Below are positions 1-64,000 of a stretch of DNA of 64,000 bases, piece after piece (positions within the stretch are counted from its first letter, which is position 1; every line of letters starts with the position of its first letter). A program made the translations under genes and the position numbers. Source of the stretch: Polyangiaceae bacterium (lineage in GTDB: Bacteria; Myxococcota_A; Polyangia; Polyangiales; Polyangiaceae); contig JABTUA010000001.1 in NCBI GenBank assembly GCA_015075635.1, positions 2,728,001 through 2,792,000 on the forward strand, read 5' to 3'. The notes under the pieces are model-generated. The model made no database searches and was not told the DNA's origin. It was given only the letters and a program-made list of their open reading frames with translations.

Positions 1-876
1 CTGGCGGAGGTGATGCACGCCGCCGGCGCGCCAGCCGGCGTGTTCAACCTGGTCTCGGGGGATGGCCCGACGGTGGGCGAGGTGCTGGCCGCACACCCCA
101 AGGTCGACATGGTGAGCTTCACCGGCTCGACGCGCGCGGGCCGGCGCGTCGCGGAGCTGGCGGCCAAGAGCATCAAGCGCCTGGCGCTCGAGCTCGGTGG
201 CAAGAGCGCCAACGTGATCCTGGACGACGCCGATCTCGGCCAGGCGGTGAAGGCCGGCGTCAGCAACTGCTACCTGAACTCGGGCCAGACCTGCTCGGCC
301 TGGACTCGAATGCTGGTGCCGCGCGCTCGCCTCGCGGAGGCCACGGAGCTGGCCAAGGCCGCCGCCGAGAAGTTCACGTTGGGCAACGCCCTCGAGGGCA
401 AGGGCCGGCTCGGCCCTCTGGTCTCTGCGGCTCAGCGCGAGCGCGTGCTCGGCTACATCCGAAGGGGCATCGAGGAGGGCGCGACCCTGGTCACCGGCGG
501 CGCCGAGCCTCCGGCAGACCAGCCGCGCGGCTTCTTCGTCAGGCCCACGGTGTTCAGCGACGTGCGCCCCGAGATGAGCATCGCGCAAGAAGAAATCTTC
601 GGCCCGGTGCTCTGCATCATCCCCTACGACACGGAGGAGGACGCCATCCGCATCGCCAACGACAGCATCTACGGCCTGGGCGGCGGCGTCTGGTCGAAGG
701 ACGCGGCCCGAGCGGAGCGCGTGGCGCGCCGGCTGCGCACCGGCCAGGTGGACATCAATGGCGGCGCCTTCAACCCGGTGGCGCCGTTCGGCGGCTACAA
801 GCAGAGCGGCATCGGGCGCGAAGGCGGCCGGCACGGGCTCGAGGAGTACCTGGAGACGAAGTCCCTCCAGCTGTGA
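1..876 (+). CDS. Aldehyde dehydrogenase family protein, C-terminal part (5' end outside window)
   Basis: NAD(P)-dependent oxidation of an aldehyde to its acid; cytoplasmic. The reading frame is open from base 1, so the N-terminal ~190 residues of a ~480-residue family member are missing. Visible family motifs are FTGST (cofactor-binding region), [12 protein letters not shown] with the general-base Glu, NSGQTCSA with the catalytic Cys, and EEIFGPVL. It ends in the usual C-terminal oligomerisation segment ([11 protein letters not shown]). The substrate cannot be told from this part. A zinc-ribbon gene converges on it 12 bases downstream. Family assignment is firm; the specific enzyme is unknown. 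Confidence 0.95.
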
Positions 877-888
877 GCGCTGGACCCA

Positions 889-1200
889 TCAACTCGGGAT
901 CCGGAACCGCGGCACGCTCAGCCGCTCGCTCTTGCACTTGGGACAGCGGCTCGGGCGCCCGACCCGCGCCTCGAACACGAAGCCGCAGGCCTTGCACGCC
1001 GGGGGCTCGATCTCCAAGCGCTCGCCCTCGGCGGCCAGCGAACGCTCGAGATGCATCAAGTGCTCGCCCACCTCGCGCTCGGGGATGCGCACGACCTCGG
1101 AGATTTCCCGGGCCGAGAGCGCGGGGCCGTGCAGCGCCGCCGCGATCGACTGGCGGACAGTCTCTCCGCGCTCGGCCGGGGCTCTGGGAGGGCGCGTCAC
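889..1200 (-). CDS. Small HTH protein with C-terminal zinc ribbon, predicted transcriptional regulator
   Basis: About 103 residues. The N-terminal half (ALSAREISEVVRIPEREVGEH) looks like a winged-helix segment. The C-terminal half has a four-cysteine zinc ribbon, CKACG and CPKCKSE. This architecture matches predicted regulators with an HTH fused to a zinc ribbon (COG3357-like). The GTG start was chosen because it overlaps the TGA of the upstream amidotransferase gene (GTGA), which implies translational coupling; the open frame extends further upstream but only inside that gene. Target and ligand are unknown. Confidence 0.75.
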   Translation of the reverse strand: MTRPPRAPAERGETVRQSIAAALHGPALSAREISEVVRIPEREVGEHLMHLERSLAAEGERLEIEPPACKACGFVFEARVGRPSRCPKCKSERLSVPRFRIPS

Positions 1201-2054
1201 TGCGCCGCCGCGATGGGCAGCGCCACCCGATCGATGTGCGTCTTGAGCACGCGCATACGCCAATCCACGCCGATCACGTCGCCGTCCGAGAGCGCCTCCC
1301 AGACGTTCTCCCCCGACAGCGGCTCGCTGGACAGGATGAAGTGGTTGACGAACCCAGTGCGCGACGGCGCCTCGCACTCCGCGGACAGGCTCGGGCAAGC
1401 GTCGCGATCCGCGCAGCGCGTCTTGTAGCTCGACCAGTACAGCTCCTTGCCGCCGTGCGTGGCGACCATGGTGTCGCCGTCGGTGACCATCAGCGTGAGC
1501 AACGCGCGCTCCGCGGTCCCTTCGTCGCAGATGGCTCGCACGCGCTGGATCGCGGCGCGGAGCGCGCTGGACACGTCGTCCACGGTGTGGCGCCGACCGA
1601 GCGGGCCGTTCGCGCTCAAGAACGACAGGAAGATCAGGAACACCAGCTCGCTGTCAGTGTCACCGAGCACGAAGCGCCGGAGCTTCGGCTGAATCTCCGC
1701 GGTGAGCGCCGCGCGGTGCCGCTCGAAGCCGGGGATGTCACCGTTGTGCGCGAACACCCAGCGTCCGTATTGGAACGGGTGGCAATTGAGCACGCTCTTC
1801 TCGCCCTGGGTCGCCCGCCGCACGTGGGCCAGCACGGTCTCGCTGGCGACCACGCCGCTCAGGCGGTGGAAGAGCTGATCGCCCAGCGCCAGCTCCGCGC
1901 TCTTGGTGACGTGTGGTGAGCCGTCCACGTAGAAGGCCACTCCCCAGCCGTCCGGGTGCTGGTTGCTCTGTTTGCCGAGGGCGTTCTCGGCGGCGAGCAG
2001 CGAGCGGTGGACTTGGCTCGGGATCACGCTGCGGAAGCCGAACAGGCGGCACAT
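1197..2054 (-). CDS. Class II glutamine amidotransferase (YafJ-like)
   Basis: Predicted N-terminal-nucleophile (Ntn) glutaminase that releases ammonia from glutamine for an unknown acceptor. The start is set at the Met of MCRLFGF because Cys2 is the class II nucleophile once Met is removed; an ORF extension of 11 residues is ignored. Other family marks are NQHPDGWGVAFY, the HVRRATQG segment, HPFQYGRWVFAHNGDI and LGDTDSE. The 285-residue length is normal for stand-alone GATase II proteins. It is co-transcribed with the overlapping HTH/zinc-ribbon gene and starts divergently from the molybdopterin oxidoreductase. Confidence 0.92.
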   Translation of the reverse strand: MCRLFGFRSVIPSQVHRSLLAAENALGKQSNQHPDGWGVAFYVDGSPHVTKSAELALGDQLFHRLSGVVASETVLAHVRRATQGEKSVLNCHPFQYGRWVFAHNGDIPGFERHRAALTAEIQPKLRRFVLGDTDSELVFLIFLSFLSANGPLGRRHTVDDVSSALRAAIQRVRAICDEGTAERALLTLMVTDGDTMVATHGGKELYWSSYKTRCADRDACPSLSAECEAPSRTGFVNHFILSSEPLSGENVWEALSDGDVIGVDWRMRVLKTHIDRVALPIAAAQ

Positions 2055-2177
2055 GCGGGCGGGGTGAGCATGCCACAAGGTGGGCAAGAACGCAGGAAAC
2101 CGACCGGCTCCGCCGCTCGTAGTCCCCGCTACGTGACCGACTTCGACTCAGAGAAACGCGCCGCGCTCGCGGCCCTG

Positions 2178-2855
2178 ATGTCCCGCCGCGAGCTGATCCG
2201 AACCGCCGTCACCGGCACCGCCGTCCTGGCCCTGGGCGGCGGGGTCTGGCTCCTGGCCGACGATCTGACGCGCCAGGCCCGCGCCCAGACTCGCGCCGAC
2301 GGCCGCCCGCGTTTGCCGCCGGGGCAGCGCGTGCTCAAGCGCTGGAAGGCCATGGGCGGCGACGCCGGCGATCCGAGCCCCGGCGCCTTCCGGCTGAAGG
2401 TCTACGGCGAGGTAGAGAGCCCCTTCAGCTTGGACATGGCCGCGCTCCTCGCGCTGCCCCAAGCCGATCTGGCCGTGGACGTGCACTGCGTCACCGGCTG
2501 GTCCGCGCTCGGCGTGCGGGTCAAGGGCGCACGGGTGAAGGATCTGGCGGCCAAGGCCAAGCTGAAGAAGAGCGCGCGCTACGTGATCTTCGAGGCGGCC
2601 CACGGCTACACCGCCAACGTGCGGCTCGCTGACGCGCTCGCGCCCAGCGTGCTGGTCGCCCATCGACTCGAGGACAAACCCCTGCCCCGCGCCCACGGAG
2701 CGCCGGCGCGCATCGTGCTCCCGGATCTGTACTTCTGGAAGAGCGCGAAGTGGGTCACGGCGATCCGCTTCTCCCGCAGGAACGAGCCAGGCTACTGGGA
2801 GCAGCGCGGTTACCACGACCACGCTGACCCGTGGAAAGAGGAGCGCCACGCTTGA
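2178..2855 (+). CDS. Tat-exported molybdopterin-dependent oxidoreductase (sulfite oxidase / MsrP fold)
   Basis: Predicted periplasmic molybdoenzyme of the sulfite oxidase superfamily. Residues 1-35 form a twin-arginine signal (SRRELI then a hydrophobic stretch). The Mo-ligating Cys is about residue 104 in VDVHCVTGWS, and the family-typical YFWKSAKWVTAIRF lies near the C-terminus. At ~225 residues it is a single-domain form without the dimerisation domain, like YedY/MsrP. The ATG at 2178 was chosen because it puts RR at residues 3-4; in-frame GTG 2133 and ATG 2070 are alternatives, the latter just outside the amidotransferase start. The next gene encodes a likely membrane partner and overlaps the stop. 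Substrate unknown. Confidence 0.88.
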   Translation: MSRRELIRTAVTGTAVLALGGGVWLLADDLTRQARAQTRADGRPRLPPGQRVLKRWKAMGGDAGDPSPGAFRLKVYGEVESPFSLDMAALLALPQADLAVDVHCVTGWSALGVRVKGARVKDLAAKAKLKKSARYVIFEAAHGYTANVRLADALAPSVLVAHRLEDKPLPRAHGAPARIVLPDLYFWKSAKWVTAIRFSRRNEPGYWEQRGYHDHADPWKEERHA

Positions 2856-3460
2856 GCGAGCCGAAGCGAAAGCCGGGCTGGCGCCCGTGGCTCCGGGCGT
2901 TGCACCGTGACTTCGGCTACCTGGTGATCGGGCTCACGGTCATCTACGCCGTGAGCGGCCTGGCGGTGAACCACATCGCCGACTGGGATCCGAGCTTTCG
3001 CCAGTTGGAGCGCACGCATCAGGTGACGACGCCCCTCCCCGATGACGACGACGAAGCCGCGCGTTCGGTGCTGGCGTCGCTCGGCGTGACGGAGACCCCG
3101 CGGGAGGTGTACCGCGCCGACGACAGCCAGCTCGATCTGGTGTTCGACCAGCGCACCTTCCACGTGGACACACGGAGCGGCAAGGTCGTCGAAGAGGGCC
3201 AGAGCCCGCGCTTCTTCCTCAGGCTCGCCAACTGGCTGCACTTGAACCGGGGCAAGCAAGCCTGGACGCTGATAGCCGACGCCTACGCGGTCCTGCTCTT
3301 GTTTCTGGCGCTCTCGGGGCTGTTCATGATCCCGGGGAGGAAAGGCCTGATCGGGCGCGGCGCGGTGATCGCCTTGATCGGCGCCGCGGTGCCGGTCGCG
3401 TACGTCAGCCTGTCCGGCGGCCCGAGCAGGGCGCCGGCGCCTGCGCCGAGCGCGCGCTGA
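2852..3460 (+). CDS. PepSY-associated transmembrane protein, probable redox partner of the upstream molybdoenzyme
   Basis: About 202 residues with three predicted membrane spans: ~24-43 (LVIGLTVIYAVSGLAV), ~142-165 (AYAVLLLFLALSGLFMI) and ~175-192. A periplasmic domain of ~90 residues separates the first two, and VNHIADWDPS follows TM1. This is the layout of PepSY-associated TM proteins. The TTG start at 2852 overlaps the preceding TGA and has a strong AGAGGAG ribosome site 8 bases upstream; GTG 2831 is the alternative. Coupling to the molybdoenzyme suggests it anchors it or supplies electrons, but no haem-binding pattern is certain. Confidence 0.8.
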   Translation: MSEPKRKPGWRPWLRALHRDFGYLVIGLTVIYAVSGLAVNHIADWDPSFRQLERTHQVTTPLPDDDDEAARSVLASLGVTETPREVYRADDSQLDLVFDQRTFHVDTRSGKVVEEGQSPRFFLRLANWLHLNRGKQAWTLIADAYAVLLLFLALSGLFMIPGRKGLIGRGAVIALIGAAVPVAYVSLSGGPSRAPAPAPSAR

Positions 3461-3496
3461 TCGACGACGCTCGCTCTCCGGACTACGCTCCGCAGG

Positions 3497-4951
3497 ATGC
3501 GTCTCGTCGCGCTCTTGGCCTGCGCCGCCTGCTCCTGTGCTCCGGCTCCCTCGCCGTCGGTGCCCAATGCGCCGACCTCGGAACCGGTCGCGAGCACCGC
3601 CCCCGATGCGGGCGCGACGGCGGCGGCAGACGCCGTGGCGACCGACACGCACCCGCCCCTGACCTGGATCGAGGACGACGTCCCCGCCGCGCTCGAGCGC
3701 GCGAAGAAGGAAGGCAAGCTCGTCTTCGTCGATACCTGGGCCGAGTGGTGCCACACCTGCATCAGCATGAAGCACTACGTGCTCGACTCGCCGGCCCTGC
3801 GCTCGCTGGGCGAGCACGTGGTGTTCGTGGCGCTGGACACCGAGAAGGAGAAGAACGCGGCGTTCGTCGACAAACACGCCATCGACGTCTGGCCCACGTT
3901 CTTCGTGCTCGACCCCGAGAAGGGCGACGTGCTCGGCTACTGGCCGGGGTCCGGCTCGGTCAAGGAGATGGACGACTTCGTGCGCGAGGCCATCACGGCC
4001 CGCGACGCGCGCCGGGCCGACAAGCTCGACCCCAAATCCCCCCTCGCGGCGCTGCTCGCGGGCAAGAGCGCCCAGTCGCGCTCCGCGTACGACGAGGCGG
4101 CCAAGCACTACAAGACGGCCGTCGAGCGCGCGCCGGCGGACTGGCCCAGGCGCAGCGAGGCCATCGCGGGCTGGGTCAGCGCGCTGTTCAACGCCGGGCG
4201 GGCGGACCAGTGCTTGGAAGCCGGGAACAAACACCTCGGCGAGGTGCGTGGGGCCGCGAAGCCCACCGACATCGCCCGCGTGCTCCTCGACTGCGCCGAG
4301 CACGCCAAAGACGCGCAGAAGCGCAAGGCCGCGCGGGAGGCGGTCAAGGCGCGGCTCAGCGCCATCGCCGCGTCCCCTCACCCCGAGGCCACCCCGGACG
4401 ACCGAGCCGACACGCTCGACGTCTTGGCCGACGTGCTCTCGAGCTTCGGCGACAAGCAAGGCGTGCAGAAGGCGCTGGTCGACCGCCTGGCCATTCTCGA
4501 GCAGGCCTCGAAGGAAGCTCCTACCCCTGCCGCCGCCCAGACCTACGACGCGGCGCTGGCCAACGCCTTCCTGGCGATGGGGCGACCAGCCGACGCCATC
4601 AAGCTGCTCGAGCAGCGCGAGAAGCAGCTGCCGAGCTCCTACGAGCCGCCGGGGCGCCTGGCGGGGGTGCTGCTCGCGCTGAAGAAGTACCCGGAGGCGC
4701 TGGCCGCGGTGGAGCGCGCGCTCAAGCACTCCGAGGGGCCACGCCGGCTGCGCTTCTTGGAGATCAAGGCGGACATCCTGGCGGGCCTGGGCGACCACGC
4801 GGGACAGGTAAAGGCTCTGGAAGACGCCGTGGCCGGCTACGAAGCCCAGGCCAAGCGTCAGGCCGCCAAACCGCAGCGCATGATCACCGCCAAGCGCCGC
4901 CTCGACGCGGCGAAAGCGGAGCTCGCCAAGGTGAAGACAGGCAAACCCTGA
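3497..4951 (+). CDS. Lipoprotein with thioredoxin-fold domain and C-terminal TPR repeats
   Basis: 484 residues. It begins with a short lipoprotein signal (LVALLAC, Cys9) and an Ala/Pro/Thr-rich linker to ~50. A thioredoxin-like domain at ~55-170 carries WAEWCHTC (Cys85/Cys88), the DsbD-gamma/thioredoxin_7 style active site. A long helical region with TPR-like repeats runs from ~190 to 475. It probably works in periplasmic disulfide reduction or as a redox-active scaffold. It lies 36 bases after the PepSY gene on the same strand and could be in that operon, which would fit a periplasmic redox module. The partner is unknown. Confidence 0.85.
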   Translation: MRLVALLACAACSCAPAPSPSVPNAPTSEPVASTAPDAGATAAADAVATDTHPPLTWIEDDVPAALERAKKEGKLVFVDTWAEWCHTCISMKHYVLDSPALRSLGEHVVFVALDTEKEKNAAFVDKHAIDVWPTFFVLDPEKGDVLGYWPGSGSVKEMDDFVREAITARDARRADKLDPKSPLAALLAGKSAQSRSAYDEAAKHYKTAVERAPADWPRRSEAIAGWVSALFNAGRADQCLEAGNKHLGEVRGAAKPTDIARVLLDCAEHAKDAQKRKAAREAVKARLSAIAASPHPEATPDDRADTLDVLADVLSSFGDKQGVQKALVDRLAILEQASKEAPTPAAAQTYDAALANAFLAMGRPADAIKLLEQREKQLPSSYEPPGRLAGVLLALKKYPEALAAVERALKHSEGPRRLRFLEIKADILAGLGDHAGQVKALEDAVAGYEAQAKRQAAKPQRMITAKRRLDAAKAELAKVKTGKP

Positions 4952-5041
4952 GGCGTGGGCGGCGAGCCACGCCTTGGCGGAGCTCTTCGGCGAAAGCTCC
5001 TGGAAATGCCCACGGCACGTGGCTTGCTCCTGGCCTGGACG

Positions 5042-5926
5042 ATGTCCAACGGTCCAAGTCGTCTGTGTATCGTCGTGCTCCCTCTCCTGCTCGGCGCCTG
5101 CGCCTCCTCGACGCCGGCGGCGCCCGCGAAGGTCGCGCCCGCGCCTCCGCTCTCGGCGGCGGGCACGCCCAAGCCTGCAGCAGCTTCGGACTCGAAGCCC
5201 GGCGCCCACGCGGTGCTCTCCACCGGGAGGCGCGCGTTCGTGCTCTCCGCGCCGCTCTCGGGCGTCGAGGTGCAAGGCGAGCGCGAGCTCTTGCCCGGGG
5301 GCTTCGCGCTTCAGGTCGCCACCGGCGCGAAGATCTCACGACGCTTCACTCTGGTCGGCCCCGAGGGACGCTGCAGCGCCCGCGCCACCCGCGCCGTGCG
5401 CTTGAGCCTGGACTTCGGCGGGTACGCTGGCACCTCCCTGCCCGGCCCGAAGCACTCCGGATTCGAGCTCGAGGGCTGCGAGGCGTTGACCCACGACCAC
5501 TCCTTCCTGATCGCCCTCGACGGCGACGACCCCAGCGCCGCGTGGATCCACCCCGCGCACGTTGACGAAGCACAGGGCACCGCCGACCGGCAGCTCGGCG
5601 AGAGCGAGGTGTGGCTGCACCGCTGGGCGCTTCCCGAGGTCGACCAGGAGATCGTGGAGCGCAACGTCCTCCGCTTCGTCACTCCGAGCTGCAGCGAAGA
5701 GCGCCGCGACGTGCTGATCGTGGACGAGCTCGACCACCCCGTCGCACAGCACGCGGGTTTCTACCTGCGGGGCGCGTTACGGACGAAGACCGGCACGCTG
5801 CTCGTACTGATGGGCCACGACGAGCCCGAGGCGCTGCGCATCGTCGAGCTCGGCGCCGCCGACACCCACGTCGCGCTCGATACGCGCCTCGGCCTGTTCC
5901 AGGACGTCGAGCGCGCAGAGTGTTGA
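5042..5926 (+). CDS. Putative lipoprotein of unknown function
   Basis: About 294 residues. The ATG at 5042 was chosen because it gives a textbook lipoprotein signal ending in LLLGAC (Cys at about residue 21); the open frame extends upstream without such a signal. A Pro/Ala-rich linker of ~40 residues follows, then a globular region with several Cys (EGRCSA, EGCEALTH, TPSCSEE). No domain is recognised. The gene follows the thioredoxin-TPR gene by 90 bases on the same strand. Confidence 0.75.
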   Translation: MSNGPSRLCIVVLPLLLGACASSTPAAPAKVAPAPPLSAAGTPKPAAASDSKPGAHAVLSTGRRAFVLSAPLSGVEVQGERELLPGGFALQVATGAKISRRFTLVGPEGRCSARATRAVRLSLDFGGYAGTSLPGPKHSGFELEGCEALTHDHSFLIALDGDDPSAAWIHPAHVDEAQGTADRQLGESEVWLHRWALPEVDQEIVERNVLRFVTPSCSEERRDVLIVDELDHPVAQHAGFYLRGALRTKTGTLLVLMGHDEPEALRIVELGAADTHVALDTRLGLFQDVERAEC

Positions 5927-6013
5927 CGTCCGTCATGCGCTAGGCCCGGAGATCTGGTAGCTTCTCCGGTCACGCGGACGCCGATTTGCGCCGCGCAACC
6001 TGTGGGGTAATTC

Positions 6014-6769
6014 ATGCGTCGATCTTTGGCATTGGGCTTGTTGGTCTCGGCTTGTCTGGTTCCCGGCTGCGGTTCGGATGACGACGGCGGAGGCAGCGGC
6101 GGCAGCGGCGGCAGCGGTACCGGCGGCAGCGGTACCGGCGGCAGCGGTACCGGCGGCAGCGGTACCGGCGGCAGCGGTACCGGCGGCACCGCGGGCAGCG
6201 GTACCGGCGGCGCGGCAGGCAGCGGTACCGGCGGCAGCGCTGGCTCGGCCAGCGGCGGGACCGCTGGCAGCGGCACTGGCGGCGCGGGCACCGGCGGCGC
6301 GGGCACCGGCGGCGCGGGCACCGGCGGCGCCGGCGGCAAGCAAGGCTCGGGTCAGAGCAAGTCTCAGAAGATCGGCGCGGCCGGCGGCAGCATCACCTTC
6401 GAGCTCGTCACGCTGACGATCCCGGCCGGCGCCCTCGCCGCCGACACGGACATCACCATCACCTCGGTGGCGAAAGCCGGCACCGGCGCCTTCCTGTCGC
6501 CAGTATACAAGTTCGACCCGCCGCTCCTGACCTTCTCGAAGCCGGCGCACGTCAAGTTCGCGCTCCCGTCGGCTCCGCCCTCGTCCAGCAACGTCTACTG
6601 GACGACTGACAACAGCACGTCGATGTCCCCGCTCACCACCACCAAGAGCGGCAATGACATCGAGGCCGACATCACCAAGTTCTCGTGCGGCGCGCCCTGC
6701 TATTGCGCCACCGAACCTTGCGCATGCACCGCTCCGGCGCCCGAGTGCCAGAAGGGCGGCAGCGCATAG
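6014..6769 (+). CDS. Lipoprotein with Gly-rich repeat linker and ZU5-like domain
   Basis: 251 residues. The lipoprotein signal ends at LVPGC (Cys19). A ~95-residue linker of GTGGS repeats follows, then ~110 residues with the ZU5-like pattern (GAAGGSITFE, LTIPAGALAADTDITI, a FDPPLLTFSKP stretch). A Cys-rich tail ends it (CGAPCYCATEPCAC). The linker DNA is a nearly perfect 15-base tandem repeat. Likely a surface lipoprotein with the domain held away from the membrane. No partner can be named. Confidence 0.8.
   Translation: MRRSLALGLLVSACLVPGCGSDDDGGGSGGSGGSGTGGSGTGGSGTGGSGTGGSGTGGTAGSGTGGAAGSGTGGSAGSASGGTAGSGTGGAGTGGAGTGGAGTGGAGGKQGSGQSKSQKIGAAGGSITFELVTLTIPAGALAADTDITITSVAKAGTGAFLSPVYKFDPPLLTFSKPAHVKFALPSAPPSSSNVYWTTDNSTSMSPLTTTKSGNDIEADITKFSCGAPCYCATEPCACTAPAPECQKGGSA
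6116..6190 (+). repeat. 15-base tandem repeat coding for GTGGS linker
   Basis: Five consecutive copies of GGTACCGGCGGCAGC, the last with one change, inside the linker of the lipoprotein gene. Copies are identical at synonymous positions, so recent expansion or gene-conversion-like copying is likelier than selection on the protein alone. Confidence 0.9.
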
Positions 6770-6778
6770 GGCAGCGGC

Positions 6779-8002
6779 TCAGCTCATCAAGCTGCGCGCG
6801 ATCTGTGAGATCTGGATCTCGTCCGTGCCGCCGTAGATCTGCAAGACCTTGGCGTCACGGGCGAGCTGCTCCACCTGGTACTCCGACATGTAGCCGTTGC
6901 CGCCGAAGAGCTGCACGGCCTCCAGGGCAACCTCCATCGCGCTCCCTGCGCAGTAGAGCTTGCAAGCCGAGGCCTCCGCGAGCGTCATCGCCTTGCCCGC
7001 GCCCGCCAGCTCGATGATGCGGAACACCAGGTTCTGGATGTTCATGCGCGCGACCTCCATCTTGGCCAGCTTGAGCTGGATCAGCTGAAACTCGCCGATC
7101 GGGCGCCCGAACTGCACGCGCGTCTTGGCGTACTCCACGGACAGATCCAGGCACTGCTGCACGATGCCCAAGGCCATCGCCACCACGCCGGTGCGCTCGG
7201 ACTTGAAGGTGTCCTTGGCGCCGGTGCGGTAGGAGACCTCCTCCGTCTCGCCCAGCAGCCGCTCGCTGTCGACGAACACGTCGCTCAAGAACAGCTCGCC
7301 GGTCGGCGACGAGTGCATGCCCATCTTGCGCAAAGGTTTGGTCTGCTCGAGGCCTTTCATGCCCTTCTCCAGCACGAACGAAAGCACCTTGCGATCCCGC
7401 GGATCGTTGCCCTCGTCGAGCTTGCAGATGAAGACGATGGTGTCCGCCCAGGGCCCGTTCGTGATGAAGGTCTTGTTGCCGTTCAACAGGTAGCCGCCTT
7501 CGACGCGGCGAGCGCTGGCCTTCATCGCCCCGAAAGCGTCCGAGCCGGAGCCTGGCTCGGTGATGGCCCAGGCGCCGATCTTGTCCAGGGTCAGGAGGTC
7601 CTTTGCCCAGCGCTCCTTCTGCCGGAGCGTGCCGCGGCTCATGATGGTGCCGGCGGTCAGGCCCGCGCTGACGCCGAGCGCCGTGACCATACCGGGACTG
7701 TGGCGCGACAGCTCGATGATCGGGATCATCTGCATCGCGGCCATCTCGCCGGCCATCGGGTTCGGCTTGGCCTCCCGCGGCTCGTCGTCGGCAGCGCCCT
7801 TCTTCTCCGCCTTCGCCAGCTCGGCCTCGTAGCGCATCAGCGACATGTCTCGGAGGCCGAAGGTCGCGAACATCTTCCGGAGCACCTCGTAGGGTGGCGT
7901 GTCGCCGTGCTCGAGCTCCTCGCGACGCGGCTTGATCTCCGCCTCCACGAAGCGCCGGAAGGAGTCACGGATGGCCAGGTGTTGTTCGCCCCATTCGATC
8001 AT
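6779..8002 (-). CDS. Acyl-CoA dehydrogenase
   Basis: About 407 residues. FAD-dependent alpha,beta-desaturation of an acyl-CoA. Family marks are AWAITEPGSGSDAFGAMK (FAD/substrate region), RVQFGRPIGEFQ, LFGGNGYMSEY and the C-terminal YGGTDEIQ. The position that holds the catalytic Glu in medium-chain enzymes (YEGT) is Gly here, so the base probably sits elsewhere, as in isovaleryl-CoA dehydrogenase types. The start is set at MIEWGEQH; the longer frame with a TTG start is non-coding in character. It is divergent from a pair of further acyl-CoA dehydrogenases across a 295-base spacer. Substrate unknown. Confidence 0.93.
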   Translation of the reverse strand: MIEWGEQHLAIRDSFRRFVEAEIKPRREELEHGDTPPYEVLRKMFATFGLRDMSLMRYEAELAKAEKKGAADDEPREAKPNPMAGEMAAMQMIPIIELSRHSPGMVTALGVSAGLTAGTIMSRGTLRQKERWAKDLLTLDKIGAWAITEPGSGSDAFGAMKASARRVEGGYLLNGNKTFITNGPWADTIVFICKLDEGNDPRDRKVLSFVLEKGMKGLEQTKPLRKMGMHSSPTGELFLSDVFVDSERLLGETEEVSYRTGAKDTFKSERTGVVAMALGIVQQCLDLSVEYAKTRVQFGRPIGEFQLIQLKLAKMEVARMNIQNLVFRIIELAGAGKAMTLAEASACKLYCAGSAMEVALEAVQLFGGNGYMSEYQVEQLARDAKVLQIYGGTDEIQISQIARSLMS

Positions 8003-8297
8003 GTGGGTTTCTCCGAGCTCTACGCGGTCGTGCCGCCGCGCCGGGCATCTTAGCCTCGGGTGGTGCCCGGCGGCGCCCCGGAAATCTCGTCGGATCCTCG
8101 CGCCTTTCGAGCTCGCCCCACCGGCGTGACCCGTGAAGGCGGGGCGACCCTCCCTACGCAACGAGGAGGCTCCTCCCGGCCTCGCGGGTCGTTCTCGTGG
8201 CTCGCCGCTACTCTTGCCGACTGCGATCTGCGCGAGCCAGCCTGCTCCGTCCAGCCTAGCCCCGGCGCGGCGCGAAATTCAGGTAAAGATCAGCCGG

Positions 8298-9503
8298 ATG
8301 ACGGATTCCGAAGAGCTCGGGCGCTTCCGCGCCGAGGTGCAGGGCTGGATCGCCAGAAACCGCCCGGCGGTGCCGGGTTTCAAGCTGCCGCAGACGTTCC
8401 TCGAAGTGGAGAACGCCGACCAACTCGCCTACCACCGTGACTGGCAGGCGAAGGTGTACGACGCCGGCTACCTGGGGTTCGATGTGCCCGAAGAGTACGG
8501 CGGGCGAGGCATCCAGCCCGAGAGGAAGAGCATCGTCGAGCAGGAGCTCAGCCGCGCGCGGGCGCCGTTCTTCGTGAACTTCCTGGCGCTGACCTGGGTC
8601 GCGCCGACCCTCTTGACCTTCGGGACCGAGGCGCAGAAGTCGAAGCTGCTCCGGCCGCTCCTGCGCGGGGACGAGATCTGGTGCCAGGGCTTCAGCGAGC
8701 CGAACGCCGGCAGCGATCTGGCCAGCTTGACCACGCGCGCAGTGAAGACCGCCACCGGTTGGGAGGTCACCGGCCACAAGGTGTGGACCACGCTGGCGCA
8801 CTTCGCCAAGTGGATGATCCTGCTCGCACGCACGAATCCCGACGTGAACAAATACGCGGGGCTCTCGTATTTCCTGTTCCCGATGGACGCGCCCGGCGTC
8901 ACGGTGCAACCGCTCCTGAAGATGACCCGCGAGGGCGGCTTCAACCAGGTGCTGTTCGAGCGCGCTCCGATGCCCTCCGACTGCCTTTTGGGCGAAGAGG
9001 GCCAGGGCTGGAACATCGCGCTCACCACGCTGATGTTCGAGCGCGGCGCCGCCGAATCGAGCTCGCGGGAGCGAGCGTCGGCCCTGCTCGAGCAGCTCAA
9101 GCGGCTGGTCGCTCTGGCTCAGCGCACTCAGCGGAGCGGGCGGCCCGTATCCCTCGATCCGGTTTTCCGCGAGCGCATCGCCCAGCTCTGGATCGAAGCC
9201 TCGGCGATGGGTCTTTCGGGCCTCCGCAGCGGCGTCTCGGACCTCACGAGCGAGCGGCCGCTGGCCTTGCCGTTGATGAACAAGCTGGCGGCGTCGGAGT
9301 GGAACCAGCGCCTCGCGGAGCTCGCCTGTGAGATGCTCGGCCCCGACGCGATGCTCGGAGTGGACGACCCGCGCGCGCCGGATCGCGGCGAGTGGCCCCG
9401 GGCGTTCATGAACTCCTTCGGCATGACCATCGGCGGCGGGACCAGCGAGATCCTGCGCAACATCATCGGCGAGCGCGTGCTCGGCCTGCCCAAGAGCAAG
9501 TGA
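8298..9503 (+). CDS. Acyl-CoA dehydrogenase, first of a tandem pair
   Basis: About 401 residues. Marks are GFDVPEEYGGRG, QGFSEPNAGSDLASL, the substrate loop, and IGGGTSEILRNIIGERVLG near the C-terminus. This resembles the FadE-type subunits of steroid and branched acyl-CoA pathways. The start MTDSEELGRF was chosen over an upstream in-frame ATG because similarity begins there. The second gene of the pair starts within a few bases of its stop. In actinobacteria such pairs form alpha2-beta2 enzymes; that is inference here. Confidence 0.92.
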   Translation: MTDSEELGRFRAEVQGWIARNRPAVPGFKLPQTFLEVENADQLAYHRDWQAKVYDAGYLGFDVPEEYGGRGIQPERKSIVEQELSRARAPFFVNFLALTWVAPTLLTFGTEAQKSKLLRPLLRGDEIWCQGFSEPNAGSDLASLTTRAVKTATGWEVTGHKVWTTLAHFAKWMILLARTNPDVNKYAGLSYFLFPMDAPGVTVQPLLKMTREGGFNQVLFERAPMPSDCLLGEEGQGWNIALTTLMFERGAAESSSRERASALLEQLKRLVALAQRTQRSGRPVSLDPVFRERIAQLWIEASAMGLSGLRSGVSDLTSERPLALPLMNKLAASEWNQRLAELACEMLGPDAMLGVDDPRAPDRGEWPRAFMNSFGMTIGGGTSEILRNIIGERVLGLPKSK

Positions 9504-9511
9504 AGAGCGCC

Positions 9512-10696
9512 ATGACCGACATCGACCCGACCCTGGCCCCGCCGAGCGAACATCTCCTGCGCCTGCCGGCGCTGCCGACCGACATGAGCTACGGCGAGGA
9601 GCACGCGCTCTTGCGCCAGAGCGCGCGCCGCTTGCTGGCCGAGAAGAGCGACCTCCGCGCCGTGCGCCGTCTGGTGGACGACCCGGTCGGCTACGATCCC
9701 GACCTGTATCGCCAGCTCGCGGAGCTCGGCTGGCTCGGCCTGGGCAAGGACGCCCTCGGCCCGGTGCACCTCACCGTGCTGCTCGAGGAGATGGGGCGCG
9801 TGCTCCTGCCATCGCCCTACTTCGCTACACTGCTCGCCCTGCTCGCGCTCGACGCGGGCGGGAGCGACGCGCAGCGCAGAGAGCTCTGCCCCGAGCTGGC
9901 GAGCGGCGCGCGCATCGGCAGCCTGGGCCTCGACGAGCCGCGGGGCGGCTTCGATGGAGAGCCTGCTTCGCTGCGCGCCGAGCGCGAAGGCGACCAGTGC
10001 TTGCTCTCCGGCGAGAAGTCCCACGTGCTCTGGGGCGGCCAAGCAGGCCTGGTGGTGGTGAGCGCCAAGGAGCCCGGTGGCGGCCTGGGCTTGTACGCGG
10101 TGCCGCTGCCCACGACCGGGGTCGTCGTGGAGGCGGAGGTAGCGCTGGACAGCACGCGGCGCACCGCGCGTCTGGCTTTCCACGCTGCGAAGCTCCCAGT
10201 CCGCTACCGCCTGGAGAAGGACGCCCGCGCGGCGCTCGCAGAGCTCCGCGCGCTCGGCACGCTGCTGGTCTCTGCGGAGATGCTCGGGGCGGCCGATCGG
10301 GTGCTGGAGATGACCCGGAGCTACTCCTGCGACCGCCAGCAGTTCGGCAGGGCCATCGGCAGCTTCCAGGCGGTCAAGCACCCGCTGGTCGACCTGATGA
10401 TCGGGGTCGAGCTGGGGCGCAGCCTGGCATACGGCGCCGCGAGCCTGCTCGCCGAAGGGCGGCTCGACGACGGAGCGGTCACGGCGCGCATGGCCAAGTC
10501 ACACGCCTCCGACGTGCTCGCCCACGCGGTCAAGAAGGGAGTGCAGCTCCACGGAGGCTTCGGCTTCACCTGGGACGCCGACGTGCATTTCTTCTTCAAG
10601 CGCCTGCTGGCCACCCGCGCGAGCTTCGGCGACGCACCCCACCACAAGAAGAAGCTCGCCGCCCGCCTGTTCGGTGCGCTGCCGGACGAGCCGTGA
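9512..10696 (+). CDS. Acyl-CoA dehydrogenase, second of a tandem pair (divergent subunit)
   Basis: About 394 residues. It keeps the fold pattern (RQSARRLLAEKSD, LGWLGL, CDRQQFGRAIGSFQAVKHPLVD, LHGGFGFTWDADVHFFFKR) but the middle flavin-binding segment is weakly conserved, which is typical of the partner subunit in heteromeric FadE pairs. It starts at ATG 9512 or at GTG 9500, which overlaps the previous TGA as GTGA. The RluA gene overlaps its end in the same way, so all three plus-strand genes are probably one transcript. Confidence 0.88.
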   Translation: MTDIDPTLAPPSEHLLRLPALPTDMSYGEEHALLRQSARRLLAEKSDLRAVRRLVDDPVGYDPDLYRQLAELGWLGLGKDALGPVHLTVLLEEMGRVLLPSPYFATLLALLALDAGGSDAQRRELCPELASGARIGSLGLDEPRGGFDGEPASLRAEREGDQCLLSGEKSHVLWGGQAGLVVVSAKEPGGGLGLYAVPLPTTGVVVEAEVALDSTRRTARLAFHAAKLPVRYRLEKDARAALAELRALGTLLVSAEMLGAADRVLEMTRSYSCDRQQFGRAIGSFQAVKHPLVDLMIGVELGRSLAYGAASLLAEGRLDDGAVTARMAKSHASDVLAHAVKKGVQLHGGFGFTWDADVHFFFKRLLATRASFGDAPHHKKKLAARLFGALPDEP

Positions 10697-11628
10697 AGGA
10701 GAGACCCCGAGAACCGCTCCAGAACGCCACGTTCGCGGTCCCGGAAGGCTCCGACGGCGCGTGTCTGGACCGCGTGGTGCGCGACGCGCTGCCCGGAGCC
10801 GCTTGGTCCCGGGTGCGGCGCGCCGTCGAGACCGGCAAGGTCAGCCTGGACGGTCAGCGCGTCACCGACCCGACGGCGCGGGTTCGCGCGGGGCAGGTCG
10901 TCGAGCTCCGCGTCGCCGCCCGCGCGACGGCGGCCGCGCCGCGCTGCGCGTTCCGCATCGTGCACGCCGATCGGGACGTCGTCGTGGTGGACAAACCGCC
11001 CCTCGTCAGCAGCGTGCCGTTCGACGCTGGCGAGCGCGACACGCTAGTGGACCTGGTTCGAGCCGAGCTCTCCCGGAGGGAGCAGCGCGCGCTGCCACCG
11101 CTCGGCGTGGTGCATCGGCTCGACAAGGAGACGAGCGGCCTGGTCATGTTCGCGCGCACGCTGCCCGCGAAGCGTCACCTCAAGCAGCAGCTCAGGTTCC
11201 ACAGCGTGTTTCGGCGCTACGTGGCGCTGGTCCACGGCCAGCTCGAGGGGCAGAGCTTCCGCTCGCGCCTGGTCGAGGATCGCGGCGACGGCCTGCGCGG
11301 CTCGACAAACAACCCCAGGCTCGGGCAGCCGGCGGTGACGCACGTCTCTGTGCTGGAGCGCTTCGGAAACGCGACGTTGGTCGAGTGCCGGCTCGAGACC
11401 GGCAGGACGCACCAGATCCGCATCCACCTCGCCGAAGCCGGACACCCGCTGGTGGGCGAGCGGGTCTACAGCCGCGGCCTCTCCGGCGCGGTGCTCGAGG
11501 CACCCCGCCTCATGCTGCACGCTCGTGAGCTCGGCTTCGTGCACCCGCGGAGCGAAGAGCAGGTGCGCTTCGAGGCGCCGATCCCCGAGGACATGGCGCG
11601 GACCATCGCGGCGCTCACTCGGGGGTGA
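10693..11628 (+). CDS. RluA-family pseudouridine synthase
   Basis: About 311 residues; isomerises uridine in rRNA or tRNA. An S4-like RNA-binding domain occupies ~20-75 (LDRVVRDALPGAAWSRVRRAV). The catalytic core has VVVVDKPP (about 97-103) and GVVHRLDKETSGL with the catalytic Asp at about 144. ETGRTHQIRIHLA and HPLVGERVY complete the RluA signature. The GTG start at 10693 overlaps the TGA of the acyl-CoA dehydrogenase gene. Its 3' end overlaps the convergent PilZ gene by 14 bases. The modified base cannot be assigned. Confidence 0.94.
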   Translation: MKERPREPLQNATFAVPEGSDGACLDRVVRDALPGAAWSRVRRAVETGKVSLDGQRVTDPTARVRAGQVVELRVAARATAAAPRCAFRIVHADRDVVVVDKPPLVSSVPFDAGERDTLVDLVRAELSRREQRALPPLGVVHRLDKETSGLVMFARTLPAKRHLKQQLRFHSVFRRYVALVHGQLEGQSFRSRLVEDRGDGLRGSTNNPRLGQPAVTHVSVLERFGNATLVECRLETGRTHQIRIHLAEAGHPLVGERVYSRGLSGAVLEAPRLMLHARELGFVHPRSEEQVRFEAPIPEDMARTIAALTRG

Positions 11629-13582
11629 GCTCGAGCTCCGTCACGCTCTTGCACTTCACGTCCACGGTGCGCCCCTTCGAGAGCCAGCGCGGGGGATCCT
11701 TCTCGCCGAGCCGCACGAAGCGCAGCCCGCACTTCGACTTGTTCTTGCGGTTGGTGGGGCCCAGCTTGAAGCCGGTCGCGTACACGTCCACGGCCGCCGG
11801 CGAGCGCACCGTGAGGTAGCCCTCGTCCCAGCTCAGCTCGGAGCCGTCGCCTGTGCCAGTGCCCTCGACGGGCGGCAGCGCGCTCGCGACTGGGGCGGCG
11901 CTCGGAGCCTCGGGGAGCGGCGCGGACACGGTCGGCGGCGCGGACGCCGGTGGCGGCGCGGACGCCGGTGGCGGCGCGGACGCCGGTGGCGGCGTGACTG
12001 ATGCCGCCGGGGCGGGGACGGTGAAGCCCGCGGGCTTCGCCCGAGCGAACGGGCCGAGCTCGAGCACGATGGCGGCGGTGGCGCCGCCCGCCAGGAGCAG
12101 CACGCCCAGGCCGAGCCCGAGCAGCGGCGAGCGTCGTCGCGGGCGGGCTGCGGCGGGCGCAGGCGCAGTCGGCTCCGGCACGGGGAGCGGCTCCGCCGCG
12201 ACGGCCTCTGGCGCAGGCAGCGCCGGCGGCTTCGGCGCGACCGGAACCTCGACCCTGGGCAGCTCCGGCACGGAGGGCGCGCGGCGCGTCTCCAGGCCCA
12301 GGCTCGGCGGCTCCTCGTCGATGACCCGCGCGGGTGGTAGCGGAGGCGCGGCCGCGGGAAGCAGCTCCATCGCCGAAGGAGGCAACGAGACCGGGACCGC
12401 AGCGATGTGGGACTCGCTCGGTCGATCGAGCTCCGGACGGCTCGCGCGTGGGTCGCTCAGCGCGTCCTCCAGCAAGCGCGCCACGGCTGCGGGGCCGCGT
12501 CGCGTCGAGCGCACGAAGGCGTCCACCTGCTCCTTCCACAGCGCGAGGCTCGGACCGAGCCCGTCTGTGAGCGACACGCCGAAGCCCGGCGGCACGGGCG
12601 CGCCCGACGCAGGATCGTACGAGCGCCGCCACGCGACCTTGCCCTCGAGGCGAACGCGGCGCTTGCCGCGGGGCGGACGCAGCTCGAGCCAGACCTCCGC
12701 TTCGTCGGGCGGCGACAGCGTGCGCACGTAGAGCCCGCCCAGGCTGATGTTGTAGGTGAAGCCGACGTCCTCGGCGTCCCCGCCCGCCGGCTTGTACCAG
12801 ACCATCGTGCCGTAGAGCACGCGCTCGTCGGCGCGGCTCGGCGGTCCTCCCTGCCGCATCAGCTCGTTCGAGGCGAAGAGCACGTTCTCGGGGGCCGTGG
12901 TGTTGACCACCACCGTCAGCCGCTCGATGCCTTCGAGCGCCTCGGCGTGCTTCACGATCTCGCGCCGCGGCGCCATCACCACCCAGGCGGCGTCCAGCGC
13001 CTTCCTCTGCGCCTCGTCGACGAATCGGCGGGGCTCCCCGAGCTCGGCGCTCAGCACGACGACCCGCGGCTTGTTCTGCTGCGTGTAATAGCGGAGCGCC
13101 ACGTCGTCGAGGGCGAACTTGACGTCGTAGCCGGCGTTCATCAGCACGCGACCGATGATGTCGCAGCGCGCGTGATCCTTGTCGGCCACCACGGCCATGC
13201 CGTGCGTCGCCGCCGACAGCGTCTCGCGCTCCGGCAGCGCCTTGAGCCGCGCGATCAGGGAGGCGCCGAGAGCGCTCGGGACCACGTCGTCCGCGCCCTG
13301 GGCGTACAGGCGCTCCACCAAGGCGTCCGTGGGCTCGGGTACCAACGCGATGATCGGAACGCTCGCGAGGTTCTTCTTCGAGCGCACCTTGCGGCAGAGC
13401 TTCTCCGCTTGCACCACACCGGCGTCGAACACGACCACCTTGGGCTCGTGCGCGTCGAGCCAAGTTAGCGCCGCCTCGACCTTCTCGAAGGGAGCCAGCT
13501 CGAGCCGGGTGACCGTCGCGACCGCGCCGAGCGTGCGCTTCCTCTCGGCGTCGAGCTTGGCGAGGACCGCGAGGTAGGCCAT
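11615..13582 (-). CDS. Membrane protein with two degenerate receiver domains, PilZ domain and Pro-rich linker
   Basis: 655 residues. Two receiver-like folds lie at ~1-115 (KVVVFDAG, PIIALVPEP) and ~130-235 (GMAVVADKDHARCDIIG, KPRVVVLSAE). A PilZ domain follows at ~250-365 (RVLYGTMVWYK, YNISLGGLYVRTL). A long Pro/Ala linker leads to one membrane span at ~500-525 (GLGLGVLLLAGGATAAIVLEL), a PPPASA repeat and a ~90-residue C-terminal domain. PilZ domains often bind c-di-GMP, but the N-terminal RxxxR part of the motif is not clear. In myxobacteria such proteins often relate to motility or polarity; no specific role is claimed. Confidence 0.85.
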   Translation of the reverse strand: MAYLAVLAKLDAERKRTLGAVATVTRLELAPFEKVEAALTWLDAHEPKVVVFDAGVVQAEKLCRKVRSKKNLASVPIIALVPEPTDALVERLYAQGADDVVPSALGASLIARLKALPERETLSAATHGMAVVADKDHARCDIIGRVLMNAGYDVKFALDDVALRYYTQQNKPRVVVLSAELGEPRRFVDEAQRKALDAAWVVMAPRREIVKHAEALEGIERLTVVVNTTAPENVLFASNELMRQGGPPSRADERVLYGTMVWYKPAGGDAEDVGFTYNISLGGLYVRTLSPPDEAEVWLELRPPRGKRRVRLEGKVAWRRSYDPASGAPVPPGFGVSLTDGLGPSLALWKEQVDAFVRSTRRGPAAVARLLEDALSDPRASRPELDRPSESHIAAVPVSLPPSAMELLPAAAPPLPPARVIDEEPPSLGLETRRAPSVPELPRVEVPVAPKPPALPAPEAVAAEPLPVPEPTAPAPAAARPRRRSPLLGLGLGVLLLAGGATAAIVLELGPFARAKPAGFTVPAPAASVTPPPASAPPPASAPPPASAPPTVSAPLPEAPSAAPVASALPPVEGTGTGDGSELSWDEGYLTVRSPAAVDVYATGFKLGPTNRKNKSKCGLRFVRLGEKDPPRWLSKGRTVDVKCKSVTELELTPE

Positions 13583-13671
13583 CGGGCGGAAGGCCTCATC
13601 TTAGCGTGACGGGCGGCGTTCCTGAAAAGCCGCTTCTTCGCCTGGGATGCGGGTGCTATCTTCGAACCATC

Positions 13672-14757
13672 GTGCGGCTCGCTTCGCTCGGCCTGTCCCT
13701 CGTCTGCGCGCTCGTCGCCTGCGAAGCCGAGAGCCCGACCGCGGGGCGCGCGCCGACGCGGGCGCAGGCGCTCTCGCCGAGCGAGCCGGCGCCGCCGCGT
13801 CTGGCGCTGCTCTCGACGCGGCCCGGCTCGAGCGAGACCTCGCTCCATTTCGCGCTGCCCGGAGCGCCGGGCGCCGCGCCCGCCGCCGTCCGCTTCGCCC
13901 ATGCGCCGGACGGCGAAGTGCGCGGCGCGCTCGTGCCGGGGACCGAGCGCGTGGTGGTCGTGGCGGACATGGAGCGCCGTCGCGACCCGTCCTTCGGCGC
14001 CTGGCTGCTGACCGTCGAGCCCGGCCGCGAGCCCAAGGTGCTCGCGAAGGGCTGCTACCACGCCAGCCGTCCGTTGCTGCTGCCGACCGGGCGAGTGTTG
14101 GTGCAGCGCGGAGCCCCCGGTCCGGAGCTGCCGAGCGCACAGCGCGTCGACTCGCTGAGCGTCGACGAGCTCGATCCGGAGACCGGCGCGCTGCGCCAGA
14201 TCCACACCTTCCAGGGCTACATCACCCACCTCGCGGGTCTCTTCGACGGCGAGGTCCTGCTCTACCGAGTGGCGCCCGAGGCGGCGGACCTGGTCGCGGT
14301 GGACGTCGAGAGCGGCGCGGTCCGGGTGCTGCTGAGCCCGATCCCGGCGTTGGCTCGCGACTTCTCCGTGGACCGGAGCGCCCGCTCGCTCGTCTACACG
14401 AACCACGACGGCTCGGGCTGGCTGGTCGAGCGGCTGAGCCTCGACTCCGGCGCGCGTCAGGAGCTCGCGCGCGCCGGCGGCATGTGGATCACCCCAAGCG
14501 TCTGGCCCAGCGGCGGCGTGCTGGTCAACGATGGGCGCGGAGCAGTGGTGCTCGGCGGCGCCGGCCCGAGCCGTGCGCTCGGTCCCGGCTTCGACGAGGT
14601 GCGCAGCGTGAGCCCGGACGGGCTCCACGTCGCGCTGCTCCACCGCGTCCCATCGAGCTTCGCCGAGGCCTTCGTCAGCAGCGCGGACGGCGGGCGCGTC
14701 ACGCGCGTGGCGGCTCCCGCTGGAGCGCGCCTCGAGATCGCGGGGTTCTTGCCATGA
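13672..14757 (+). CDS. Lipoprotein with predicted beta-propeller (WD40/TolB-like) fold
   Basis: About 361 residues. The GTG start at 13672 gives a lipoprotein signal, LVCALVAC (Cys at about 17). The remainder alternates strand-like segments with repeated elements of the type VAVDVESGAVRVLL, LVYTNHDGSGWLVERLSLDSGA and EVRSVSPDGLHVALL, as in propeller proteins. No catalytic motif is seen. The next gene overlaps by four bases (ATGA), so the two are co-translated. Confidence 0.75.
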   Translation: MRLASLGLSLVCALVACEAESPTAGRAPTRAQALSPSEPAPPRLALLSTRPGSSETSLHFALPGAPGAAPAAVRFAHAPDGEVRGALVPGTERVVVVADMERRRDPSFGAWLLTVEPGREPKVLAKGCYHASRPLLLPTGRVLVQRGAPGPELPSAQRVDSLSVDELDPETGALRQIHTFQGYITHLAGLFDGEVLLYRVAPEAADLVAVDVESGAVRVLLSPIPALARDFSVDRSARSLVYTNHDGSGWLVERLSLDSGARQELARAGGMWITPSVWPSGGVLVNDGRGAVVLGGAGPSRALGPGFDEVRSVSPDGLHVALLHRVPSSFAEAFVSSADGGRVTRVAAPAGARLEIAGFLP

Positions 14758-15989
14758 AGCGCGCCCCTCTCGGGCTCGGCCTCGCCGCTCTGCTCTGCTC
14801 CAGCGCGGCCGGCGCGTATTGCCCGAGCTACACGCTCTCGAGCTCGAACAACACCTACAACTGCGGAGTCGAGGCGGTCAACGGCACCAACCCGACGCCG
14901 ACCCAGTGGCAGGCCATCTTCGACGTCGTCGCGAAGGGACCGCCCGCCTGGGGCAACCAAGGCCCCGCTGTGGCCGACATCGGCCAGGGCTGCGGCAAGC
15001 CCGAGGCCATGCACGACGTCCCCGCGCGCTTCCCCTGCGAGCTGCTCAAGGCCATCGCCATGGCGGAGAGCGGCTGGACCCAGTTCTGCGTGCCCGACAT
15101 GCCCGCCGATCAGGTGGGCGGACCGTCCCGCACCATCATCTCCTTCGACTGCGGCTACGGCGTGGGGCAGGTCACGAGCGGCATGCACAAGGGCGAGACG
15201 CCGGCGTTCGACCAGAAGCGCGTCGCGGCGGAGCCCACGTACAACATGGCGACCGGGGCCTCGATCCTGGCGAGCAAGTGGCGCGCGACCAAGTGCGTCG
15301 GCGACAACCAGCCCAGCATCGTCGAGAACTGGTACACCGCGGTCTGGGCGTACAACGGCCTGGCCTATTCGAACAACCCGAGCAATCCCACCTACAGCTC
15401 GAGCCGCGGCGTCTACAACCCCGCGGTGGGCGGCGCCGCGCCGTACCAGGAGAAGGTCTTCGGTCGCGTCGAGTATCCGAGCGGCAACCCAGCCTATTGG
15501 CCCAGCGTCGAGCTCGCCTACCCGAACCCGGCGGACGTCGGCGGCACCGGCTCGCCGCCGGATCTGCCGGAGCCGAGCTGCGCATCGCCGACCGACTGCG
15601 GCAACAAGCGCAGCGTCCACACCTCGAGCTGCTTCTCGACGGGGACCGGCGGCGCAGGCGGCAGTGGCAGCGGTGGCGCGCCCGCTGGCGGCGGAGGCGG
15701 CGGCGCGCCGAGCGGAGGCGGAGGCCCAACCGTCGGCGGCGCCGCCGGCAGCGCGGGGTCAGCCGGGGCAGGCGCGCTCGGAGGGTTCGCGGGCGGAGCT
15801 GGGGCGGCCACGAGCGGAGGAGCGCCAAGCGCCGGAGGCGGCCCGGGCAATCCCGCCAGCGGTGACGAAGACGACGTCAGCGGTGGCTGTGCGTGCCGCC
15901 TGAAGCCCCGCCCGGGCGACGCGAGCGCGCCGCTCTGGTTGGGCGTCGCGCTCGTCTGGGCCGTCGCCCGCCGCCGCGCTCGGGGCTGA
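14754..15989 (+). CDS. Lytic-transglycosylase-like protein with MYXO-CTERM sorting signal
   Basis: 411 residues. A cleavable signal peptide (AALLCSSAAGA) is followed by a domain with LLKAIAMAESGW (candidate catalytic Glu) and DCGYGVGQVTSGM, the pattern of SLT/lysozyme-fold transglycosylases. Thus peptidoglycan cleavage is the likely role. A Gly/Ala/Ser-rich linker (~285-370) leads to the MYXO-CTERM signal: a CAC motif, a hydrophobic span (LWLGVALVWAVA) and terminal RRRARG. That signal is known in myxobacteria to direct surface sorting. The start overlaps the propeller lipoprotein stop (ATGA). Confidence 0.85.
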   Translation: MKRAPLGLGLAALLCSSAAGAYCPSYTLSSSNNTYNCGVEAVNGTNPTPTQWQAIFDVVAKGPPAWGNQGPAVADIGQGCGKPEAMHDVPARFPCELLKAIAMAESGWTQFCVPDMPADQVGGPSRTIISFDCGYGVGQVTSGMHKGETPAFDQKRVAAEPTYNMATGASILASKWRATKCVGDNQPSIVENWYTAVWAYNGLAYSNNPSNPTYSSSRGVYNPAVGGAAPYQEKVFGRVEYPSGNPAYWPSVELAYPNPADVGGTGSPPDLPEPSCASPTDCGNKRSVHTSSCFSTGTGGAGGSGSGGAPAGGGGGGAPSGGGGPTVGGAAGSAGSAGAGALGGFAGGAGAATSGGAPSAGGGPGNPASGDEDDVSGGCACRLKPRPGDASAPLWLGVALVWAVARRRARG

Positions 15990-15995
15990 GCCGGC

Positions 15996-17726
15996 TCACT
16001 TCTCGGCGGCCGGCGCGTCCTGCTCGAGGATGTGGAACTCCACGCGACGATTGTTGGCGCGCCCGTCCTCGGTGTCATTGGTGTCGATGGGGTTCTTCTT
16101 GCCGAAGCCCTGCGACTTCATCCGCTTCTTGTCGATGCCCTTGGCGGTCAGCCACTTCATCACCGACGCCGCGCGGCGCTTCGACAGGTTCAAGTTGTAT
16201 TGGTCGCCGCCCTTGTTGTCGGTGTGCCCCTGGACTTCGATCAGCCTGATCTGCGGGTTGTCGCTGAGGACCTTCTGTACCGCCTCGAGAATGTAGTCGC
16301 TCGCCTTCAGGATACGGTCGCTGTTGTAGGCGAACTGCACCTGCTCGAGGATGCGGATTTGCCCCTTCTCGACCCGCGCGACCGGGCAGCCGTGCTTCTT
16401 CGGATCCTCGTTGGCCGGGCCCGGGACCTCCGGGCAAGCGTCGACCGGATCGAGGATGCCGTCGCCGTCCGTGTCCTTCGGTGCCGGGCAGCCGTTGGTC
16501 TTCGGATCGTCCGTCCTGACGCCCGGCTCGTCCGGGCACGCATCTTCCGGATCGATGATGGTGTCCTTGTCGCGATCGGCTGGCGGCGGACAGCCGTTGG
16601 TCTTCGGATCGTCGGTCTTCACCCCGGGCTCGTCCGGGCAGGCGTCGTCGGCGTCGAGGATCCCGTCGCCGTCGCGATCGGAAGGCGGCGGACAGCCGTT
16701 GGTCTTCGGATCGTCGGTGCGCACGCCGGGTACATCGGGGCAAGCGTCCTCCGGGTCGAGGATCGTGTCCTTGTCGCGATCCGACGGCGCAGCCGGCGCA
16801 GCCTTCTCCGGCAGGGGCTCGGTCCACTCCACGCTGGCGAGGACGCGCAGCTGCGGAGTGCCGAAGGCGCGGGTCATCCCCGGGCCGACGCCGGCCCCGA
16901 CCTTGACCTGCTTGGCCGCCTGGTAGTGGCCGCCGAACACCAGCTCGAAGGGCGAGGTCCGCCGCTTGAAGAACGCATCCGAGTCGGTGATCACGGTCGA
17001 GCCGAAGATCTCCGGGCCGACCGTCAGCTTCTTCTCCGCCAGCCGCAGGCCGGCGGCAGCGGCGAAGGCCACCTCCGTCCCCATTGGGCTGCCCGCGAAG
17101 TCGTCGCTGTTGCCGCGCACGTTCACGCCCAAACGCGCGGAGTAGGTGAACATGTCGACGTCGCCCGCTGCCAGAATCATCGGGTGAGCGCGCACGCTGC
17201 CGTCACCGGTGAACGAGTCCTGTGATCCCGTGGGCGCGTAGAGCCACAGCCCGCCCGCCAGAGTGACGGCGTCGCCGTAGTTGCCGAACAGGCGCACGTT
17301 CCCACCCAGACGCAGATCGCCGATGGTGGTGGCGTTCTCGGACTCGAAGGTCTGCGTCGCGGTACGCCCCCCGTCGCCGGCCTGCCAAATCGCGACAGGC
17401 AGGTTCAGGCCAATGCGGAACATGTCGCTGAGCACGATGGCGCCGCCCACGTGGCCATGGAGCTGGTGCTCCACGATGGCGGAGCGCTCGTCGCCGTCGA
17501 GATCGTAGATGACCAGCGGCTTGTAGCCGTAGTCGATCACCAGGCCCGCAGCCCCGCGCAGGTGTCCGCGCAGATCGAGGGACTCGTTGGCGAACCAGTC
17601 GCTGCCGCGGTCCGACGGCTCGTAGCGATTCAAGGCGAACCCATCCGCCTTGGGTTGGGCGGCGGCCACCGCCGCAGCGAAGGTCACGGTCGCGAACACA
17701 CAAGAGCGCACGAAGCGTTGGAACAT
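15996..17726 (-). CDS. OmpA-family outer membrane protein with thrombospondin type 3 repeats
   Basis: About 576 residues. Signal peptide (AAAVAAAQP), then a ~280-residue beta-barrel-like region with alternating strands. Four TSP3-type calcium repeats follow (SDRDKDTILDPEDACPDVPG and similar, ~325-455). The OmpA C-terminal peptidoglycan-binding domain ends it (VQFAYNSDRILK, EVQGHTDNKGGDQYNLNLSKRRAASV, GKKNPIDTN, NRRVEF). It is likely an outer-membrane structural or porin protein bound to peptidoglycan. ATG 17726 was preferred to GTG 17738, which adds four residues before the signal. It converges with the MYXO-CTERM transglycosylase, 6 bases apart. Confidence 0.93.
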   Translation of the reverse strand: MFQRFVRSCVFATVTFAAAVAAAQPKADGFALNRYEPSDRGSDWFANESLDLRGHLRGAAGLVIDYGYKPLVIYDLDGDERSAIVEHQLHGHVGGAIVLSDMFRIGLNLPVAIWQAGDGGRTATQTFESENATTIGDLRLGGNVRLFGNYGDAVTLAGGLWLYAPTGSQDSFTGDGSVRAHPMILAAGDVDMFTYSARLGVNVRGNSDDFAGSPMGTEVAFAAAAGLRLAEKKLTVGPEIFGSTVITDSDAFFKRRTSPFELVFGGHYQAAKQVKVGAGVGPGMTRAFGTPQLRVLASVEWTEPLPEKAAPAAPSDRDKDTILDPEDACPDVPGVRTDDPKTNGCPPPSDRDGDGILDADDACPDEPGVKTDDPKTNGCPPPADRDKDTIIDPEDACPDEPGVRTDDPKTNGCPAPKDTDGDGILDPVDACPEVPGPANEDPKKHGCPVARVEKGQIRILEQVQFAYNSDRILKASDYILEAVQKVLSDNPQIRLIEVQGHTDNKGGDQYNLNLSKRRAASVMKWLTAKGIDKKRMKSQGFGKKNPIDTNDTEDGRANNRRVEFHILEQDAPAAEK

Positions 17727-17778
17727 TGGAGCACCCACCGGGAAGAGGAGTCGAGGAGAGGAGCCAAAGGAGAAGCGC

Positions 17779-18942
17779 TCAGCGTCTCGAGCGACGCCGG
17801 CCGACGATCAGGGTGAGACCCAAGAGCGCCGAGAGCAGCGCGCCCGGCGGTCCCTTGCGAGCCGGGACGCTGCAGTCGCAGCCGCCGCCCTCGACGACGC
17901 CGTCCAGGCCGGTGCCACCGGAGCCGCTGCTGCCGGCCGCGCCGCCCGTGCCGCTGCCGCCGGTGCCGCTGATGCCCGCTGAGCCGCCCGTGCCGCTGCC
18001 GCCCGCGCCACCACCGCCCGCGAGGCCACCCGTGCCACCGCTGCCGGCGAGGCCACCCGTGCCGCCGCTGCCTGCGACACCACCCGCGCCGCCGCCTGCG
18101 ACACCGCCGGAGCCGCCGGTGCCGGTTCCACCGCTGCCCGCGACGCCGCCAGTGCCTGTGCCACCAGTGCCTGTGCCGCCAGTGCCCGTGCCGCCAGTGC
18201 CCGTGCCGCCGGTGCCCGTGCCGCCGGTGCCCGTGCCGCCGGTGCCCGTGCCGCCGGTGCCCGTGCCGCCGGTGCCAGCGCCACCGCTGCCAGCAGCGCC
18301 GCCCGTACCACCGGTGCCGCCGCTGCCGCCCGTACCGCCGTCCGGTGCCGGACCGCAGGTCCCCGCTCCGCTACACGTCCCCGTCCCGCACTTCACACCT
18401 TGCTGCAGGTTCGAGTCCTCGCACTTGGTCGCCAGGATCGAGTCGCAGGTCTGGAAGGTGCAGTTCTGACCCTGGCGCCCGTAGTCGCAGCGCTGCCCCG
18501 GCGGGATCTGCTGGCAGGTCCCGCTGATGCACTGGCCCGCGCACTTGTCGTGCACGTTGCTCGGGCGGCAGGCGGTGCCGTCGGGGGCGGCCCCGCTCAC
18601 GCACTGCGTCCCGGAGCAGCTCGAGGTACAAAAGGTGTCGTCGCCGCAGAGCCTGCCGTTGATGTTGGGCAGGCCCAGCTGGCTGATGGGAAAACACTGC
18701 ATCTTCCCGTCGGAATCGATGTCGCAGACGCCCTGGCACTCGGTCAGCGGACCGTTGTCGTCGGGGTCGCAGGCGTTCTGGTATGTCATCATCTGGCACT
18801 TGCCAGTGACGAGCGACGTGCTCGCGACGGCGGTCGTGGGCTCGACGGGTGCCGCCGGCTCCTCCCCAGCGCAGCCCGGCACGACCGCAGCGCTCAGCGC
18901 AAACACCGATACCCAACGCGACGCGATCCGTTTGGCGTTCAT
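17779..18942 (-). CDS. Cys-rich lipoprotein with Gly/Thr repeat linker and MYXO-CTERM signal
   Basis: About 387 residues. The N-terminus has a lipoprotein signal (SAAVVPGC), then ~150 residues with about 20 Cys in short loops (CQGVCDIDSDGKMQC, CTSSCSGTQC, CAGQCISGTCQQ). A ~130-residue linker of GTGTGG-type repeats follows. The C-terminus is a MYXO-CTERM signal: CDC, a hydrophobic span (LLSALLGLTLIVG) and RRRSRR. The ATG at 18942 has a GAGGAG ribosome site just upstream. Having both a lipobox and a C-terminal sorting signal is unusual. Surface exposure is likely; function is unknown. Confidence 0.82.
   Translation of the reverse strand: MNAKRIASRWVSVFALSAAVVPGCAGEEPAAPVEPTTAVASTSLVTGKCQMMTYQNACDPDDNGPLTECQGVCDIDSDGKMQCFPISQLGLPNINGRLCGDDTFCTSSCSGTQCVSGAAPDGTACRPSNVHDKCAGQCISGTCQQIPPGQRCDYGRQGQNCTFQTCDSILATKCEDSNLQQGVKCGTGTCSGAGTCGPAPDGGTGGSGGTGGTGGAAGSGGAGTGGTGTGGTGTGGTGTGGTGTGGTGTGGTGTGGTGTGGTGTGGVAGSGGTGTGGSGGVAGGGAGGVAGSGGTGGLAGSGGTGGLAGGGGAGGSGTGGSAGISGTGGSGTGGAAGSSGSGGTGLDGVVEGGGCDCSVPARKGPPGALLSALLGLTLIVGRRRSRR
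18150..18273 (-). repeat. 15-base tandem repeat coding for GTGTGG linker
   Basis: About eight copies of a 15-base unit (GTGCCCGTGCCGCCG on the plus strand with few changes) inside the MYXO-CTERM lipoprotein gene. The 3'-most copies in the coding direction carry A and T variants, the central ones are identical. Confidence 0.85.
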
Positions 18943-19005
18943 GACCCGACTCCTCGAAACGAACATCGTTTCCCGCATCCGGTCGGGATGTCAACCCTGG
19001 TCGGC

Positions 19006-20919
19006 CTACCTTGCGCAGCGGACTCCGACGCTGAAGAGCCGGGACTCCGGTGTCGCAAAACTCCTCGCCGAGCTCAGTATCGTCGCGGGATTACCGAAGA
19101 ACGAGCCGCCGCGCATGGTGCGGCCGGAGCCGGCCGTGGCGTAGCAGTTCACGCAGGGCAGCGGGTACGGGTTCGAATACGTGTCGAGGACCCACTCCCA
19201 CACGTTGCCCGAGAGCTCCATGCTTCCATAGCGACCGGCTCCCTTCGAGAGCGAGCCCACGGGCAGGAGGTCTTCCCGCGAGCAGCCCGCGACGCCGTCG
19301 CCGAAGCACTGGCTCACCCCGTCGAGGTAGTAGCTCGCGTAGGTCGCGTCGACGGTCGTGGCGGTGGGCGGAGACGACCAAGGGAACACGCGCTGCTCCG
19401 TGCCGCCCGCCGAAGCGAAGTTCCACTCCGCTTCGGTCGGGAGGCGCGCGCCGTCCCAAGCGCAAAACGCGAAGGCGTCGTACCAGGTGACGCAGTTCAC
19501 GGGCCGCGCATCGTCCGGTCCGGGTTGATCGCCATAGGTCGCGTAGCTCGGGTTGCAGGCGAGCGCCGTCTCCAGGGCGGCAGTGCTCGCGGCGAGCTTG
19601 CTGTTCCAGCTGGCCTGCCAACCACTGCCGGCGATGTTCGGGTGCTGACCCGCGCCCGCCGCCGGAGGGCTCGCCTGAGTGCCCTTGCCTGCCTTCACGA
19701 AGGCGCGGAAGCGCGCGACCGTGACCTCGTAGGCGTCGAGACGGAAGTCGGAGACCGTGGCCGGGTACCCCGAGTCCGTGTAGCTGACGGCGTCGTACCC
19801 CCTGAGGAAGCTGCCGCCGCCGATCGCGTTCGATGCGCAACAGTAGCCGGACTTGTTCGGACCGCACTGTCCGGGGAGCGCAGCACAACTCGCTGGCGTG
19901 GCCGGCTCGCACAGTCCGTCGTGGCAGCTCGGCGTCGAGCCGCTGCAGCTCGCCGCGGGCTTCCACTGCCCGCTGGCGTCACACGACTCCGGTTGATTGG
20001 CGCTGCAGCGCTTCGCGCCGGGGACGCAGACCCCGCTGCACGCCCCGTTCAGACAGACGTAGGAGCACACCGTCGCGAGGAACCATTGCCCGTCCGCCCC
20101 GCACACCTCTCGGGTCGTTCCGCTGCATTTCGCCGCGCCCGGGACGCAGACCCCGCAGCTGCCGGCGCCGTTGCACACGCCGCCGGTCCCGCAGGCGGTC
20201 CCGGCCGGCAGAGCCGTGGTGCCGCAGCTGCCCTGCGCCGTACAGCTCGCCGCGAAGCAAGGATTCGACGGCGCGGCGCAGTCTGCGGCGGAGGTGCACG
20301 CGACGCACGAGAGGAGCGCCGAGCTGCACTTGCCCAGCCCGCAGCTCTGTGTGACCTCCCACGCGCTCCCGCTCGGGTTGCAGGTCTCGAGGGTGTCGCC
20401 GTTGCACTGCTTCGCGCCCGGGCTGCAGAGGGGCGCAGCGTCGCTGGAGTCCGCGGGAGCTTCTGCCGCGTCCGCGTCCTGCGGCGGCGCATCGCTCGGC
20501 GCATCGGGCGCATCCGCGCTGGTATCGGGCGCCGCGTCGGACGCATCGCCAGGCTGACCGTCGGACGCGTCGCCCGCATCCGGCTCGCCGCCCGCGCTGC
20601 CGCCGCTCCCACCGCCGCCCGCGCTGCCGCCGCTCCCACCGCCGCCCGCGCTGCCGCCGCTGCCTGAGACGCCGCCGCTGCCTGAGCTGCCTCCTGAGCT
20701 GCCGCCGCTGCCTGAGCTGCCTCCCGAGCTGCCGCCGCTGCCCGAGCTGCCGCCGCTGCCCGAGCTGCCGCCGCTGCCCGAGCTGCCGCCGCTGCCCGAG
20801 CTGCCGCCGCTGCCCGAGCTGCCGCCGCTGCTCCCATCATCCGAGCATGCGCCAACCCAGAACGAGGCCGTCAGCACCACGACGAGCCCAAGCTGAAAGC
20901 GCGTCGGTTCCAGCACCAC
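19006..20919 (-). CDS. Lipoprotein with Ser/Gly linker, Cys-rich repeats and FGE-sulfatase domain
   Basis: About 637 residues. Lipobox WVGAC near residue 24, then ~90 residues of SSGSGG repeats, an Asp/Ala-rich stretch, and Cys-rich repeats (~160-360; CxPGAKxC, CDASGQWKPAASC). The C-terminal ~250 residues form an FGE-sulfatase (SUMF1-like) domain: YEVTVARFRAFVKAG, PVNCVTWYDAFAFCAW, RLPTEAEWNFASAGG, LSGNVWEWVLD, RTMRGGSF. The catalytic cysteines of true formylglycine-generating enzymes after GGSF are absent. GTG 20919 was chosen; the longer frame runs backward through the tRNA gene and is spurious. Role unknown. Confidence 0.85.
   Translation of the reverse strand: MVLEPTRFQLGLVVVLTASFWVGACSDDGSSGGSSGSGGSSGSGGSSGSGGSSGSGGSSGSGGSSGGSSGSGGSSGGSSGSGGVSGSGGSAGGGGSGGSAGGGGSGGSAGGEPDAGDASDGQPGDASDAAPDTSADAPDAPSDAPPQDADAAEAPADSSDAAPLCSPGAKQCNGDTLETCNPSGSAWEVTQSCGLGKCSSALLSCVACTSAADCAAPSNPCFAASCTAQGSCGTTALPAGTACGTGGVCNGAGSCGVCVPGAAKCSGTTREVCGADGQWFLATVCSYVCLNGACSGVCVPGAKRCSANQPESCDASGQWKPAASCSGSTPSCHDGLCEPATPASCAALPGQCGPNKSGYCCASNAIGGGSFLRGYDAVSYTDSGYPATVSDFRLDAYEVTVARFRAFVKAGKGTQASPPAAGAGQHPNIAGSGWQASWNSKLAASTAALETALACNPSYATYGDQPGPDDARPVNCVTWYDAFAFCAWDGARLPTEAEWNFASAGGTEQRVFPWSSPPTATTVDATYASYYLDGVSQCFGDGVAGCSREDLLPVGSLSKGAGRYGSMELSGNVWEWVLDTYSNPYPLPCVNCYATAGSGRTMRGGSFFGNPATILSSARSFATPESRLFSVGVRCAR
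20731..20838 (-). repeat. 18-base tandem repeat coding for SSGSGG linker
   Basis: Five identical copies of GCCGCCGCTGCCCGAGCT (plus strand) and a sixth variant copy, with more diverged copies on the lower-coordinate side, inside the FGE-domain lipoprotein gene. Confidence 0.88.
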
Positions 20920-20942
20920 CCTTCGACCTCGGATTTTCTTCG

Positions 20943-21015
20943 AGCGGGAAACGGGATTCGAACCCGCGACCCCAAGCTTGGGAAGCTTGTGCTCTACCAG
21001 CTGAGCTATTCCCGC
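20943..21015 (-). tRNA. tRNA-Gly (anticodon CCC)
   Basis: A 73-base cloverleaf reads on the minus strand. The acceptor arm is GCGGGAA paired with TTCCCGC, with discriminator T. D-stem is GCTC/GAGC, anticodon stem CAAGC/GCTTG with loop TTCCCAA (anticodon CCC, reading GGG), variable loop GGGTC, and T-arm GCGGG-TTCGAAT-CCCGT. CCA is not encoded. Confidence 0.97.
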
Positions 21016-21105
21016 GAAGTGCCCCGAGCATAGCGCCTGCCCCGCCGCCCGCAAAGCCCGGACCGCCCTTGACCCACCCGCCCGCGCCAATTACTTCTTC
21101 GCGGC

Positions 21106-21372
21106 GTGAAGCTCGCTACCGTTCATTCCGCTTGTGAATGCCAGGCACGCTTGTCCGCGGAGCTCGACGAGAACAAGCACGTCCACCGGGGCTGGGCCAC
21201 GGATCTCGGCCGCGGCAAGACCCGGATCGCCCCGGCCCACAGCATCCACCCGGCTTCTGAGCGCTTCCAGCTGGGCTGGGCCTGCCCCATGTGCGGCCGC
21301 AACACGCTCCGCTCCTTCGAGACCAGCGGCCTGGTCTGGAGCGAACGCGCGGACCTCGCACAGAGCGCCTGA
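21106..21372 (+). CDS. Small hypothetical protein with CPMCG motif
   Basis: 88 residues from a GTG start. Its third codon positions are overwhelmingly G/C from residue ~15, and no shadow gene explains it, so it looks truly coding. There is a CEC near the N-terminus and a CPMCGRNTLRSF segment in the middle, which could form one zinc site. No ribosome site is evident. It converges with a small TPR-like gene three bases away. Function unknown. Confidence 0.65.
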   Translation: MKLATVHSACECQARLSAELDENKHVHRGWATDLGRGKTRIAPAHSIHPASERFQLGWACPMCGRNTLRSFETSGLVWSERADLAQSA

Positions 21373-21375
21373 CGG

Positions 21376-21702
21376 CTAGGCAGCCGCGACCCTGAAGGCG
21401 TCGTCGCCGGCCAAGAGCCCTGCGAGGAGCGCCAGCGTGACGCGCGCCTTGTCGACGTGGCGGTCGCGCTCGCGGAGCCACACCGCCTGCTTGAGCGCGC
21501 TCACCGCCTCGTCGCGCCGGCCGGCCCGCACGCAGGCGACCGCGTAGAGCGTCCAGAGCCGCGCATCGTCGAGGACTCGGTAGCAGGCCTCGCGCATCAC
21601 CAGCATCGCGCGCCGGTGCTCACCGCGGCGCCGGTGGCGGCGCGCACGCGCCAGGAGGTCGGTCTCTGCGGGACGAGGCGCGGGACGCTGGTGTTTTCGC
21701 AT
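21376..21702 (-). CDS. Small TPR-like protein
   Basis: About 108 residues. After a basic N-terminus, the segments AMLVMREACYRVLDDARLW and LYAVACVRAGRRDEAVSALK pair as helices in the manner of two TPR units. The start was put at MRKHQRPAP; an upstream in-frame start adds 19 low-complexity residues. It probably mediates a protein contact. No partner is suggested by position except the downstream dehydrogenase pair on the same strand. Confidence 0.6.
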   Translation of the reverse strand: MRKHQRPAPRPAETDLLARARRHRRRGEHRRAMLVMREACYRVLDDARLWTLYAVACVRAGRRDEAVSALKQAVWLRERDRHVDKARVTLALLAGLLAGDDAFRVAAA

Positions 21703-21790
21703 GGGTGTGCTGGCGCGCCGAGCGGCACGCCCCCTTTCCTGCCCGCTCGGTGCTCGCACACTCGACGCCGAATGGAAAAGTTTGTGGCGC

Positions 21791-22927
21791 TCACATCGAC
21801 GCTTGGTAGAGCGCGAGCAGATCGCTGCGCGTGCACGGGCGCGGGTTCGAGCGGTGGCAGGCGTCCTCGAAAGCCTTGTCCGCCAGGCGTCCCAGCACCT
21901 CCGGCTTCACGCCTTCCGCCGCCAGACCGTTCGGCAGCCCGATGCGCGCTCGGAGCGCGCGCACTGCGGCGGCAGCTCCACCGAGCTCGGCCTCGCCGCC
22001 CAGGAGCAGCGACAGATGGAGCACGCGTTCGAGCGCTGCTTCCTCGTTGAAGCGCAGCACCGCCGGCAGGCACAGCGCGTTGGCCAGGCCGTGGTGCATG
22101 CCGAGCTCGCTCGACAGCGGGTGCGCCAGCGAATGGCACGCCCCGAGCCCCTTCTGGAACGACACCGCGCCCATCATGGCCGCCTTCATCATGCCGCCGC
22201 GCGCGTCCAGATCGTCACCGTTCGTCACCGCGGTCTCGATGTTCTTCGTCACCAGATCCACGCCGGCCAAGGCGATCGCATCCGCCATGGGGTGGTCGCC
22301 CAGGGCCAAGTAGGCCTCGACGCAGTGGGTGAGCGCGTCGAAGCCGGTGGCGGCGGTCACCTTTGCCGGAAGCCGGCGCGTCAGCTCGGGGTCCAAAATG
22401 GCGCAGCGAGGCAGGAGCTGGGGCGCGAAGATCACCGTCTTCCTGTTGCTCGAGGCGACCGTGAGCACGCCGGAGCGTCCCACCTCGCTGCCGGTGCCGG
22501 CGGTGGTCGGCAGCGCGATCACCGGCGGCACGTCGCGCGGGATGTTCACGCCACCGTCGATGGCGTCGTCCAGCTCCTCCCAAGGTCGGCTGGTCCGCGC
22601 GCGCACCGCGATCAGCTTGGCGCAGTCGAGCGGCGAACCGCCGCCGATGGCGACGATGCCGTCGGCGCGATGGTCGGCGTAGGCCTTGGCACCGGCCTCG
22701 ACGTTCGCCTCCGTGGGATTCGGCTCAACGCCGGAGAAGACGGCCACCGCGAGGCCCGCCGCAGCGAGGGCCCGCTCCAGCCCGGCGGAGAGGCCGGCGG
22801 CGGCAACGGCCGCGTCCGTGACGAGCAAGGGACGGGTCATGCCCGCGAGCTTCGCCTCCTCGCCCACGCGGCCGGCCTCGCCGGCACCGAACACGATCTT
22901 CGTCGGAAAGCTCCAAATGGTCGTCAT
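21791..22927 (-). CDS. Iron-containing (group III) alcohol dehydrogenase
   Basis: 378 residues. NAD(P)-dependent alcohol/aldehyde interconversion. Marks are IVAIGGGSPLDCAKLIA, LPTTAGTGSEV, and the metal-binding segments GFDALTHCVEAY, CHSLAHPLSS and MHHGLANAL, which supply the Asp and three His ligands. The ATG overlaps the stop of the glutamine-synthetase-like gene by one base (TGATG), so the two are translated together. That pairing suggests a shared amine or amino-alcohol pathway. Substrate unknown. Confidence 0.93.
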   Translation of the reverse strand: MTTIWSFPTKIVFGAGEAGRVGEEAKLAGMTRPLLVTDAAVAAAGLSAGLERALAAAGLAVAVFSGVEPNPTEANVEAGAKAYADHRADGIVAIGGGSPLDCAKLIAVRARTSRPWEELDDAIDGGVNIPRDVPPVIALPTTAGTGSEVGRSGVLTVASSNRKTVIFAPQLLPRCAILDPELTRRLPAKVTAATGFDALTHCVEAYLALGDHPMADAIALAGVDLVTKNIETAVTNGDDLDARGGMMKAAMMGAVSFQKGLGACHSLAHPLSSELGMHHGLANALCLPAVLRFNEEAALERVLHLSLLLGGEAELGGAAAAVRALRARIGLPNGLAAEGVKPEVLGRLADKAFEDACHRSNPRPCTRSDLLALYQASM

Positions 22928-24330
22928 CAAATCACCTCGAAATAGCGCGCGAGCTCCCAATCGGTGACGGCTCGCTCGAAACAGCGCACTTCCCAGTCGC
23001 GGGTGCGCGCGTAATGGTCGACGAACTCGGCGCCGAACAGCGCGCGGGCGGCCTTGCTCTTGCCGAGGAGCTCGGTCGCCTCGGCGAGCGTCGCCGGCAG
23101 GCGCTCTCCCGCGGCGCTCGCGTCCCCGGTCGACTCGGGAGGCAGCGCCAGCCCCTTCTCGATTCCCCAAAGGCCCGCGCCGAGGCAGGCGGCCATCGCC
23201 ACGTGGGGGTTGATGTCCGCGGCCGTCTGCCGGTACTCGATGCGCTGCGAGGTCTCGTTGCCGAGATCGATGAGTCGGATGGCCGAGGTCCGGTTGTCGG
23301 CTGCCCAGCTGGGCGTGAGCGGCGCCCAGACGCCGGGCACGTAGCGCTTGTAGCTGTTGACGGTCGGCGAGTAGAGCGCCGTGAGCTCGCGCATCAGCGC
23401 CATCTGCCCGGCGATGTACTGGCGCATGGTCGCCGAGATGTTTCGCGACGCGCGGGCGTCGAAGAAGGCGTTCTTGCCGTTCTTCCACAGCGTCTGGTGC
23501 AGGTGCCCGCTCGACCCGGGCAGCGCCGCGTTCCACTTCGCCATGAAGGTGACGCTGATGCCGTGCCGGTGGGCGATCTGCTTCACCGCGGTCTTGAACA
23601 GCGCCGCCTTGTCCGCGGCCCGGAGCGCGTCATCGTAGCGAATCGCCGCCTCGTACACCCCTGGGCCGGTCTCGGTGTGCAGTCCCTCGATCTCGACGTC
23701 GAAGGCCGCGAGGCCCTCCATCAGGTCGCGCATGAGCTCGGAGTCCTGCCCCGCGCGCACCCAGCTGTAGCCGAACATGCCGGGGTCCAGGGGCGTCAGC
23801 TTTTGGAAGCCCTTCGCGTGGAGCGTGTCGCGCGTCTCCTGGAAGAAGTAGAACTCGAACTCGGCGCCGAACTTCGCGGTGAACCCCAGCCGCTCCGCGC
23901 GCGCGATCACGCGTTTGAGCAGCGAGCGCGGGCAGGCGGGATGGGGGCCGCCCTCGGCGTCCCTGAAATCGCAGAGCAACGCGACGACTCCCGGCTCCCA
24001 CGGCACGACCCGGAGCGTGCTCGGGTCGAGAACGGCGTGAGCGTCGGGGTAACCCGTGTGCCAGCCGGTGACGCGCGCGTTGTCGTACAGGGCGTCGGCC
24101 ACGTCCCAACCGAAGATGACGTCACAGAACCCGAAGCCCTTGCTCAGGGCCGACTTCAGCTTGTCGAGCGAGACGTATTTCCCGCGCAGCACCCCGTCCA
24201 GATCGAAGCCGCCAATCTTGGCGCGCGTGATGCCTTGGCGTGCGAGGTCGGAAACCAGGTCCGCCTCACCCGGGCTCCTGCTCTCGGCGCGGCGCGGCGC
24301 CCCCCGCTTCGCTCGCTGCTTCTTGGCCAT
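22927..24330 (-). CDS. Glutamine synthetase family ligase (gamma-glutamyl-amine synthetase type)
   Basis: About 467 residues. The GS catalytic domain is clear: GAEFEFYFF, GPGVYEAAIRYDDALRAAD, FMAKWNAALPGSSGHLHQTL, NSYKRYVPG and the EYRQTAADINPHVAMAACLGAG tail region. The N-terminal domain is short and the usual biosynthetic adenylylation Tyr segment is not present. Sequences of this type (PuuA, GlnA3/GlnA4) glutamylate polyamines or ethanolamine rather than ammonia. Coupling to an iron alcohol dehydrogenase supports amine catabolism. MAKKQ was chosen as the start; an upstream in-frame codon adds four residues. Confidence 0.85.
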   Translation of the reverse strand: MAKKQRAKRGAPRRAESRSPGEADLVSDLARQGITRAKIGGFDLDGVLRGKYVSLDKLKSALSKGFGFCDVIFGWDVADALYDNARVTGWHTGYPDAHAVLDPSTLRVVPWEPGVVALLCDFRDAEGGPHPACPRSLLKRVIARAERLGFTAKFGAEFEFYFFQETRDTLHAKGFQKLTPLDPGMFGYSWVRAGQDSELMRDLMEGLAAFDVEIEGLHTETGPGVYEAAIRYDDALRAADKAALFKTAVKQIAHRHGISVTFMAKWNAALPGSSGHLHQTLWKNGKNAFFDARASRNISATMRQYIAGQMALMRELTALYSPTVNSYKRYVPGVWAPLTPSWAADNRTSAIRLIDLGNETSQRIEYRQTAADINPHVAMAACLGAGLWGIEKGLALPPESTGDASAAGERLPATLAEATELLGKSKAARALFGAEFVDHYARTRDWEVRCFERAVTDWELARYFEVI

Positions 24331-24383
24331 GCGCACCGGCAATACCGGAGGCGACCAGCGGTCGCAATTGTGGACTCGGAGAA

Positions 24384-24785
24384 TCAGTCCGCGAGCGCTT
24401 CGCGCACCGTCTCCACCAGCCGCTCCACGGGATACGGCTTGGCCAGGTAGGCGACGACGTTCGGCTCACGAAGCAGCGCAGGAGGAACGTCTTCTCGGGA
24501 GTAGCCGCTGGTGAGCACGACACGGGTCCTCCGCCCGCGGATCCGCCGGATCACCTCCGCCGAGCTCACGCCGGGGAGAGTCAGATCCAAGATCAGCAGG
24601 TCGAAGCCGGGCTCGCCGCTTGCGATCGCGATGGCGCGCTCCCCGTCCGCAACGGCCTCGGCCACGAACCCGAAGTGGCGCAACAGGCCCGCGGTCAGCT
24701 CGGCGAGCCGCGCTTCGTCATCGCAGATCAGGATGCGCCGGTTGTGCTCGACAGCCGCGACCGGCTGGATGCCTGCCTGTGCCAC
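24384..24785 (-). CDS. Single-domain response regulator (receiver only)
   Basis: About 133 residues. A full receiver fold: RILICDDEARLAEL (acidic pocket), LLILDLTLPG (phospho-acceptor Asp), VVLTSGY (Thr/Ser switch), YLAKPYP (Lys). There is no output domain, so it is a CheY/Spo0F-like phosphorelay piece, probably the receiver released from a hybrid kinase chain. GTG 24785 has a GAGGGGAG ribosome site; a start at 24848 would add 21 unlikely residues. It lies between the GS gene and the first kinase, all on the minus strand. Confidence 0.88.
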   Translation of the reverse strand: MAQAGIQPVAAVEHNRRILICDDEARLAELTAGLLRHFGFVAEAVADGERAIAIASGEPGFDLLILDLTLPGVSSAEVIRRIRGRRTRVVLTSGYSREDVPPALLREPNVVAYLAKPYPVERLVETVREALAD

Positions 24786-24849
24786 TCTGCTCCCCTCTCT
24801 CGGGGTGGAGACTAGCTCACGCGGGCGGCAGGCGCCAAGCGCCGGCACA

Positions 24850-26751
24850 TCACGAACGATTGCTGGGGATCAGCCGGATCGCGATCCACACCACGCCCCC
24901 CAGCATCGCCAGGCCCGCGATCCAGGTCGCCCGCACCGGGCCCAAGCTGAAGACCTCGCCGGAGGACGCCGCGTACCACTGGTCCCCGAGGGTCACGAGG
25001 ATGCTCATGAACACCAGGACCGCGCCCGGGAGCACACGGCGCAGGAGCGACGGCTCTGGTTCCTGGAAACCGGGCAACGGCGGCAGGTTCGGCAGCGGGT
25101 AGCCCGGGCCGCTCGCCCCGGGACGCACGCTCGCGGTCGCGGCCGGCAAACCGGAGACGGGACGGATGCTCTGAGACGCGCTCGCTGGCGGGAGACTGCC
25201 CGGCTGCGCGGGGTAGGCGCCGCTCGAAGGACGCGCGGGCGCTGTCACCGCGGGCATGGCTGCGGAGCTGACGCGTCGCCGAGCCTCGACGTCGTGAGTG
25301 CCCTGGCTGTCGGGGATCGGCCAATCCGGACGGCTACCGGTGACCGCGGGCCAGTCGGGACGGCTGCCCGCGCCGGCGGGCCCGGGCACCCTGAGTGACG
25401 GCCGCTCGCCTTCCGGCAGATCGACCTCGAGCCCGAGAGTGCTGACCTGAGACGGTGAGTCGTCGAAATCGAGCGCCCGTGCGTAGGCGGGAGGTCGCTC
25501 GGACTTCTTGGCGACCTTCGGCCGATTCGACCCGGACTGGGGCAAGTCGGGGATGTGGCCGAGCTCGAGATCCGGCACCGCCATCGGCCCGCTCATCGGC
25601 GGCTCGGAGGACGGCATGAGATCGGGGTACACGCCCGCCGCGACAGCGGACTGCGCTGGGAGGGTCGCCGCGCTCACTTTTCGCGCGCCGCTGGCCACCC
25701 GAGCCCGCGGGCCGGCTGCCGCTTCGATCGTCTCCACGCGTGGGATCACGCCGCCGTCGGCCCGAGAGTCGCGGGAAGACGCGTTGGGATCGCGCCCTTC
25801 TTGCCGCATCCCAAGGGCGGCCGTGAGCTCGTTCCAGAAGGCGCCGGCGTCGGCGTGGCGCTCGCGCGGATCCACGGCGAGCGCACGCCGAAACACGGCT
25901 TCGACCGCCTCGGGCACGTCGAGCCCTTCGTTCCGCGGCGTGGGCCGTCGATTCGGGTCGAGCGCAGTCCCCATCATCCCGGCGTGGTCGCCGTCGATGA
26001 TGGCCCTGCCGGCCATGACCTCGACCATGGTCAGCGCCAGACCCCAGACGTCGGTCCACGGTCCCGTTTGGCCGAAGCGCTTGGGGACCCACTGCTCGGG
26101 CGCGCCGTAGGCGGGCGTGAACGAGCTGAAGGCGCTCTCGGACTGGCTGGCTCTGCCGGCGACCTGGCTGGCCATGCTCTTGGCCTTGCCGATGCCGAAG
26201 TCGAGGATCTTCATCAGCTCTTCACCGGCCACGTTGGCGACGAAGATGTTCTCGGGCTTGAGATCCCGGTGAACGATGGAGATCGGCCCGTTCATTCCTT
26301 GAAAGTTGTGCGCGCGCTCCAGCGCCCGGGCCACCGGGGTGAGCATCCGCACGAGCTTCTTCAGCGGAATGGGCGGCAGCCCCTCCGCCTTGCGGCGCTG
26401 GGCGATGGCGTCCAGCGTCTCCCCTTCGAGCCACTCCAGGGCCATGAAGGGCACGAACCGACCGTCCGGGAGCGTGATGGCGTCGACGTGCAGGGGGCGG
26501 ACGACGGTCGGGATGCTCGCGCTCAGCCGGAACAGCAGCTCGGCCTCGGCGCGGAACTGCTCCAGAAACTGCGCCTCCTGCTCGCTCGAGAGCTGCTGCG
26601 GGACCTTCAGGCACTTGACCGCGACCGGCGCGCGGAACCCGGAGTGGTAGGCGCGATACACCACGCCGAAGCCCCCTTCCGCCACCACCGCTTCGATCTT
26701 GTAGGCACCGGCGACTACGGTGCCCAAGATTCCGAAGACGTCCTCAGCCAT
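24850..26751 (-). CDS. Membrane Ser/Thr protein kinase (Hanks type), paralog 1
   Basis: About 633 residues. The kinase domain spans ~17-330: AEGGFGVVY loop, Lys46 in VAVKCLK, HRD at 161-163 (IVHRDLKPEN), DFG at 184-186, APEQW. It is thus an active RD-type kinase. A long Ser/Pro-rich region (~330-560) leads to two C-terminal membrane spans (VLPGAVLVFMSILVTLGD and ATWIAGLAMLGGVVWIAIRL), leaving the kinase in the cytoplasm. It is followed (upstream in transcription) by a close paralog at 26883. Such kinases are abundant in myxobacteria; the substrate is unknown. Confidence 0.93.
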   Translation of the reverse strand: MAEDVFGILGTVVAGAYKIEAVVAEGGFGVVYRAYHSGFRAPVAVKCLKVPQQLSSEQEAQFLEQFRAEAELLFRLSASIPTVVRPLHVDAITLPDGRFVPFMALEWLEGETLDAIAQRRKAEGLPPIPLKKLVRMLTPVARALERAHNFQGMNGPISIVHRDLKPENIFVANVAGEELMKILDFGIGKAKSMASQVAGRASQSESAFSSFTPAYGAPEQWVPKRFGQTGPWTDVWGLALTMVEVMAGRAIIDGDHAGMMGTALDPNRRPTPRNEGLDVPEAVEAVFRRALAVDPRERHADAGAFWNELTAALGMRQEGRDPNASSRDSRADGGVIPRVETIEAAAGPRARVASGARKVSAATLPAQSAVAAGVYPDLMPSSEPPMSGPMAVPDLELGHIPDLPQSGSNRPKVAKKSERPPAYARALDFDDSPSQVSTLGLEVDLPEGERPSLRVPGPAGAGSRPDWPAVTGSRPDWPIPDSQGTHDVEARRRVSSAAMPAVTAPARPSSGAYPAQPGSLPPASASQSIRPVSGLPAATASVRPGASGPGYPLPNLPPLPGFQEPEPSLLRRVLPGAVLVFMSILVTLGDQWYAASSGEVFSLGPVRATWIAGLAMLGGVVWIAIRLIPSNRS

Positions 26752-26882
26752 TGTCCCTCGCGCAGCGGGCCGGAGATCGCCCCACCAGCCCTTGGCAGAG
26801 TAGCAAATTTGGGGCGCTGGCCAGCCTCCTTTGCCCAGCGCTGCCGAGCGGACCGGAGGCACTACGCGAATTGCTGCGGAGA

Positions 26883-28823
26883 TCAGCGATCATCGTGGGG
26901 CAGGAATTGGTAAATGAGCAGCCCGACGCCCAACGCAAACAGCAGCCCAGCCACCACCATGGGGCTCACCGGCCCGAGCGCCAGCGCCGACGAGCCATCC
27001 TCGTTGCGCAACGCGCGATCGCCGAGTCCGATGCCGATGGCCGCGACTATCATCCCGCTGCCAATCGCGAGCAGGTTCACCCGACGCTTCGGCGCTGCGG
27101 GCGCGAGGTCGAGGTCGCGCGCCGCGCGAACCGGCGCGGGCCGAGCCGGCGGCGCCCGAGGCGACATCGCGCCGGGTCGGGGCGGAAGCTCGGAACGCAG
27201 ATCGACTTTCAGCGCGGGTGCCCCACCGAGCTCGAGCTCCGCGCCGTACATCGCGGGCGCCGCGGGCCCGGGGCGCAGGGAGGCCTCGAGCTCGCTCGGA
27301 GCCGGCCGATCGGACGGCACGGCGGCGTCCACGTCGAGCGCGTTGCGATTGAGGACCGGATCGGGGCGATGTGCGGGCGCGCGAGGAGCGACCGGCACCT
27401 CCAGCTCGAAGTCGTGACTCGGAGGGGCCGCGGGAACTGGCGCCGGCGCCCGCGGCGGGACTGCGGGCGCGCCGGGCATCATCGACGGGATCGCAGCCTC
27501 GAGGCTCGACGGCGCCGCCGGTGGCGGGACCGAGGGGATCGCCGCCTCGAGCCCGGGGCCGGGAGGCTCGGATGGGAGCTTGAGCTCGAGCGAGGGCTTC
27601 GGCGCCGGCCGCTCTCGGCGCGGCGGGGCCGGGGCCGCGACCGGAAGGCCGCCGAAAGGCGACGGCGGATCGTCGAGCTCGAAGGGGTCGTCGATGGTCA
27701 GGCGATGCTTCGGCAAGGCCAGCGGGGCCTTCGGCGCCGCTGCCTGCTTGAGCTTGACGCGCGCCAGCGCCGCGCCGGCCTTCGGCTGCGACGGAGCCTT
27801 CGCCTTCGGGACCTCGACGCGTTCTTCGCGCAGCTGCGCGCCAGCCTCGCGCCGCGCGTCGCGGTGGCCCTCTTTCATGCCGAGCGCGATCAAGAGCTCG
27901 TCCCAGAACTGCCCGACGTCCGCCTGGCGGTTTTTGGGGCTCAACGCCAGCGCGCGCTCGAACACCGCCTCGACCTCGGGCGACACCTCGACTCCGTTCT
28001 CGAGCGGCGTGGGGCGCGCGACCGGGTCGAGGGCGATGTTCATCATCGTCGCCACGTCGCCGTCGATGATCAGCCGTCCCGCCATGGCCTCCACCAGCGT
28101 CAGCGCCAGACCCCAGACGTCCGTCCACGGGCCGGTCTCGCCGTATTTGTCCGGAGCCCACTGCTCGGGCGCCGCGTAGGCCGGAGTGAACGAGTGCACG
28201 CCGCTGCGCTCGGCGCCGCTCGAGCCGGCGACCTGGCTCGCGACGCTCTGGGCCTTGGCGACGCCGAAATCCAGGATCTTCACCACTTGCTCTCCGGCGA
28301 CGTTGGCCACGAAGATGTTCTCGGGCTTCACGTCCTGGTGCACGATCGACACCGCCGTCCCGTCTGCCGCGGTGAAGTCGTGCGCGCGCGCCAACGCCTG
28401 CGCCACCGGCCCGAGCAGCCGCACCAGCTTCTTCAGCGGCGGCGGGGGCATTTGGTCGGCGGCGCGGTGGTGGATGATGGCCGCGAGCGTCTCCCCTTCG
28501 AGCCACTCGAGCACCATGTAGGGAACGAAGGTGCCGTCCTTGGTGGTGATGGCGTCGATGTGCAGCGGACGCACCACGGTCGGGATGCTCGACGAGAGCT
28601 GGAACAGGAGCGCGGCCTCCGCCTTGAACTGTGCGAGGAACTCCGCCTGCCGCTCCGGCCCGACCTTACGGGACAGCTTGAGGCACTTGAGCGCGACCTT
28701 GGCGCCGAAGCCGGCGTGGTGCGCCCGATAGACGATGGCGAAGCCGCCTTCGGCCACGACTGCTTCGACCTCGTAGGTGCCCGCGATGGCGGTACCCACG
28801 ATTCCGAACAGGTCCTTGGCCAT
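26883..28823 (-). CDS. Membrane Ser/Thr protein kinase, paralog 2, with HQD in place of HRD
   Basis: 646 residues. Same plan as the neighbouring kinase: start MAKDLFGIVGT, Lys46, DFG at 185-187, APEQW, Pro-rich middle, two C-terminal membrane spans (near 590-640). The catalytic loop reads VHQDVKPEN (162-164 HQD), so it is a non-RD kinase. It keeps Lys, Asp and DFG, so it may be active but not regulated through an activation-loop phosphate. Identity to paralog 1 is high across the kinase domain and low in the linker, as after a tandem duplication. Confidence 0.93.
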   Translation of the reverse strand: MAKDLFGIVGTAIAGTYEVEAVVAEGGFAIVYRAHHAGFGAKVALKCLKLSRKVGPERQAEFLAQFKAEAALLFQLSSSIPTVVRPLHIDAITTKDGTFVPYMVLEWLEGETLAAIIHHRAADQMPPPPLKKLVRLLGPVAQALARAHDFTAADGTAVSIVHQDVKPENIFVANVAGEQVVKILDFGVAKAQSVASQVAGSSGAERSGVHSFTPAYAAPEQWAPDKYGETGPWTDVWGLALTLVEAMAGRLIIDGDVATMMNIALDPVARPTPLENGVEVSPEVEAVFERALALSPKNRQADVGQFWDELLIALGMKEGHRDARREAGAQLREERVEVPKAKAPSQPKAGAALARVKLKQAAAPKAPLALPKHRLTIDDPFELDDPPSPFGGLPVAAPAPPRRERPAPKPSLELKLPSEPPGPGLEAAIPSVPPPAAPSSLEAAIPSMMPGAPAVPPRAPAPVPAAPPSHDFELEVPVAPRAPAHRPDPVLNRNALDVDAAVPSDRPAPSELEASLRPGPAAPAMYGAELELGGAPALKVDLRSELPPRPGAMSPRAPPARPAPVRAARDLDLAPAAPKRRVNLLAIGSGMIVAAIGIGLGDRALRNEDGSSALALGPVSPMVVAGLLFALGVGLLIYQFLPHDDR

Positions 28824-28912
28824 GATCGACCCACCATAGCGCGAGCCCGCGCCGGCACCGAGTCCGGAGTTTTTGCAGGCAGAGGGCCGCGGGGTGGTTA
28901 GAGTCGGCTTCG

Positions 28913-29758
28913 GTGCAAGCTGCCCCGAGCCCCGAGCGCCCCGGCTTTCGAGCGGGGTTTTCGTCCATCTTCGCCGGCGCCGCGTTCCTGGTCCGAACCC
29001 CGAAGAGCTGGCCCTTCGCGTGGGTGCCGGCCCTGGTGCTGGTGGTGCTGGCGCTCGGCCTGGGCTGGGCAGCGATCAGCGGCGTGAACGCACTGGTCGA
29101 CGGCTGGCTCGGCGCAGCCACCAGCTGGTACGGCAAGGCGGCGGCCAGCGCGCTCACCTGGCTCGGCTCCGTGCTGGGCGCCATCCTCGGCCTGCTCGTC
29201 GCGCTCGCGCTGACGCCGCCCCTCTCCAGCCCCGCGCTGGAGCACATCGTCGGGCTCGCCGAGCGGGAGCTCGGGGCACCCGACCGCGCCCCGCTCGGCT
29301 TCCTCGTGGAGATCTGGTGCGGCGCGCGCGCGCAGGCCTTCGCGGCGCTCTTCGCGGTCCCCATCCTCGCCCTGCTCTGGGTAGCCGAGCTCCTGTTCGC
29401 TCCGGCGGTGTTCGTGACGGTGCCGCTGAAGCTCTTGGTCTCGGCGCTCTCGCTCTCGTGGAACCTCTTCGACTACCCGCTCACGCTGCGCGGCGTGCGC
29501 ATGCGCGACCGCCTAGGGATGGTGCTCGCCTACAAGGCCGCAGCGCTGGGCTTCGGTCTCGCGTTCGCGATCCTGTTCTGGATCCCGTGCTTCGGCGTGT
29601 TGCTGTTGCCGGTGGGGGTCGCCGCCGCGACGCGCCTGGTGTGGCGCATCCTCGACAGCGACCCGAACCTCTTGCCCGGAGTGCCTCGCCGAGCGCTCAG
29701 CTCAGATCGACTGCTATCCCCAGCCGACGCCGCAGCTGGAAGTAGCGATCGCTCGTGA
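28913..29758 (+). CDS. EI24-domain integral membrane protein (CysZ-like)
   Basis: 281 residues from a GTG start. Several hydrophobic spans (~38-60, ~85-110, ~145-175, ~205-240). The segment SLSWNLFDYPLTLRGVRMRDR fits the EI24/CysZ family signature. CysZ members move sulfate, but the family is broad and no sulfate genes are nearby. It is divergent from the HQD kinase across 89 bases, and its last 62 bases overlap the end of the TerB-like gene on the other strand. Confidence 0.82.
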   Translation: MQAAPSPERPGFRAGFSSIFAGAAFLVRTPKSWPFAWVPALVLVVLALGLGWAAISGVNALVDGWLGAATSWYGKAAASALTWLGSVLGAILGLLVALALTPPLSSPALEHIVGLAERELGAPDRAPLGFLVEIWCGARAQAFAALFAVPILALLWVAELLFAPAVFVTVPLKLLVSALSLSWNLFDYPLTLRGVRMRDRLGMVLAYKAAALGFGLAFAILFWIPCFGVLLLPVGVAAATRLVWRILDSDPNLLPGVPRRALSSDRLLSPADAAAGSSDRS

Positions 29759-31187
29759 CGAAGGCGACCAGGTCGCGCTGAAGCTCGCCGAGCTTCCCTT
29801 CCTCGGCCTCGAGCAGGCCGCAGGCCGTGGGCAGGTCGTTGCAGAGCGCGAGCCCCGCGCGCGCCGACGTCTTCTCGGCGGCGCTCGACCAGCGCTGCAG
29901 GTTGGTGCGCCCGCCCTCCTCGACGAAACGCAGGAAGAACCCGCGCAAAGCGTCCTTGTGCTGCGCCTCCAGCACCGGCTCGATCGCTGCGGCGATGGGA
30001 GCCACGCGCCTCTTCATGTCCTCGGCGATGGGCAGACCCGGGTTGCCGATGGTGAGCGCTGCCAGGAACAGATCTTCCAGATCCGGAACCGCGGAGAACA
30101 GCGTGCGCACGAAGTGCTCCTGTCGGTATCCGGAGAGGTGACGCCCGACCAAGAACGCGTGTTCGAGCTGCGTGCGACCGCTGAGCACGCGCTTGCCGAT
30201 GAACGTCGAAGGAGGCACGCCGGGGATGTGCTCGTAGCCGGCGTCGCGATCTTTCTCCAAGTAGATGGACGGCACCGGCAAGCTCAGAATCGCAGCACCC
30301 CACGGCAGCGCACGGACCGCCGTCACCGTGGCCTTCGCAGGGTCCTGCTTGAGCTCGGGCTTGGGCATCGGAAGCTTGCCCTCGCGGCGCAGGGCCGTGA
30401 CGCGTCCGAGCAACACGGCGGGCGCGATCACGCCGAAGATTTGTCCGGTCAGCACCTCCTCCTCGGGGTGGAAGACGCACTCGTACCAGGTCTGCGGCGC
30501 GACGCCGGCCCGCGGCGCGATCAGGGTCTGGGAGCGGTGCTTCTCGAAGAGCTGGCGCTCGGTGTCGTTGGCCTGCCCGGTCGCGACCAGCGCTTGGGCG
30601 GCGCACCACTGCTTGTCGAGCTCGCTGCGCGCCCCGTAGATGCGATAGAGCTGGCGAATCGCCGGGCCGTTCAGCGGATCGCGGCGCACTCGGCGCCAGG
30701 CGTCTTCGGGGTCCTCACTCGCGTCCTCAACCGACGTCTCGAGATCCGTCAGATCGACCTCCACGTTGATGGCAGCCTGCGCGCGGCGCAGCTCGTCTTC
30801 GAGCTCGCGGACCCGCCCCTCGAGCTGCTCGATGCGCTTCAGCAGGAGCGCGCGTCCCGCGTCGCCGGCGGCCTCGACCTTGATCGGGGCGAGCGAGGGC
30901 GCGGGCTCCTCGTAGTGCTCGACGACCCGCACCTTGTGGTGGGTCTCGTAGGCCGCCATGATGGCCTGCTCCAGGCGCAACAGGCGCCCGCGGTCGAGGC
31001 CCATGTTGTCCGCAGCCTTCTCCAGGCGCTGGCGCTCTTCGGCGGTGATGATGCCGTCCGCCAGCACCTCGGCGAACAGCTCTTCGTACTGCTGCTCGAG
31101 GGGCCCGAGGCCCAGCGCCCCCGAAATCTCGCCGGGCACGAAGCCCTGGACGTGCTCGAACCCACCTTCGGTCGTGGCGTCGGTCAT
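29697..31187 (-). CDS. Conserved hypothetical protein with TerB-like helical segment
   Basis: About 496 residues. Near residues 25-80 the sequence YEELFAEVLADGIITAEERQRLE is like the TerB/EF-hand-like helical module, where acidic helices follow DGxIxxEE. A coiled coil follows (~105-140, KRIEQLEGRVRELEDELRR). The rest is helical, including LPWGAAILSLPVPSIYL and a C-terminal FLRFVEEGGRTNLQRW. No enzyme motif is seen. The ATG has a GGAGGAG ribosome site. It starts divergently from the VWA lipoprotein and overlaps the EI24 gene tail to tail. Function unknown. Confidence 0.7.
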   Translation of the reverse strand: MTDATTEGGFEHVQGFVPGEISGALGLGPLEQQYEELFAEVLADGIITAEERQRLEKAADNMGLDRGRLLRLEQAIMAAYETHHKVRVVEHYEEPAPSLAPIKVEAAGDAGRALLLKRIEQLEGRVRELEDELRRAQAAINVEVDLTDLETSVEDASEDPEDAWRRVRRDPLNGPAIRQLYRIYGARSELDKQWCAAQALVATGQANDTERQLFEKHRSQTLIAPRAGVAPQTWYECVFHPEEEVLTGQIFGVIAPAVLLGRVTALRREGKLPMPKPELKQDPAKATVTAVRALPWGAAILSLPVPSIYLEKDRDAGYEHIPGVPPSTFIGKRVLSGRTQLEHAFLVGRHLSGYRQEHFVRTLFSAVPDLEDLFLAALTIGNPGLPIAEDMKRRVAPIAAAIEPVLEAQHKDALRGFFLRFVEEGGRTNLQRWSSAAEKTSARAGLALCNDLPTACGLLEAEEGKLGELQRDLVAFVTSDRYFQLRRRLGIAVDLS

Positions 31188-31306
31188 CCCACACTCTCCT
31201 CCTCGAAGCGGCCTCGGACTTTCGCCCGGGACGGCCTTCCGAGCAACCGTTCCGAAAAGCGTGTTACGCTTTCGTGAGCCCACCCGCCTCCACAAGGAGC
31301 CCTGAA

Positions 31307-32554
31307 GTGCACCTCCGCCACCTTTCCAAGCACGCGCTCGTCGCTTCCATGGCCTTGGCCCTCTGGTTCGGAGGCTGCGGCTCCGACGACGGAGGCGGCG
31401 GCACGGCCGGAGGCGGCGGCTCCGCCAACGGCAGCGGGACCGGCGGCGGCAGCGGCTCCGGCAGCGGTGGTCTGGCGTTCGGCGGCGGCGGCGGCGGCAC
31501 TGGAGGCCTCGCCATCGGCGGCGGGGGTGGCGCCGGCGGCTCCTCCGGCGACGCCTGCGCCACGACCGTGGTCGAGAGCACGCTCGTGCCCGCGAACTTG
31601 TTCCTGGTCATCGACCGCAGCGGCAGCATGGACTGCAACCTGCCGTCGGACGGCCAGCCCTCGACGCAGTGCGAGGCCTTCCCCAAGCCCATCGACACCA
31701 CCAAGCCGACCAAGTGGGCGCTGACCCAGACCGCGCTCCAGCAGGCCATCGACGACCTGGCACTCGCGGGCAACACCAGCGCGGGCACGGTCGTGTTCCC
31801 GCGCCCCGCCAGCGACTGCAACGTGACGCAGACGCCCGACGTGCCCATCGCCAACCTGGACGCGACGCAGGTCACCGCGCTGAAGACCTTCCTGAGCGGC
31901 GTGGTCCCGAAGGGCAAGACGCCGCTCGCCGGCGCGACCATCCTCTCCTACGCGCACCTCTACGAGTTGCTCAAGGCGGGCACCCTGACGGGCAACCTGT
32001 TCGTCGTCTTGCTCACCGACGGCTTCGAGAGCTGCGCCCCCGCCGAGCTCGGCAAGCTGCTCTCCACGGACGTGCCCACGGCGTACAACCAGCTCAACAT
32101 CCGCACCTTCGTCATCGGTGTGCCGGGTAGCGAGAACGGCCGGGCGCTGCTCTCGCAGATCGCCTACGAAGGCGGCACCGCCAAGAGCTCGACCTGCACG
32201 CACAACGCCACGCCCGCCGACGTCGGCGACTGCCACTTCGACATGACCAAGAGCGCGAATTTCAGCACCGACTTGCAGGCCGCGCTGGCGCAGATCAGCG
32301 GCACCGTGCTCTCGTGCGAGATCAACGTGCCGAAGCCGCCGCCCGGCAAGAAGATCAACACCAACGACGTCAAGGTGACGGTCACGGGCAACGCGGTGAC
32401 CCAGGACTCGTCCACGACCTGTGACCAGGCGAACGGTTGGCAGTTCAGCCCGGACAAGGCGAAGATCTTCTTGTGCGGCACGGCCTGCGACGACGCCAAG
32501 AAGCCGAACGCCAAGATCGAGCTCGACCTCGGGTGCCTTCAGGACATCCGCTGA
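31307..32554 (+). CDS. Lipoprotein with von Willebrand factor A domain
   Basis: About 415 residues. Lipobox WFGGC (Cys near 26), a Gly-rich linker to ~80, then a VWA domain with the MIDAS sequence LFLVIDRSGSMDC, a long loop, LFVVLLTDGFESC and FVIGVPGSE. A Cys-bearing C-terminal region follows. It likely binds a ligand at the cell surface through a metal ion. The GTG start has AAGGAG eight bases upstream. It forms an operon with the next gene, which overlaps it by 22 bases. Confidence 0.88.
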   Translation: MHLRHLSKHALVASMALALWFGGCGSDDGGGGTAGGGGSANGSGTGGGSGSGSGGLAFGGGGGGTGGLAIGGGGGAGGSSGDACATTVVESTLVPANLFLVIDRSGSMDCNLPSDGQPSTQCEAFPKPIDTTKPTKWALTQTALQQAIDDLALAGNTSAGTVVFPRPASDCNVTQTPDVPIANLDATQVTALKTFLSGVVPKGKTPLAGATILSYAHLYELLKAGTLTGNLFVVLLTDGFESCAPAELGKLLSTDVPTAYNQLNIRTFVIGVPGSENGRALLSQIAYEGGTAKSSTCTHNATPADVGDCHFDMTKSANFSTDLQAALAQISGTVLSCEINVPKPPPGKKINTNDVKVTVTGNAVTQDSSTTCDQANGWQFSPDKAKIFLCGTACDDAKKPNAKIELDLGCLQDIR

Positions 32555-33705
32555 TCGAGAGCACACCCGGGCGCCGCTTCGGCGCGCTATTCGCCGGTAC
32601 GCTCGGCGTGATGTGCCTCCACGCCTGCTCGGCGGCGCCCTCGAGCGCCGTCCCGGAGCCGCCGCGACTCGACGCCTCGGCGCACGCACCTCTACCGAAG
32701 GCCGACGCCCAGGCGGACGCCGAGCCGGTCGAAGACGCGTCGCCGGCCGACGCGCTCGCCGGCGACGCCGCCGACGCGAGTGACGCCGAGCTCTCGGCTC
32801 GACCTGTCCCGGTGTTGCTGATCGAGCGCCCATACCTGGCCTGGGCTCGGCCACGCCCGAAGGGCGAGGTCGCCGCCGGCGCCCACGACGAGCTCCTGGC
32901 GCGCTGGAACCTCGGCGGAACGTCCGATCCGGACTTCCTTTCGAACCGACCGAGCTACCACCCGGGCACGCGGGTCAAGGTCGAGGCGCGGGTGGTGTCC
33001 GGCAAGCTGCCCAAGGCCGCGCCGGTCGATCGCCGCACTGGCAAACCCGCCGTGGTGCTCAGCGAGACCAGCCTGCTGGCTCGCTCCAGAAAGCATGGCT
33101 ACTGGCCCTACCGCCTGTGCTTCGAGCGCGCGGTGCAGCAGCAGGGCAAACAGAAGGGCGGCGAAACGGTGCTCAGCTTCGCCGTGGACGCCCGCGGTCG
33201 CGTCGGCCGCCCGCGCCTGCTCCGGACCAAGCTCGATTCCGCCGAGGTGGTCGAGTGCCTGCTCGCCGAGACCCGCGAGCTCCCGCTGCTGCCGCCGCCC
33301 CGGCGAATCCAGGTCGAGCTATCCGTGCAGGTCTGGCCGGGAGACGCGCCCTTGCCGTCGCTCCCGCCGTCGCCGGCCGACCCTGCCCTGGCCGGCCCGC
33401 TCGACGGCGAAGCCCTGGAGAAGGCCCTGGAGGTCGAGCGCGAGGCCTTCACGAGCTGCTACGCGCAGGGGCTCGCACGGGACCCTGGACTTTGGGGCCG
33501 TATCCAAGCGCACGTGCAGCGCGACGCCCGCGGGCGGGTGACGGCAGCCCGCCAGAGCGAGAGCCGGTTCCCGGACCCCGAAGTGGTCGCCTGCGTGCTC
33601 GGGCGGCTCAAAGAAACCCGACTGCCTGTCGGCGGGGGACCCGGCTTCGAAATTGCCCTGCGCCTGGGACGTGAGCCCGACCGGCCTCCCGCTGCCACGC
33701 CCTGA
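32533..33705 (+). CDS. Lipoprotein with two AgmX/PglI C-terminal-type repeats
   Basis: About 390 residues. The hydrophobic signal FGALFAGTLGVMCLHAC ends in a candidate lipobox Cys. An Asp/Ala-rich linker follows. Two copies of the AgmX/PglI C-terminal module (YRLCFERAVQQQ with VLSFAVDARGRVG, and FTSCYAQGLA with AHVQRDARGRVT) occupy ~180-250 and ~305-365. These modules occur in gliding-motility and energy-transduction proteins of myxobacteria. GTG 32533 was picked because it leaves a basic region before the signal; ATG 32611 would truncate it. Confidence 0.75.
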   Translation: MPSGHPLIESTPGRRFGALFAGTLGVMCLHACSAAPSSAVPEPPRLDASAHAPLPKADAQADAEPVEDASPADALAGDAADASDAELSARPVPVLLIERPYLAWARPRPKGEVAAGAHDELLARWNLGGTSDPDFLSNRPSYHPGTRVKVEARVVSGKLPKAAPVDRRTGKPAVVLSETSLLARSRKHGYWPYRLCFERAVQQQGKQKGGETVLSFAVDARGRVGRPRLLRTKLDSAEVVECLLAETRELPLLPPPRRIQVELSVQVWPGDAPLPSLPPSPADPALAGPLDGEALEKALEVEREAFTSCYAQGLARDPGLWGRIQAHVQRDARGRVTAARQSESRFPDPEVVACVLGRLKETRLPVGGGPGFEIALRLGREPDRPPAATP

Positions 33706-33906
33706 AAAACCCATTGATTCGTAGATTTGGCTGATCGCGCGGGAGCGCGAGCCGAAATGAGGCGCTCGGGCGTCTGCTGCGACAAGCGCGCTTTTGGCGC
33801 TTGGCCGGGCCGTCCCAGTGTGGGAAGGTCCCGCCCGCTGTGACCGTAGCCCGCCAATACGAGGGCTGCTCACGGCAGAGTTTGGTTGGACCTGAAGGAG
33901 GGTTTC

Positions 33907-34818
33907 TTGAAGATGCGTACTTTGCGAAACACGTCGGTTACGGCGTCCGCGGTGGTGCTGCTGGCGCTCAGCGCCGGCGCGTTCATGGGCTGCACGGCTG
34001 AAGCGAGCATGAGCGGCTCGATGGAGGCTGGAAATGCTCCTCCTCCGCCGCCCCCGGCGACCCCTCCGGATGACGATGGCGACGGCATCGCCAACGCGGA
34101 CGACAAGTGCCCCGCCGAGAAGGAAGACGGCCAGCCGCCGGACCCCAAGGACGGCTGCCCGAACCAGGATCCGGACGGCGACGGGGTGATGGGCGCTGCT
34201 GACAAGTGCCCGAACGAGCCGGAGACCAAGAACGAGTTCGAGGACGACGACGGCTGCCCGGACAAGAAGCCGCTGGTCATGCTGGTCGGATCCGAAGTGA
34301 AGATCAGCCAGAAGATCCAGTTCAAGAAGGGCTCCGCCGGCATCGAGGACGAGTCCAAGCCGATCTTGGACGCGGTCGCGGACGTGCTGAAGAAGAACCC
34401 CGACCTGCAGCTGGTCGAGGTCGGCGGCCACGCCTCGAAGGAGGGCGACGCCGGCTTCAACAAGACGCTCACCCAGAAGCGCGTGGACTCGGTCTCCAAG
34501 GAGCTCGTGACCCGCGGCGTCGAGAAGGAGCGCCTGTTCTCGCAGGGCTACGGCTTCTACTGCCTGGTGGACACGGGCGAGACGCCCGAGGCGATGGAGA
34601 AGAACCGTCGCGTCGAGTTCAAGATCCTGTGGCGCGGCGGCAAGGCCACGGACCAGACGCGCGGCTGCGAAGCTGCGGAAAAGGCCGGCGTCAAGCCGAA
34701 GGCCCTCCCGGCCAAGCCGTGGGAGGCCAAGAAGGAGGCCGCTCCCAAGGCCGAAGAGGCCAAGCCGGCGGCCGCTGGAGAGAAGAAGCTCGCGAAGCCG
34801 GCTGCCGAGAAGAAGTAG
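33907..34818 (+). CDS. OmpA-family lipoprotein (Pal-like) with acidic calcium-type repeats
   Basis: About 303 residues. Lipobox AFMGC, a Pro-rich spacer, two Asp-rich TSP3-like stretches (DDDGDGIANADDKCP, DPDGDGVMGAADKCP), then an OmpA domain (~115-240; IQFKKGSAGIED, VEVGGHASKEGD, NRRVEFKIL). A Lys/Ala/Pro tail ends it. The domain should bind peptidoglycan and tie the outer membrane to it. TTG 33907 has AAGGAGGG seven bases upstream; ATG 33913 is the alternative. It ends just before a good terminator and is probably monocistronic. The 200-base spacer before it holds short palindromic GC segments but no clear promoter. Confidence 0.9.
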   Translation: MKMRTLRNTSVTASAVVLLALSAGAFMGCTAEASMSGSMEAGNAPPPPPPATPPDDDGDGIANADDKCPAEKEDGQPPDPKDGCPNQDPDGDGVMGAADKCPNEPETKNEFEDDDGCPDKKPLVMLVGSEVKISQKIQFKKGSAGIEDESKPILDAVADVLKKNPDLQLVEVGGHASKEGDAGFNKTLTQKRVDSVSKELVTRGVEKERLFSQGYGFYCLVDTGETPEAMEKNRRVEFKILWRGGKATDQTRGCEAAEKAGVKPKALPAKPWEAKKEAAPKAEEAKPAAAGEKKLAKPAAEKK

Positions 34819-34844
34819 CTCGACGCTTCGGGCTTCGGCTCGAG

Positions 34845-34883
34845 ACGGGCGCGGCGCTCCGGCACCGCGCCCGTTTTCTTTTT
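34845..34883 (+). terminator. Rho-independent terminator
   Basis: A perfect 10-base-pair stem, ACGGGCGCGG with CCGCGCCCGT, a 10-base loop, then TTTCTTTTT. It lies 27 bases after the stop of the OmpA lipoprotein gene. Confidence 0.93.
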
Positions 34884-34958
34884 GTGCTGTGGCGCCGTGG
34901 CGCCTGATTCTGCGGGGGCAGCAAGAGCTGACAGGGGCGACGTGGTAGCTAGTCGGGT

Positions 34959-35459
34959 GTGGGCTGGCTGCTGTTCGCATTGTTCGTGGTCCTGCCCTTC
35001 GTGGACCTCGTGCTGCTCCTCCGGGTCGGCGGCCTGATCGGCTTCTGGCCCACGGTCGCGCTCACGGTGGGCACGGGCGCCCTGGGCGCGTGGCTCGCCA
35101 AGCGGGAGGGCTTGCGCGTGTGGCGCGCCTGGGCGCGCGCTCTGGCGGAGCTACGCACGCCGGAGCAGGGCATCATCGACGGAGTGCTCGTGATCGCCGG
35201 CGGTGCGCTCTTGATGGCGCCGGGGGTCCTCACCGATGTGGTCGGTCTGTCGTTTCTGATCCCGCCGACGCGCCGGCTCGTCGCCCGGCTGGTGCGAGCG
35301 GCCGTCGATCGCCGCATCGCGAGCGGTCGGATCCACGTCGTGACGAGCGGCTTCGGCTCCATCGATGCAGCGGGCGGCGCCCCCGGAGGCGACGTGGTGG
35401 ACACGACCGGCGAGAGCGTCGGCGAGGCGCCGGAGCTGACGCAGCCGAAGGGCGACTGA
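34959..35459 (+). CDS. fxsA: FxsA-family membrane protein
   Basis: 166 residues from a GTG start. It begins WLLFALFVVLPFVDLVLLL, the FxsA N-terminal span, followed by VGGLIGFWPTVALTV and a C-terminal span in LVIAGGALLMAPGVLTD. The latter PGVLTD is a family signature. A Gly-rich cytoplasmic tail ends it. FxsA in E. coli reduces F-exclusion of phage T7; the general role is unclear. It is alone between a terminator and a bidirectional hairpin. Confidence 0.9.
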   Translation: MGWLLFALFVVLPFVDLVLLLRVGGLIGFWPTVALTVGTGALGAWLAKREGLRVWRAWARALAELRTPEQGIIDGVLVIAGGALLMAPGVLTDVVGLSFLIPPTRRLVARLVRAAVDRRIASGRIHVVTSGFGSIDAAGGAPGGDVVDTTGESVGEAPELTQPKGD

Positions 35460-35528
35460 GTCGCCGTGACCGCCGCGGTATCGCGGGCCGCGCCGGCTGC
35501 CACCGAGGACTGAGTCCCCCAAATACGA

Positions 35529-35562
35529 CAACGCCCACCCGGCAAGAGCCGAGTGGGCGTTG
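35529..35562. terminator. Bidirectional hairpin between convergent genes
   Basis: CAACGCCCAC pairs with GTGGGCGTTG, and the inner bases extend the stem (CGGC-aaga-GCCG) after one mismatch. It lies between the ends of fxsA and the convergent Cys-rich lipoprotein gene. The T-run is weak on both sides, so termination efficiency is uncertain. Confidence 0.7.
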
Positions 35563-35582
35563 GTCGGAGCTCGGGAGCTCGG

Positions 35583-36779
35583 TCAGTCGGTGCTGGCGTC
35601 GCTGGTGGTGCCACCCGTGCCGCCCGTGCCGCCCGTGCCGCCCGTGCCGCCCGTGCCCGCGTCCGTGCCGCAGCTCGGGATGCCCGGGTTGATGGCGCCG
35701 TCTTGCGAGTTCTTCGGGTTGAAGCACGCACCCTTGCGCTTGAGGTAGTTCTTGATGCTGGTCGCATCCGCGCTGGTGCCGAAGTCGCTGCAGACCAGGC
35801 CCGGCGTCTTGCAATCCGCGTTGCAGTCGCAGAACTGGATGCAGAGACCGAGATCACCCAGTCCGGGTCCGCCGTTGTCCGCGACCACGCTGGTGGCGTA
35901 CATGCAGAACGACGGCGCGGGGCCGCTGCCGCTCCAGCCGCAGGACGGGTTGGCGCCGATGGTGCAGGCGGAGCCGCAGCTTCGGAGGTCGTCTCCGAAG
36001 TTGATGCAGACGCCCTCGCAGTCCGAGGTGCCCGCGTCTTCGTTCACCGTGCACGCCTCACCGAGCTTCTTGCCGGTCAGCGCGCCCGCGGTGCAGAGGC
36101 CCGACTGCGGGTTGCACTTCAGGCCGGTGCCGCAGTCCGCGTCCGCGTTGCAGCGCGGCACGCAGGCGGGGATGATCGGATGGCACTTGTTGTCGTTGCC
36201 GCAGGCCTCGCCCGTCGGGCAGTCGTAGTTCGGCGGGCCGCAGTCGCCGCCCGCGGTCGAGCCGAGCAGGCCGCTACAGGCCATCTCCGGGCGCCCGTGG
36301 CACTTCTTGGAGTCGAAGGCCTGCAGGCCGGACGGGCCGAAGCTGCAGCCCTCGAGGCAGTAGCCCTTGCCGGTGTCGTAGTTCAGGCAGATCGCGTTGG
36401 AGGCGAACTGTCCGCAAACGCTCGGATCGGCCGAGCACTCCGCGGTGCAGAGCCCCTTCGGCGCTCCCTCGCCGTCCAAGTCGGTGCCGCTGGCGAGCAA
36501 GCAGGTGAGGCCAGCGCCGCACTCTGCGTCCTTGGTGCACTTCGCGCCGAGCTTGGTGGCCGTCCCGCCGCCGGTGCCGCCGCCGCCCGTGGCGCCCGAG
36601 CCGCCAGCGCCGCCGACTGCGCCGCCAGCGCCGCCGACCGGCCCGCCGCCGACGCCGCCGCTCGCGGTCGCGCCGCTGCCGCCGCTGCCGCCGCCGCTGT
36701 CACTGCTACACGCGAACGTCGAACCGCCGAATGCAGCGGCCAACAAACCCAAACCCAACCAAGGAATATATCGTTTCAT
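35583..36779 (-). CDS. Cys-rich lipoprotein with Gly linker
   Basis: 398 residues. The signal AAAFGGSTFAC places the lipid Cys near 24. A Gly/Ala linker runs to ~70, then ~290 residues with about 36 Cys in loops such as CGAGLTCLLASG, CGTGLKCNPQSGLC and CIQFCDCNADC. It resembles the Cys-rich repeat proteins common on myxobacterial surfaces. A 3-residue TGG repeat lies at the C-terminus. Ends at the bidirectional hairpin. Function unknown. Confidence 0.8.
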   Translation of the reverse strand: MKRYIPWLGLGLLAAAFGGSTFACSSDSGGGSGGSGATASGGVGGGPVGGAGGAVGGAGGSGATGGGGTGGGTATKLGAKCTKDAECGAGLTCLLASGTDLDGEGAPKGLCTAECSADPSVCGQFASNAICLNYDTGKGYCLEGCSFGPSGLQAFDSKKCHGRPEMACSGLLGSTAGGDCGPPNYDCPTGEACGNDNKCHPIIPACVPRCNADADCGTGLKCNPQSGLCTAGALTGKKLGEACTVNEDAGTSDCEGVCINFGDDLRSCGSACTIGANPSCGWSGSGPAPSFCMYATSVVADNGGPGLGDLGLCIQFCDCNADCKTPGLVCSDFGTSADATSIKNYLKRKGACFNPKNSQDGAINPGIPSCGTDAGTGGTGGTGGTGGTGGTTSDASTD

Positions 36780-37001
36780 GGCGTCCCGAGCCTCCTAGAC
36801 AAACCAGCGGCGGACCGCTTAGCACGGCCGGCCGAACCCACCAAGCCTTACTTCGCGAACCGGGTCGCGCAACCCGCTTGCGGTGGATTCTCGAACAGCC
36901 GAGACCCCGCGCGCCGGACCGCACGCCGCTCGTTCGACGGTGGCTGTGGGCCGTCTATTCCCGCGGCCGCCGAACTTCCCCCCGCGTGGCCAAAAACCGC
37001 G

Positions 37002-38132
37002 ATGATTGCCCAGATGCGAGTGCTCGTCGCGCCGGACAAGCTGAAGGGCAGCCTGACCGCGAAGGCCGCGGCGGAGGCGATGGCGCGGGGCGTCGAGCGC
37101 GCCGGCGGGAGCGTGATCGGGGTGCTTCCCCTCGCCGACGGCGGCGAGGGCAGCTTGGAGGCGCTGCTCGCTGCCTGGGGCGGCGAGCTCCGCTCGGCCC
37201 GGGTGAAGGGCGCGCTCGGCCACGAGGTCGTCGCGCGCCTCGGACTGCTCGAAGGCGGACGCACCGCGCTCGTCGAGAGCGCCGAAGCCATCGGGCTCGC
37301 CCGGCTCAGCGCTCACCGGGACGTGCTCTCGGCGTCGAGCTACGGCGTGGGCCAGCTGATCCGCGCGGCGCTGGACGCGGGCGTGGAGCGCGTGCTGATC
37401 GCGCTCGGTGGCAGCGCGACCAACGACGGCGGCGCCGGCGCGCTGCAAGCGCTGGGTCTCGAGCTGGTGGGAGCGCCCTGCCCCGTGACCGCGCGGGACC
37501 TCGACCGCGTCACGCGCCTCGAGCGCGGCAGCGTGGATCCGCGCCTGGCGAAGGTCGAGGTCGTCGCGCTGTGCGACGTGTCGAGCCCGCTCACTGGACC
37601 GACCGGCGCGTCGCTGCTGTTCGCAGCGCAGAAAGGCGCGAGCGCGGACGAAGCGCGGGCGCTCGACCGCGCGCTCGCACGCCTCGCAGAGCTGGCGGGC
37701 TTCGCCGCGGACACACCGGGCGCCGGCGCGGCAGGGGGGCTCGGCTTCGGCCTCGCGGCGTTCGCCGGCGCGCGGCTCGCGCCGGGCGCGGACTTCGTGC
37801 TCGACGCCGTCGAGCTCGAGCGCCGCCTGCGGGACGCGGAGCTGGTGCTCACGGCCGAAGGCTGTCTGGACGCGCAGACGCTGCAAGGCAAGCTGGTCTG
37901 CCGGCTCGGGGAGCGCTGCCAGCGCGCGGGCGTCCCGGTGATCGCGTTCGCCGGCCGCGTCGCCGTCGAAGCCGCGCTGCTCGCCGAGCACGGCTTGATC
38001 GCGGCCTTCCCGCTGGCCGACGGCCCGATGACCGAGGCGGAGAGTGTGGCGCGCGCCGGCGAGCTGCTCGCGGGCGCGGTGGAGCGCGTGCTCGCGCTGT
38101 CAGCGCGCCTTCGACGGACAGAGCACGCGTAG
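37002..38132 (+). CDS. Glycerate kinase (GlxK/GarK family)
   Basis: About 376 residues. ATP-dependent phosphorylation of glycerate. It starts near MRVLVAPDKLKGSLTAKAA and has PLADGGEGSLEAL, ALGGSATNDGGAGALQALG and AEGCLDAQTLQGKLV, the family's conserved runs. ATG 37002 or ATG 37014 may be the start; the second gives the more usual N-terminus. Its 3' end overlaps the convergent dipeptidase-like gene by 33 bases. It is divergent from the Cys-rich lipoprotein over 222 bases, in which I see no clear element. Confidence 0.93.
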   Translation: MIAQMRVLVAPDKLKGSLTAKAAAEAMARGVERAGGSVIGVLPLADGGEGSLEALLAAWGGELRSARVKGALGHEVVARLGLLEGGRTALVESAEAIGLARLSAHRDVLSASSYGVGQLIRAALDAGVERVLIALGGSATNDGGAGALQALGLELVGAPCPVTARDLDRVTRLERGSVDPRLAKVEVVALCDVSSPLTGPTGASLLFAAQKGASADEARALDRALARLAELAGFAADTPGAGAAGGLGFGLAAFAGARLAPGADFVLDAVELERRLRDAELVLTAEGCLDAQTLQGKLVCRLGERCQRAGVPVIAFAGRVAVEAALLAEHGLIAAFPLADGPMTEAESVARAGELLAGAVERVLALSARLRRTEHA

Positions 38133-39104
38133 CGCGTTGCCCGCGAGCACCTTGCGCACCTCGTGCCTCGGCATGCCGGAGTCCGCGAGCGCTTGGCCGA
38201 GGCGCGGAAAGCGCGTCGCATTCAAGAGCGCGTGCGGCGGCGTGATCCCGCCCTCGAATCCCGAGCCGATCGCCACCGCGTCGATGCCCGCCACTTTGGC
38301 CACGTGCCGGATGTGCGCGACCACGTGCGACAGCTCCGCCTCGCGACCTCGGGCCAGAAGGCGCCGGTGGAAGCTGATGCCGACCACACCGCCGCTCCGC
38401 CCGATGTCGGCGAGCTGGGAGTCCGTGAGGTTCCGCGGGTGCTCGGCCAGCGCCCGCGCGTTGGCGTGGGACGCCACCACCGGCGCGCCGGTCTCGCGAG
38501 CGATCTCGAGCACGTCCCGGAGCGTCATCTCGGAGGCGTGGGACACGTCCACGACGCCGCCCGCGGCGTACACCTTGCGCGTCACTTCCCTGCCGAGCGG
38601 GGTGAGCCCGGTGAGCACGGGGGGCGGCGTCATCGCGCTGGTCGCGAGCTCGCCGTCGCGATCGTGGACCAGACCGAACAGGCGCACGCCGCGCGTGGCC
38701 CAGAGCCCGGCGCTGGTCGGCGCCGCCGCCAAGGTCGCTCCGCCTTCGAGGGCGAGCCAGGTCCGAATGCCCGGTCCGGGGCGGCGGCAACCCGGAATGC
38801 GCAGCTCGGGGCCCGCCCAGAGCGCGCGATAGAGCGTGTGATACGCGGGCTCTGGACGCGCTCGACGCTCGCCTCCCACGAGCGGCAAGACGACCCCGAT
38901 CACCCCGCCCCGGCGCAGCCGCGGCGCGTCCGCCTGGCCCGAGGCGTGGGTCAGCGAGCGGCCTTGCGCCACCAGCTGGTACGGCAGGTGAACGTTCAGA
39001 TCGACGACCGGTAGCGGCCGCTCGGCGACGGGTGCGCCGGCGACGGGCAGCGGCAGGAGAGACAGGCAGAGGGCAGCGAGCGGGAGCAGGACCGCCCGGG
39101 TCAT
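38100..39104 (-). CDS. Peptidase M19 (renal-dipeptidase-like) protein with altered metal site
   Basis: 334 residues with a signal peptide (LPLPVAGAP). The family's Glu (E120 in LALEGGATL), His189 (VVDVSHAS) and His213 (VVASHANARAL) metal ligands are present. The first motif, normally HxD, reads DLNVHLP (Asn37, His39), and the substrate Asp in the usual G-S-D-F-D-G run is changed (GSGFEGG). It is probably periplasmic; activity may be changed or lost. It is the third gene of the Hsp20 operon with a four-base overlap to the middle gene. Confidence 0.82.
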   Translation of the reverse strand: MTRAVLLPLAALCLSLLPLPVAGAPVAERPLPVVDLNVHLPYQLVAQGRSLTHASGQADAPRLRRGGVIGVVLPLVGGERRARPEPAYHTLYRALWAGPELRIPGCRRPGPGIRTWLALEGGATLAAAPTSAGLWATRGVRLFGLVHDRDGELATSAMTPPPVLTGLTPLGREVTRKVYAAGGVVDVSHASEMTLRDVLEIARETGAPVVASHANARALAEHPRNLTDSQLADIGRSGGVVGISFHRRLLARGREAELSHVVAHIRHVAKVAGIDAVAIGSGFEGGITPPHALLNATRFPRLGQALADSGMPRHEVRKVLAGNALRVLCPSKAR

Positions 39105-39499
39105 GCGTGCGCCGCCGCCTGCCGCGCCGGCTGCCCGCCGCGTTCGCTCGCGGGAGCCGGCTCTCCTTCGACCTGGATGACGAAGTGTCGCGTCGCCACC
39201 ACGAGCCCCGCGGCGTCCTCACCGAAGACCGCGTACTCGACCTCGTCGCCGCGCTCGAAGCGGCCGAGGGCGATCTCCCAGTAGCTGTTCGGACCGTCGT
39301 TTCGCACCCAGCGCGCCTTGCGCGTGTCCTGCCAGCGCCGGCCCGTACGCTCTCTGACCTGGAAGGTCGTCCACACGCTCTGACCCGGCGCGACCGGCCA
39401 GGTGCCCACGCACACCACGACTGGCTCCCCCGAGCCGACGCGCTCCGGGCGCCGAGGCGTGTCCTGCTCGAGGTGCCAGACGTGCATCTGCTTGCTCAC
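39101..39499 (-). CDS. Small beta-rich hypothetical protein, middle gene of the Hsp20 operon
   Basis: 132 residues. It overlaps the Hsp20 gene and the M19-like gene by four bases each (ATGA), so all three are translated together. Alternating strand-like segments (EPVVVCVGTWPVAPGQSVWTT, YWEIALGRFERGDEVEYAVFG) look like a small carbohydrate-binding or FN3-type fold, without a precise match. No signal peptide. Function unknown. Confidence 0.72.
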   Translation of the reverse strand: MSKQMHVWHLEQDTPRRPERVGSGEPVVVCVGTWPVAPGQSVWTTFQVRERTGRRWQDTRKARWVRNDGPNSYWEIALGRFERGDEVEYAVFGEDAAGLVVATRHFVIQVEGEPAPASERGGQPARQAAAHA

Positions 39500-39969
39500 T
39501 TGCTCTTGACGTTGATCTGCTTCGGCTGCGCTTCGGGCTTCTTCGGCACCTTCAAGGTCAAGACGCCGTCCTTGAGGTCGGCCTCGACCTTCTCGCCGTC
39601 CACGCCCTCGGGCAGGGTGAACGACCGCACGAAGCTGCCGTAGGAGCGCTCGAAGGTGTAGAAGGTGTCGCCCTTCTCGGACTTCTCGGCCTCGCGCTTG
39701 CCGGAGACGGTCAGCCGGTTCTGGGTCAGCTTGACGTCCAGATCCTCGGCCCTGATCCCGGGCAGATCGGCCTTGAACACGAAGGCGTCCTTGCTCTCCT
39801 TGACCTCGAAGGCTGCGTTGAAACCCAGATCCTCCCCGAACCAGCGAGGAGCAATTTCACCGAAGGGATCCCAGCGCAACACGTCACGCATGGTGCGGAA
39901 TGGATCCCACTCCCGCTCCGGGCGCGTCGATTTGGCCTGAGGTTCCTTGTGAACTGCGATGTTTGCCAT
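39496..39969 (-). CDS. Small heat shock protein, Hsp20 / alpha-crystallin family
   Basis: 157 residues. ATP-independent holdase that keeps unfolded proteins soluble. The N-terminal WDPFRTMRDVL is followed by the alpha-crystallin domain (~50-145): VFKADLPGIRAEDLDVKL, RLTVSGKRE, GSFVRSFTLPEGVD and ADLKDGVLTLKVPKK. The ATG has a GGAG ribosome site. A sigma-54-type promoter lies 41 bases upstream, so induction by a bacterial enhancer-binding protein is likely. It is the first gene of a three-gene operon. Confidence 0.95.
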   Translation of the reverse strand: MANIAVHKEPQAKSTRPEREWDPFRTMRDVLRWDPFGEIAPRWFGEDLGFNAAFEVKESKDAFVFKADLPGIRAEDLDVKLTQNRLTVSGKREAEKSEKGDTFYTFERSYGSFVRSFTLPEGVDGEKVEADLKDGVLTLKVPKKPEAQPKQINVKSK

Positions 39970-40009
39970 GGCTGTCACTCCTTGGCTCGACTGGCCAGGA
40001 GTGAAGGGA

Positions 40010-40025
40010 GCAAGGCGCGTTCCAG
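40010..40025 (-). promoter_or_regulatory. Sigma-54 (-24/-12) promoter of hsp20 operon
   Basis: On the minus strand TGGAAC-GCGCC-TTGCT, one change from TGGCAC-N5-TTGCW, with GG and GC spaced by exactly ten bases. It lies 41 bases before the ATG, a typical distance. Some myxobacterial hsp genes are known to use such promoters. Confidence 0.8.
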
Positions 40026-40170
40026 CCCACATGGCCGGAATTCGGCGACATTGGCCTACGTTTCGCGGCAAAGCCTGCGTGTTTGCTCAGCGCTACGGCA
40101 GGCGTTGCGCGCCGGAGCCGCGCGTCCAGCGGAGATTTGCCCGGGCACGCGCGATGCACCCGAGACCAGC

Positions 40171-40575
40171 ATGCGCGCGCTTCGATTGCTGATCGTCCTG
40201 TCGCTCGCCGGCGCGTGCGGACCACCGGGGCCGCCGAGCTTCCCCGCCCAGCGTGCCGCCGAGCCCGCCCACTCCGCCGCCGCCATCGAGGGTGAGGTGC
40301 TCGGGGTCGATCGCATCGCGCCGAGCGACCGGCTGGCCTCCGGCGTCCAGCTCCGCGTCCAGCCCGGCGCCGAGGGCGCGGTGGTGATCGACCTGGCGCC
40401 GGACTGGTACCTCGACCGGCACGGCCTCACCTTTGCCCCTTCCGAGCGCGTGAGCGTCGAGGGCTCGCGCGTCGCAAAACGCAGCGGCGTGGTGATCTAC
40501 GCCACGCGCGTCAAGAAGGGTGGCAAGACCGTGGAGCTCCGGGAGCCCGGCTCGGGCGAGCCGCTCTGGCGCTGA
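40171..40575 (+). CDS. Small lipoprotein of unknown function
   Basis: About 134 residues. The ATG at 40171 gives MRALRLLIVLSLAGAC, a short lipoprotein signal. The remainder is beta-rich (GVQLRVQPGAEGAVVIDLAP, RVSVEGSRVAKRSGVVIYAT) and looks like an OB- or DUF-type small domain; no family is recognised. It is divergent from the Hsp20 operon over 201 bases and converges on the P-loop NTPase, 12 bases away. Confidence 0.72.
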   Translation: MRALRLLIVLSLAGACGPPGPPSFPAQRAAEPAHSAAAIEGEVLGVDRIAPSDRLASGVQLRVQPGAEGAVVIDLAPDWYLDRHGLTFAPSERVSVEGSRVAKRSGVVIYATRVKKGGKTVELREPGSGEPLWR

Positions 40576-40587
40576 TCGACCCCTGCT

Positions 40588-41205
40588 TCACTCCCCGCTT
40601 CGGGTCGCGTCCAGCGTGGCCACGATGCTCTGCAAGATCGCCAGGCCCATGCTGATCTTCTCGAAGAAGCTCGCGCGGTGGGGCACCAGGAAGAAGCGCG
40701 GGTGCTTCGACCACAGAGCCCTGAGCTCCTTGTCGAGCGCCAGGGCCTCCGCGTCGGACTCGGTCCGCGCCGGGTTGCCGCCCTCGATGCTGAGCCCGCC
40801 GACCGCGGCGCTCTGGAAGAACACCACTGCGTCGTAGCGCCCGAGCTCCGCCTCGAAGCTCGTGCCCATCGCGACGAAGAAGTCGTCCGGGGTGCCCGGC
40901 CAGTAGGCTGCACCGTCCACCGTGCCCCGATCGCAGAGCAGCACGCGCTCCGGGTGCAGCGCGCTCTGCACGTCCTCGAGGTTTCGCTGCACGTGGTAGA
41001 TGGCTGTCTGCGCCGAGCGCCGCGCGTCGGCGTCGTCCACGCGGGGAAACCCGCCGGTGAACATGATGGTGGCACTCTCCGGCACCACCACCACGCGCGC
41101 GCCGAGCTCGCGGCGGAACAGGTCGATGGCCGTGGTCTTGCCGCCGCCCGGGCCGCCGGTGACCACGAGCCGGAAGCTGGGGCTCTTCGGCAGCGGGTGG
41201 TTCAT
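40588..41205 (-). CDS. P-loop NTPase (AAA_28 family)
   Basis: 205 residues. Walker A is TGGPGGGKTT at about 16-25, with later motifs LLCDRGTVDGAAYWPG and VVFFQSAAVGG. The pattern matches AAA_28-type ATP/GTP-binding proteins, some of which act as kinases of small molecules (NadR-like). It lies nine bases after the first universal stress gene and probably shares its transcript. The substrate is unknown. Confidence 0.85.
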   Translation of the reverse strand: MNHPLPKSPSFRLVVTGGPGGGKTTAIDLFRRELGARVVVVPESATIMFTGGFPRVDDADARRSAQTAIYHVQRNLEDVQSALHPERVLLCDRGTVDGAAYWPGTPDDFFVAMGTSFEAELGRYDAVVFFQSAAVGGLSIEGGNPARTESDAEALALDKELRALWSKHPRFFLVPHRASFFEKISMGLAILQSIVATLDATRSGE

Positions 41206-41214
41206 CGCAAGAGC

Positions 41215-41664
41215 TCAGCCTCGGGCCGGCACGGTGATCACCGGGACCTTGGAGGAACGCACGATCTTCTCGGCGACGCTGCCCAAGACCAGGTGCTTCA
41301 CGCCCCCGCGGCCGTGGGTGCCCATGACCAACAGATCGAACTCACCCGAGTCCAGATCCCCGAGGATGCACTTGGCGGCGTCGCCGCTCTCGACCCGGCT
41401 CTTCACCGGCAGGCCCTTGGGCAGCTCGGTCTGGGCGAGGAACTGCTGCATCTCGGTCTCGGCGTTCTCGCGGATCACGTCGGCGAGCTTCCTGAGCTTG
41501 CCGTCCTTGCCCTTGACCGTGAGATCCGGCGGCGCGTGGGGCATGCACTCCCAGACGTGTACCACCGTGAGCTCGCCGCCCAGGTGGCGCGCGATCTCGG
41601 AGGCGAACTTGAGCACGGCCCGGCTGGGCTCGGAGTAGTCGACGGGGACTAGAATGCGCCTCAC
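41215..41664 (-). CDS. Universal stress protein (UspA family)
   Basis: 149 residues. Starts GTG, MRRILVPVDYSEPSRAVLKFA, and has the ATP-binding signature VMGTHGRGGVKHLVLGSVAEKIV. An AGAGGT ribosome site precedes the start. Acts as a cytoplasmic ATP-binding stress factor. It is between the hydrolase fusion (58 bases upstream) and the P-loop NTPase (9 bases downstream). I see no -24/-12 site immediately before it, so it is probably read from the hydrolase promoter. Confidence 0.93.
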   Translation of the reverse strand: MRRILVPVDYSEPSRAVLKFASEIARHLGGELTVVHVWECMPHAPPDLTVKGKDGKLRKLADVIRENAETEMQQFLAQTELPKGLPVKSRVESGDAAKCILGDLDSGEFDLLVMGTHGRGGVKHLVLGSVAEKIVRSSKVPVITVPARG

Positions 41665-41722
41665 TGAACTTACCTCTGACTTCCGCGAATCATGCCAACG
41701 CGCGCCGGGCTCGTCGAGGCCG

Positions 41723-43618
41723 TCACGCTCGGCGTCGGGAAATGGGCGCCAGGTCGGCCTCGGGGGCCTCGGGCTCGGGGTAGCGCATCTTCACCGAGTA
41801 CACCCCGCTGTCGAGGGTCGTGCGTACCTTCAGGCCGCTCTTGTGGAAGACGCCGAGCATCTTGGCGTTGGTCGAGTGGACCGTGGCGGTGAAGCCGGCG
41901 AGGCCGCGCTCGCGGCCGATCTCGGCCATGCGCCGCATGAGCAGCGTGCCGAGACCCTTGCCCTGCCACTCGTCCCGGACCACGAAGGCGATGTCGGCGA
42001 AGCCGGTGGCCGGATCCACGTCGTAGCGCGCCATGGCCAGGATGTCCGGCGCCGGCCCGGTCTCGTCGCAGACCACCAGGGCCATGTTGCTGGTGTAGTC
42101 CAGGTTCACCAGATCGAGCATCTCTTCGTAAGGGTGGCTCTTCTTGTGCTGCAAGAAGCGCAGGTAGGTGGACTCGCCGGAGAGCCGGTAGAACATGTCC
42201 TGGAGCGTCTCCAGATCCGCCGCGCGCACCGGCCGGACCCTGAGGCGCTTGCCGGCGAGCTCGACCTCGCTCTCTTCCTCCCAGGGGTAGCGAGCGCGCG
42301 ACACCGTCTGATCCACGAACACGTACTTGCGGGCCTTTGCCGCGTTCAAGAGCTCCGCGCGGAAGTCGGGGTGCGCGATCTCCGTCAGCGCCGTGGCGCG
42401 CTCGCGGATGCTCTTGCCCCAGAGGTCGGCGACTCCGAACTCGGTGGCGATGTAGTGCACGTCGCCGCGACTGGTGACGATGCCGGCACCCTCCTCCAGG
42501 CCCGCCTGGATCCGGCTCGCCTTGCCTTCCTTGGCAGTGGAAGGCAGCGCGATGATGGGCTTGCCTCCGCGGCTCCGGGCCGCGCCGCGGATGAAGTCCA
42601 CCTGCCCGCCGATGCCGCTGAAGAAGCGCCCCATCAGCGTGTCGGCCGCGACCTGACCGGTCAGATCCACGGCCAGCGCGCTGTTGATGGCGATCATGTT
42701 GTCGTGGCGCGCGATCACGAACGGGTCGTTGGTGAACTCGCTGGGGCGGAGCTCCACCGCGGGGTTGTCGTGCACCCAGTCGTACAGGCGCTTGCTGCCC
42801 ATCACGAACGAAGTGACGATCTTGCCCGGCAAGAGCGTCTTCTTCTTGCCGGTGATCACCCCGGCCTCGACCAGATCCACGATGCTGTCGGAGAGCATCT
42901 CGGTGTGGACGCCCAGGTCGTGGCGAGTCCGGAGGGCCTCGATCACCGCGTGCGGGATGCGACCGATCCCGGTCTGGAGCGTGGCGCCGTCCGGGATCAG
43001 GCTGGCCACGTGGCGCCCGATGGCGCGGCACACATCGTCGAGCGGCTCGGGCTCGAGCTCGTAGAGCGGGCGGTCCACCGGCACCAGCTTCTCGATGCGC
43101 GACACGTGCACGAACGAGTCCCCGAGCGCGCGCGGCATGTTCGGGTTCACCTCGGCGATCACCAGATCCGCCGAGTCCACCGCCGCGCGCACGATGTCCA
43201 CCGAGACGCCGAGGCTCACGTAGCCGTGCTCGTCCGGCGGCGACACCTGCACCAGCACGACGTCGATGCGCACGCGCCGCGTGCGGATCAGGCTGGGGAT
43301 CTCCGACAGGAACACCGGCATGAAGTCGGCGCGGCCTTCTTGCACCGCCGCGCGCACGTTCTGCCCGATGAAGAACGCGGTATGGCGGAAGCGGTGCTCG
43401 AGCCCCGGCGCGACGTAGGGCGCGGGGCCCAAGGTCAGGAGGTGGACGATTTCGTTGTCCGCCAGGTGATCGCCATGGCTGACCAGCGCCTCGACGAGGC
43501 TAGTGGGCTCGGCGGCCCCGGAGCCGATCAAGATGCGCCGCCCGCGGTGGATGAGCTTCACCGCGGCCTGGGGGGAGGAGATCTTGTCGGCGTAGCGAGT
43601 CTTCCAGTCGGTGGTCAT
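41723..43618 (-). CDS. Acetyl-CoA hydrolase/transferase fused to a GNAT acetyltransferase
   Basis: 631 residues. Residues ~1-430 are an acetyl-CoA hydrolase / CoA-transferase (QVSPPDEHGYVSLGVS, LQTGIGRIPHAVIEALRT, LGVHTEMLSDSIVDL with the Glu-bearing HTEM, RPSEFTNDP). Residues ~460-610 are a GNAT domain with FVVRDEWQGKGLGTLLMRRM, the acetyl-CoA-binding Q/RxxGxG/A motif. The fusion may link acetyl-CoA turnover and lysine acetylation. Starts the transcript for the Usp and NTPase genes. A 209-base spacer with a long inverted repeat lies upstream. Confidence 0.93.
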   Translation of the reverse strand: MTTDWKTRYADKISSPQAAVKLIHRGRRILIGSGAAEPTSLVEALVSHGDHLADNEIVHLLTLGPAPYVAPGLEHRFRHTAFFIGQNVRAAVQEGRADFMPVFLSEIPSLIRTRRVRIDVVLVQVSPPDEHGYVSLGVSVDIVRAAVDSADLVIAEVNPNMPRALGDSFVHVSRIEKLVPVDRPLYELEPEPLDDVCRAIGRHVASLIPDGATLQTGIGRIPHAVIEALRTRHDLGVHTEMLSDSIVDLVEAGVITGKKKTLLPGKIVTSFVMGSKRLYDWVHDNPAVELRPSEFTNDPFVIARHDNMIAINSALAVDLTGQVAADTLMGRFFSGIGGQVDFIRGAARSRGGKPIIALPSTAKEGKASRIQAGLEEGAGIVTSRGDVHYIATEFGVADLWGKSIRERATALTEIAHPDFRAELLNAAKARKYVFVDQTVSRARYPWEEESEVELAGKRLRVRPVRAADLETLQDMFYRLSGESTYLRFLQHKKSHPYEEMLDLVNLDYTSNMALVVCDETGPAPDILAMARYDVDPATGFADIAFVVRDEWQGKGLGTLLMRRMAEIGRERGLAGFTATVHSTNAKMLGVFHKSGLKVRTTLDSGVYSVKMRYPEPEAPEADLAPISRRRA

Positions 43619-43639
43619 GGGGGGCCGTCAGGGATCGGG

Positions 43640-43764
43640 AGAGAACCGCCAAGACGCCAGCAGGAACGCCAAGTTCGCCAGGACAGCTGACGAGCTCAGA
43701 AATCGGAGATTCAGAAACTTCTGGCTTGGCGAACTTGGCGAGCTTGGCGTCTTGGCGGTTTTCT
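43640..43764. repeat. Long imperfect inverted repeat with GCCAAG units
   Basis: Left arm 43640-43686 and right arm 43718-43764 are near-complementary over ~45 bases; each has three to four copies of CGCCAAG or its complement. The loop is ~31 bases. It lies between the second usp gene and the hydrolase gene, and could be a mobile palindromic element (REP/BIME-like) or a strong RNA hairpin. Confidence 0.85.
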
Positions 43765-43827
43765 GGAGGTGGAAGGGGGTCGCGAGCGAGGTGTGCGCGA
43801 TGGTCAAGGCAAGATCAGAGCCCGATT

Positions 43828-44493
43828 TCAATCCTCCCCACCCAGGCCTGGCAGGCGCTCGCGCGCCCCGGTCATGCGCCCGACGTAGTGGTACACATGG
43901 CGCCGTCCGTGGTGCTCGTGGTGACGCGGGCACCACAGATCCTCGCCCTTGGTCTCCGCGCGCACGCGCACGCAGTCCGGGCAGGGCGGCTCGATCTGCG
44001 CGACCGGCCCGCCCTCCGGCGGACGTACGACCAGCACCGCGCAGGGCGCCAGACGCACGACACCTTCGGCGACCGAGCCGAGCAGGAGCCGCCGCACCCC
44101 GCGCCGGCCGTGCGTGCCGACCACGACCAGGGAGGCCTCGAGGTCGGAGGCCAGCTGCGCGATTTCTTCCGCCGGCGCATCGAGGCGGATGTGCGTGACG
44201 GCGCGCGAGAACGTCCCGAGCTCCTGGGCGGCCCGCTTCTCGACGAACTTGGCGAGCTTCTCCTCGACGTAGGCCTTCAGCTTCTGGCTGGCTTCGTCCA
44301 TGGTCGCGGTCACGATTTCCGCACCTGTGTCCAGGTGGACGAGCGGCCCATAGCCGCGCGCGACGTAGATGACGTGCACTTCGCCGTTCTCCTCGGCGCT
44401 CGCCAGCTCGAAGGCGCGCTCCAGCGCGGTGTTTCCGCTCGGCGCGAAATCGATTCCGACGACGACTAGGTAGGGCTTCTTGGGCGTGGTCAT
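43828..44493 (-). CDS. Universal stress protein with Cys/His-rich C-terminal tail
   Basis: 221 residues. The Usp domain covers ~1-155 (LVVVGIDFAPSGNTALERAF; ATP-binding VVGTHGRRGVRRLLLGSVAEG). A ~65-residue tail has CPDCVRVRAETKGEDLWCPRH then HEHHGRRHVYHY, a probable zinc or haem/metal site not usual in UspA. A sigma-54 promoter match is 55 bases before the ATG. It precedes the hydrolase-Usp-NTPase genes on the same strand. Confidence 0.93.
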   Translation of the reverse strand: MTTPKKPYLVVVGIDFAPSGNTALERAFELASAEENGEVHVIYVARGYGPLVHLDTGAEIVTATMDEASQKLKAYVEEKLAKFVEKRAAQELGTFSRAVTHIRLDAPAEEIAQLASDLEASLVVVGTHGRRGVRRLLLGSVAEGVVRLAPCAVLVVRPPEGGPVAQIEPPCPDCVRVRAETKGEDLWCPRHHEHHGRRHVYHYVGRMTGARERLPGLGGED

Positions 44494-44547
44494 GTGAGTT
44501 CTCCTCGAAGGCCCCCGTTTCTCGCGGCGGCGTCAACCAGTTCGATG

Positions 44548-44563
44548 TGCAGTGGGCGTGCCA
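44548..44563 (-). promoter_or_regulatory. Sigma-54 (-24/-12) promoter of Usp gene
   Basis: Minus strand TGGCAC-GCCCA-CTGCA: the -24 half is perfect, the -12 half differs at one base from TTGCA, and GG/GC spacing is ten bases. It is 55 bases upstream of the ATG. A palindromic TTGCGCAA lies 40 bases further upstream (44603-44610). Confidence 0.85.
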
Positions 44564-44618
44564 GCGGGTTCGCCGGGAATTGCAAGTGAGTTGCCCGGCG
44601 TGTTGCGCAATCCGTGCG

Positions 44619-47510
44619 TCACTCGGCGGCAGGACGCAAGGGTTGCGGCTGAGCACGAAAAGCCCGTCGAATCGCCTTCTCCGCCTCGCCCACCACCCAG
44701 GTCAGCGCGCAAGCGCCGAGGGCAGCGGCGAGCGTGGCGGGCGGCAGCGGCGTGGTCGAGAAGACCCCGCCCAAGGCTGGCACGTACAGCGCCACCGCCT
44801 GCAGCCCGAGCGCGATGGCGAACGCGCTGAGCAGGCGAGCGTTGGAGAACAGGCCGAGCGTGAACACCGAGTCGCGACGCGAGCGCGCGTTCAGCGCGTG
44901 GAACAAGGGCGCGATGGCGAGCACCGTGAAGGTGGCGCTGCGCGCCAGGGCCAGCGTCTCGCCGGAGGCGCCCAGCACGGGCGGGTGGAAGTACGCGAAG
45001 GTGGCCACGCCGAGCACCGCCATGAAGACTCCGTAGGAGAGCAGCCAGGCGAGCTCCCCGGGCGAGATCAGGCCTTCGCCCTTCGCCCGCGGCGCGCGCT
45101 TCATCGGATCCAGGTGCACCGGCTCCATGCCCAGCGCCAACGCGGGCAAGCCGTTGGTGATCAAGTTGATCCAGAGGATCTGCGTCGGGGTCAGGATCGG
45201 GGGCCACCCCACCGCTGCCGCCGCCAGCACCGCCAGCACCAGCCCCGCGTTCACCGAGAACAGGAACACGATGAAGCGCTTGATGTTGTCGTAGACGACT
45301 CGGCCCTGCTCGATGGCGCCGACGATGGTCGCGTAGTTGTCGTCCAGGAGGACCATGTCAGCGGCCTCGCGCGTGACGTCCGTGCCGCCTCGCCCCATGG
45401 CCACGCCGATGTCGGCGGCCTTGATCGCCGGGGCGTCGTTCACCCCGTCGCCGGTCATCGCCACCACGTGCCCGCGGGCGCGCAGCGCCTCGATCAGGCG
45501 CAGCTTGTTGGCCGCGGTGGCGCGGGCCACAACCCGGATGCGCTCGATCCGCTCCCCGAGCTCTGCGGCGCTCAGCGTGTCGATCTCCGGGCCCGTGATC
45601 ACCTCGCCTTCTTGGGCGTTCAGGATCCCGAGCTCGCGCGCGATGGCCTCGCCGGTCAGCGGATGGTCGCCGGTGATCATGATGGTGCGAACGCCGGCGT
45701 CCCGGGCCTTGGCGAGCGCCAGCGACACCTCCGGCCGCGGCGGATCCGCGATCCCGAGCAGGCCCACCAGCACCATGTCGCGCTCGATCTTCTCGAGCAG
45801 CGCGTCGCGCTCGAGCCGCGTCGCCTCCTCGAGGGAGACGGCACCGGTCTTGGCGCGGGCCACGGCGATGACCCTGAGCCCGAGCGACGCCCACTCCTCG
45901 ACCCGGCGGGAGAGCTCCGCGGCTTCGCTCGGGCCGATTGGGAGCTCTTCGCCGCGCGCGCCCAGCACGTGGCTCGCGCGCCCCAGCACGGCCTCGGGCG
46001 CTCCGTGGGAGTAGCTCACGACTCCGCGCTCGCTGCTGGTCACGACGGTCGCCATCTTGCGCTCGCGGTCGAAGGGGACGACGCGCAGGCTCTCGAGCTG
46101 GCGGCCGGCGGCGGCGAGCTCAGCGCCGTGAGCGAGCCAGATCCGGAGCAAGGCGGCGTCGGTCGGATCGCCGCGCACGCTGCCGTCCTCGGCCACCCGG
46201 GCCGCCGGCGCCGCGATGCACGAGAGCACCAGCTCCGCCAGCGGATCCGCCCCCGAAAAGTCGGGCTCCACGCGGCGCCCGCCCAGCTCCGCGAAGAACG
46301 TCGTCTGCCCGGAGTGCTCGACCTCCAGGCTGCGGCGCCCGACCTCGGCGCGCCGCACCACCATGCGGTTCTGCGTGAGCGTCCCGGTCTTGTCGGTGCA
46401 GATGACGTCGGCAGAGCCCAGCGTCTCGACGGCCGACAGCCGGCGAATGAGCGCGTTCTGCTTGGCCATGCGCTGCACGCCCAGCGCGAGCACGATGGTG
46501 GTGACGGCCGGCAGGCCCTCCGGAATCGCGGCCACCGCCAGGCTGACGCCGGTGAGCAAGAGGAACCCGATGGGCGCCTCCAGGCGCACCGCACCGACCG
46601 CGAACACGAGCAAGCCGAGCAGCGCAGAGGCGATCACGACCTTGGTGCCGAAGCGGTGCAGGCTCTTCTGAAGCGGCGTGTCCTCCGCGGCGACGCCCCC
46701 GAGCAGCTCGGCGATCTGCCCGAGCTCGGTGCGCATTCCGGTCGCGACGACCAGCGCCCGGGCGCGCCCGCGCGCGACGTGCGTGCCGTAGAACACCATG
46801 TTCGCGCGCTCCGCCAGCGGTGTGGTCGGGTCGAGCAGCCCCACCTCGAGCTTGTCCACCGGGACGGACTCGCCGGTCAGCGCGGACTCGTCCACCACGG
46901 CGTCACTGGTCTCGGTCAGGCGCCCGTCGGCGGGGACGCGATCGCCCTCCCCGAGCTCGATCACGTCGCCGACCACCAGCGTGTGCGCGGGAACCCGCTC
47001 CACCGTGCCGCCCCGCAGCACCTTGGCCACCGGGGCGCCGAGGGCGCGGAGCGCTCTGAGCGCCCGCTCCGCCTTGCGCTGCTGCGCGAACCCGACCAGC
47101 GCGTTGAGCACGACGATGATGCCGATGGCGATCGCGTCGCCGAAGCGGTGCAGAAATGACGCGGACTCTCGCTCCTTCCAGCCGAGCGCGACCGCGACCA
47201 GGGCCGCCGCGATCAACGCGAGCACCGTCACGTCGGCGAACTGACCGAGGAAGAGCACGAGCGGGGACGGCGGCGGCTTCTCCGCCAGCTCGTTGGGCCC
47301 ATCGCGGGCCAGGCGGCGCCGCGCTTCCTCGCTCGAGAGCCCGGACGCGAGATCCGAGCCGAGCCGCGCGGCGACCTCCTCCGGGGGCTCGGCGATCCAC
47401 GCCGAGGCGGCAGATTGTTCCGAATGGGCACGGCGACCGACCGAGAGGGGCTCCCCCTTGCCCGCCTCCAAAGAGCGCAGGGGCTGCGTCGCAGCGCTGC
47501 CAGGGCGCAC
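44619..47510 (-). CDS. P2-type cation-transporting ATPase (CtpF / Ca2+-ATPase-like)
   Basis: About 963 residues. ATP-driven cation export across the inner membrane. It has an N-terminal cation_ATPase_N region, actuator LTGES, the ion-site run AAIPEGLPAVTTIV, phosphorylated Asp373 in CTDKTGTLTQNRM, MITGDHPLTG and MTGDGVNDAPAIKAADIG, and ~10 membrane spans. The lack of CPC rules out a copper type; PEGLP fits Ca2+/Mn2+ pumps. The start is uncertain: GTG 47510, GTG 47528 and TTG 47471 are possible. It is divergent from the cbb3 operon. Mycobacterial CtpF of this group is a DosR-regulon member. Confidence 0.93.
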   Translation of the reverse strand: MRPGSAATQPLRSLEAGKGEPLSVGRRAHSEQSAASAWIAEPPEEVAARLGSDLASGLSSEEARRRLARDGPNELAEKPPPSPLVLFLGQFADVTVLALIAAALVAVALGWKERESASFLHRFGDAIAIGIIVVLNALVGFAQQRKAERALRALRALGAPVAKVLRGGTVERVPAHTLVVGDVIELGEGDRVPADGRLTETSDAVVDESALTGESVPVDKLEVGLLDPTTPLAERANMVFYGTHVARGRARALVVATGMRTELGQIAELLGGVAAEDTPLQKSLHRFGTKVVIASALLGLLVFAVGAVRLEAPIGFLLLTGVSLAVAAIPEGLPAVTTIVLALGVQRMAKQNALIRRLSAVETLGSADVICTDKTGTLTQNRMVVRRAEVGRRSLEVEHSGQTTFFAELGGRRVEPDFSGADPLAELVLSCIAAPAARVAEDGSVRGDPTDAALLRIWLAHGAELAAAGRQLESLRVVPFDRERKMATVVTSSERGVVSYSHGAPEAVLGRASHVLGARGEELPIGPSEAAELSRRVEEWASLGLRVIAVARAKTGAVSLEEATRLERDALLEKIERDMVLVGLLGIADPPRPEVSLALAKARDAGVRTIMITGDHPLTGEAIARELGILNAQEGEVITGPEIDTLSAAELGERIERIRVVARATAANKLRLIEALRARGHVVAMTGDGVNDAPAIKAADIGVAMGRGGTDVTREAADMVLLDDNYATIVGAIEQGRVVYDNIKRFIVFLFSVNAGLVLAVLAAAAVGWPPILTPTQILWINLITNGLPALALGMEPVHLDPMKRAPRAKGEGLISPGELAWLLSYGVFMAVLGVATFAYFHPPVLGASGETLALARSATFTVLAIAPLFHALNARSRRDSVFTLGLFSNARLLSAFAIALGLQAVALYVPALGGVFSTTPLPPATLAAALGACALTWVVGEAEKAIRRAFRAQPQPLRPAAE

Positions 47511-47659
47511 CGCTTGCGCGGGCGGCACCGGCGGCGGCGGGCTCCCTACGCTGTTAGTCGGCGCGGTACGCGGAGGCACTCTCTGCGATCCTGCAAGAAC
47601 GGGACGCGCGTTCCGGCCGTACGCCCGCCAAGACGGTGAAGTCGCGGAAATCGCGCGAT

Positions 47660-47700
47660 GTTCCCGCAGGGAACAGATTCGACCGGGGCACGAATCGTGC
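47660..47700. promoter_or_regulatory. Two perfect palindromes before ccoNO
   Basis: GTTCCC-gca-GGGAAC at 47660-47674 and GCACGA-a-TCGTGC at 47688-47700, 16 bases before the ccoNO ATG. Both have the size of transcription-factor half-site pairs. No FNR-type TTGAT-N4-ATCAA box is visible. They may serve the ccoNO or the divergent ATPase promoter. Confidence 0.55.
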
Positions 47701-47715
47701 TTTCGCGGGCCCGCG

Positions 47716-49926
47716 ATGACCTCTGCCCTCGAGAAGTTCCGGTACGACGACGACATCGTCCGCAAGTTCACCGTCGCCACCTTGATCTGGGGCGTCGTCG
47801 GGACCCTGGCGGGTCTCTACGTCGCGCTGATCCTGGTGATGCCGAGCCTGAGCTTCGGCCTGCCGTTCCTCACCTTCGGCCGCCTCCGGCCGCTGCACAC
47901 GAACGCCGCCATCTTCGCCTTCGCGGGCAACGCGGTGTTCGCGGCGGTCTACTACTCGTCGCAGCGCCTGCTCAAGGCGCGCATGTGGAGCGACGCGCTG
48001 TCGCGGGTCCACTTCTGGGGCTGGCAGCTGATCATCGTGGCGGCGGCGCTCACGCTGCCGCTCGGCATCACCTCCGGCAAGGAGTACGCCGAGCTCGAGT
48101 GGCCCATCGATCTGGCCATCGCGGTGGTCTGGGTGGTCTTCGCCGTGAACTTCTTCGGCACCGTGGCCAAGCGCCGCGAGCGCCACATCTACGTCGCCAT
48201 CTGGTTCTACATCGCGACCATCATCACGGTCGCGGTCCTGCACATCTTCAACAGCCTGGCCATCCCCGCCTCGGCGACCCGCAGCTACTCGATCTACGCC
48301 GGCGTGCAGGACGCATTCATGCAGTGGTGGTACGGCCACAACGCGGTCGCGTTCTTCCTGACCACGCCGTTCTTGGGCCTGATGTACTACTTCATGCCGA
48401 AGGCGGCGAACCGGCCGGTGTTCTCCTACCGGCTGTCGATCCTGCACTTCTGGTCGTTGGTCTTCATCTACATCTGGGCGGGCCCGCACCACCTGCACTA
48501 CACCGCGCTGCCGGAGTGGGCCTCCACCCTGGGGATGATCTTCTCGGTCATGCTCTGGATGCCGTCCTGGGGCGGCATGATCAACGGGCTCATGACCCTG
48601 CGCGGCGCCTGGAACAAGGTCGCCGAGGAGCCGGTGCTCAAGTTCTTCGTGGTGGGTATCACCTTCTACGGCATGAGCACCTTCGAGGGGCCGATGCTCA
48701 GCATCAAGAGCGTCAACGCCCTCTCGCACTACACCGACTGGACCATCGCCCACGTGCACTCCGGCGCGCTGGGCTGGAACGGCATGATGACCTTCGGCAT
48801 GGCCTACTGGCTGGCGCCGAGGCTCTTCCAGACCGAGCTCTGGAGCAAGAAGCTGGCGAACCTGCACTTCTGGCTCGGGACGCTGGGCATCCTGCTCTAC
48901 ATCGTGCCCATCTACGCTGCGGGCGTGACGCAGGGCCTGATGTGGCGGGCCTTCGACGAGACCGGGCGCCTGGCCTACCCGGACTTCGTCGAGACCGTGA
49001 TGCGGCTCATCCCGATGTACTGGGTGCGCGTCGCCGGCGGCACGCTGTTCGTGGTGGGCGCCACCCTCTGCCTGGTCAACGTGCTGATGACCTGGAAGGC
49101 ACGCCCGGCAAAATACGAGGAGCCCGAGCACGAGGCGCCGGCCCTCGGCGAATTCAAGGAGCCCGAAGGCAAACCGGCGGCGCAGGGCCTCTTGAGCTAC
49201 CTGGTGCGCGCGGATTTCCACCGCGCCTGGGAGCGCAAGGCGCTCAAGTTCTCCATCCTGACCGGGCTCGCGGTGATCGTCGCCTCGCTGTTCGAGATGA
49301 TCCCGACCTTCCTGATCCGCTCGAACGTGCCGACCATCGCCAGCGTCACGCCCTACACGCCCCTCGAGCTCGCCGGCCGCGACGTCTACCTGGCCGAGGG
49401 CTGCTACAACTGCCACTCGCAGATGGTGCGGCCGATCCGCGCCGAGACGGAGCGCTACGGCGAGTACAGCAAGCCGGGCGAGTTCGTCTACGACCACCCG
49501 TTCCAGTGGGGCTCGCGGCGCATCGGGCCCGATCTGCACCGCGTCGGCGGCAAGTACCCGCACCTCTGGCACGTCCGCCACATGGAAGACCCGCGCTCGA
49601 CCACGCCGCAGTCGATCATGCCGCCCTACCCGTGGCTCTTGAAGGACGACACGGACTTCGCGGGCATCCAGGCGCGCGTGGACGTGATGGCCATGCTCGG
49701 CGTGCCCTACGGCGACTCCGTGAACAAGGCCGAGGCCCAGGCGCGGGAGCAGGCCAAGCAGATCGCAGGCGAGATCCAGACGCAAGGCGGGCCGGCCGGG
49801 CTCGAGGGCAAGAAGATCGTGGCCCTCACCGCCTACCTCCAGCGCCTGGGCACCGACATCAAGAAGCAGCCCGCGGGCGGCGACGCCCAGAAGCAGGCCC
49901 AGCTCGGCGAAGGGAGCGCGCGATGA
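47716..49926 (+). CDS. ccoNO: Cytochrome cbb3 oxidase, fused subunits I and II (CcoN-CcoO)
   Basis: About 736 residues. Reduces O2 to water with high affinity and pumps protons. Residues ~1-475 are CcoN: haem/copper ligands in PLHTNAAIFAFAG, WWYGHNAVAFF, GPHHLHYTALPEW and HYTDWTIAHVHSGALGW, with about 12 spans. Residues ~500-736 are CcoO with one span (FSILTGLAVIVASLFEM), one haem-c site CYNCH (~565) and the axial Met in SIMPPYPWL. The fusion is in frame with no stop. The gene starts a nine-gene run in which most junctions overlap by 1-4 bases. Confidence 0.97.
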   Translation: MTSALEKFRYDDDIVRKFTVATLIWGVVGTLAGLYVALILVMPSLSFGLPFLTFGRLRPLHTNAAIFAFAGNAVFAAVYYSSQRLLKARMWSDALSRVHFWGWQLIIVAAALTLPLGITSGKEYAELEWPIDLAIAVVWVVFAVNFFGTVAKRRERHIYVAIWFYIATIITVAVLHIFNSLAIPASATRSYSIYAGVQDAFMQWWYGHNAVAFFLTTPFLGLMYYFMPKAANRPVFSYRLSILHFWSLVFIYIWAGPHHLHYTALPEWASTLGMIFSVMLWMPSWGGMINGLMTLRGAWNKVAEEPVLKFFVVGITFYGMSTFEGPMLSIKSVNALSHYTDWTIAHVHSGALGWNGMMTFGMAYWLAPRLFQTELWSKKLANLHFWLGTLGILLYIVPIYAAGVTQGLMWRAFDETGRLAYPDFVETVMRLIPMYWVRVAGGTLFVVGATLCLVNVLMTWKARPAKYEEPEHEAPALGEFKEPEGKPAAQGLLSYLVRADFHRAWERKALKFSILTGLAVIVASLFEMIPTFLIRSNVPTIASVTPYTPLELAGRDVYLAEGCYNCHSQMVRPIRAETERYGEYSKPGEFVYDHPFQWGSRRIGPDLHRVGGKYPHLWHVRHMEDPRSTTPQSIMPPYPWLLKDDTDFAGIQARVDVMAMLGVPYGDSVNKAEAQAREQAKQIAGEIQTQGGPAGLEGKKIVALTAYLQRLGTDIKKQPAGGDAQKQAQLGEGSAR

Positions 49927-50123
49927 AGCTGTCCGACGTGATGAGCTCGATGGGCCTGGCGGCGTACGCCGAGATCTCGCTGGTGATCTTCTTCGCCGTG
50001 TTCGTGGCCGTGGTCTTCCACGTCTACCGGCGCGACCTGGGCGCTCACTGGGAGCGGGCCGGCCGGATGCCCCTGGACGATGAAAACCCGCAAGAGCCGC
50101 GGGACCTGAAGGAGAACGGCTGA
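49923..50123 (+). CDS. ccoQ: CcoQ-like small cbb3 oxidase subunit
   Basis: 66 residues with one N-terminal span (SLVIFFAVFVAVVFHVY) and a charged cytoplasmic tail. It overlaps ccoNO by four bases (ATGA) and its stop overlaps the CcoP start (TGATG). CcoQ stabilises the oxidase complex. Confidence 0.88.
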   Translation: MKLSDVMSSMGLAAYAEISLVIFFAVFVAVVFHVYRRDLGAHWERAGRMPLDDENPQEPRDLKENG

Positions 50124-50716
50124 TGTCCGAAGCTAGCGAGAAGCCGAGCCCCGCCGCTCCGAAGAGCGACGAAGAGATGCTCATGGATCACGAGTACGAC
50201 GGGATCCAGGAGTACGACAACCCGCTGCCACGCTGGTGGGTTTGGATCTTCTGGGGCAGCACCGTCTGGGCCGCGGTCTACTACGTGGTCTACCACGTGA
50301 CCGGCAGCGTCCCGGGCGTCATCGCCAGCTATGACGCCGAGGTGAAGGCGGCGGGCGCGAGCGCGCCCAAGGCCGTGACCCAGACGGAGGACTCGCTGGG
50401 GAAGGCCATGAACGACGCGACCACGGTCGCGGCGGGCAAGGCCGTGTACGCGCTGCGCTGCGCGGCCTGTCACGCGGACAAGGGCCAGGGCCTGGTCGGC
50501 CCGAACCTCACCGACAAACACTGGGTCCACGGCGAGGGCAAGCTGCTGGACATCCACAAGGTCGTCTCCGAGGGCGTCGCCGCCAAGGGCATGCCGGCCT
50601 GGGAGAAGCAGCTCACCCCCGCCGAGCTGACCCAGGTCGTCGCCTACGTCGGCACGCTGCGCGGGAAGATGGAGACCGGCAAGGCACCCGAGGGGAAGGA
50701 AGTGACGGGCAACTGA
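50123..50716 (+). CDS. ccoP: CcoP, cbb3 oxidase subunit III, single-haem form
   Basis: 197 residues. The CcoP N-terminal sequence HEYDGIQEYDNPLPRWWVWIF and one span are present, then a single haem-c domain with CAACH (~113) and the axial Met in KGMPAWEKQLT. Proteobacterial CcoP usually has two haems and ~300 residues; the second domain is absent here. It brings electrons to CcoO. Confidence 0.93.
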   Translation: MSEASEKPSPAAPKSDEEMLMDHEYDGIQEYDNPLPRWWVWIFWGSTVWAAVYYVVYHVTGSVPGVIASYDAEVKAAGASAPKAVTQTEDSLGKAMNDATTVAAGKAVYALRCAACHADKGQGLVGPNLTDKHWVHGEGKLLDIHKVVSEGVAAKGMPAWEKQLTPAELTQVVAYVGTLRGKMETGKAPEGKEVTGN

Positions 50717-50717
50717 C

Positions 50718-52115
50718 ATGTCCGGCCCCCTGCCCGCGCCCGAACGCGTGCTGCCCACCCTGAACGCGGACGGCACGCGGCGGCTCATCCATCCGAAGGT
50801 CCACCCGGGCCGCTACTGGAGAGCGCGCCTGATGACGGGCTGGGGCCTGATCGCGCTCTTCGTGGCACTGCCGTTCGTGAAGATGAACGGCAAGCCAGTG
50901 ATGCTGCTCGACGTCCCTGCGCGGCAGTTCCACCTGCTCGGCGGCACCTTCCTGGCCACCGACGGCGTGCTCTTGATGCTGCTCCTGCTCAGCATCTTCG
51001 TGCTGATCATCTGGCTCACCGCGCTGCTCGGCCGAGGCTGGTGCGGCTGGGCGTGCCCGCAGACCGTGTACATGGAGTTCCTGTTCCGGCCCATCGAGCG
51101 CCTGTTCGAGGGCGACCGGGCGAAGCAGATCGCGCTCGACAAACGGAAGGGCCCGAGCCTCCGGCGGATCGCCAAGAACCTGGTGTTCGCCCTGCTCAGC
51201 GTGCTCGTGGCCAACGTGTTCTTGGCCTATTTCGTCGGGGTGGAGCGGCTCTCGCGCTGGGTCACGCAGTCTCCGCTCGAGCACCCGACGGGGTTCTTGG
51301 TGATGGCCGTCACCGCGGGCCTGGTGATGCTCGACTTCGCCTGGTTCCGCGAGCAAATGTGCACCGTCGCTTGCCCCTACGCGCGGCTCCAGTCGGTGCT
51401 GCTCGACAAGCGCTCGCTGGTCGTGGCCTACGACGGCGCCCGCGGCGAGCCGCGCAGCAAGGGCAAGCCGAAGCCGGGCTCCGGCGACTGCATCGACTGC
51501 AACGCCTGCGTCGTCACCTGCCCCACCGGCATCGACATCCGCGAGGGACTCCAGCTCGAGTGCATCGCCTGCACGCAGTGCGTGGACGCCTGCGACTCCA
51601 TCATGGACCGCATCGGCAAGCCCCGCGGGCTCATCCGCTACAGCTCGCAGGAGGCGATGGAGACCCGCAAGCGCCCGCGCTACCTCAGGCCGCGCGTGCT
51701 GATCTACCCGGTGGTGCTGGCCGGGTTCGTGACGGCGCTCTTGGTCGTCGCCTCCCGCATCGGCGGCGCGGACGTGACCATCCTCCGGGGCATCGGCGCG
51801 CCCTTCGTGGAGCAGCCCGACGGCATTCAGAACCAGATCCGCGTCAAGATCGAGAATCGCACCAGCAACAAGCAGCGCTACCAGATCCTCATCCTGGACG
51901 CGCCGGACGCCAAGCTGATCGCGCCGGAGAACCCGCTGCCGGTGCGCGCCGGCAGCCACGAGTCCACGAGCGTGTTCGTGATCGCGCCGCGCGAGAGCTT
52001 CCACGACGGGCAGCGGCCGGTGCGCTTTCAGATCACGGACGAATCGGGCTTCCAGAAAGAGGTCTCGTACAAGCTGCTCGGACCAAGGGAACCGTCGGCC
52101 GGAGGTGGCTCATGA
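50718..52115 (+). CDS. ccoG: CcoG, cbb3 oxidase assembly 4Fe-4S protein
   Basis: 465 residues. Multi-span membrane protein with GRGWCGWACPQTVYMEFLFR and two 4Fe-4S clusters in CIDCNACVVTCPTGIDIR and CIACTQCVDACDSIMDR. A beta-sandwich IG-like tail follows (~350-460). CcoG (FixG/RdxA) is a Cu(II) reductase in oxidase maturation. It starts one base after the ccoP stop and overlaps FixH by four bases. Confidence 0.95.
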   Translation: MSGPLPAPERVLPTLNADGTRRLIHPKVHPGRYWRARLMTGWGLIALFVALPFVKMNGKPVMLLDVPARQFHLLGGTFLATDGVLLMLLLLSIFVLIIWLTALLGRGWCGWACPQTVYMEFLFRPIERLFEGDRAKQIALDKRKGPSLRRIAKNLVFALLSVLVANVFLAYFVGVERLSRWVTQSPLEHPTGFLVMAVTAGLVMLDFAWFREQMCTVACPYARLQSVLLDKRSLVVAYDGARGEPRSKGKPKPGSGDCIDCNACVVTCPTGIDIREGLQLECIACTQCVDACDSIMDRIGKPRGLIRYSSQEAMETRKRPRYLRPRVLIYPVVLAGFVTALLVVASRIGGADVTILRGIGAPFVEQPDGIQNQIRVKIENRTSNKQRYQILILDAPDAKLIAPENPLPVRAGSHESTSVFVIAPRESFHDGQRPVRFQITDESGFQKEVSYKLLGPREPSAGGGS

Positions 52116-52621
52116 CTGCAACGAAGGTCGAGAAATTGACTCGTGGCGGGCGCTTCTGGTCGCTCATGCCCGTGGTCTTCATCGTGGCCATGGTGCTCGG
52201 CCTCGGCAGCCTCGCGCTGATCGCCACCGACGATCCGTCCTTCGCCGTCGAGAAGGACTACTACAAGAAGGCCGTGGCCTGGGACGAAGCTCGGGCGCAG
52301 GCCGCCGAGAACGCCCGCCTGGGCTGGAAGGTCGAGCTCTCGACCGAGCCGCACGGCAAGGAGCTCCGAGTCGTGGCCCGGGTGAAGGACGCCCGCGGCG
52401 CGCCGATCCAAGGCGCCGCCGTGGCGCTGGAAGCCTTCGCGAACGCCCGCGCGTCGCGGGTGGTCTCCACTCGGCTCGAGGGCGCCGAGGACCAGAGCTA
52501 CCGCGGCGGCGTCGCGCTCACCCAGTCCGGACTCTGGGAGTTCCGCTTCAGCGTGGAGGCTCGGGGAAGGCGCTTCACCGAGACCGTGCGCCAGGAAGTC
52601 CGCGCCGGAGGTGCGTCGTGA
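52112..52621 (+). CDS. ccoH: FixH / CcoH family protein
   Basis: About 169 residues. One N-terminal span (LMPVVFIVAMVLGLGSLALI) follows a basic start, then a periplasmic domain with DPSFAVEKDYYKKAVAWDE, the FixH family signature. It aids cbb3 assembly. ATG overlaps the CcoG stop (ATGA), and its stop overlaps the next GTG. Confidence 0.92.
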   Translation: MTATKVEKLTRGGRFWSLMPVVFIVAMVLGLGSLALIATDDPSFAVEKDYYKKAVAWDEARAQAAENARLGWKVELSTEPHGKELRVVARVKDARGAPIQGAAVALEAFANARASRVVSTRLEGAEDQSYRGGVALTQSGLWEFRFSVEARGRRFTETVRQEVRAGGAS

Positions 52622-53382
52622 ACCTCTCGCTGCTGCTGCCCATCGTCGGGGCGAGCCTGGTCGGAAGCCTGCACTGCGCCGGCATGTGCGGCCCTTTCAC
52701 CGCGTTCTACGCCGGCAACGACCGCACGCGCGGCGCGGCGCGCGGGGCGTCTCACGCGGCCTACCACCTGGGACGGCTCGCGACCTACGTGGGGCTCGGC
52801 GCCCTCGCCGGCGGCATCGGCAGCGCTGCGGATCTCGCCGGGCGCGCCGCCGGCGTCGGGCGCGTGGCGGCCTTCGCTGCCGGTACGCTGATGATCGCCT
52901 GGGCGCTCGCGCTCTTGCTCGAGCACGCCGGCGTGGCGGTGAGCTGGCTGCGTGCGCCGACCCGACTGCGCTCGCTCGCGCTGTCCGTCCTCGGCCGGGT
53001 GCGCGAGCGCCCGCCGCTGACGCGCGCGCTCCTCGTGGGGCTCTCGTCCACGCTCCTGCCCTGCGGCTGGCTGTGGGCGTTCGCGGTGGCCGCCGCCGGC
53101 ACCGGCAGCGCCGCCGCCGGCGCGCTGGTCATGGCCGCGTTCTGGAGCGGCACGGTGCCGCTCCTCTTGGGCCTCGGCGTCGGGGTGCAGCGGCTGTCCG
53201 AGCGCCTGCGCCAGCACGTCCCGGTGCTGAGCGCCATCGCGCTGCTCGCGATTGGCATCGCGGGTCTGTTCGGCCGCATCAACGCGCCGGCGCTCGCGCT
53301 CCGCGACGCGCGCGGCGTGCTCTCCGCGGCTGAGCTCCCTGCCGAGCCGCCGTGCCACGCCAAGAAGGCGGCGGCGCGATGA
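52618..53382 (+). CDS. SafE/DsbD_2-type membrane protein in the cco cluster
   Basis: 254 residues, six predicted spans. The N-terminal SLVGSLHCAGMCGPF and TLLPCGWLWAFAVAAAGT are the signature of the sulfite exporter/DsbD_2 family (COG2836) that often lies between FixH and CcoI. It may move copper or reducing power in haem-copper assembly. GTG overlaps the FixH stop, and the stop overlaps the CcoI ATG. Confidence 0.9.
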   Translation: MNLSLLLPIVGASLVGSLHCAGMCGPFTAFYAGNDRTRGAARGASHAAYHLGRLATYVGLGALAGGIGSAADLAGRAAGVGRVAAFAAGTLMIAWALALLLEHAGVAVSWLRAPTRLRSLALSVLGRVRERPPLTRALLVGLSSTLLPCGWLWAFAVAAAGTGSAAAGALVMAAFWSGTVPLLLGLGVGVQRLSERLRQHVPVLSAIALLAIGIAGLFGRINAPALALRDARGVLSAAELPAEPPCHAKKAAAR

Positions 53383-55832
53383 CGCAAGCGGCCCTCGCTG
53401 CCTTCGCTCCGGCACGCGCCGGGAGCGAAGTCGCGTGTGGCCACTGCGGGTTGCCCGTTCCTCCAGCGCTGGTGGCGGCGGAGGCGGCGACCCAGTTCTG
53501 CTGCGACGGCTGCCGCACGGTGTACGCCGTGATCCACGGCGCGGGCCTCGAGCGCTATTACACCGAGCGCGCCGAGGTCGGCCTCGAAGGTCGCCGCGCC
53601 GCGACCAGCGACAAGAGCTACGCCGAGCTCGACGACCCGGCGTTCCTGTCCGTGTACTGCCGGCCCGCGGGACCGGGTCTCTCGGAGGTGGAGCTCTACC
53701 TCGAGAACCTGCACTGCCCCGCCTGCGTGTGGCTGGTCGAGAAGCTCGGCCGTCTGGTGCCGGGAGTCGTGGCGGCCAGCGTCGATCTCGGGCGGTCCAC
53801 CGTGCGCGTCACTTGGCCGCCGGACCAGCTGCGCCTCTCCGCCGTGGCCAGGGGGCTGGCCCAGCTCGGCTACCCGCCGCACCCGCGCCAGAGCGCGGAC
53901 ACCGCCGAGCTCCGCCGCGTCGAGGATCGCGCCCTGCTCGCGCGCATGGCGGTCGCGGGCGCGGTGTTCGGCAACGTGATGTTGCTCGCGGTCGCGCTCT
54001 ACGCCGGCGCGTTCCAGGGCATGGACGCGGACTACCAGCAGTTCTTCCGCTGGGCCAGCCTCGTGGTGGTCACGCCCGCGGTGGCCTGGTCAGCGGGCGA
54101 GTTCTACCGCGGCGCCTGGGCTGCGCTGCGTACCCGGACGCCGCACATGGACCTGCCGGTGAGCATCGGCATCCTGGCCGGCTTCGTCTGGGGCGCGGTG
54201 AGCGTGCTGCGAGAGCGCGGCGAGATCTACTTCGACTCGGTCGCGGCGGTGGTGTTCCTGCTCCTGGTCGGCCGCTGGCTGCAGCGCAAGCGGCAGCACG
54301 CGGCGCAGAACGCGGCAGACCTCTTGTATTCGCTGGCGCCCTCGAGCGCGCGGCTGGTCGAAGACGGCGAGACGCGCGAGGTCCCCATCGAGTCCGTCGC
54401 CGAGGGCGCGCTGCTCGAGGTGCGCGCCGGCGAGAGCTTCCCCGCCGACGGCGCCGTGGTCGAGGGTCACTCGTCGGTGGACGCATCGCTCCTGACCGGC
54501 GAGTCGCGCCCCGAGGACATCGGTCCCGAGAGCCGCGTCCACGCCGGCACCGTCAACGTGAGCGGCGCGATCCGCATGCGCGCCGAGAAGACCGGCCAGG
54601 CCACGCGCGTGGGCAAGCTGCTCCGGAGCGTGGGTGAAGCGGCCACCCGGCGTGCGCCCATCGCGCTCTTGGCGGACAAGGCGGCGGGCCGCTTCGTGGT
54701 CGGGGCCCTCGGCCTCGCGGCGCTCACGCTGCTCGGGTGGTGGCGCGTGGATCCCGAGCGCGCCATCGAGAATGCCATCGCGCTCCTGGTCGTGACCTGT
54801 CCCTGCGCGCTCGGCTTGGCGACGCCGCTGGCGGTCAGCGCCGCCATCGGCAAGGCCGCCCGCCGCGGCATTCTGGTCAAGGGCGGCGACGCCCTCGAGC
54901 GCCTCGCCACGCCCTCGCTGGTGGTGTTCGACAAGACCGGCACGCTCACCGAAGGTCGGCTGGAGCTCGGGCGCTGGGAAGGTGATCCCACGCTTCAGCG
55001 CGCGGTGGTCGCCCTGGAGAGCCGCTCCGCTCACCCCATCGCGCTGGCGTTCCAGCGGGCGTTGCCCGCCTGTGATTTGCCCGTGGAAGGCTTCGCCCAG
55101 ACGCCCGGTGGCGGCGTCGAAGCCAGCGTGGAGGGGCAGCGCGTCGCCGTGGGGTCTCTCGCCTTCGTGCGCTCCCGAGCCGAAGTCCCCATCGAGCTCG
55201 AGCAGCAGGCACTTCGTGCCGCCGAGGCCGGTGAGACTCCGGTGCTGATCGCCGCAGGCGGCGTCGCCTGCGCCCTCGCCTGCTTCGTCGATCCGCTGCG
55301 CGCCGACGCGCGGGCGAGCCTCGAACGCCTGCGGGCGCTCGGGCACGAGGTCGCGATCTTGAGCGGCGATCAGCCGCAAGTCGCCCAGAGTGTCGCCGCG
55401 CGTCTGGGCATCGATCTCACGTTCGTGCAGGGTGGAGCCTCCCCGGAGGACAAGCTCGCGGTCATCGAGCGCGAGGCGGCACGGCGGCGCGTGGTCATGG
55501 TGGGCGATGGCGTGAACGATGCCGCGGCGCTGGCCCGAGCCCACGTCGGCATCGCGGTGCACGGGGGTGCCGAGGCCAGCCTGGGCGCCGCCGACGTGTT
55601 CACCACCCGACCCGGCGTGGGCCCAGTGGTTGAGCTGTTCGAGGGCGGCCGGCGCACGCTAGGCGTGATCCGTCGCAACATGCTGCTGTCGCTGGGCTAC
55701 AACTTGATCTGCGCGACCCTCGCGGTGGTCGGGGCCATCGCCCCGTGGATCGCCGCAATATTGATGCCGGTCTCCTCGCTGACGGTGGTGACGAGCTCTT
55801 ACCGGTCCAAGACTTTCCCGGAGGCGACGTGA
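53379..55832 (+). CDS. ccoI: CcoI, Cu+-exporting P1B-type ATPase for cbb3 assembly
   Basis: 817 residues. It supplies periplasmic copper to the oxidase. The N-terminus has a Cys-rich CGHCGLP-and-CCDGC zinc-like domain, then an HMA-like NLHCPACVWLVEKLG. The channel has CPC at 474-476 (TCPCALGLATP), the phosphorylated Asp is 518 (FDKTGTLTEG), and MVGDGVNDAAAL gives the hinge. ATG 53379 overlaps the preceding stop; ORF extension by nine residues is ignored. Overlaps CcoS. Confidence 0.96.
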   Translation: MTQAALAAFAPARAGSEVACGHCGLPVPPALVAAEAATQFCCDGCRTVYAVIHGAGLERYYTERAEVGLEGRRAATSDKSYAELDDPAFLSVYCRPAGPGLSEVELYLENLHCPACVWLVEKLGRLVPGVVAASVDLGRSTVRVTWPPDQLRLSAVARGLAQLGYPPHPRQSADTAELRRVEDRALLARMAVAGAVFGNVMLLAVALYAGAFQGMDADYQQFFRWASLVVVTPAVAWSAGEFYRGAWAALRTRTPHMDLPVSIGILAGFVWGAVSVLRERGEIYFDSVAAVVFLLLVGRWLQRKRQHAAQNAADLLYSLAPSSARLVEDGETREVPIESVAEGALLEVRAGESFPADGAVVEGHSSVDASLLTGESRPEDIGPESRVHAGTVNVSGAIRMRAEKTGQATRVGKLLRSVGEAATRRAPIALLADKAAGRFVVGALGLAALTLLGWWRVDPERAIENAIALLVVTCPCALGLATPLAVSAAIGKAARRGILVKGGDALERLATPSLVVFDKTGTLTEGRLELGRWEGDPTLQRAVVALESRSAHPIALAFQRALPACDLPVEGFAQTPGGGVEASVEGQRVAVGSLAFVRSRAEVPIELEQQALRAAEAGETPVLIAAGGVACALACFVDPLRADARASLERLRALGHEVAILSGDQPQVAQSVAARLGIDLTFVQGGASPEDKLAVIEREAARRRVVMVGDGVNDAAALARAHVGIAVHGGAEASLGAADVFTTRPGVGPVVELFEGGRRTLGVIRRNMLLSLGYNLICATLAVVGAIAPWIAAILMPVSSLTVVTSSYRSKTFPEAT

Positions 55833-55972
55833 GCGCTCTATTCGTGGTCTTGCCTCTGGCACTGATTCTGGTCAGCGGCGCGGTGTTTGCATTCCTGTGG
55901 GCCGCGCGGCGCGGGCAGTTCGACGACCTGGACACTCCCGCCGTCCGCGTCCTCCACGATGACGACGACTGA
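55829..55972 (+). CDS. ccoS: CcoS, cbb3 oxidase maturation protein
   Basis: 47 residues. One membrane span (ALFVVLPLALILVSGAVFAFLWA) followed by RRGQFDDLDTPAVRVLHDD, the CcoS signature. The GTG start overlaps the CcoI stop (GTGA). Needed for cofactor insertion into the oxidase. Last gene of the tight run. Confidence 0.93.
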   Translation: MSALFVVLPLALILVSGAVFAFLWAARRGQFDDLDTPAVRVLHDDDD

Positions 55973-56007
55973 GCCCGCGGGCCGGCGTCACAGAAGCGAG
56001 CCCTGCC

Positions 56008-56403
56008 ATGACCAAAAAGCTGCTCACGATCCGCGACTACATGACGGAATCTCCCCACACCATCGGCTCCGAGCAGTCGCTCACCAAGGCGCACGCGCTG
56101 ATGCGCGACCACAACATCCGGCACCTGCCGGTGCTGCACGGCGGGCAGCTGGCCGGGATGGTCACCGTGCGAGATTTGCACCTGGTGGAGACGCTGAAGG
56201 ACGTGGATCCGGAGACCGTGCGCGTCGAAGAGGCGATGACCTCCGAGCCCTACGTGGTCGCCCCGACGGCGTTGCTCAAGGACGTCGTGCTCGAAATGGC
56301 GGAGAGAAAGCTGGGCTCCGCCATCGTCGTGGACGGCAAGAAGGTGGTCGGGGTGTTCACCACCGTCGATGCGCTGCGGGCTCTTGCCGACGCGATCGAC
56401 TGA
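56008..56403 (+). CDS. CBS-domain pair protein
   Basis: 131 residues made only of two CBS domains (MTESPHTIGSEQSLTKAH with IRHLPVLHGGQLAGMVTVRDL; MTSEPYVVAPTALLKDV with GSAIVVDGKKVVGVFTTVDAL). Such proteins bind adenine nucleotides and sense energy state. It lies 35 bases after CcoS and before the sigma-54 activator. A CBS protein (Hrp1) is also a DosR target in mycobacteria. Confidence 0.93.
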   Translation: MTKKLLTIRDYMTESPHTIGSEQSLTKAHALMRDHNIRHLPVLHGGQLAGMVTVRDLHLVETLKDVDPETVRVEEAMTSEPYVVAPTALLKDVVLEMAERKLGSAIVVDGKKVVGVFTTVDALRALADAID

Positions 56404-56490
56404 CGACGCAAATTCGGCGTCGCCCGGAGGCCAGACGCAATTTTCGCGCAATCGCCCCGGTCCTGTGCTGGAATTGTCGGGAAATTGCCC

Positions 56491-56506
56491 AGGCACGAGT
56501 CCTGCA
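56491..56506 (+). promoter_or_regulatory. Sigma-54 (-24/-12) promoter of the activator gene
   Basis: AGGCAC-GAGTC-CTGCA: two changes from TGGCAC-N5-TTGCA, with GG/GC spacing of ten bases, 42 bases before the ATG. It suggests autoregulation. A GCGCAATC element lies at 56446-56453, about 38 bases upstream. Confidence 0.75.
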
Positions 56507-56532
56507 AAGGTTGCGCACGAACGGAGAGAGCC

Positions 56533-57942
<1,410 letters not shown>

Positions 57943-58107
57943 TCGGCAGGCGTTTTTCCGCTGGATCCGCCCCAGTCCGGCGGGGGTTGAAAGCCCCCCC
58001 CAAGCCGTGGATGCTCGACCCGGACGGAAGGGGGACAGCCTCGTTCGTCTGGCCTCGCGTGCGTCGCCGCTTCTCGGCGCGGCGCACGCGGGCCGCTCTC
58101 GACGCGC

Positions 58108-60672
58108 TCAGCGCACGTAGCCCCAGGCCTTCATCAGGCCCATCGCTTCGGCCTTCGCGGCGTCGCCCTGAGCGAGCTCCAGCTCGCGCGGTCCTGTGTC
58201 GCGGATCACGTACAGGCCCACGTCCGCCGCCGCGTCGATGAAGGGCAGCGTCGCGCCCGCCACGCTGCGCCGCGCGCTCTCGCCGCGCACGCCGGTCGCG
58301 AGCATCTTGGCCTCGAGGCCGAACGAGCCGGCGAAGATCTTCTCGGCTGGCCAGGGCGCGTCGTCCAAGCGGAGCTCCCACTCGAGCTCGGCGTTCGGGG
58401 GATCCACGGCGAGCTCGAACGCCAACACGCCTTCCGGCACGAGCGATAGGTCGAGCTCCACCCTCCCCGCCTCGGAGCGCAGCGCGCCTTCCGCCAGCTC
58501 GTTGCCCAGAGCAACGACCGTCGCCGGTCCGCCGTCGGCCCCGAGCGCGCGGATGCGCCCCTTCAGCCGATGCAACCCGCTGCCACCCGCGAAGTACAAG
58601 TGATACTTCGGAGGCTTGGTGGTGGAGGCCGCCGCAGACTGCGCGCTCCGCTTGCGGTCCGCCTCGAGCAGCCGCGCCACCACCTCCGGGTGCTGCTTCG
58701 TCACCTCGACGCGTTCCCCGGGATCGCTCTCCAGGTCGTGGAGCTCGAGCGGACGTGACTTGCGGCGGCCCTTGACGCGCACGTGACGATACGCCGGATC
58801 GCGGATCACCAAGCGCCAGCGGCCGACGCGGATCGAGTGCGCGCCTCGACCCTCGACAACGATGGGCCGCTCGGGATCGGGCTTGCCCCGCACCATGTGC
58901 AGGAGCGAGGAGCCGCGCAGCGAGCTCGGCGCATCGATGCCGGCGAGCTCGAGCAGCGTGGGCACGATGTCGATGCTCGAGACCGGGTCCTTCACGCGCA
59001 GGCCCGCCGGCAGCTTCTTCGGCAGGCGCAGGATCAGCGGCACGTGCGCGGTCTCGTCGTAGAGCGACGAAAGGTGGTGGAAGCGTCCCCCGATGCGCGG
59101 ACCGCCGTCGACCCCGTCCGGGATCGCCTCGTGCTCGCGGCTCAGCGTCTCGCCGTGATCGGCGGTGAGCAGCACCAGCGTGTCCTCGCTGAGCCCCAGC
59201 TCGTCGAGCTTGGCCAACAGCTCGCCGACGGCGGCGTCGTCTTTGTGGATCTCCGCCAGATAGCTCCGCAGCATGCGGTCCTCGGGCCCTCGCGGCGGGC
59301 GCGGGATGGCCGCCTTGGCGGCGGGCGGCGGCTGGTAGGGCGAGTGCGGCGAGTTCAGGTTGACGAAGAAGAAGAAGCGACGCGCGCGGTGCTGCTCCAA
59401 CAGGCGCATGGTGTCGCGCACGATCTCGGCGGTGTCGTCGCGGTTGTAGCGATGGTCGATCAGGCCTTCGAAGCCCATGTCCACTCCGACGCCGGAGTAG
59501 CCGACCATGTAGAAGTTGTTGACGATGGCGCGGCAGAGCGCGCCCCGCGGGCGGAGCAAGAGCGGCAAGAACGGCGGGCGCTTCGCGTAGAGCGCGCGCA
59601 CGTCCGCCGGCGCCGGCACGAGCGGCAGAGCCGAGAGTCCCAGGTCGCTCGACAGCGTGCCCGCCAGCATCGCCAGGGTCCCCGGCCGCGTCCAGGTGCC
59701 GCCCGAGTACGCCCGGACGAAGTGCACGCCCTGCTTCGCCAGCGCGTCGATCCGCGGCGCCACCTCGGGCAGGCGCGGCAGCCACGCCTCGAGCGGCGGC
59801 GGCTTCGCCGCGGCCATCTTGGCGTCGGTCTCGTCGTCGTGAGCGGACGAGAGCGCGTCGCCGCGGAGCGAGTCCACGACGATGAAGAGCACGTTGAACG
59901 GCAGCTCGCTCGCGCTCGCGCCGAGCACGTTGGGTGTCCCCCAGTAGGCCGCCGCCGGCTCGACCCCCTTGACCCGCGCTCGCGTGGTGAGCTCGAGCTC
60001 CAGGCTCTTGCCGGCGTACTCCTCCAGCGACAGGTGCCAGTCCGCGAACGACCCCGTGTGCCCGCCCGCGACGAACCTCTTGCCGAGCACGACGCGCTCG
60101 CCGCCGGGCACCCGCACCGCAACCTCGAAATCGACCCCTCCCATCCCCTGCCCCGCGATGGCCGGCGCGACCTCCAGCACCGCGCCGGCCGGGATCGGCA
60201 GCGACGGGAAGCGCAGCGTCGCCGGCGGGGGCGCCAAGATGGCCTCGCGCTGATCGAAGGTTCCCTCGGTCATGTTCCAGACCTTGGGATCGGGGATCCA
60301 GACCGTCTTGCCGAGCGCCTGCTTGGTCTGCTTACCCGCGCTGCGAACCAGCGACACTTGCTGGACGGCGCGGCCGACCTCGCCGCTCGGCGCGGAGTAG
60401 GGCGAACGCATGCGGCGCCAGTAGGCCAGCTCCTTGTCCACCTCTGCGAGCTCCGGCGCGTCCACGACGGCGCTCGGGAGCCGATCGACGAGTCGAATGG
60501 CGACTCCGGGAGCGCTGCCGTGCACGGGCTCCGGCGGCGGCCTCGGCGCGGGCCTCGGGGAGAGCGGCGGCGCGTCGGCGTGCACCGGATCGGCGAGCTT
60601 GCCGATGGCCGCCACCGAACCAATCGCGAGGGCCACCACCGCGAGCTGCGCGGCGCGTTCCTTCCAGCTCAC
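58108..60672 (-). CDS. Sulfatase-like (alkaline phosphatase superfamily) membrane-anchored hydrolase 1
   Basis: About 854 residues. One N-terminal span (LAVVALAIGSVAAIG), a ~240-residue N-terminal beta region, then the catalytic domain ~280-650: FNVLFIVVDSLRGDAL (metal Asp), TWTRPGTLAMLAGTLSS, VLLTADHGETLSREHE. The residue at the formylglycine position is Thr, not Cys or Ser, so it may be a phospho- or phosphoglycerol-type enzyme. A C-terminal beta region of ~200 residues follows. The GTG overlaps the stop of the second such gene. Confidence 0.88.
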   Translation of the reverse strand: MSWKERAAQLAVVALAIGSVAAIGKLADPVHADAPPLSPRPAPRPPPEPVHGSAPGVAIRLVDRLPSAVVDAPELAEVDKELAYWRRMRSPYSAPSGEVGRAVQQVSLVRSAGKQTKQALGKTVWIPDPKVWNMTEGTFDQREAILAPPPATLRFPSLPIPAGAVLEVAPAIAGQGMGGVDFEVAVRVPGGERVVLGKRFVAGGHTGSFADWHLSLEEYAGKSLELELTTRARVKGVEPAAAYWGTPNVLGASASELPFNVLFIVVDSLRGDALSSAHDDETDAKMAAAKPPPLEAWLPRLPEVAPRIDALAKQGVHFVRAYSGGTWTRPGTLAMLAGTLSSDLGLSALPLVPAPADVRALYAKRPPFLPLLLRPRGALCRAIVNNFYMVGYSGVGVDMGFEGLIDHRYNRDDTAEIVRDTMRLLEQHRARRFFFFVNLNSPHSPYQPPPAAKAAIPRPPRGPEDRMLRSYLAEIHKDDAAVGELLAKLDELGLSEDTLVLLTADHGETLSREHEAIPDGVDGGPRIGGRFHHLSSLYDETAHVPLILRLPKKLPAGLRVKDPVSSIDIVPTLLELAGIDAPSSLRGSSLLHMVRGKPDPERPIVVEGRGAHSIRVGRWRLVIRDPAYRHVRVKGRRKSRPLELHDLESDPGERVEVTKQHPEVVARLLEADRKRSAQSAAASTTKPPKYHLYFAGGSGLHRLKGRIRALGADGGPATVVALGNELAEGALRSEAGRVELDLSLVPEGVLAFELAVDPPNAELEWELRLDDAPWPAEKIFAGSFGLEAKMLATGVRGESARRSVAGATLPFIDAAADVGLYVIRDTGPRELELAQGDAAKAEAMGLMKAWGYVR

Positions 60673-62813
60673 CGCGCGGCCTCCCCCCGGGGGACCAGCA
60701 TGTCCCCCTCGCGCTGCATGCCGCGGTCGAGCAGCATCCACTGCCAGAGCTCCCGCGACAGGCGCTCGACCACGTCCGGGTGCTCCCGGGCGACGTCGCG
60801 CGTCTCGAGCGGATCGACCTCGGTGTCGTACAAGAGCCAGCGAACGCCGCTGCGCGTCGGCGCGTACACCAGCTTGAAGCGCTGATCGCGCACCATGCGG
60901 TGCTTGGCGGTGACCAGCAGGGGCTCCAAGTCGGCCCGCGCCACGAGCTCCCCGCCAGCGCCGCTGTCCACCTCGACGACCTCGGTCAGATCCGGATAGG
61001 GCAACCTCAACGACGGCGGCACGTCGGGGATCTGGCGCGTGAACCAGATGCCGGTCTCGGCGAAGGCCGAGCGCCGCGGGAGCTCCTTGCCCTCGAGCGC
61101 GGGGACCAGCGAGCGGCCGTCCATGTCGGCGTCGCACTCGACCGCCGCGAGCTCGCACAGGCTCGGGGCGATGTCCACCGAGCGCACGACGCTCGCTATG
61201 CGGTGCCCACCGCGGCGCCGAGGATCGACCACCAGCAGCGGAACCCGCGAGGCCTCGTCGCCGAACAGGTGGTCGCCGTGCCCCTGCCCGCGGCCGGGCT
61301 CGTACAAGCACTCGCCGTGATCGGCGGTGACCACCACGATGGTGCTCTCGGAGAGCCCGCGGCGAGCGAGGCCCGCGAGCAAGCTCGCCGCAGCCTCGTC
61401 CACCGCGGAGACCGCCCCGTCGTACAGCGCGCGCACCGCCTTCACGTCCGCCTCACCCGGCTGGTGCTCCGCGAAGATGGCCGGGGACTTTCCGTAGCGG
61501 TACGGGCCGCGGTAGCTCCGGTCCAGGAAACGCGACCAATGGGGCGCCGGCGCCGAATAAGGGAAGTGCGTGGTCGAGTAGAACGCCACCACGAAGAACG
61601 GCTTGCCGCCCGCCGCGTCGATCTCCGCGAGCGCGTCCGCCGAGAGCGCGCGGGCATCGGTGGTGTCGTGCAGCTCGCGCAGCGTGGGCAACAGGCGCCG
61701 CGCCGGCCGCGAGCGGAGCAGCGGCAGGATCGGGCTCTGCCCGCCGACGATGGTCTCGCGAACCAGCTCGCGCACGTTGAACGTCGGGGTCACCGCTCGA
61801 CCGAACCCGAAGTCGCAGCGCCGGAAGATGTCGCCGGCGAAGTCGCTGACGACCGCCGTGTGGTAGCCCGCGGCGGCGAAGCGGCGCGGGATGCTGCCCA
61901 CGTCGAGCGAGCGCGGCTCCCGCCGCGGGAACATGTGGCGGATGCCGTGGTGGTGTGGATCCTTGCCGCTCAGGATCGACATCCAGGAGGGGAAAGTCCG
62001 CGGCAAGCTGACGTAGGCCCGCTCGAACAGCGTGCCCTTCTGGGCGAGCCGAGACAGCTCCGGCGCCACCCGAGGCTCGAGCCGGTCGGCGCGCAGCGAG
62101 TCGGCCGCGATCATCAGCACGTTCGGTCGGGCGCCGGCAGCGCGCGCCGCGCGCACCCCTAGCCCTCCCGGGAGCTCCGGCGAGAGCCCCAAGAGCAGGA
62201 CCAGCACGGCCGCTCCTCCGCCGGCGGCCCAAAGCCGCGAGCGCCGCTCGCGAAGCTCCCGCAGCGCAGGCGCGGCGAAGAACCCGAGGCCCGCAAGAGC
62301 AGCGACCGCGACCACGCCCGTGGGACCGAGCACGTCGCAGACGGCGATCTGCAGCAGCGCGCGCACGCCCCCGCCGCCGTAGAGGCTCGGCGCGTAGGCT
62401 TGCGGGTGACTGGCGAGGTCGAACGCCCAGAGCAGCGCGTGGGTCACCGCGACCACGCCGAGCGAGGGCCAGGCCAAGCGTGGAGCGGCTCGAACGGGCC
62501 GCCCCGCCAGGCGATCGCGGAGCGACAGCAACAGGCCCGCGGAGGCGCCGAGCGCGAGGCCGAGCACGATTGCAGTCGAGAGCGCCAAGAGCGACGCATC
62601 CAGCACCTCGCCCCGAAAGCGCGTGGCGATCAGCCGCCGCACGACCGGCGCGCTCACGCCCTGGACTCGCTCGTCGGCAAGCGTGCTCGCCAGCGACAGC
62701 AGCGACAGCAGCGCGAGGTACCCGGCGCCCGCGAGGGTTGGCCGGAAGAAGCGGCGGAGCAGGCTCGGCGGAGCCGCCGGCTCGAGCGGAGCGCGTTCGT
62801 CCGATGCCGGCAT
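60669..62813 (-). CDS. Sulfatase-like hydrolase 2 with N-terminal membrane domain
   Basis: About 714 residues. Roughly five N-terminal spans (~20-200), then a catalytic domain: RPNVLMIAADSLRADRLE, YVSLPRTFPSWMSILSGK with Thr at the nucleophile slot, VVVTADHGECLYE, QGHGDHLFGDE. The layout is like LTA-synthase/OpgE-like membrane transferases more than secreted sulfatases. ATG 62813 was chosen; ATG 62879 would add 22 residues. The gene overlaps the next hydrolase by four bases (GTGA), one operon. Confidence 0.85.
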   Translation of the reverse strand: MPASDERAPLEPAAPPSLLRRFFRPTLAGAGYLALLSLLSLASTLADERVQGVSAPVVRRLIATRFRGEVLDASLLALSTAIVLGLALGASAGLLLSLRDRLAGRPVRAAPRLAWPSLGVVAVTHALLWAFDLASHPQAYAPSLYGGGGVRALLQIAVCDVLGPTGVVAVAALAGLGFFAAPALRELRERRSRLWAAGGGAAVLVLLLGLSPELPGGLGVRAARAAGARPNVLMIAADSLRADRLEPRVAPELSRLAQKGTLFERAYVSLPRTFPSWMSILSGKDPHHHGIRHMFPRREPRSLDVGSIPRRFAAAGYHTAVVSDFAGDIFRRCDFGFGRAVTPTFNVRELVRETIVGGQSPILPLLRSRPARRLLPTLRELHDTTDARALSADALAEIDAAGGKPFFVVAFYSTTHFPYSAPAPHWSRFLDRSYRGPYRYGKSPAIFAEHQPGEADVKAVRALYDGAVSAVDEAAASLLAGLARRGLSESTIVVVTADHGECLYEPGRGQGHGDHLFGDEASRVPLLVVDPRRRGGHRIASVVRSVDIAPSLCELAAVECDADMDGRSLVPALEGKELPRRSAFAETGIWFTRQIPDVPPSLRLPYPDLTEVVEVDSGAGGELVARADLEPLLVTAKHRMVRDQRFKLVYAPTRSGVRWLLYDTEVDPLETRDVAREHPDVVERLSRELWQWMLLDRGMQREGDMLVPRGEAAR

Positions 62814-63055
62814 CCTGCCTCGCCCGGGAATAGCAGATCGCGCGGAGGCCGCTTGCCCGGCGTTTCGGAGATGACCCATATCCGTACACCTGCGGACACT
62901 CCGCCCGCTCCATTGAGGCTGCTAGGCTCATGTAACTACACACCTTATTGAGGCAACAAATCCCTGATTGCCTGCCCGACCCAGCAGACCTAGGGTCCGC
63001 CCCCTGTCCCGCCGTCCGCATCGGCTCGGCGGGTCCTTACCGGGAGGCATCTCTA

Positions 63056-64000
63056 TGAAACGCTCGACTCGCAGATTGATCTCGTACTCCGCGCTGGCGC
63101 TCGGCATGTCCGTGCTGGCGTGCGGTGGCGATGACGGCACCAGCAGCTCCGGTGGAGGCGGCACCGGCAACGTCGGAGCAAAGGGCGGGACGGGCGGGGG
63201 TGGCACCGGCGGCGTCGGCAACACCGGCGGCGGCGGTGTCGGCAACACGGGCGGCGGCGGCACTGGTGGCGTCGGGAACACCGGAGGCGGTGGCACCGGA
63301 GGCGGCACCGGCGGCATCGCGGGCGGCGGCACCGGCGGCGGCACCGGCACGGACGCCGACGGTGACGGCTACGACTCGACCAAGGACTGCGACGACACCA
63401 ACAAGGATGTCAACCCCGGCGCGACCGAGACCTGCAACGGAATCGACGACAACTGCGATACCCAGATCGACGAGGGCGTGACCAGCACGTTCTACGTCGA
63501 CGGCGACGGCGACAACTACGGCGTCGACAACGCGACGTCCAACAAGACCGCCTGCACGGCGCCGACGGGCTACGCCTCGGCGAAGGGCGACTGCGACGAC
63601 AAGGACGGCGCGGTGTACCCGGGCAACACCGAGGTCTGCGACGGCAAGGACAACGACTGCGCCAACGGCGTGGACGACGGCGTGACGAAGAACGACTACT
63701 ACAACGACGTCGATGGCGACGGGTACGGCGCGGGCACCGCGACCAAGGCCTGCACGCCCCCCGGCACGACCTGGGTCGCCCAGGGCGGCGACTGCAACGA
63801 CAACGACAAGGCGATGTTCCCGGGCAACCCGGAGATCTGCGACAGCAAGGACAACGACTGCAACGCCGCCACGCCGGACCCGGGCAGCCAGACTTGGTAC
63901 CAGGACAGCGACGGCGACGGCTACGGCAACCAGAGCGCCACCCAGACGGCCTGCGCGCAGCCCACGGGCTACGTCGCCGCGAGCCCGGTGTTCGACTGCA
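63056..64000 (+). CDS. MopE-type metal-binding lipoprotein, N-terminal part (3' end outside window)
   Basis: The ATG has a GGGAGG ribosome site. The lipoprotein signal ends at SVLAC (Cys near 23), then a Gly/Thr linker to ~98. At least three MopE-type repeats follow: DADGDGYDSTKDCDD with CNGIDDNCDTQIDEG, then DGDGDNYGVDN and CDGKDNDC, then DVDGDGYGAGT and CDSKDNDC. Each has an Asp-rich calcium-like loop and paired Cys. The frame is open to the end of the window. Surface metal binding is likely, and the total length is unknown. Confidence 0.9.

Follow-up and report, generated by a model that had tools for sequence, protein, structure and literature searches.

The window analyzed here is a 64-kb stretch (64,000 nucleotides) of the genome of a Polyangiaceae bacterium, a soil bacterium and kin of the myxobacteria. 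It encodes a universal stress protein (Usp) with a Cys/His tail, located close to genes for a cation-transporting ATPase, a cbb3 oxidase and an NtrC-type regulator.

43828..44493, minus strand: tailed universal stress protein gene, an open reading frame with an ATG start encoding 221 amino acids
44023..44493, minus strand: Usp domain, residues 1-157, from Pfam PF00582 and the loop read from the sequence
43828..44022, minus strand: C-terminal tail, residues 158-221 (64 residues, stop included), kept in relatives and without a confident family match
43921..43983, minus strand: predicted Cys3-His metal site formed by C171, C174, C188 and H191, invariant and at fixed spacing
41723..43618, minus strand: acetyl-CoA hydrolase/transferase-GNAT fusion (Pfam), downstream, by Usp genes, an order kept in the congeners L001 and L002
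44619..47510, minus strand: cation-transporting P-type ATPase (Pfam), upstream, an order likewise kept in L001 and L002
47716..49926, plus strand: cbb3 oxidase CcoN-CcoO as a single open reading frame of 736 amino acids (Pfam COX1 and FixO)
56533..57942, plus strand: NtrC-type response regulator (Pfam) with a GAYTGA loop, the proposed NmpR counterpart

The original prediction described a Usp domain followed by a Cys/His tail of about 65 residues, and the reading frame agrees: the 64-residue tail contains the motifs CPDC (residues 171-174), CPRHH (188-192) and HHGRRH (194-199). A Shine-Dalgarno-like GAGGAG can be read ahead of the ATG. The match to the Pfam Usp family (PF00582) covers residues 10-157 and profile positions 5-141 of 141, scoring 99.8 bits where the cut-off is 24, which places the protein in the family by the curated cut-off across the domain. 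The translation also contains the loop G126-x2-G129-x9-G139-S140; the pattern G-x2-G-x9-G-(S/T) is given as the nucleotide loop of ATP-binding Usps in the accessible part of PMC3673472. By domain and loop pattern, we predict that the product is a nucleotide-binding-type Usp that binds nucleotide and forms a dimer. In its domain, loop and fold the protein matches single-domain ATP-type Usps (PF00582; UspFG type, MJ0577), whereas the Cys/His tail is an addition that is not covered by any matching solved relative. Downstream of the gene, a long inverted repeat rich in CTTGGCG/CGCCAAG was seen by eye at positions 43640-43770, and a near copy of one of its arms occurs at C2:2222884; it is perhaps a terminator or a small mobile repeat.

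The tail was claimed to lie outside the Usp fold, and this is supported: the Pfam Usp match ends at residue 157, and searches with the tail gave no confident family match. Searched alone, the tail had zero matches above cut-off in NCBIfam, and its best Pfam match (12.5 bits, E 0.14) fell below the cut-off. When all 29 tails of an alignment were searched against Pfam, the best match, to a DUF, had an E of 0.0049 and occurred in two of the 29, and a profile of these tails matched no solved structure in the PDB even at E 10. Because no described zinc-binding family or structure was matched over cut-off by Pfam, NCBIfam or the PDB profile search, such families were rejected as candidates, and we assign the tail to no named zinc family. 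A scan of titles and abstract openings of open papers, with subscription journals mostly outside its scope, found no description of a zinc-type tail on a Usp. The tailed protein resembles the Usp fusions listed in PMC3673472 (tandem Usp, kinase and permease) in joining a Usp domain to an extra module; however, the modules named in the accessible part of that source include no zinc-type tail.

The original prediction staked the tail on its conservation in other myxobacteria. Using the tail as a query (E ≤0.001), we found matches in 31 of 59 relatives and in 92 of the 317 genomes of the class Polyangia. With the best 16 candidates per genome scored, the 29-tail profile matched at least 36 of 377 genomes across the phylum; 35 of these lie within the same class or nearer, and G283 is a weak partial match outside the class. 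A short-pattern scan of all species genomes returned four tail loci, all myxobacterial, and a search of plasmids returned no copies at E 1. Mean column identity in the 29-tail alignment is 40%, and only C171, C174, C188 and H191 are invariant, with Gly183 and Trp187 at 90%. The same four residues stand out in a larger set of 59 distinct copies, which are the better matches from tail-based searches with duplicates dropped. The spacing C-x2-C-x13-C-x2-H has constant length in 59 of 59 copies, and W187 and G183 are each present in 56. H199 and H195, which together with H191 are spaced four residues apart, occur in 53 and 51 copies, respectively. H192 and H194 are variable, as is the rest of the His-rich stretch. 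Conservation supports the metal-like character first attributed to the Cys/His set for the four invariant ligands and does not fully extend to the doubled histidines. The Usp loop signature precedes the tail in 52 of the 59 copies by a strict pattern; of the seven copies that fail it, six are Usp ends by eye, and the remaining one (L034) is a fragment that lies behind a stop. L034 and L033 (genomes G013 and G031) are tailed Usps whose match frame contains a stop, and these genes may be decaying or mis-assembled.

Because these copies were found through the tail, we made an independent check in which proteins were selected by their Usp domain alone, taking the best match in each of 30 genomes. 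The tail with all four ligands was present in 22 of these proteins and absent from eight, indicating that the wider Usp group can do without the site. Several of the eight have a similar linker followed by a different ending. The tailless Usps L116, L118, L119 and L125 share another tail, which ends in SHI(A/S)(G/Y)LI and follows a similar linker without Cys. Comparison of the window with L001 gave a dN of 0.061 and a dS of 0.651 for residues 158-205 (dN/dS about 0.09), a dN of 0.074 and a dS of 0.844 for the Usp part, and a dN of 0.194 and a dS of 0.55 for the last 16 residues. Up to about residue 205, the tail is therefore under a constraint similar to that on the Usp domain. Purifying selection acts on the tail core, and the tail is real and selected, as read from these substitution rates; conservation and dN/dS together rule out a chance or shadow-ORF origin.

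Two x2 pairs of Cys or His, 13 residues apart and fixed in spacing, are the usual form of a structural zinc or other metal site. Given their invariance and fixed spacing in all 59 copies, C171, C174, C188 and H191 look like one Cys3-His zinc-type site. The tail is like the Cys3-His zinc knuckles and zinc ribbons in its two pairs and its conserved Trp and Gly; it is unlike them in having no family match, either in Pfam or by PDB profile. An AlphaFold model with five sequences behind it has a pLDDT of about 80-90 over most of residues 11-120 and of 42 around residues 131-140. In the tail of the same five-sequence model, pLDDT is ~60-70 near the ligands and 30-40 past residue 200. Short helices at residues 172-180 and 189-192 lie in this low-confidence region and were given no weight, and the model was dropped as a guide to the tail fold because of its low confidence. 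The best Foldseek matches to the model are Usp folds, and the aligned stretches of the best solved relatives stop at query residues 156-168. According to the accessible part of PMC3673472, most known Usps dimerize through an interface made by their last strand and helix; from this we infer that the tail would exit each chain beside that interface.

The region upstream of the gene resembles promoters under the control of NmpR in M. xanthus. As described in the portion of PMC11841059 available, a protoglobin kinase begins a relay of which NmpR is the last member, and NmpR binds paired GCGCA-N5-TGCGC boxes, mostly 14-15 bp apart. Together with sigma-54, NmpR raises the expression of genes encoding a Usp, a CBS protein and a P-type ATPase along with cbb3 oxidase, HemN and hemerythrin genes (PMC11841059, same portion). 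The corresponding elements in the window are as follows.

44549..44563, minus strand: sigma-54-like -24/-12 element TGGCACGCCCACTGC, with one mismatch, 55 nt before the ATG
44605..44619, minus strand: proximal NmpR-like box (GCGCA-N5-TGCGC), with one mismatch, nearer the sigma-54-like site
44634..44648, minus strand: distal NmpR-like box, with two mismatches (core exact, outer bases differing), 14 bp from the proximal box
47475..47519, plus strand: second exact NmpR-like pair, in front of ccoNO, from the core-pair scan
40067..40109, minus strand: NmpR-like pair with two core mismatches, upstream of an Hsp20 gene (39496-39969, Hsp20 by Pfam)
56407..56448, plus strand: NmpR-like pair with two core mismatches, upstream of the NtrC-type regulator and also present in L001 and L002

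The tailed Usp gene thus has two boxes upstream at a spacing that is bound in M. xanthus, as reported in the accessible part of PMC11841059. TGGCACGCCCACTGC begins 70 nt before the ATG, in the same orientation and between the boxes and the start, although the sigma-54-like pattern by itself is not above chance across the 64-kb window. Across the 9.47-Mb genome there are six exact core pairs, compared to zero for a backwards control. The six sites lie before this gene, before ccoNO, between two CBS genes at a protoglobin-kinase locus, before another CBS gene and at two other places, and all six have a sigma-54-like site with ≤2 mismatches between the pair and a start codon. In both congeners, the pair (with one core mismatch) and the sigma-54-like site are kept, at the same distance to within 3 nt. 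Elsewhere in the genome, exact core pairs at L092:2784-2826 and L093:3266-3307 precede a 203-residue lipoprotein-like open reading frame and a 67-residue one without a Pfam match, respectively; judged by these pairs, both are possible new low-oxygen genes. At L096, a tandem Usp (1-1378) and a divergent open reading frame (1549-2457) share an NmpR-like pair with one core mismatch and sigma-54-like sites.

We extended the promoter scan to the family by examining 57 upstream stretches, each of 350 nt, from tailed Usp genes. Sigma-54-like sites with ≤1 mismatch were present in 22 of 57 stretches, compared to four of 57 on the antisense strand, three of 55 further upstream, and a mean of 0.55 (largest 3) in 100 shuffled sets. 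When ≤2 mismatches were allowed, the counts were 38 of 57, compared to 13 antisense and nine of 55 further upstream; shuffled sets averaged 4.82. NmpR-like pairs with ≤1 core mismatch were found in six of 57 stretches, of which three belong to a single genus (0 of 55 further upstream; shuffle 0.02), and pairs with ≤2 core mismatches in 13 of 57 (2 of 55; shuffle 0.26). Core-to-core gaps of 5-7 nt were also raised (3 and 10), and other gaps gave lower counts (0-2 and 1-4). The exact pair had 34 matches in 15 genomes among the 59 relatives, compared to eight for the control, and five of the 34 form one tandem array. Taken with the counts within the genus, these numbers indicate that the pair signal is strong in the bacterium's own genus and weaker outside it. 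An FNR-type box was rejected as the oxygen-regulatory element: the window contains 11 matches with ≤2 mismatches (shuffle mean 2.58), none of them before the tailed Usp gene.

The genome also encodes the parts of a putative low-oxygen relay, namely a protoglobin kinase, a hybrid kinase, a receiver protein and an NtrC-type regulator. At one locus, L090, the order of transcription is CBS, two Usps, protoglobin kinase, receiver protein, hybrid kinase, regulator and Usp. The protoglobin kinase (6317-7489) is NmpU-like, the receiver protein spans 5527-6270, the hybrid kinase (4092-5516) has receiver, PAS, HisKA and ATPase domains, and the locus has an exact NmpR-like pair. The regulator at this locus (L090:2657-3946; C3, about 1.677 Mb) has no GAFTGA loop, and by eye an Arg replaces its Walker Lys. 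It is 43% identical overall to the regulator at 56533-57942, with a nearly identical DNA-binding end, and on this resemblance it may compete with that regulator for the boxes. Homologues of the 56533-57942 product adjoin NmpU-, NmpT- and NmpS-like genes in L145 (76%) and L148 (71%). On the basis of this setting and of the GAYTGA loop, we take the gene at 56533-57942 to be probably the NmpR counterpart. In L148, a tailed Usp gene is divergent from the NmpU-T-S-like run and regulator, with a Usp gene and then cbb3 genes on its other side; in L147, a tailed Usp gene lies near P-type ATPase and cbb3 genes.

An oxygen link was also part of the original prediction, and regulation and neighbourhood support it. 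However, tailless Usps share this setting, and there is no sign that the tail itself senses anything. In a comparison of 20 tailed Usp loci with 20 tailless ones from relatives at E 1e-6, a threshold at which other kinds of kinases and regulators are counted, an NmpU query matched nine tailed and seven tailless loci, and a regulator query matched eight of each. Some tailless Usp genes of the same genome carry the same promoter signals. P-type ATPase (4 versus 0), CcoG (3 versus 0) and cbb3 genes (3 versus 1) lean to the tailed loci. These excesses are too few, and Nmp-like genes are about equally frequent at tailless loci, so neighbourhood was rejected as a tail-specific clue. Since tailless Usps share the low-oxygen setting, regulation says nothing on the role of the tail. 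A similar comparison can be made with M. xanthus MXAN_3966, which is likewise a predicted ATP-binding Usp with an NmpR-type paired box and a sigma-54-like site. Unlike the protein studied here, it is described as a single-domain Usp, and the accessible part of PMC11841059 mentions no metal tail.

We favor, with moderate confidence, a reading in which this is a Polyangia Usp with a zinc-knuckle-like tail, induced at low oxygen by NmpR-type sigma-54 control, whose tail is a zinc-held docking or dimer-stabilizing module. For the expression part of this reading, a zinc-knuckle Usp is probably made at low oxygen under such control. Falling oxygen would act through a protoglobin kinase relay (NmpU-S-T-like) on an NmpR-like NtrC-type regulator, probably the product of 56533-57942. 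Once activated, the regulator would bind the paired boxes at 44605-44648 and drive sigma-54 transcription of the tailed Usp gene, and the cbb3 oxidase, Hsp20 and CBS genes would be driven together with it. The Usp would dimerize via its last strand, where the tail starts, and the tail would fold round one Zn(II) held by C171, C174, C188 and H191. We infer zinc as the metal and docking or dimer stabilization as the role, such that the ATP-charged Usp would act on a partner through the tail.

Alternatively, the tail could be a redox switch in which zinc is held at low oxygen and reoxygenation causes zinc loss and a C171-C174 disulfide, turning the Usp off or on. We consider this unlikely: zinc-thiolate-like ligands with a CxxC, in a protein placed in a low-oxygen gene set by promoter and neighbourhood, would suit a switch, but sequence cannot tell a labile from a structural site, and the conserved Trp and Gly (56 of 59 copies each) fit a folded structural knuckle equally. 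Less likely again is a specific form of this idea, in which a new zinc-thiolate module reads reoxygenation, the NmpR-made protein being active with zinc bound in hypoxia until oxidation of C171, C174 and C188 switches it; if this were true, one protein would join energy (ATP) and redox state. It is more doubtful still that the tail is metal-free and that its conserved Cys and His serve protein contact or a thiol function. No structural relative was found, and a similar linker lacking Cys is present in some close Usps, but all 59 copies share precisely four invariant residues, arranged as two x2 pairs with 13 residues between them, which is the usual form of a metal site. A metal store or chaperone, carrying copper or zinc on a His-rich tail, for example for the adjoining cbb3 oxidase and copper ATPase, is very improbable. 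The tail does have a His-rich stretch (191-202), and the window does contain cbb3 genes and an HMA-domain heavy-metal ATPase (Pfam), but H192 and H194 are variable, and cbb3 genes (three of 20) and copper ATPases (five of 20, several of them weak matches) lie near few tailed loci. Least probable is the haem sensor of the original prediction or an iron-sulfur equivalent, in which the CP motifs or the Cys3-His set would bind haem or [2Fe-2S] and read oxygen: C-P is present at C171 and, within the genus, at C188, and in NEET-type proteins [2Fe-2S] can be bound by Cys3-His ligands, but conservation does not fall on the CP pairs (Pro follows C171 in 44 of 59 copies and C188 in only five, where the residue is mostly Ala or Glu), and the pathway's likely haem-based oxygen sensor is the separate protoglobin kinase.

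Usps are found nearly everywhere, and their molecular action is mostly unknown. A Usp class that spans the lineage, carries a strictly conserved metal-type module and stands beside a low-oxygen signalling system offers a concrete handle on how Usps act. The promoter and relay genes described here also extend the NmpR low-oxygen regulon of M. xanthus, by prediction, to the class Polyangia, with a likely regulator and its targets named.
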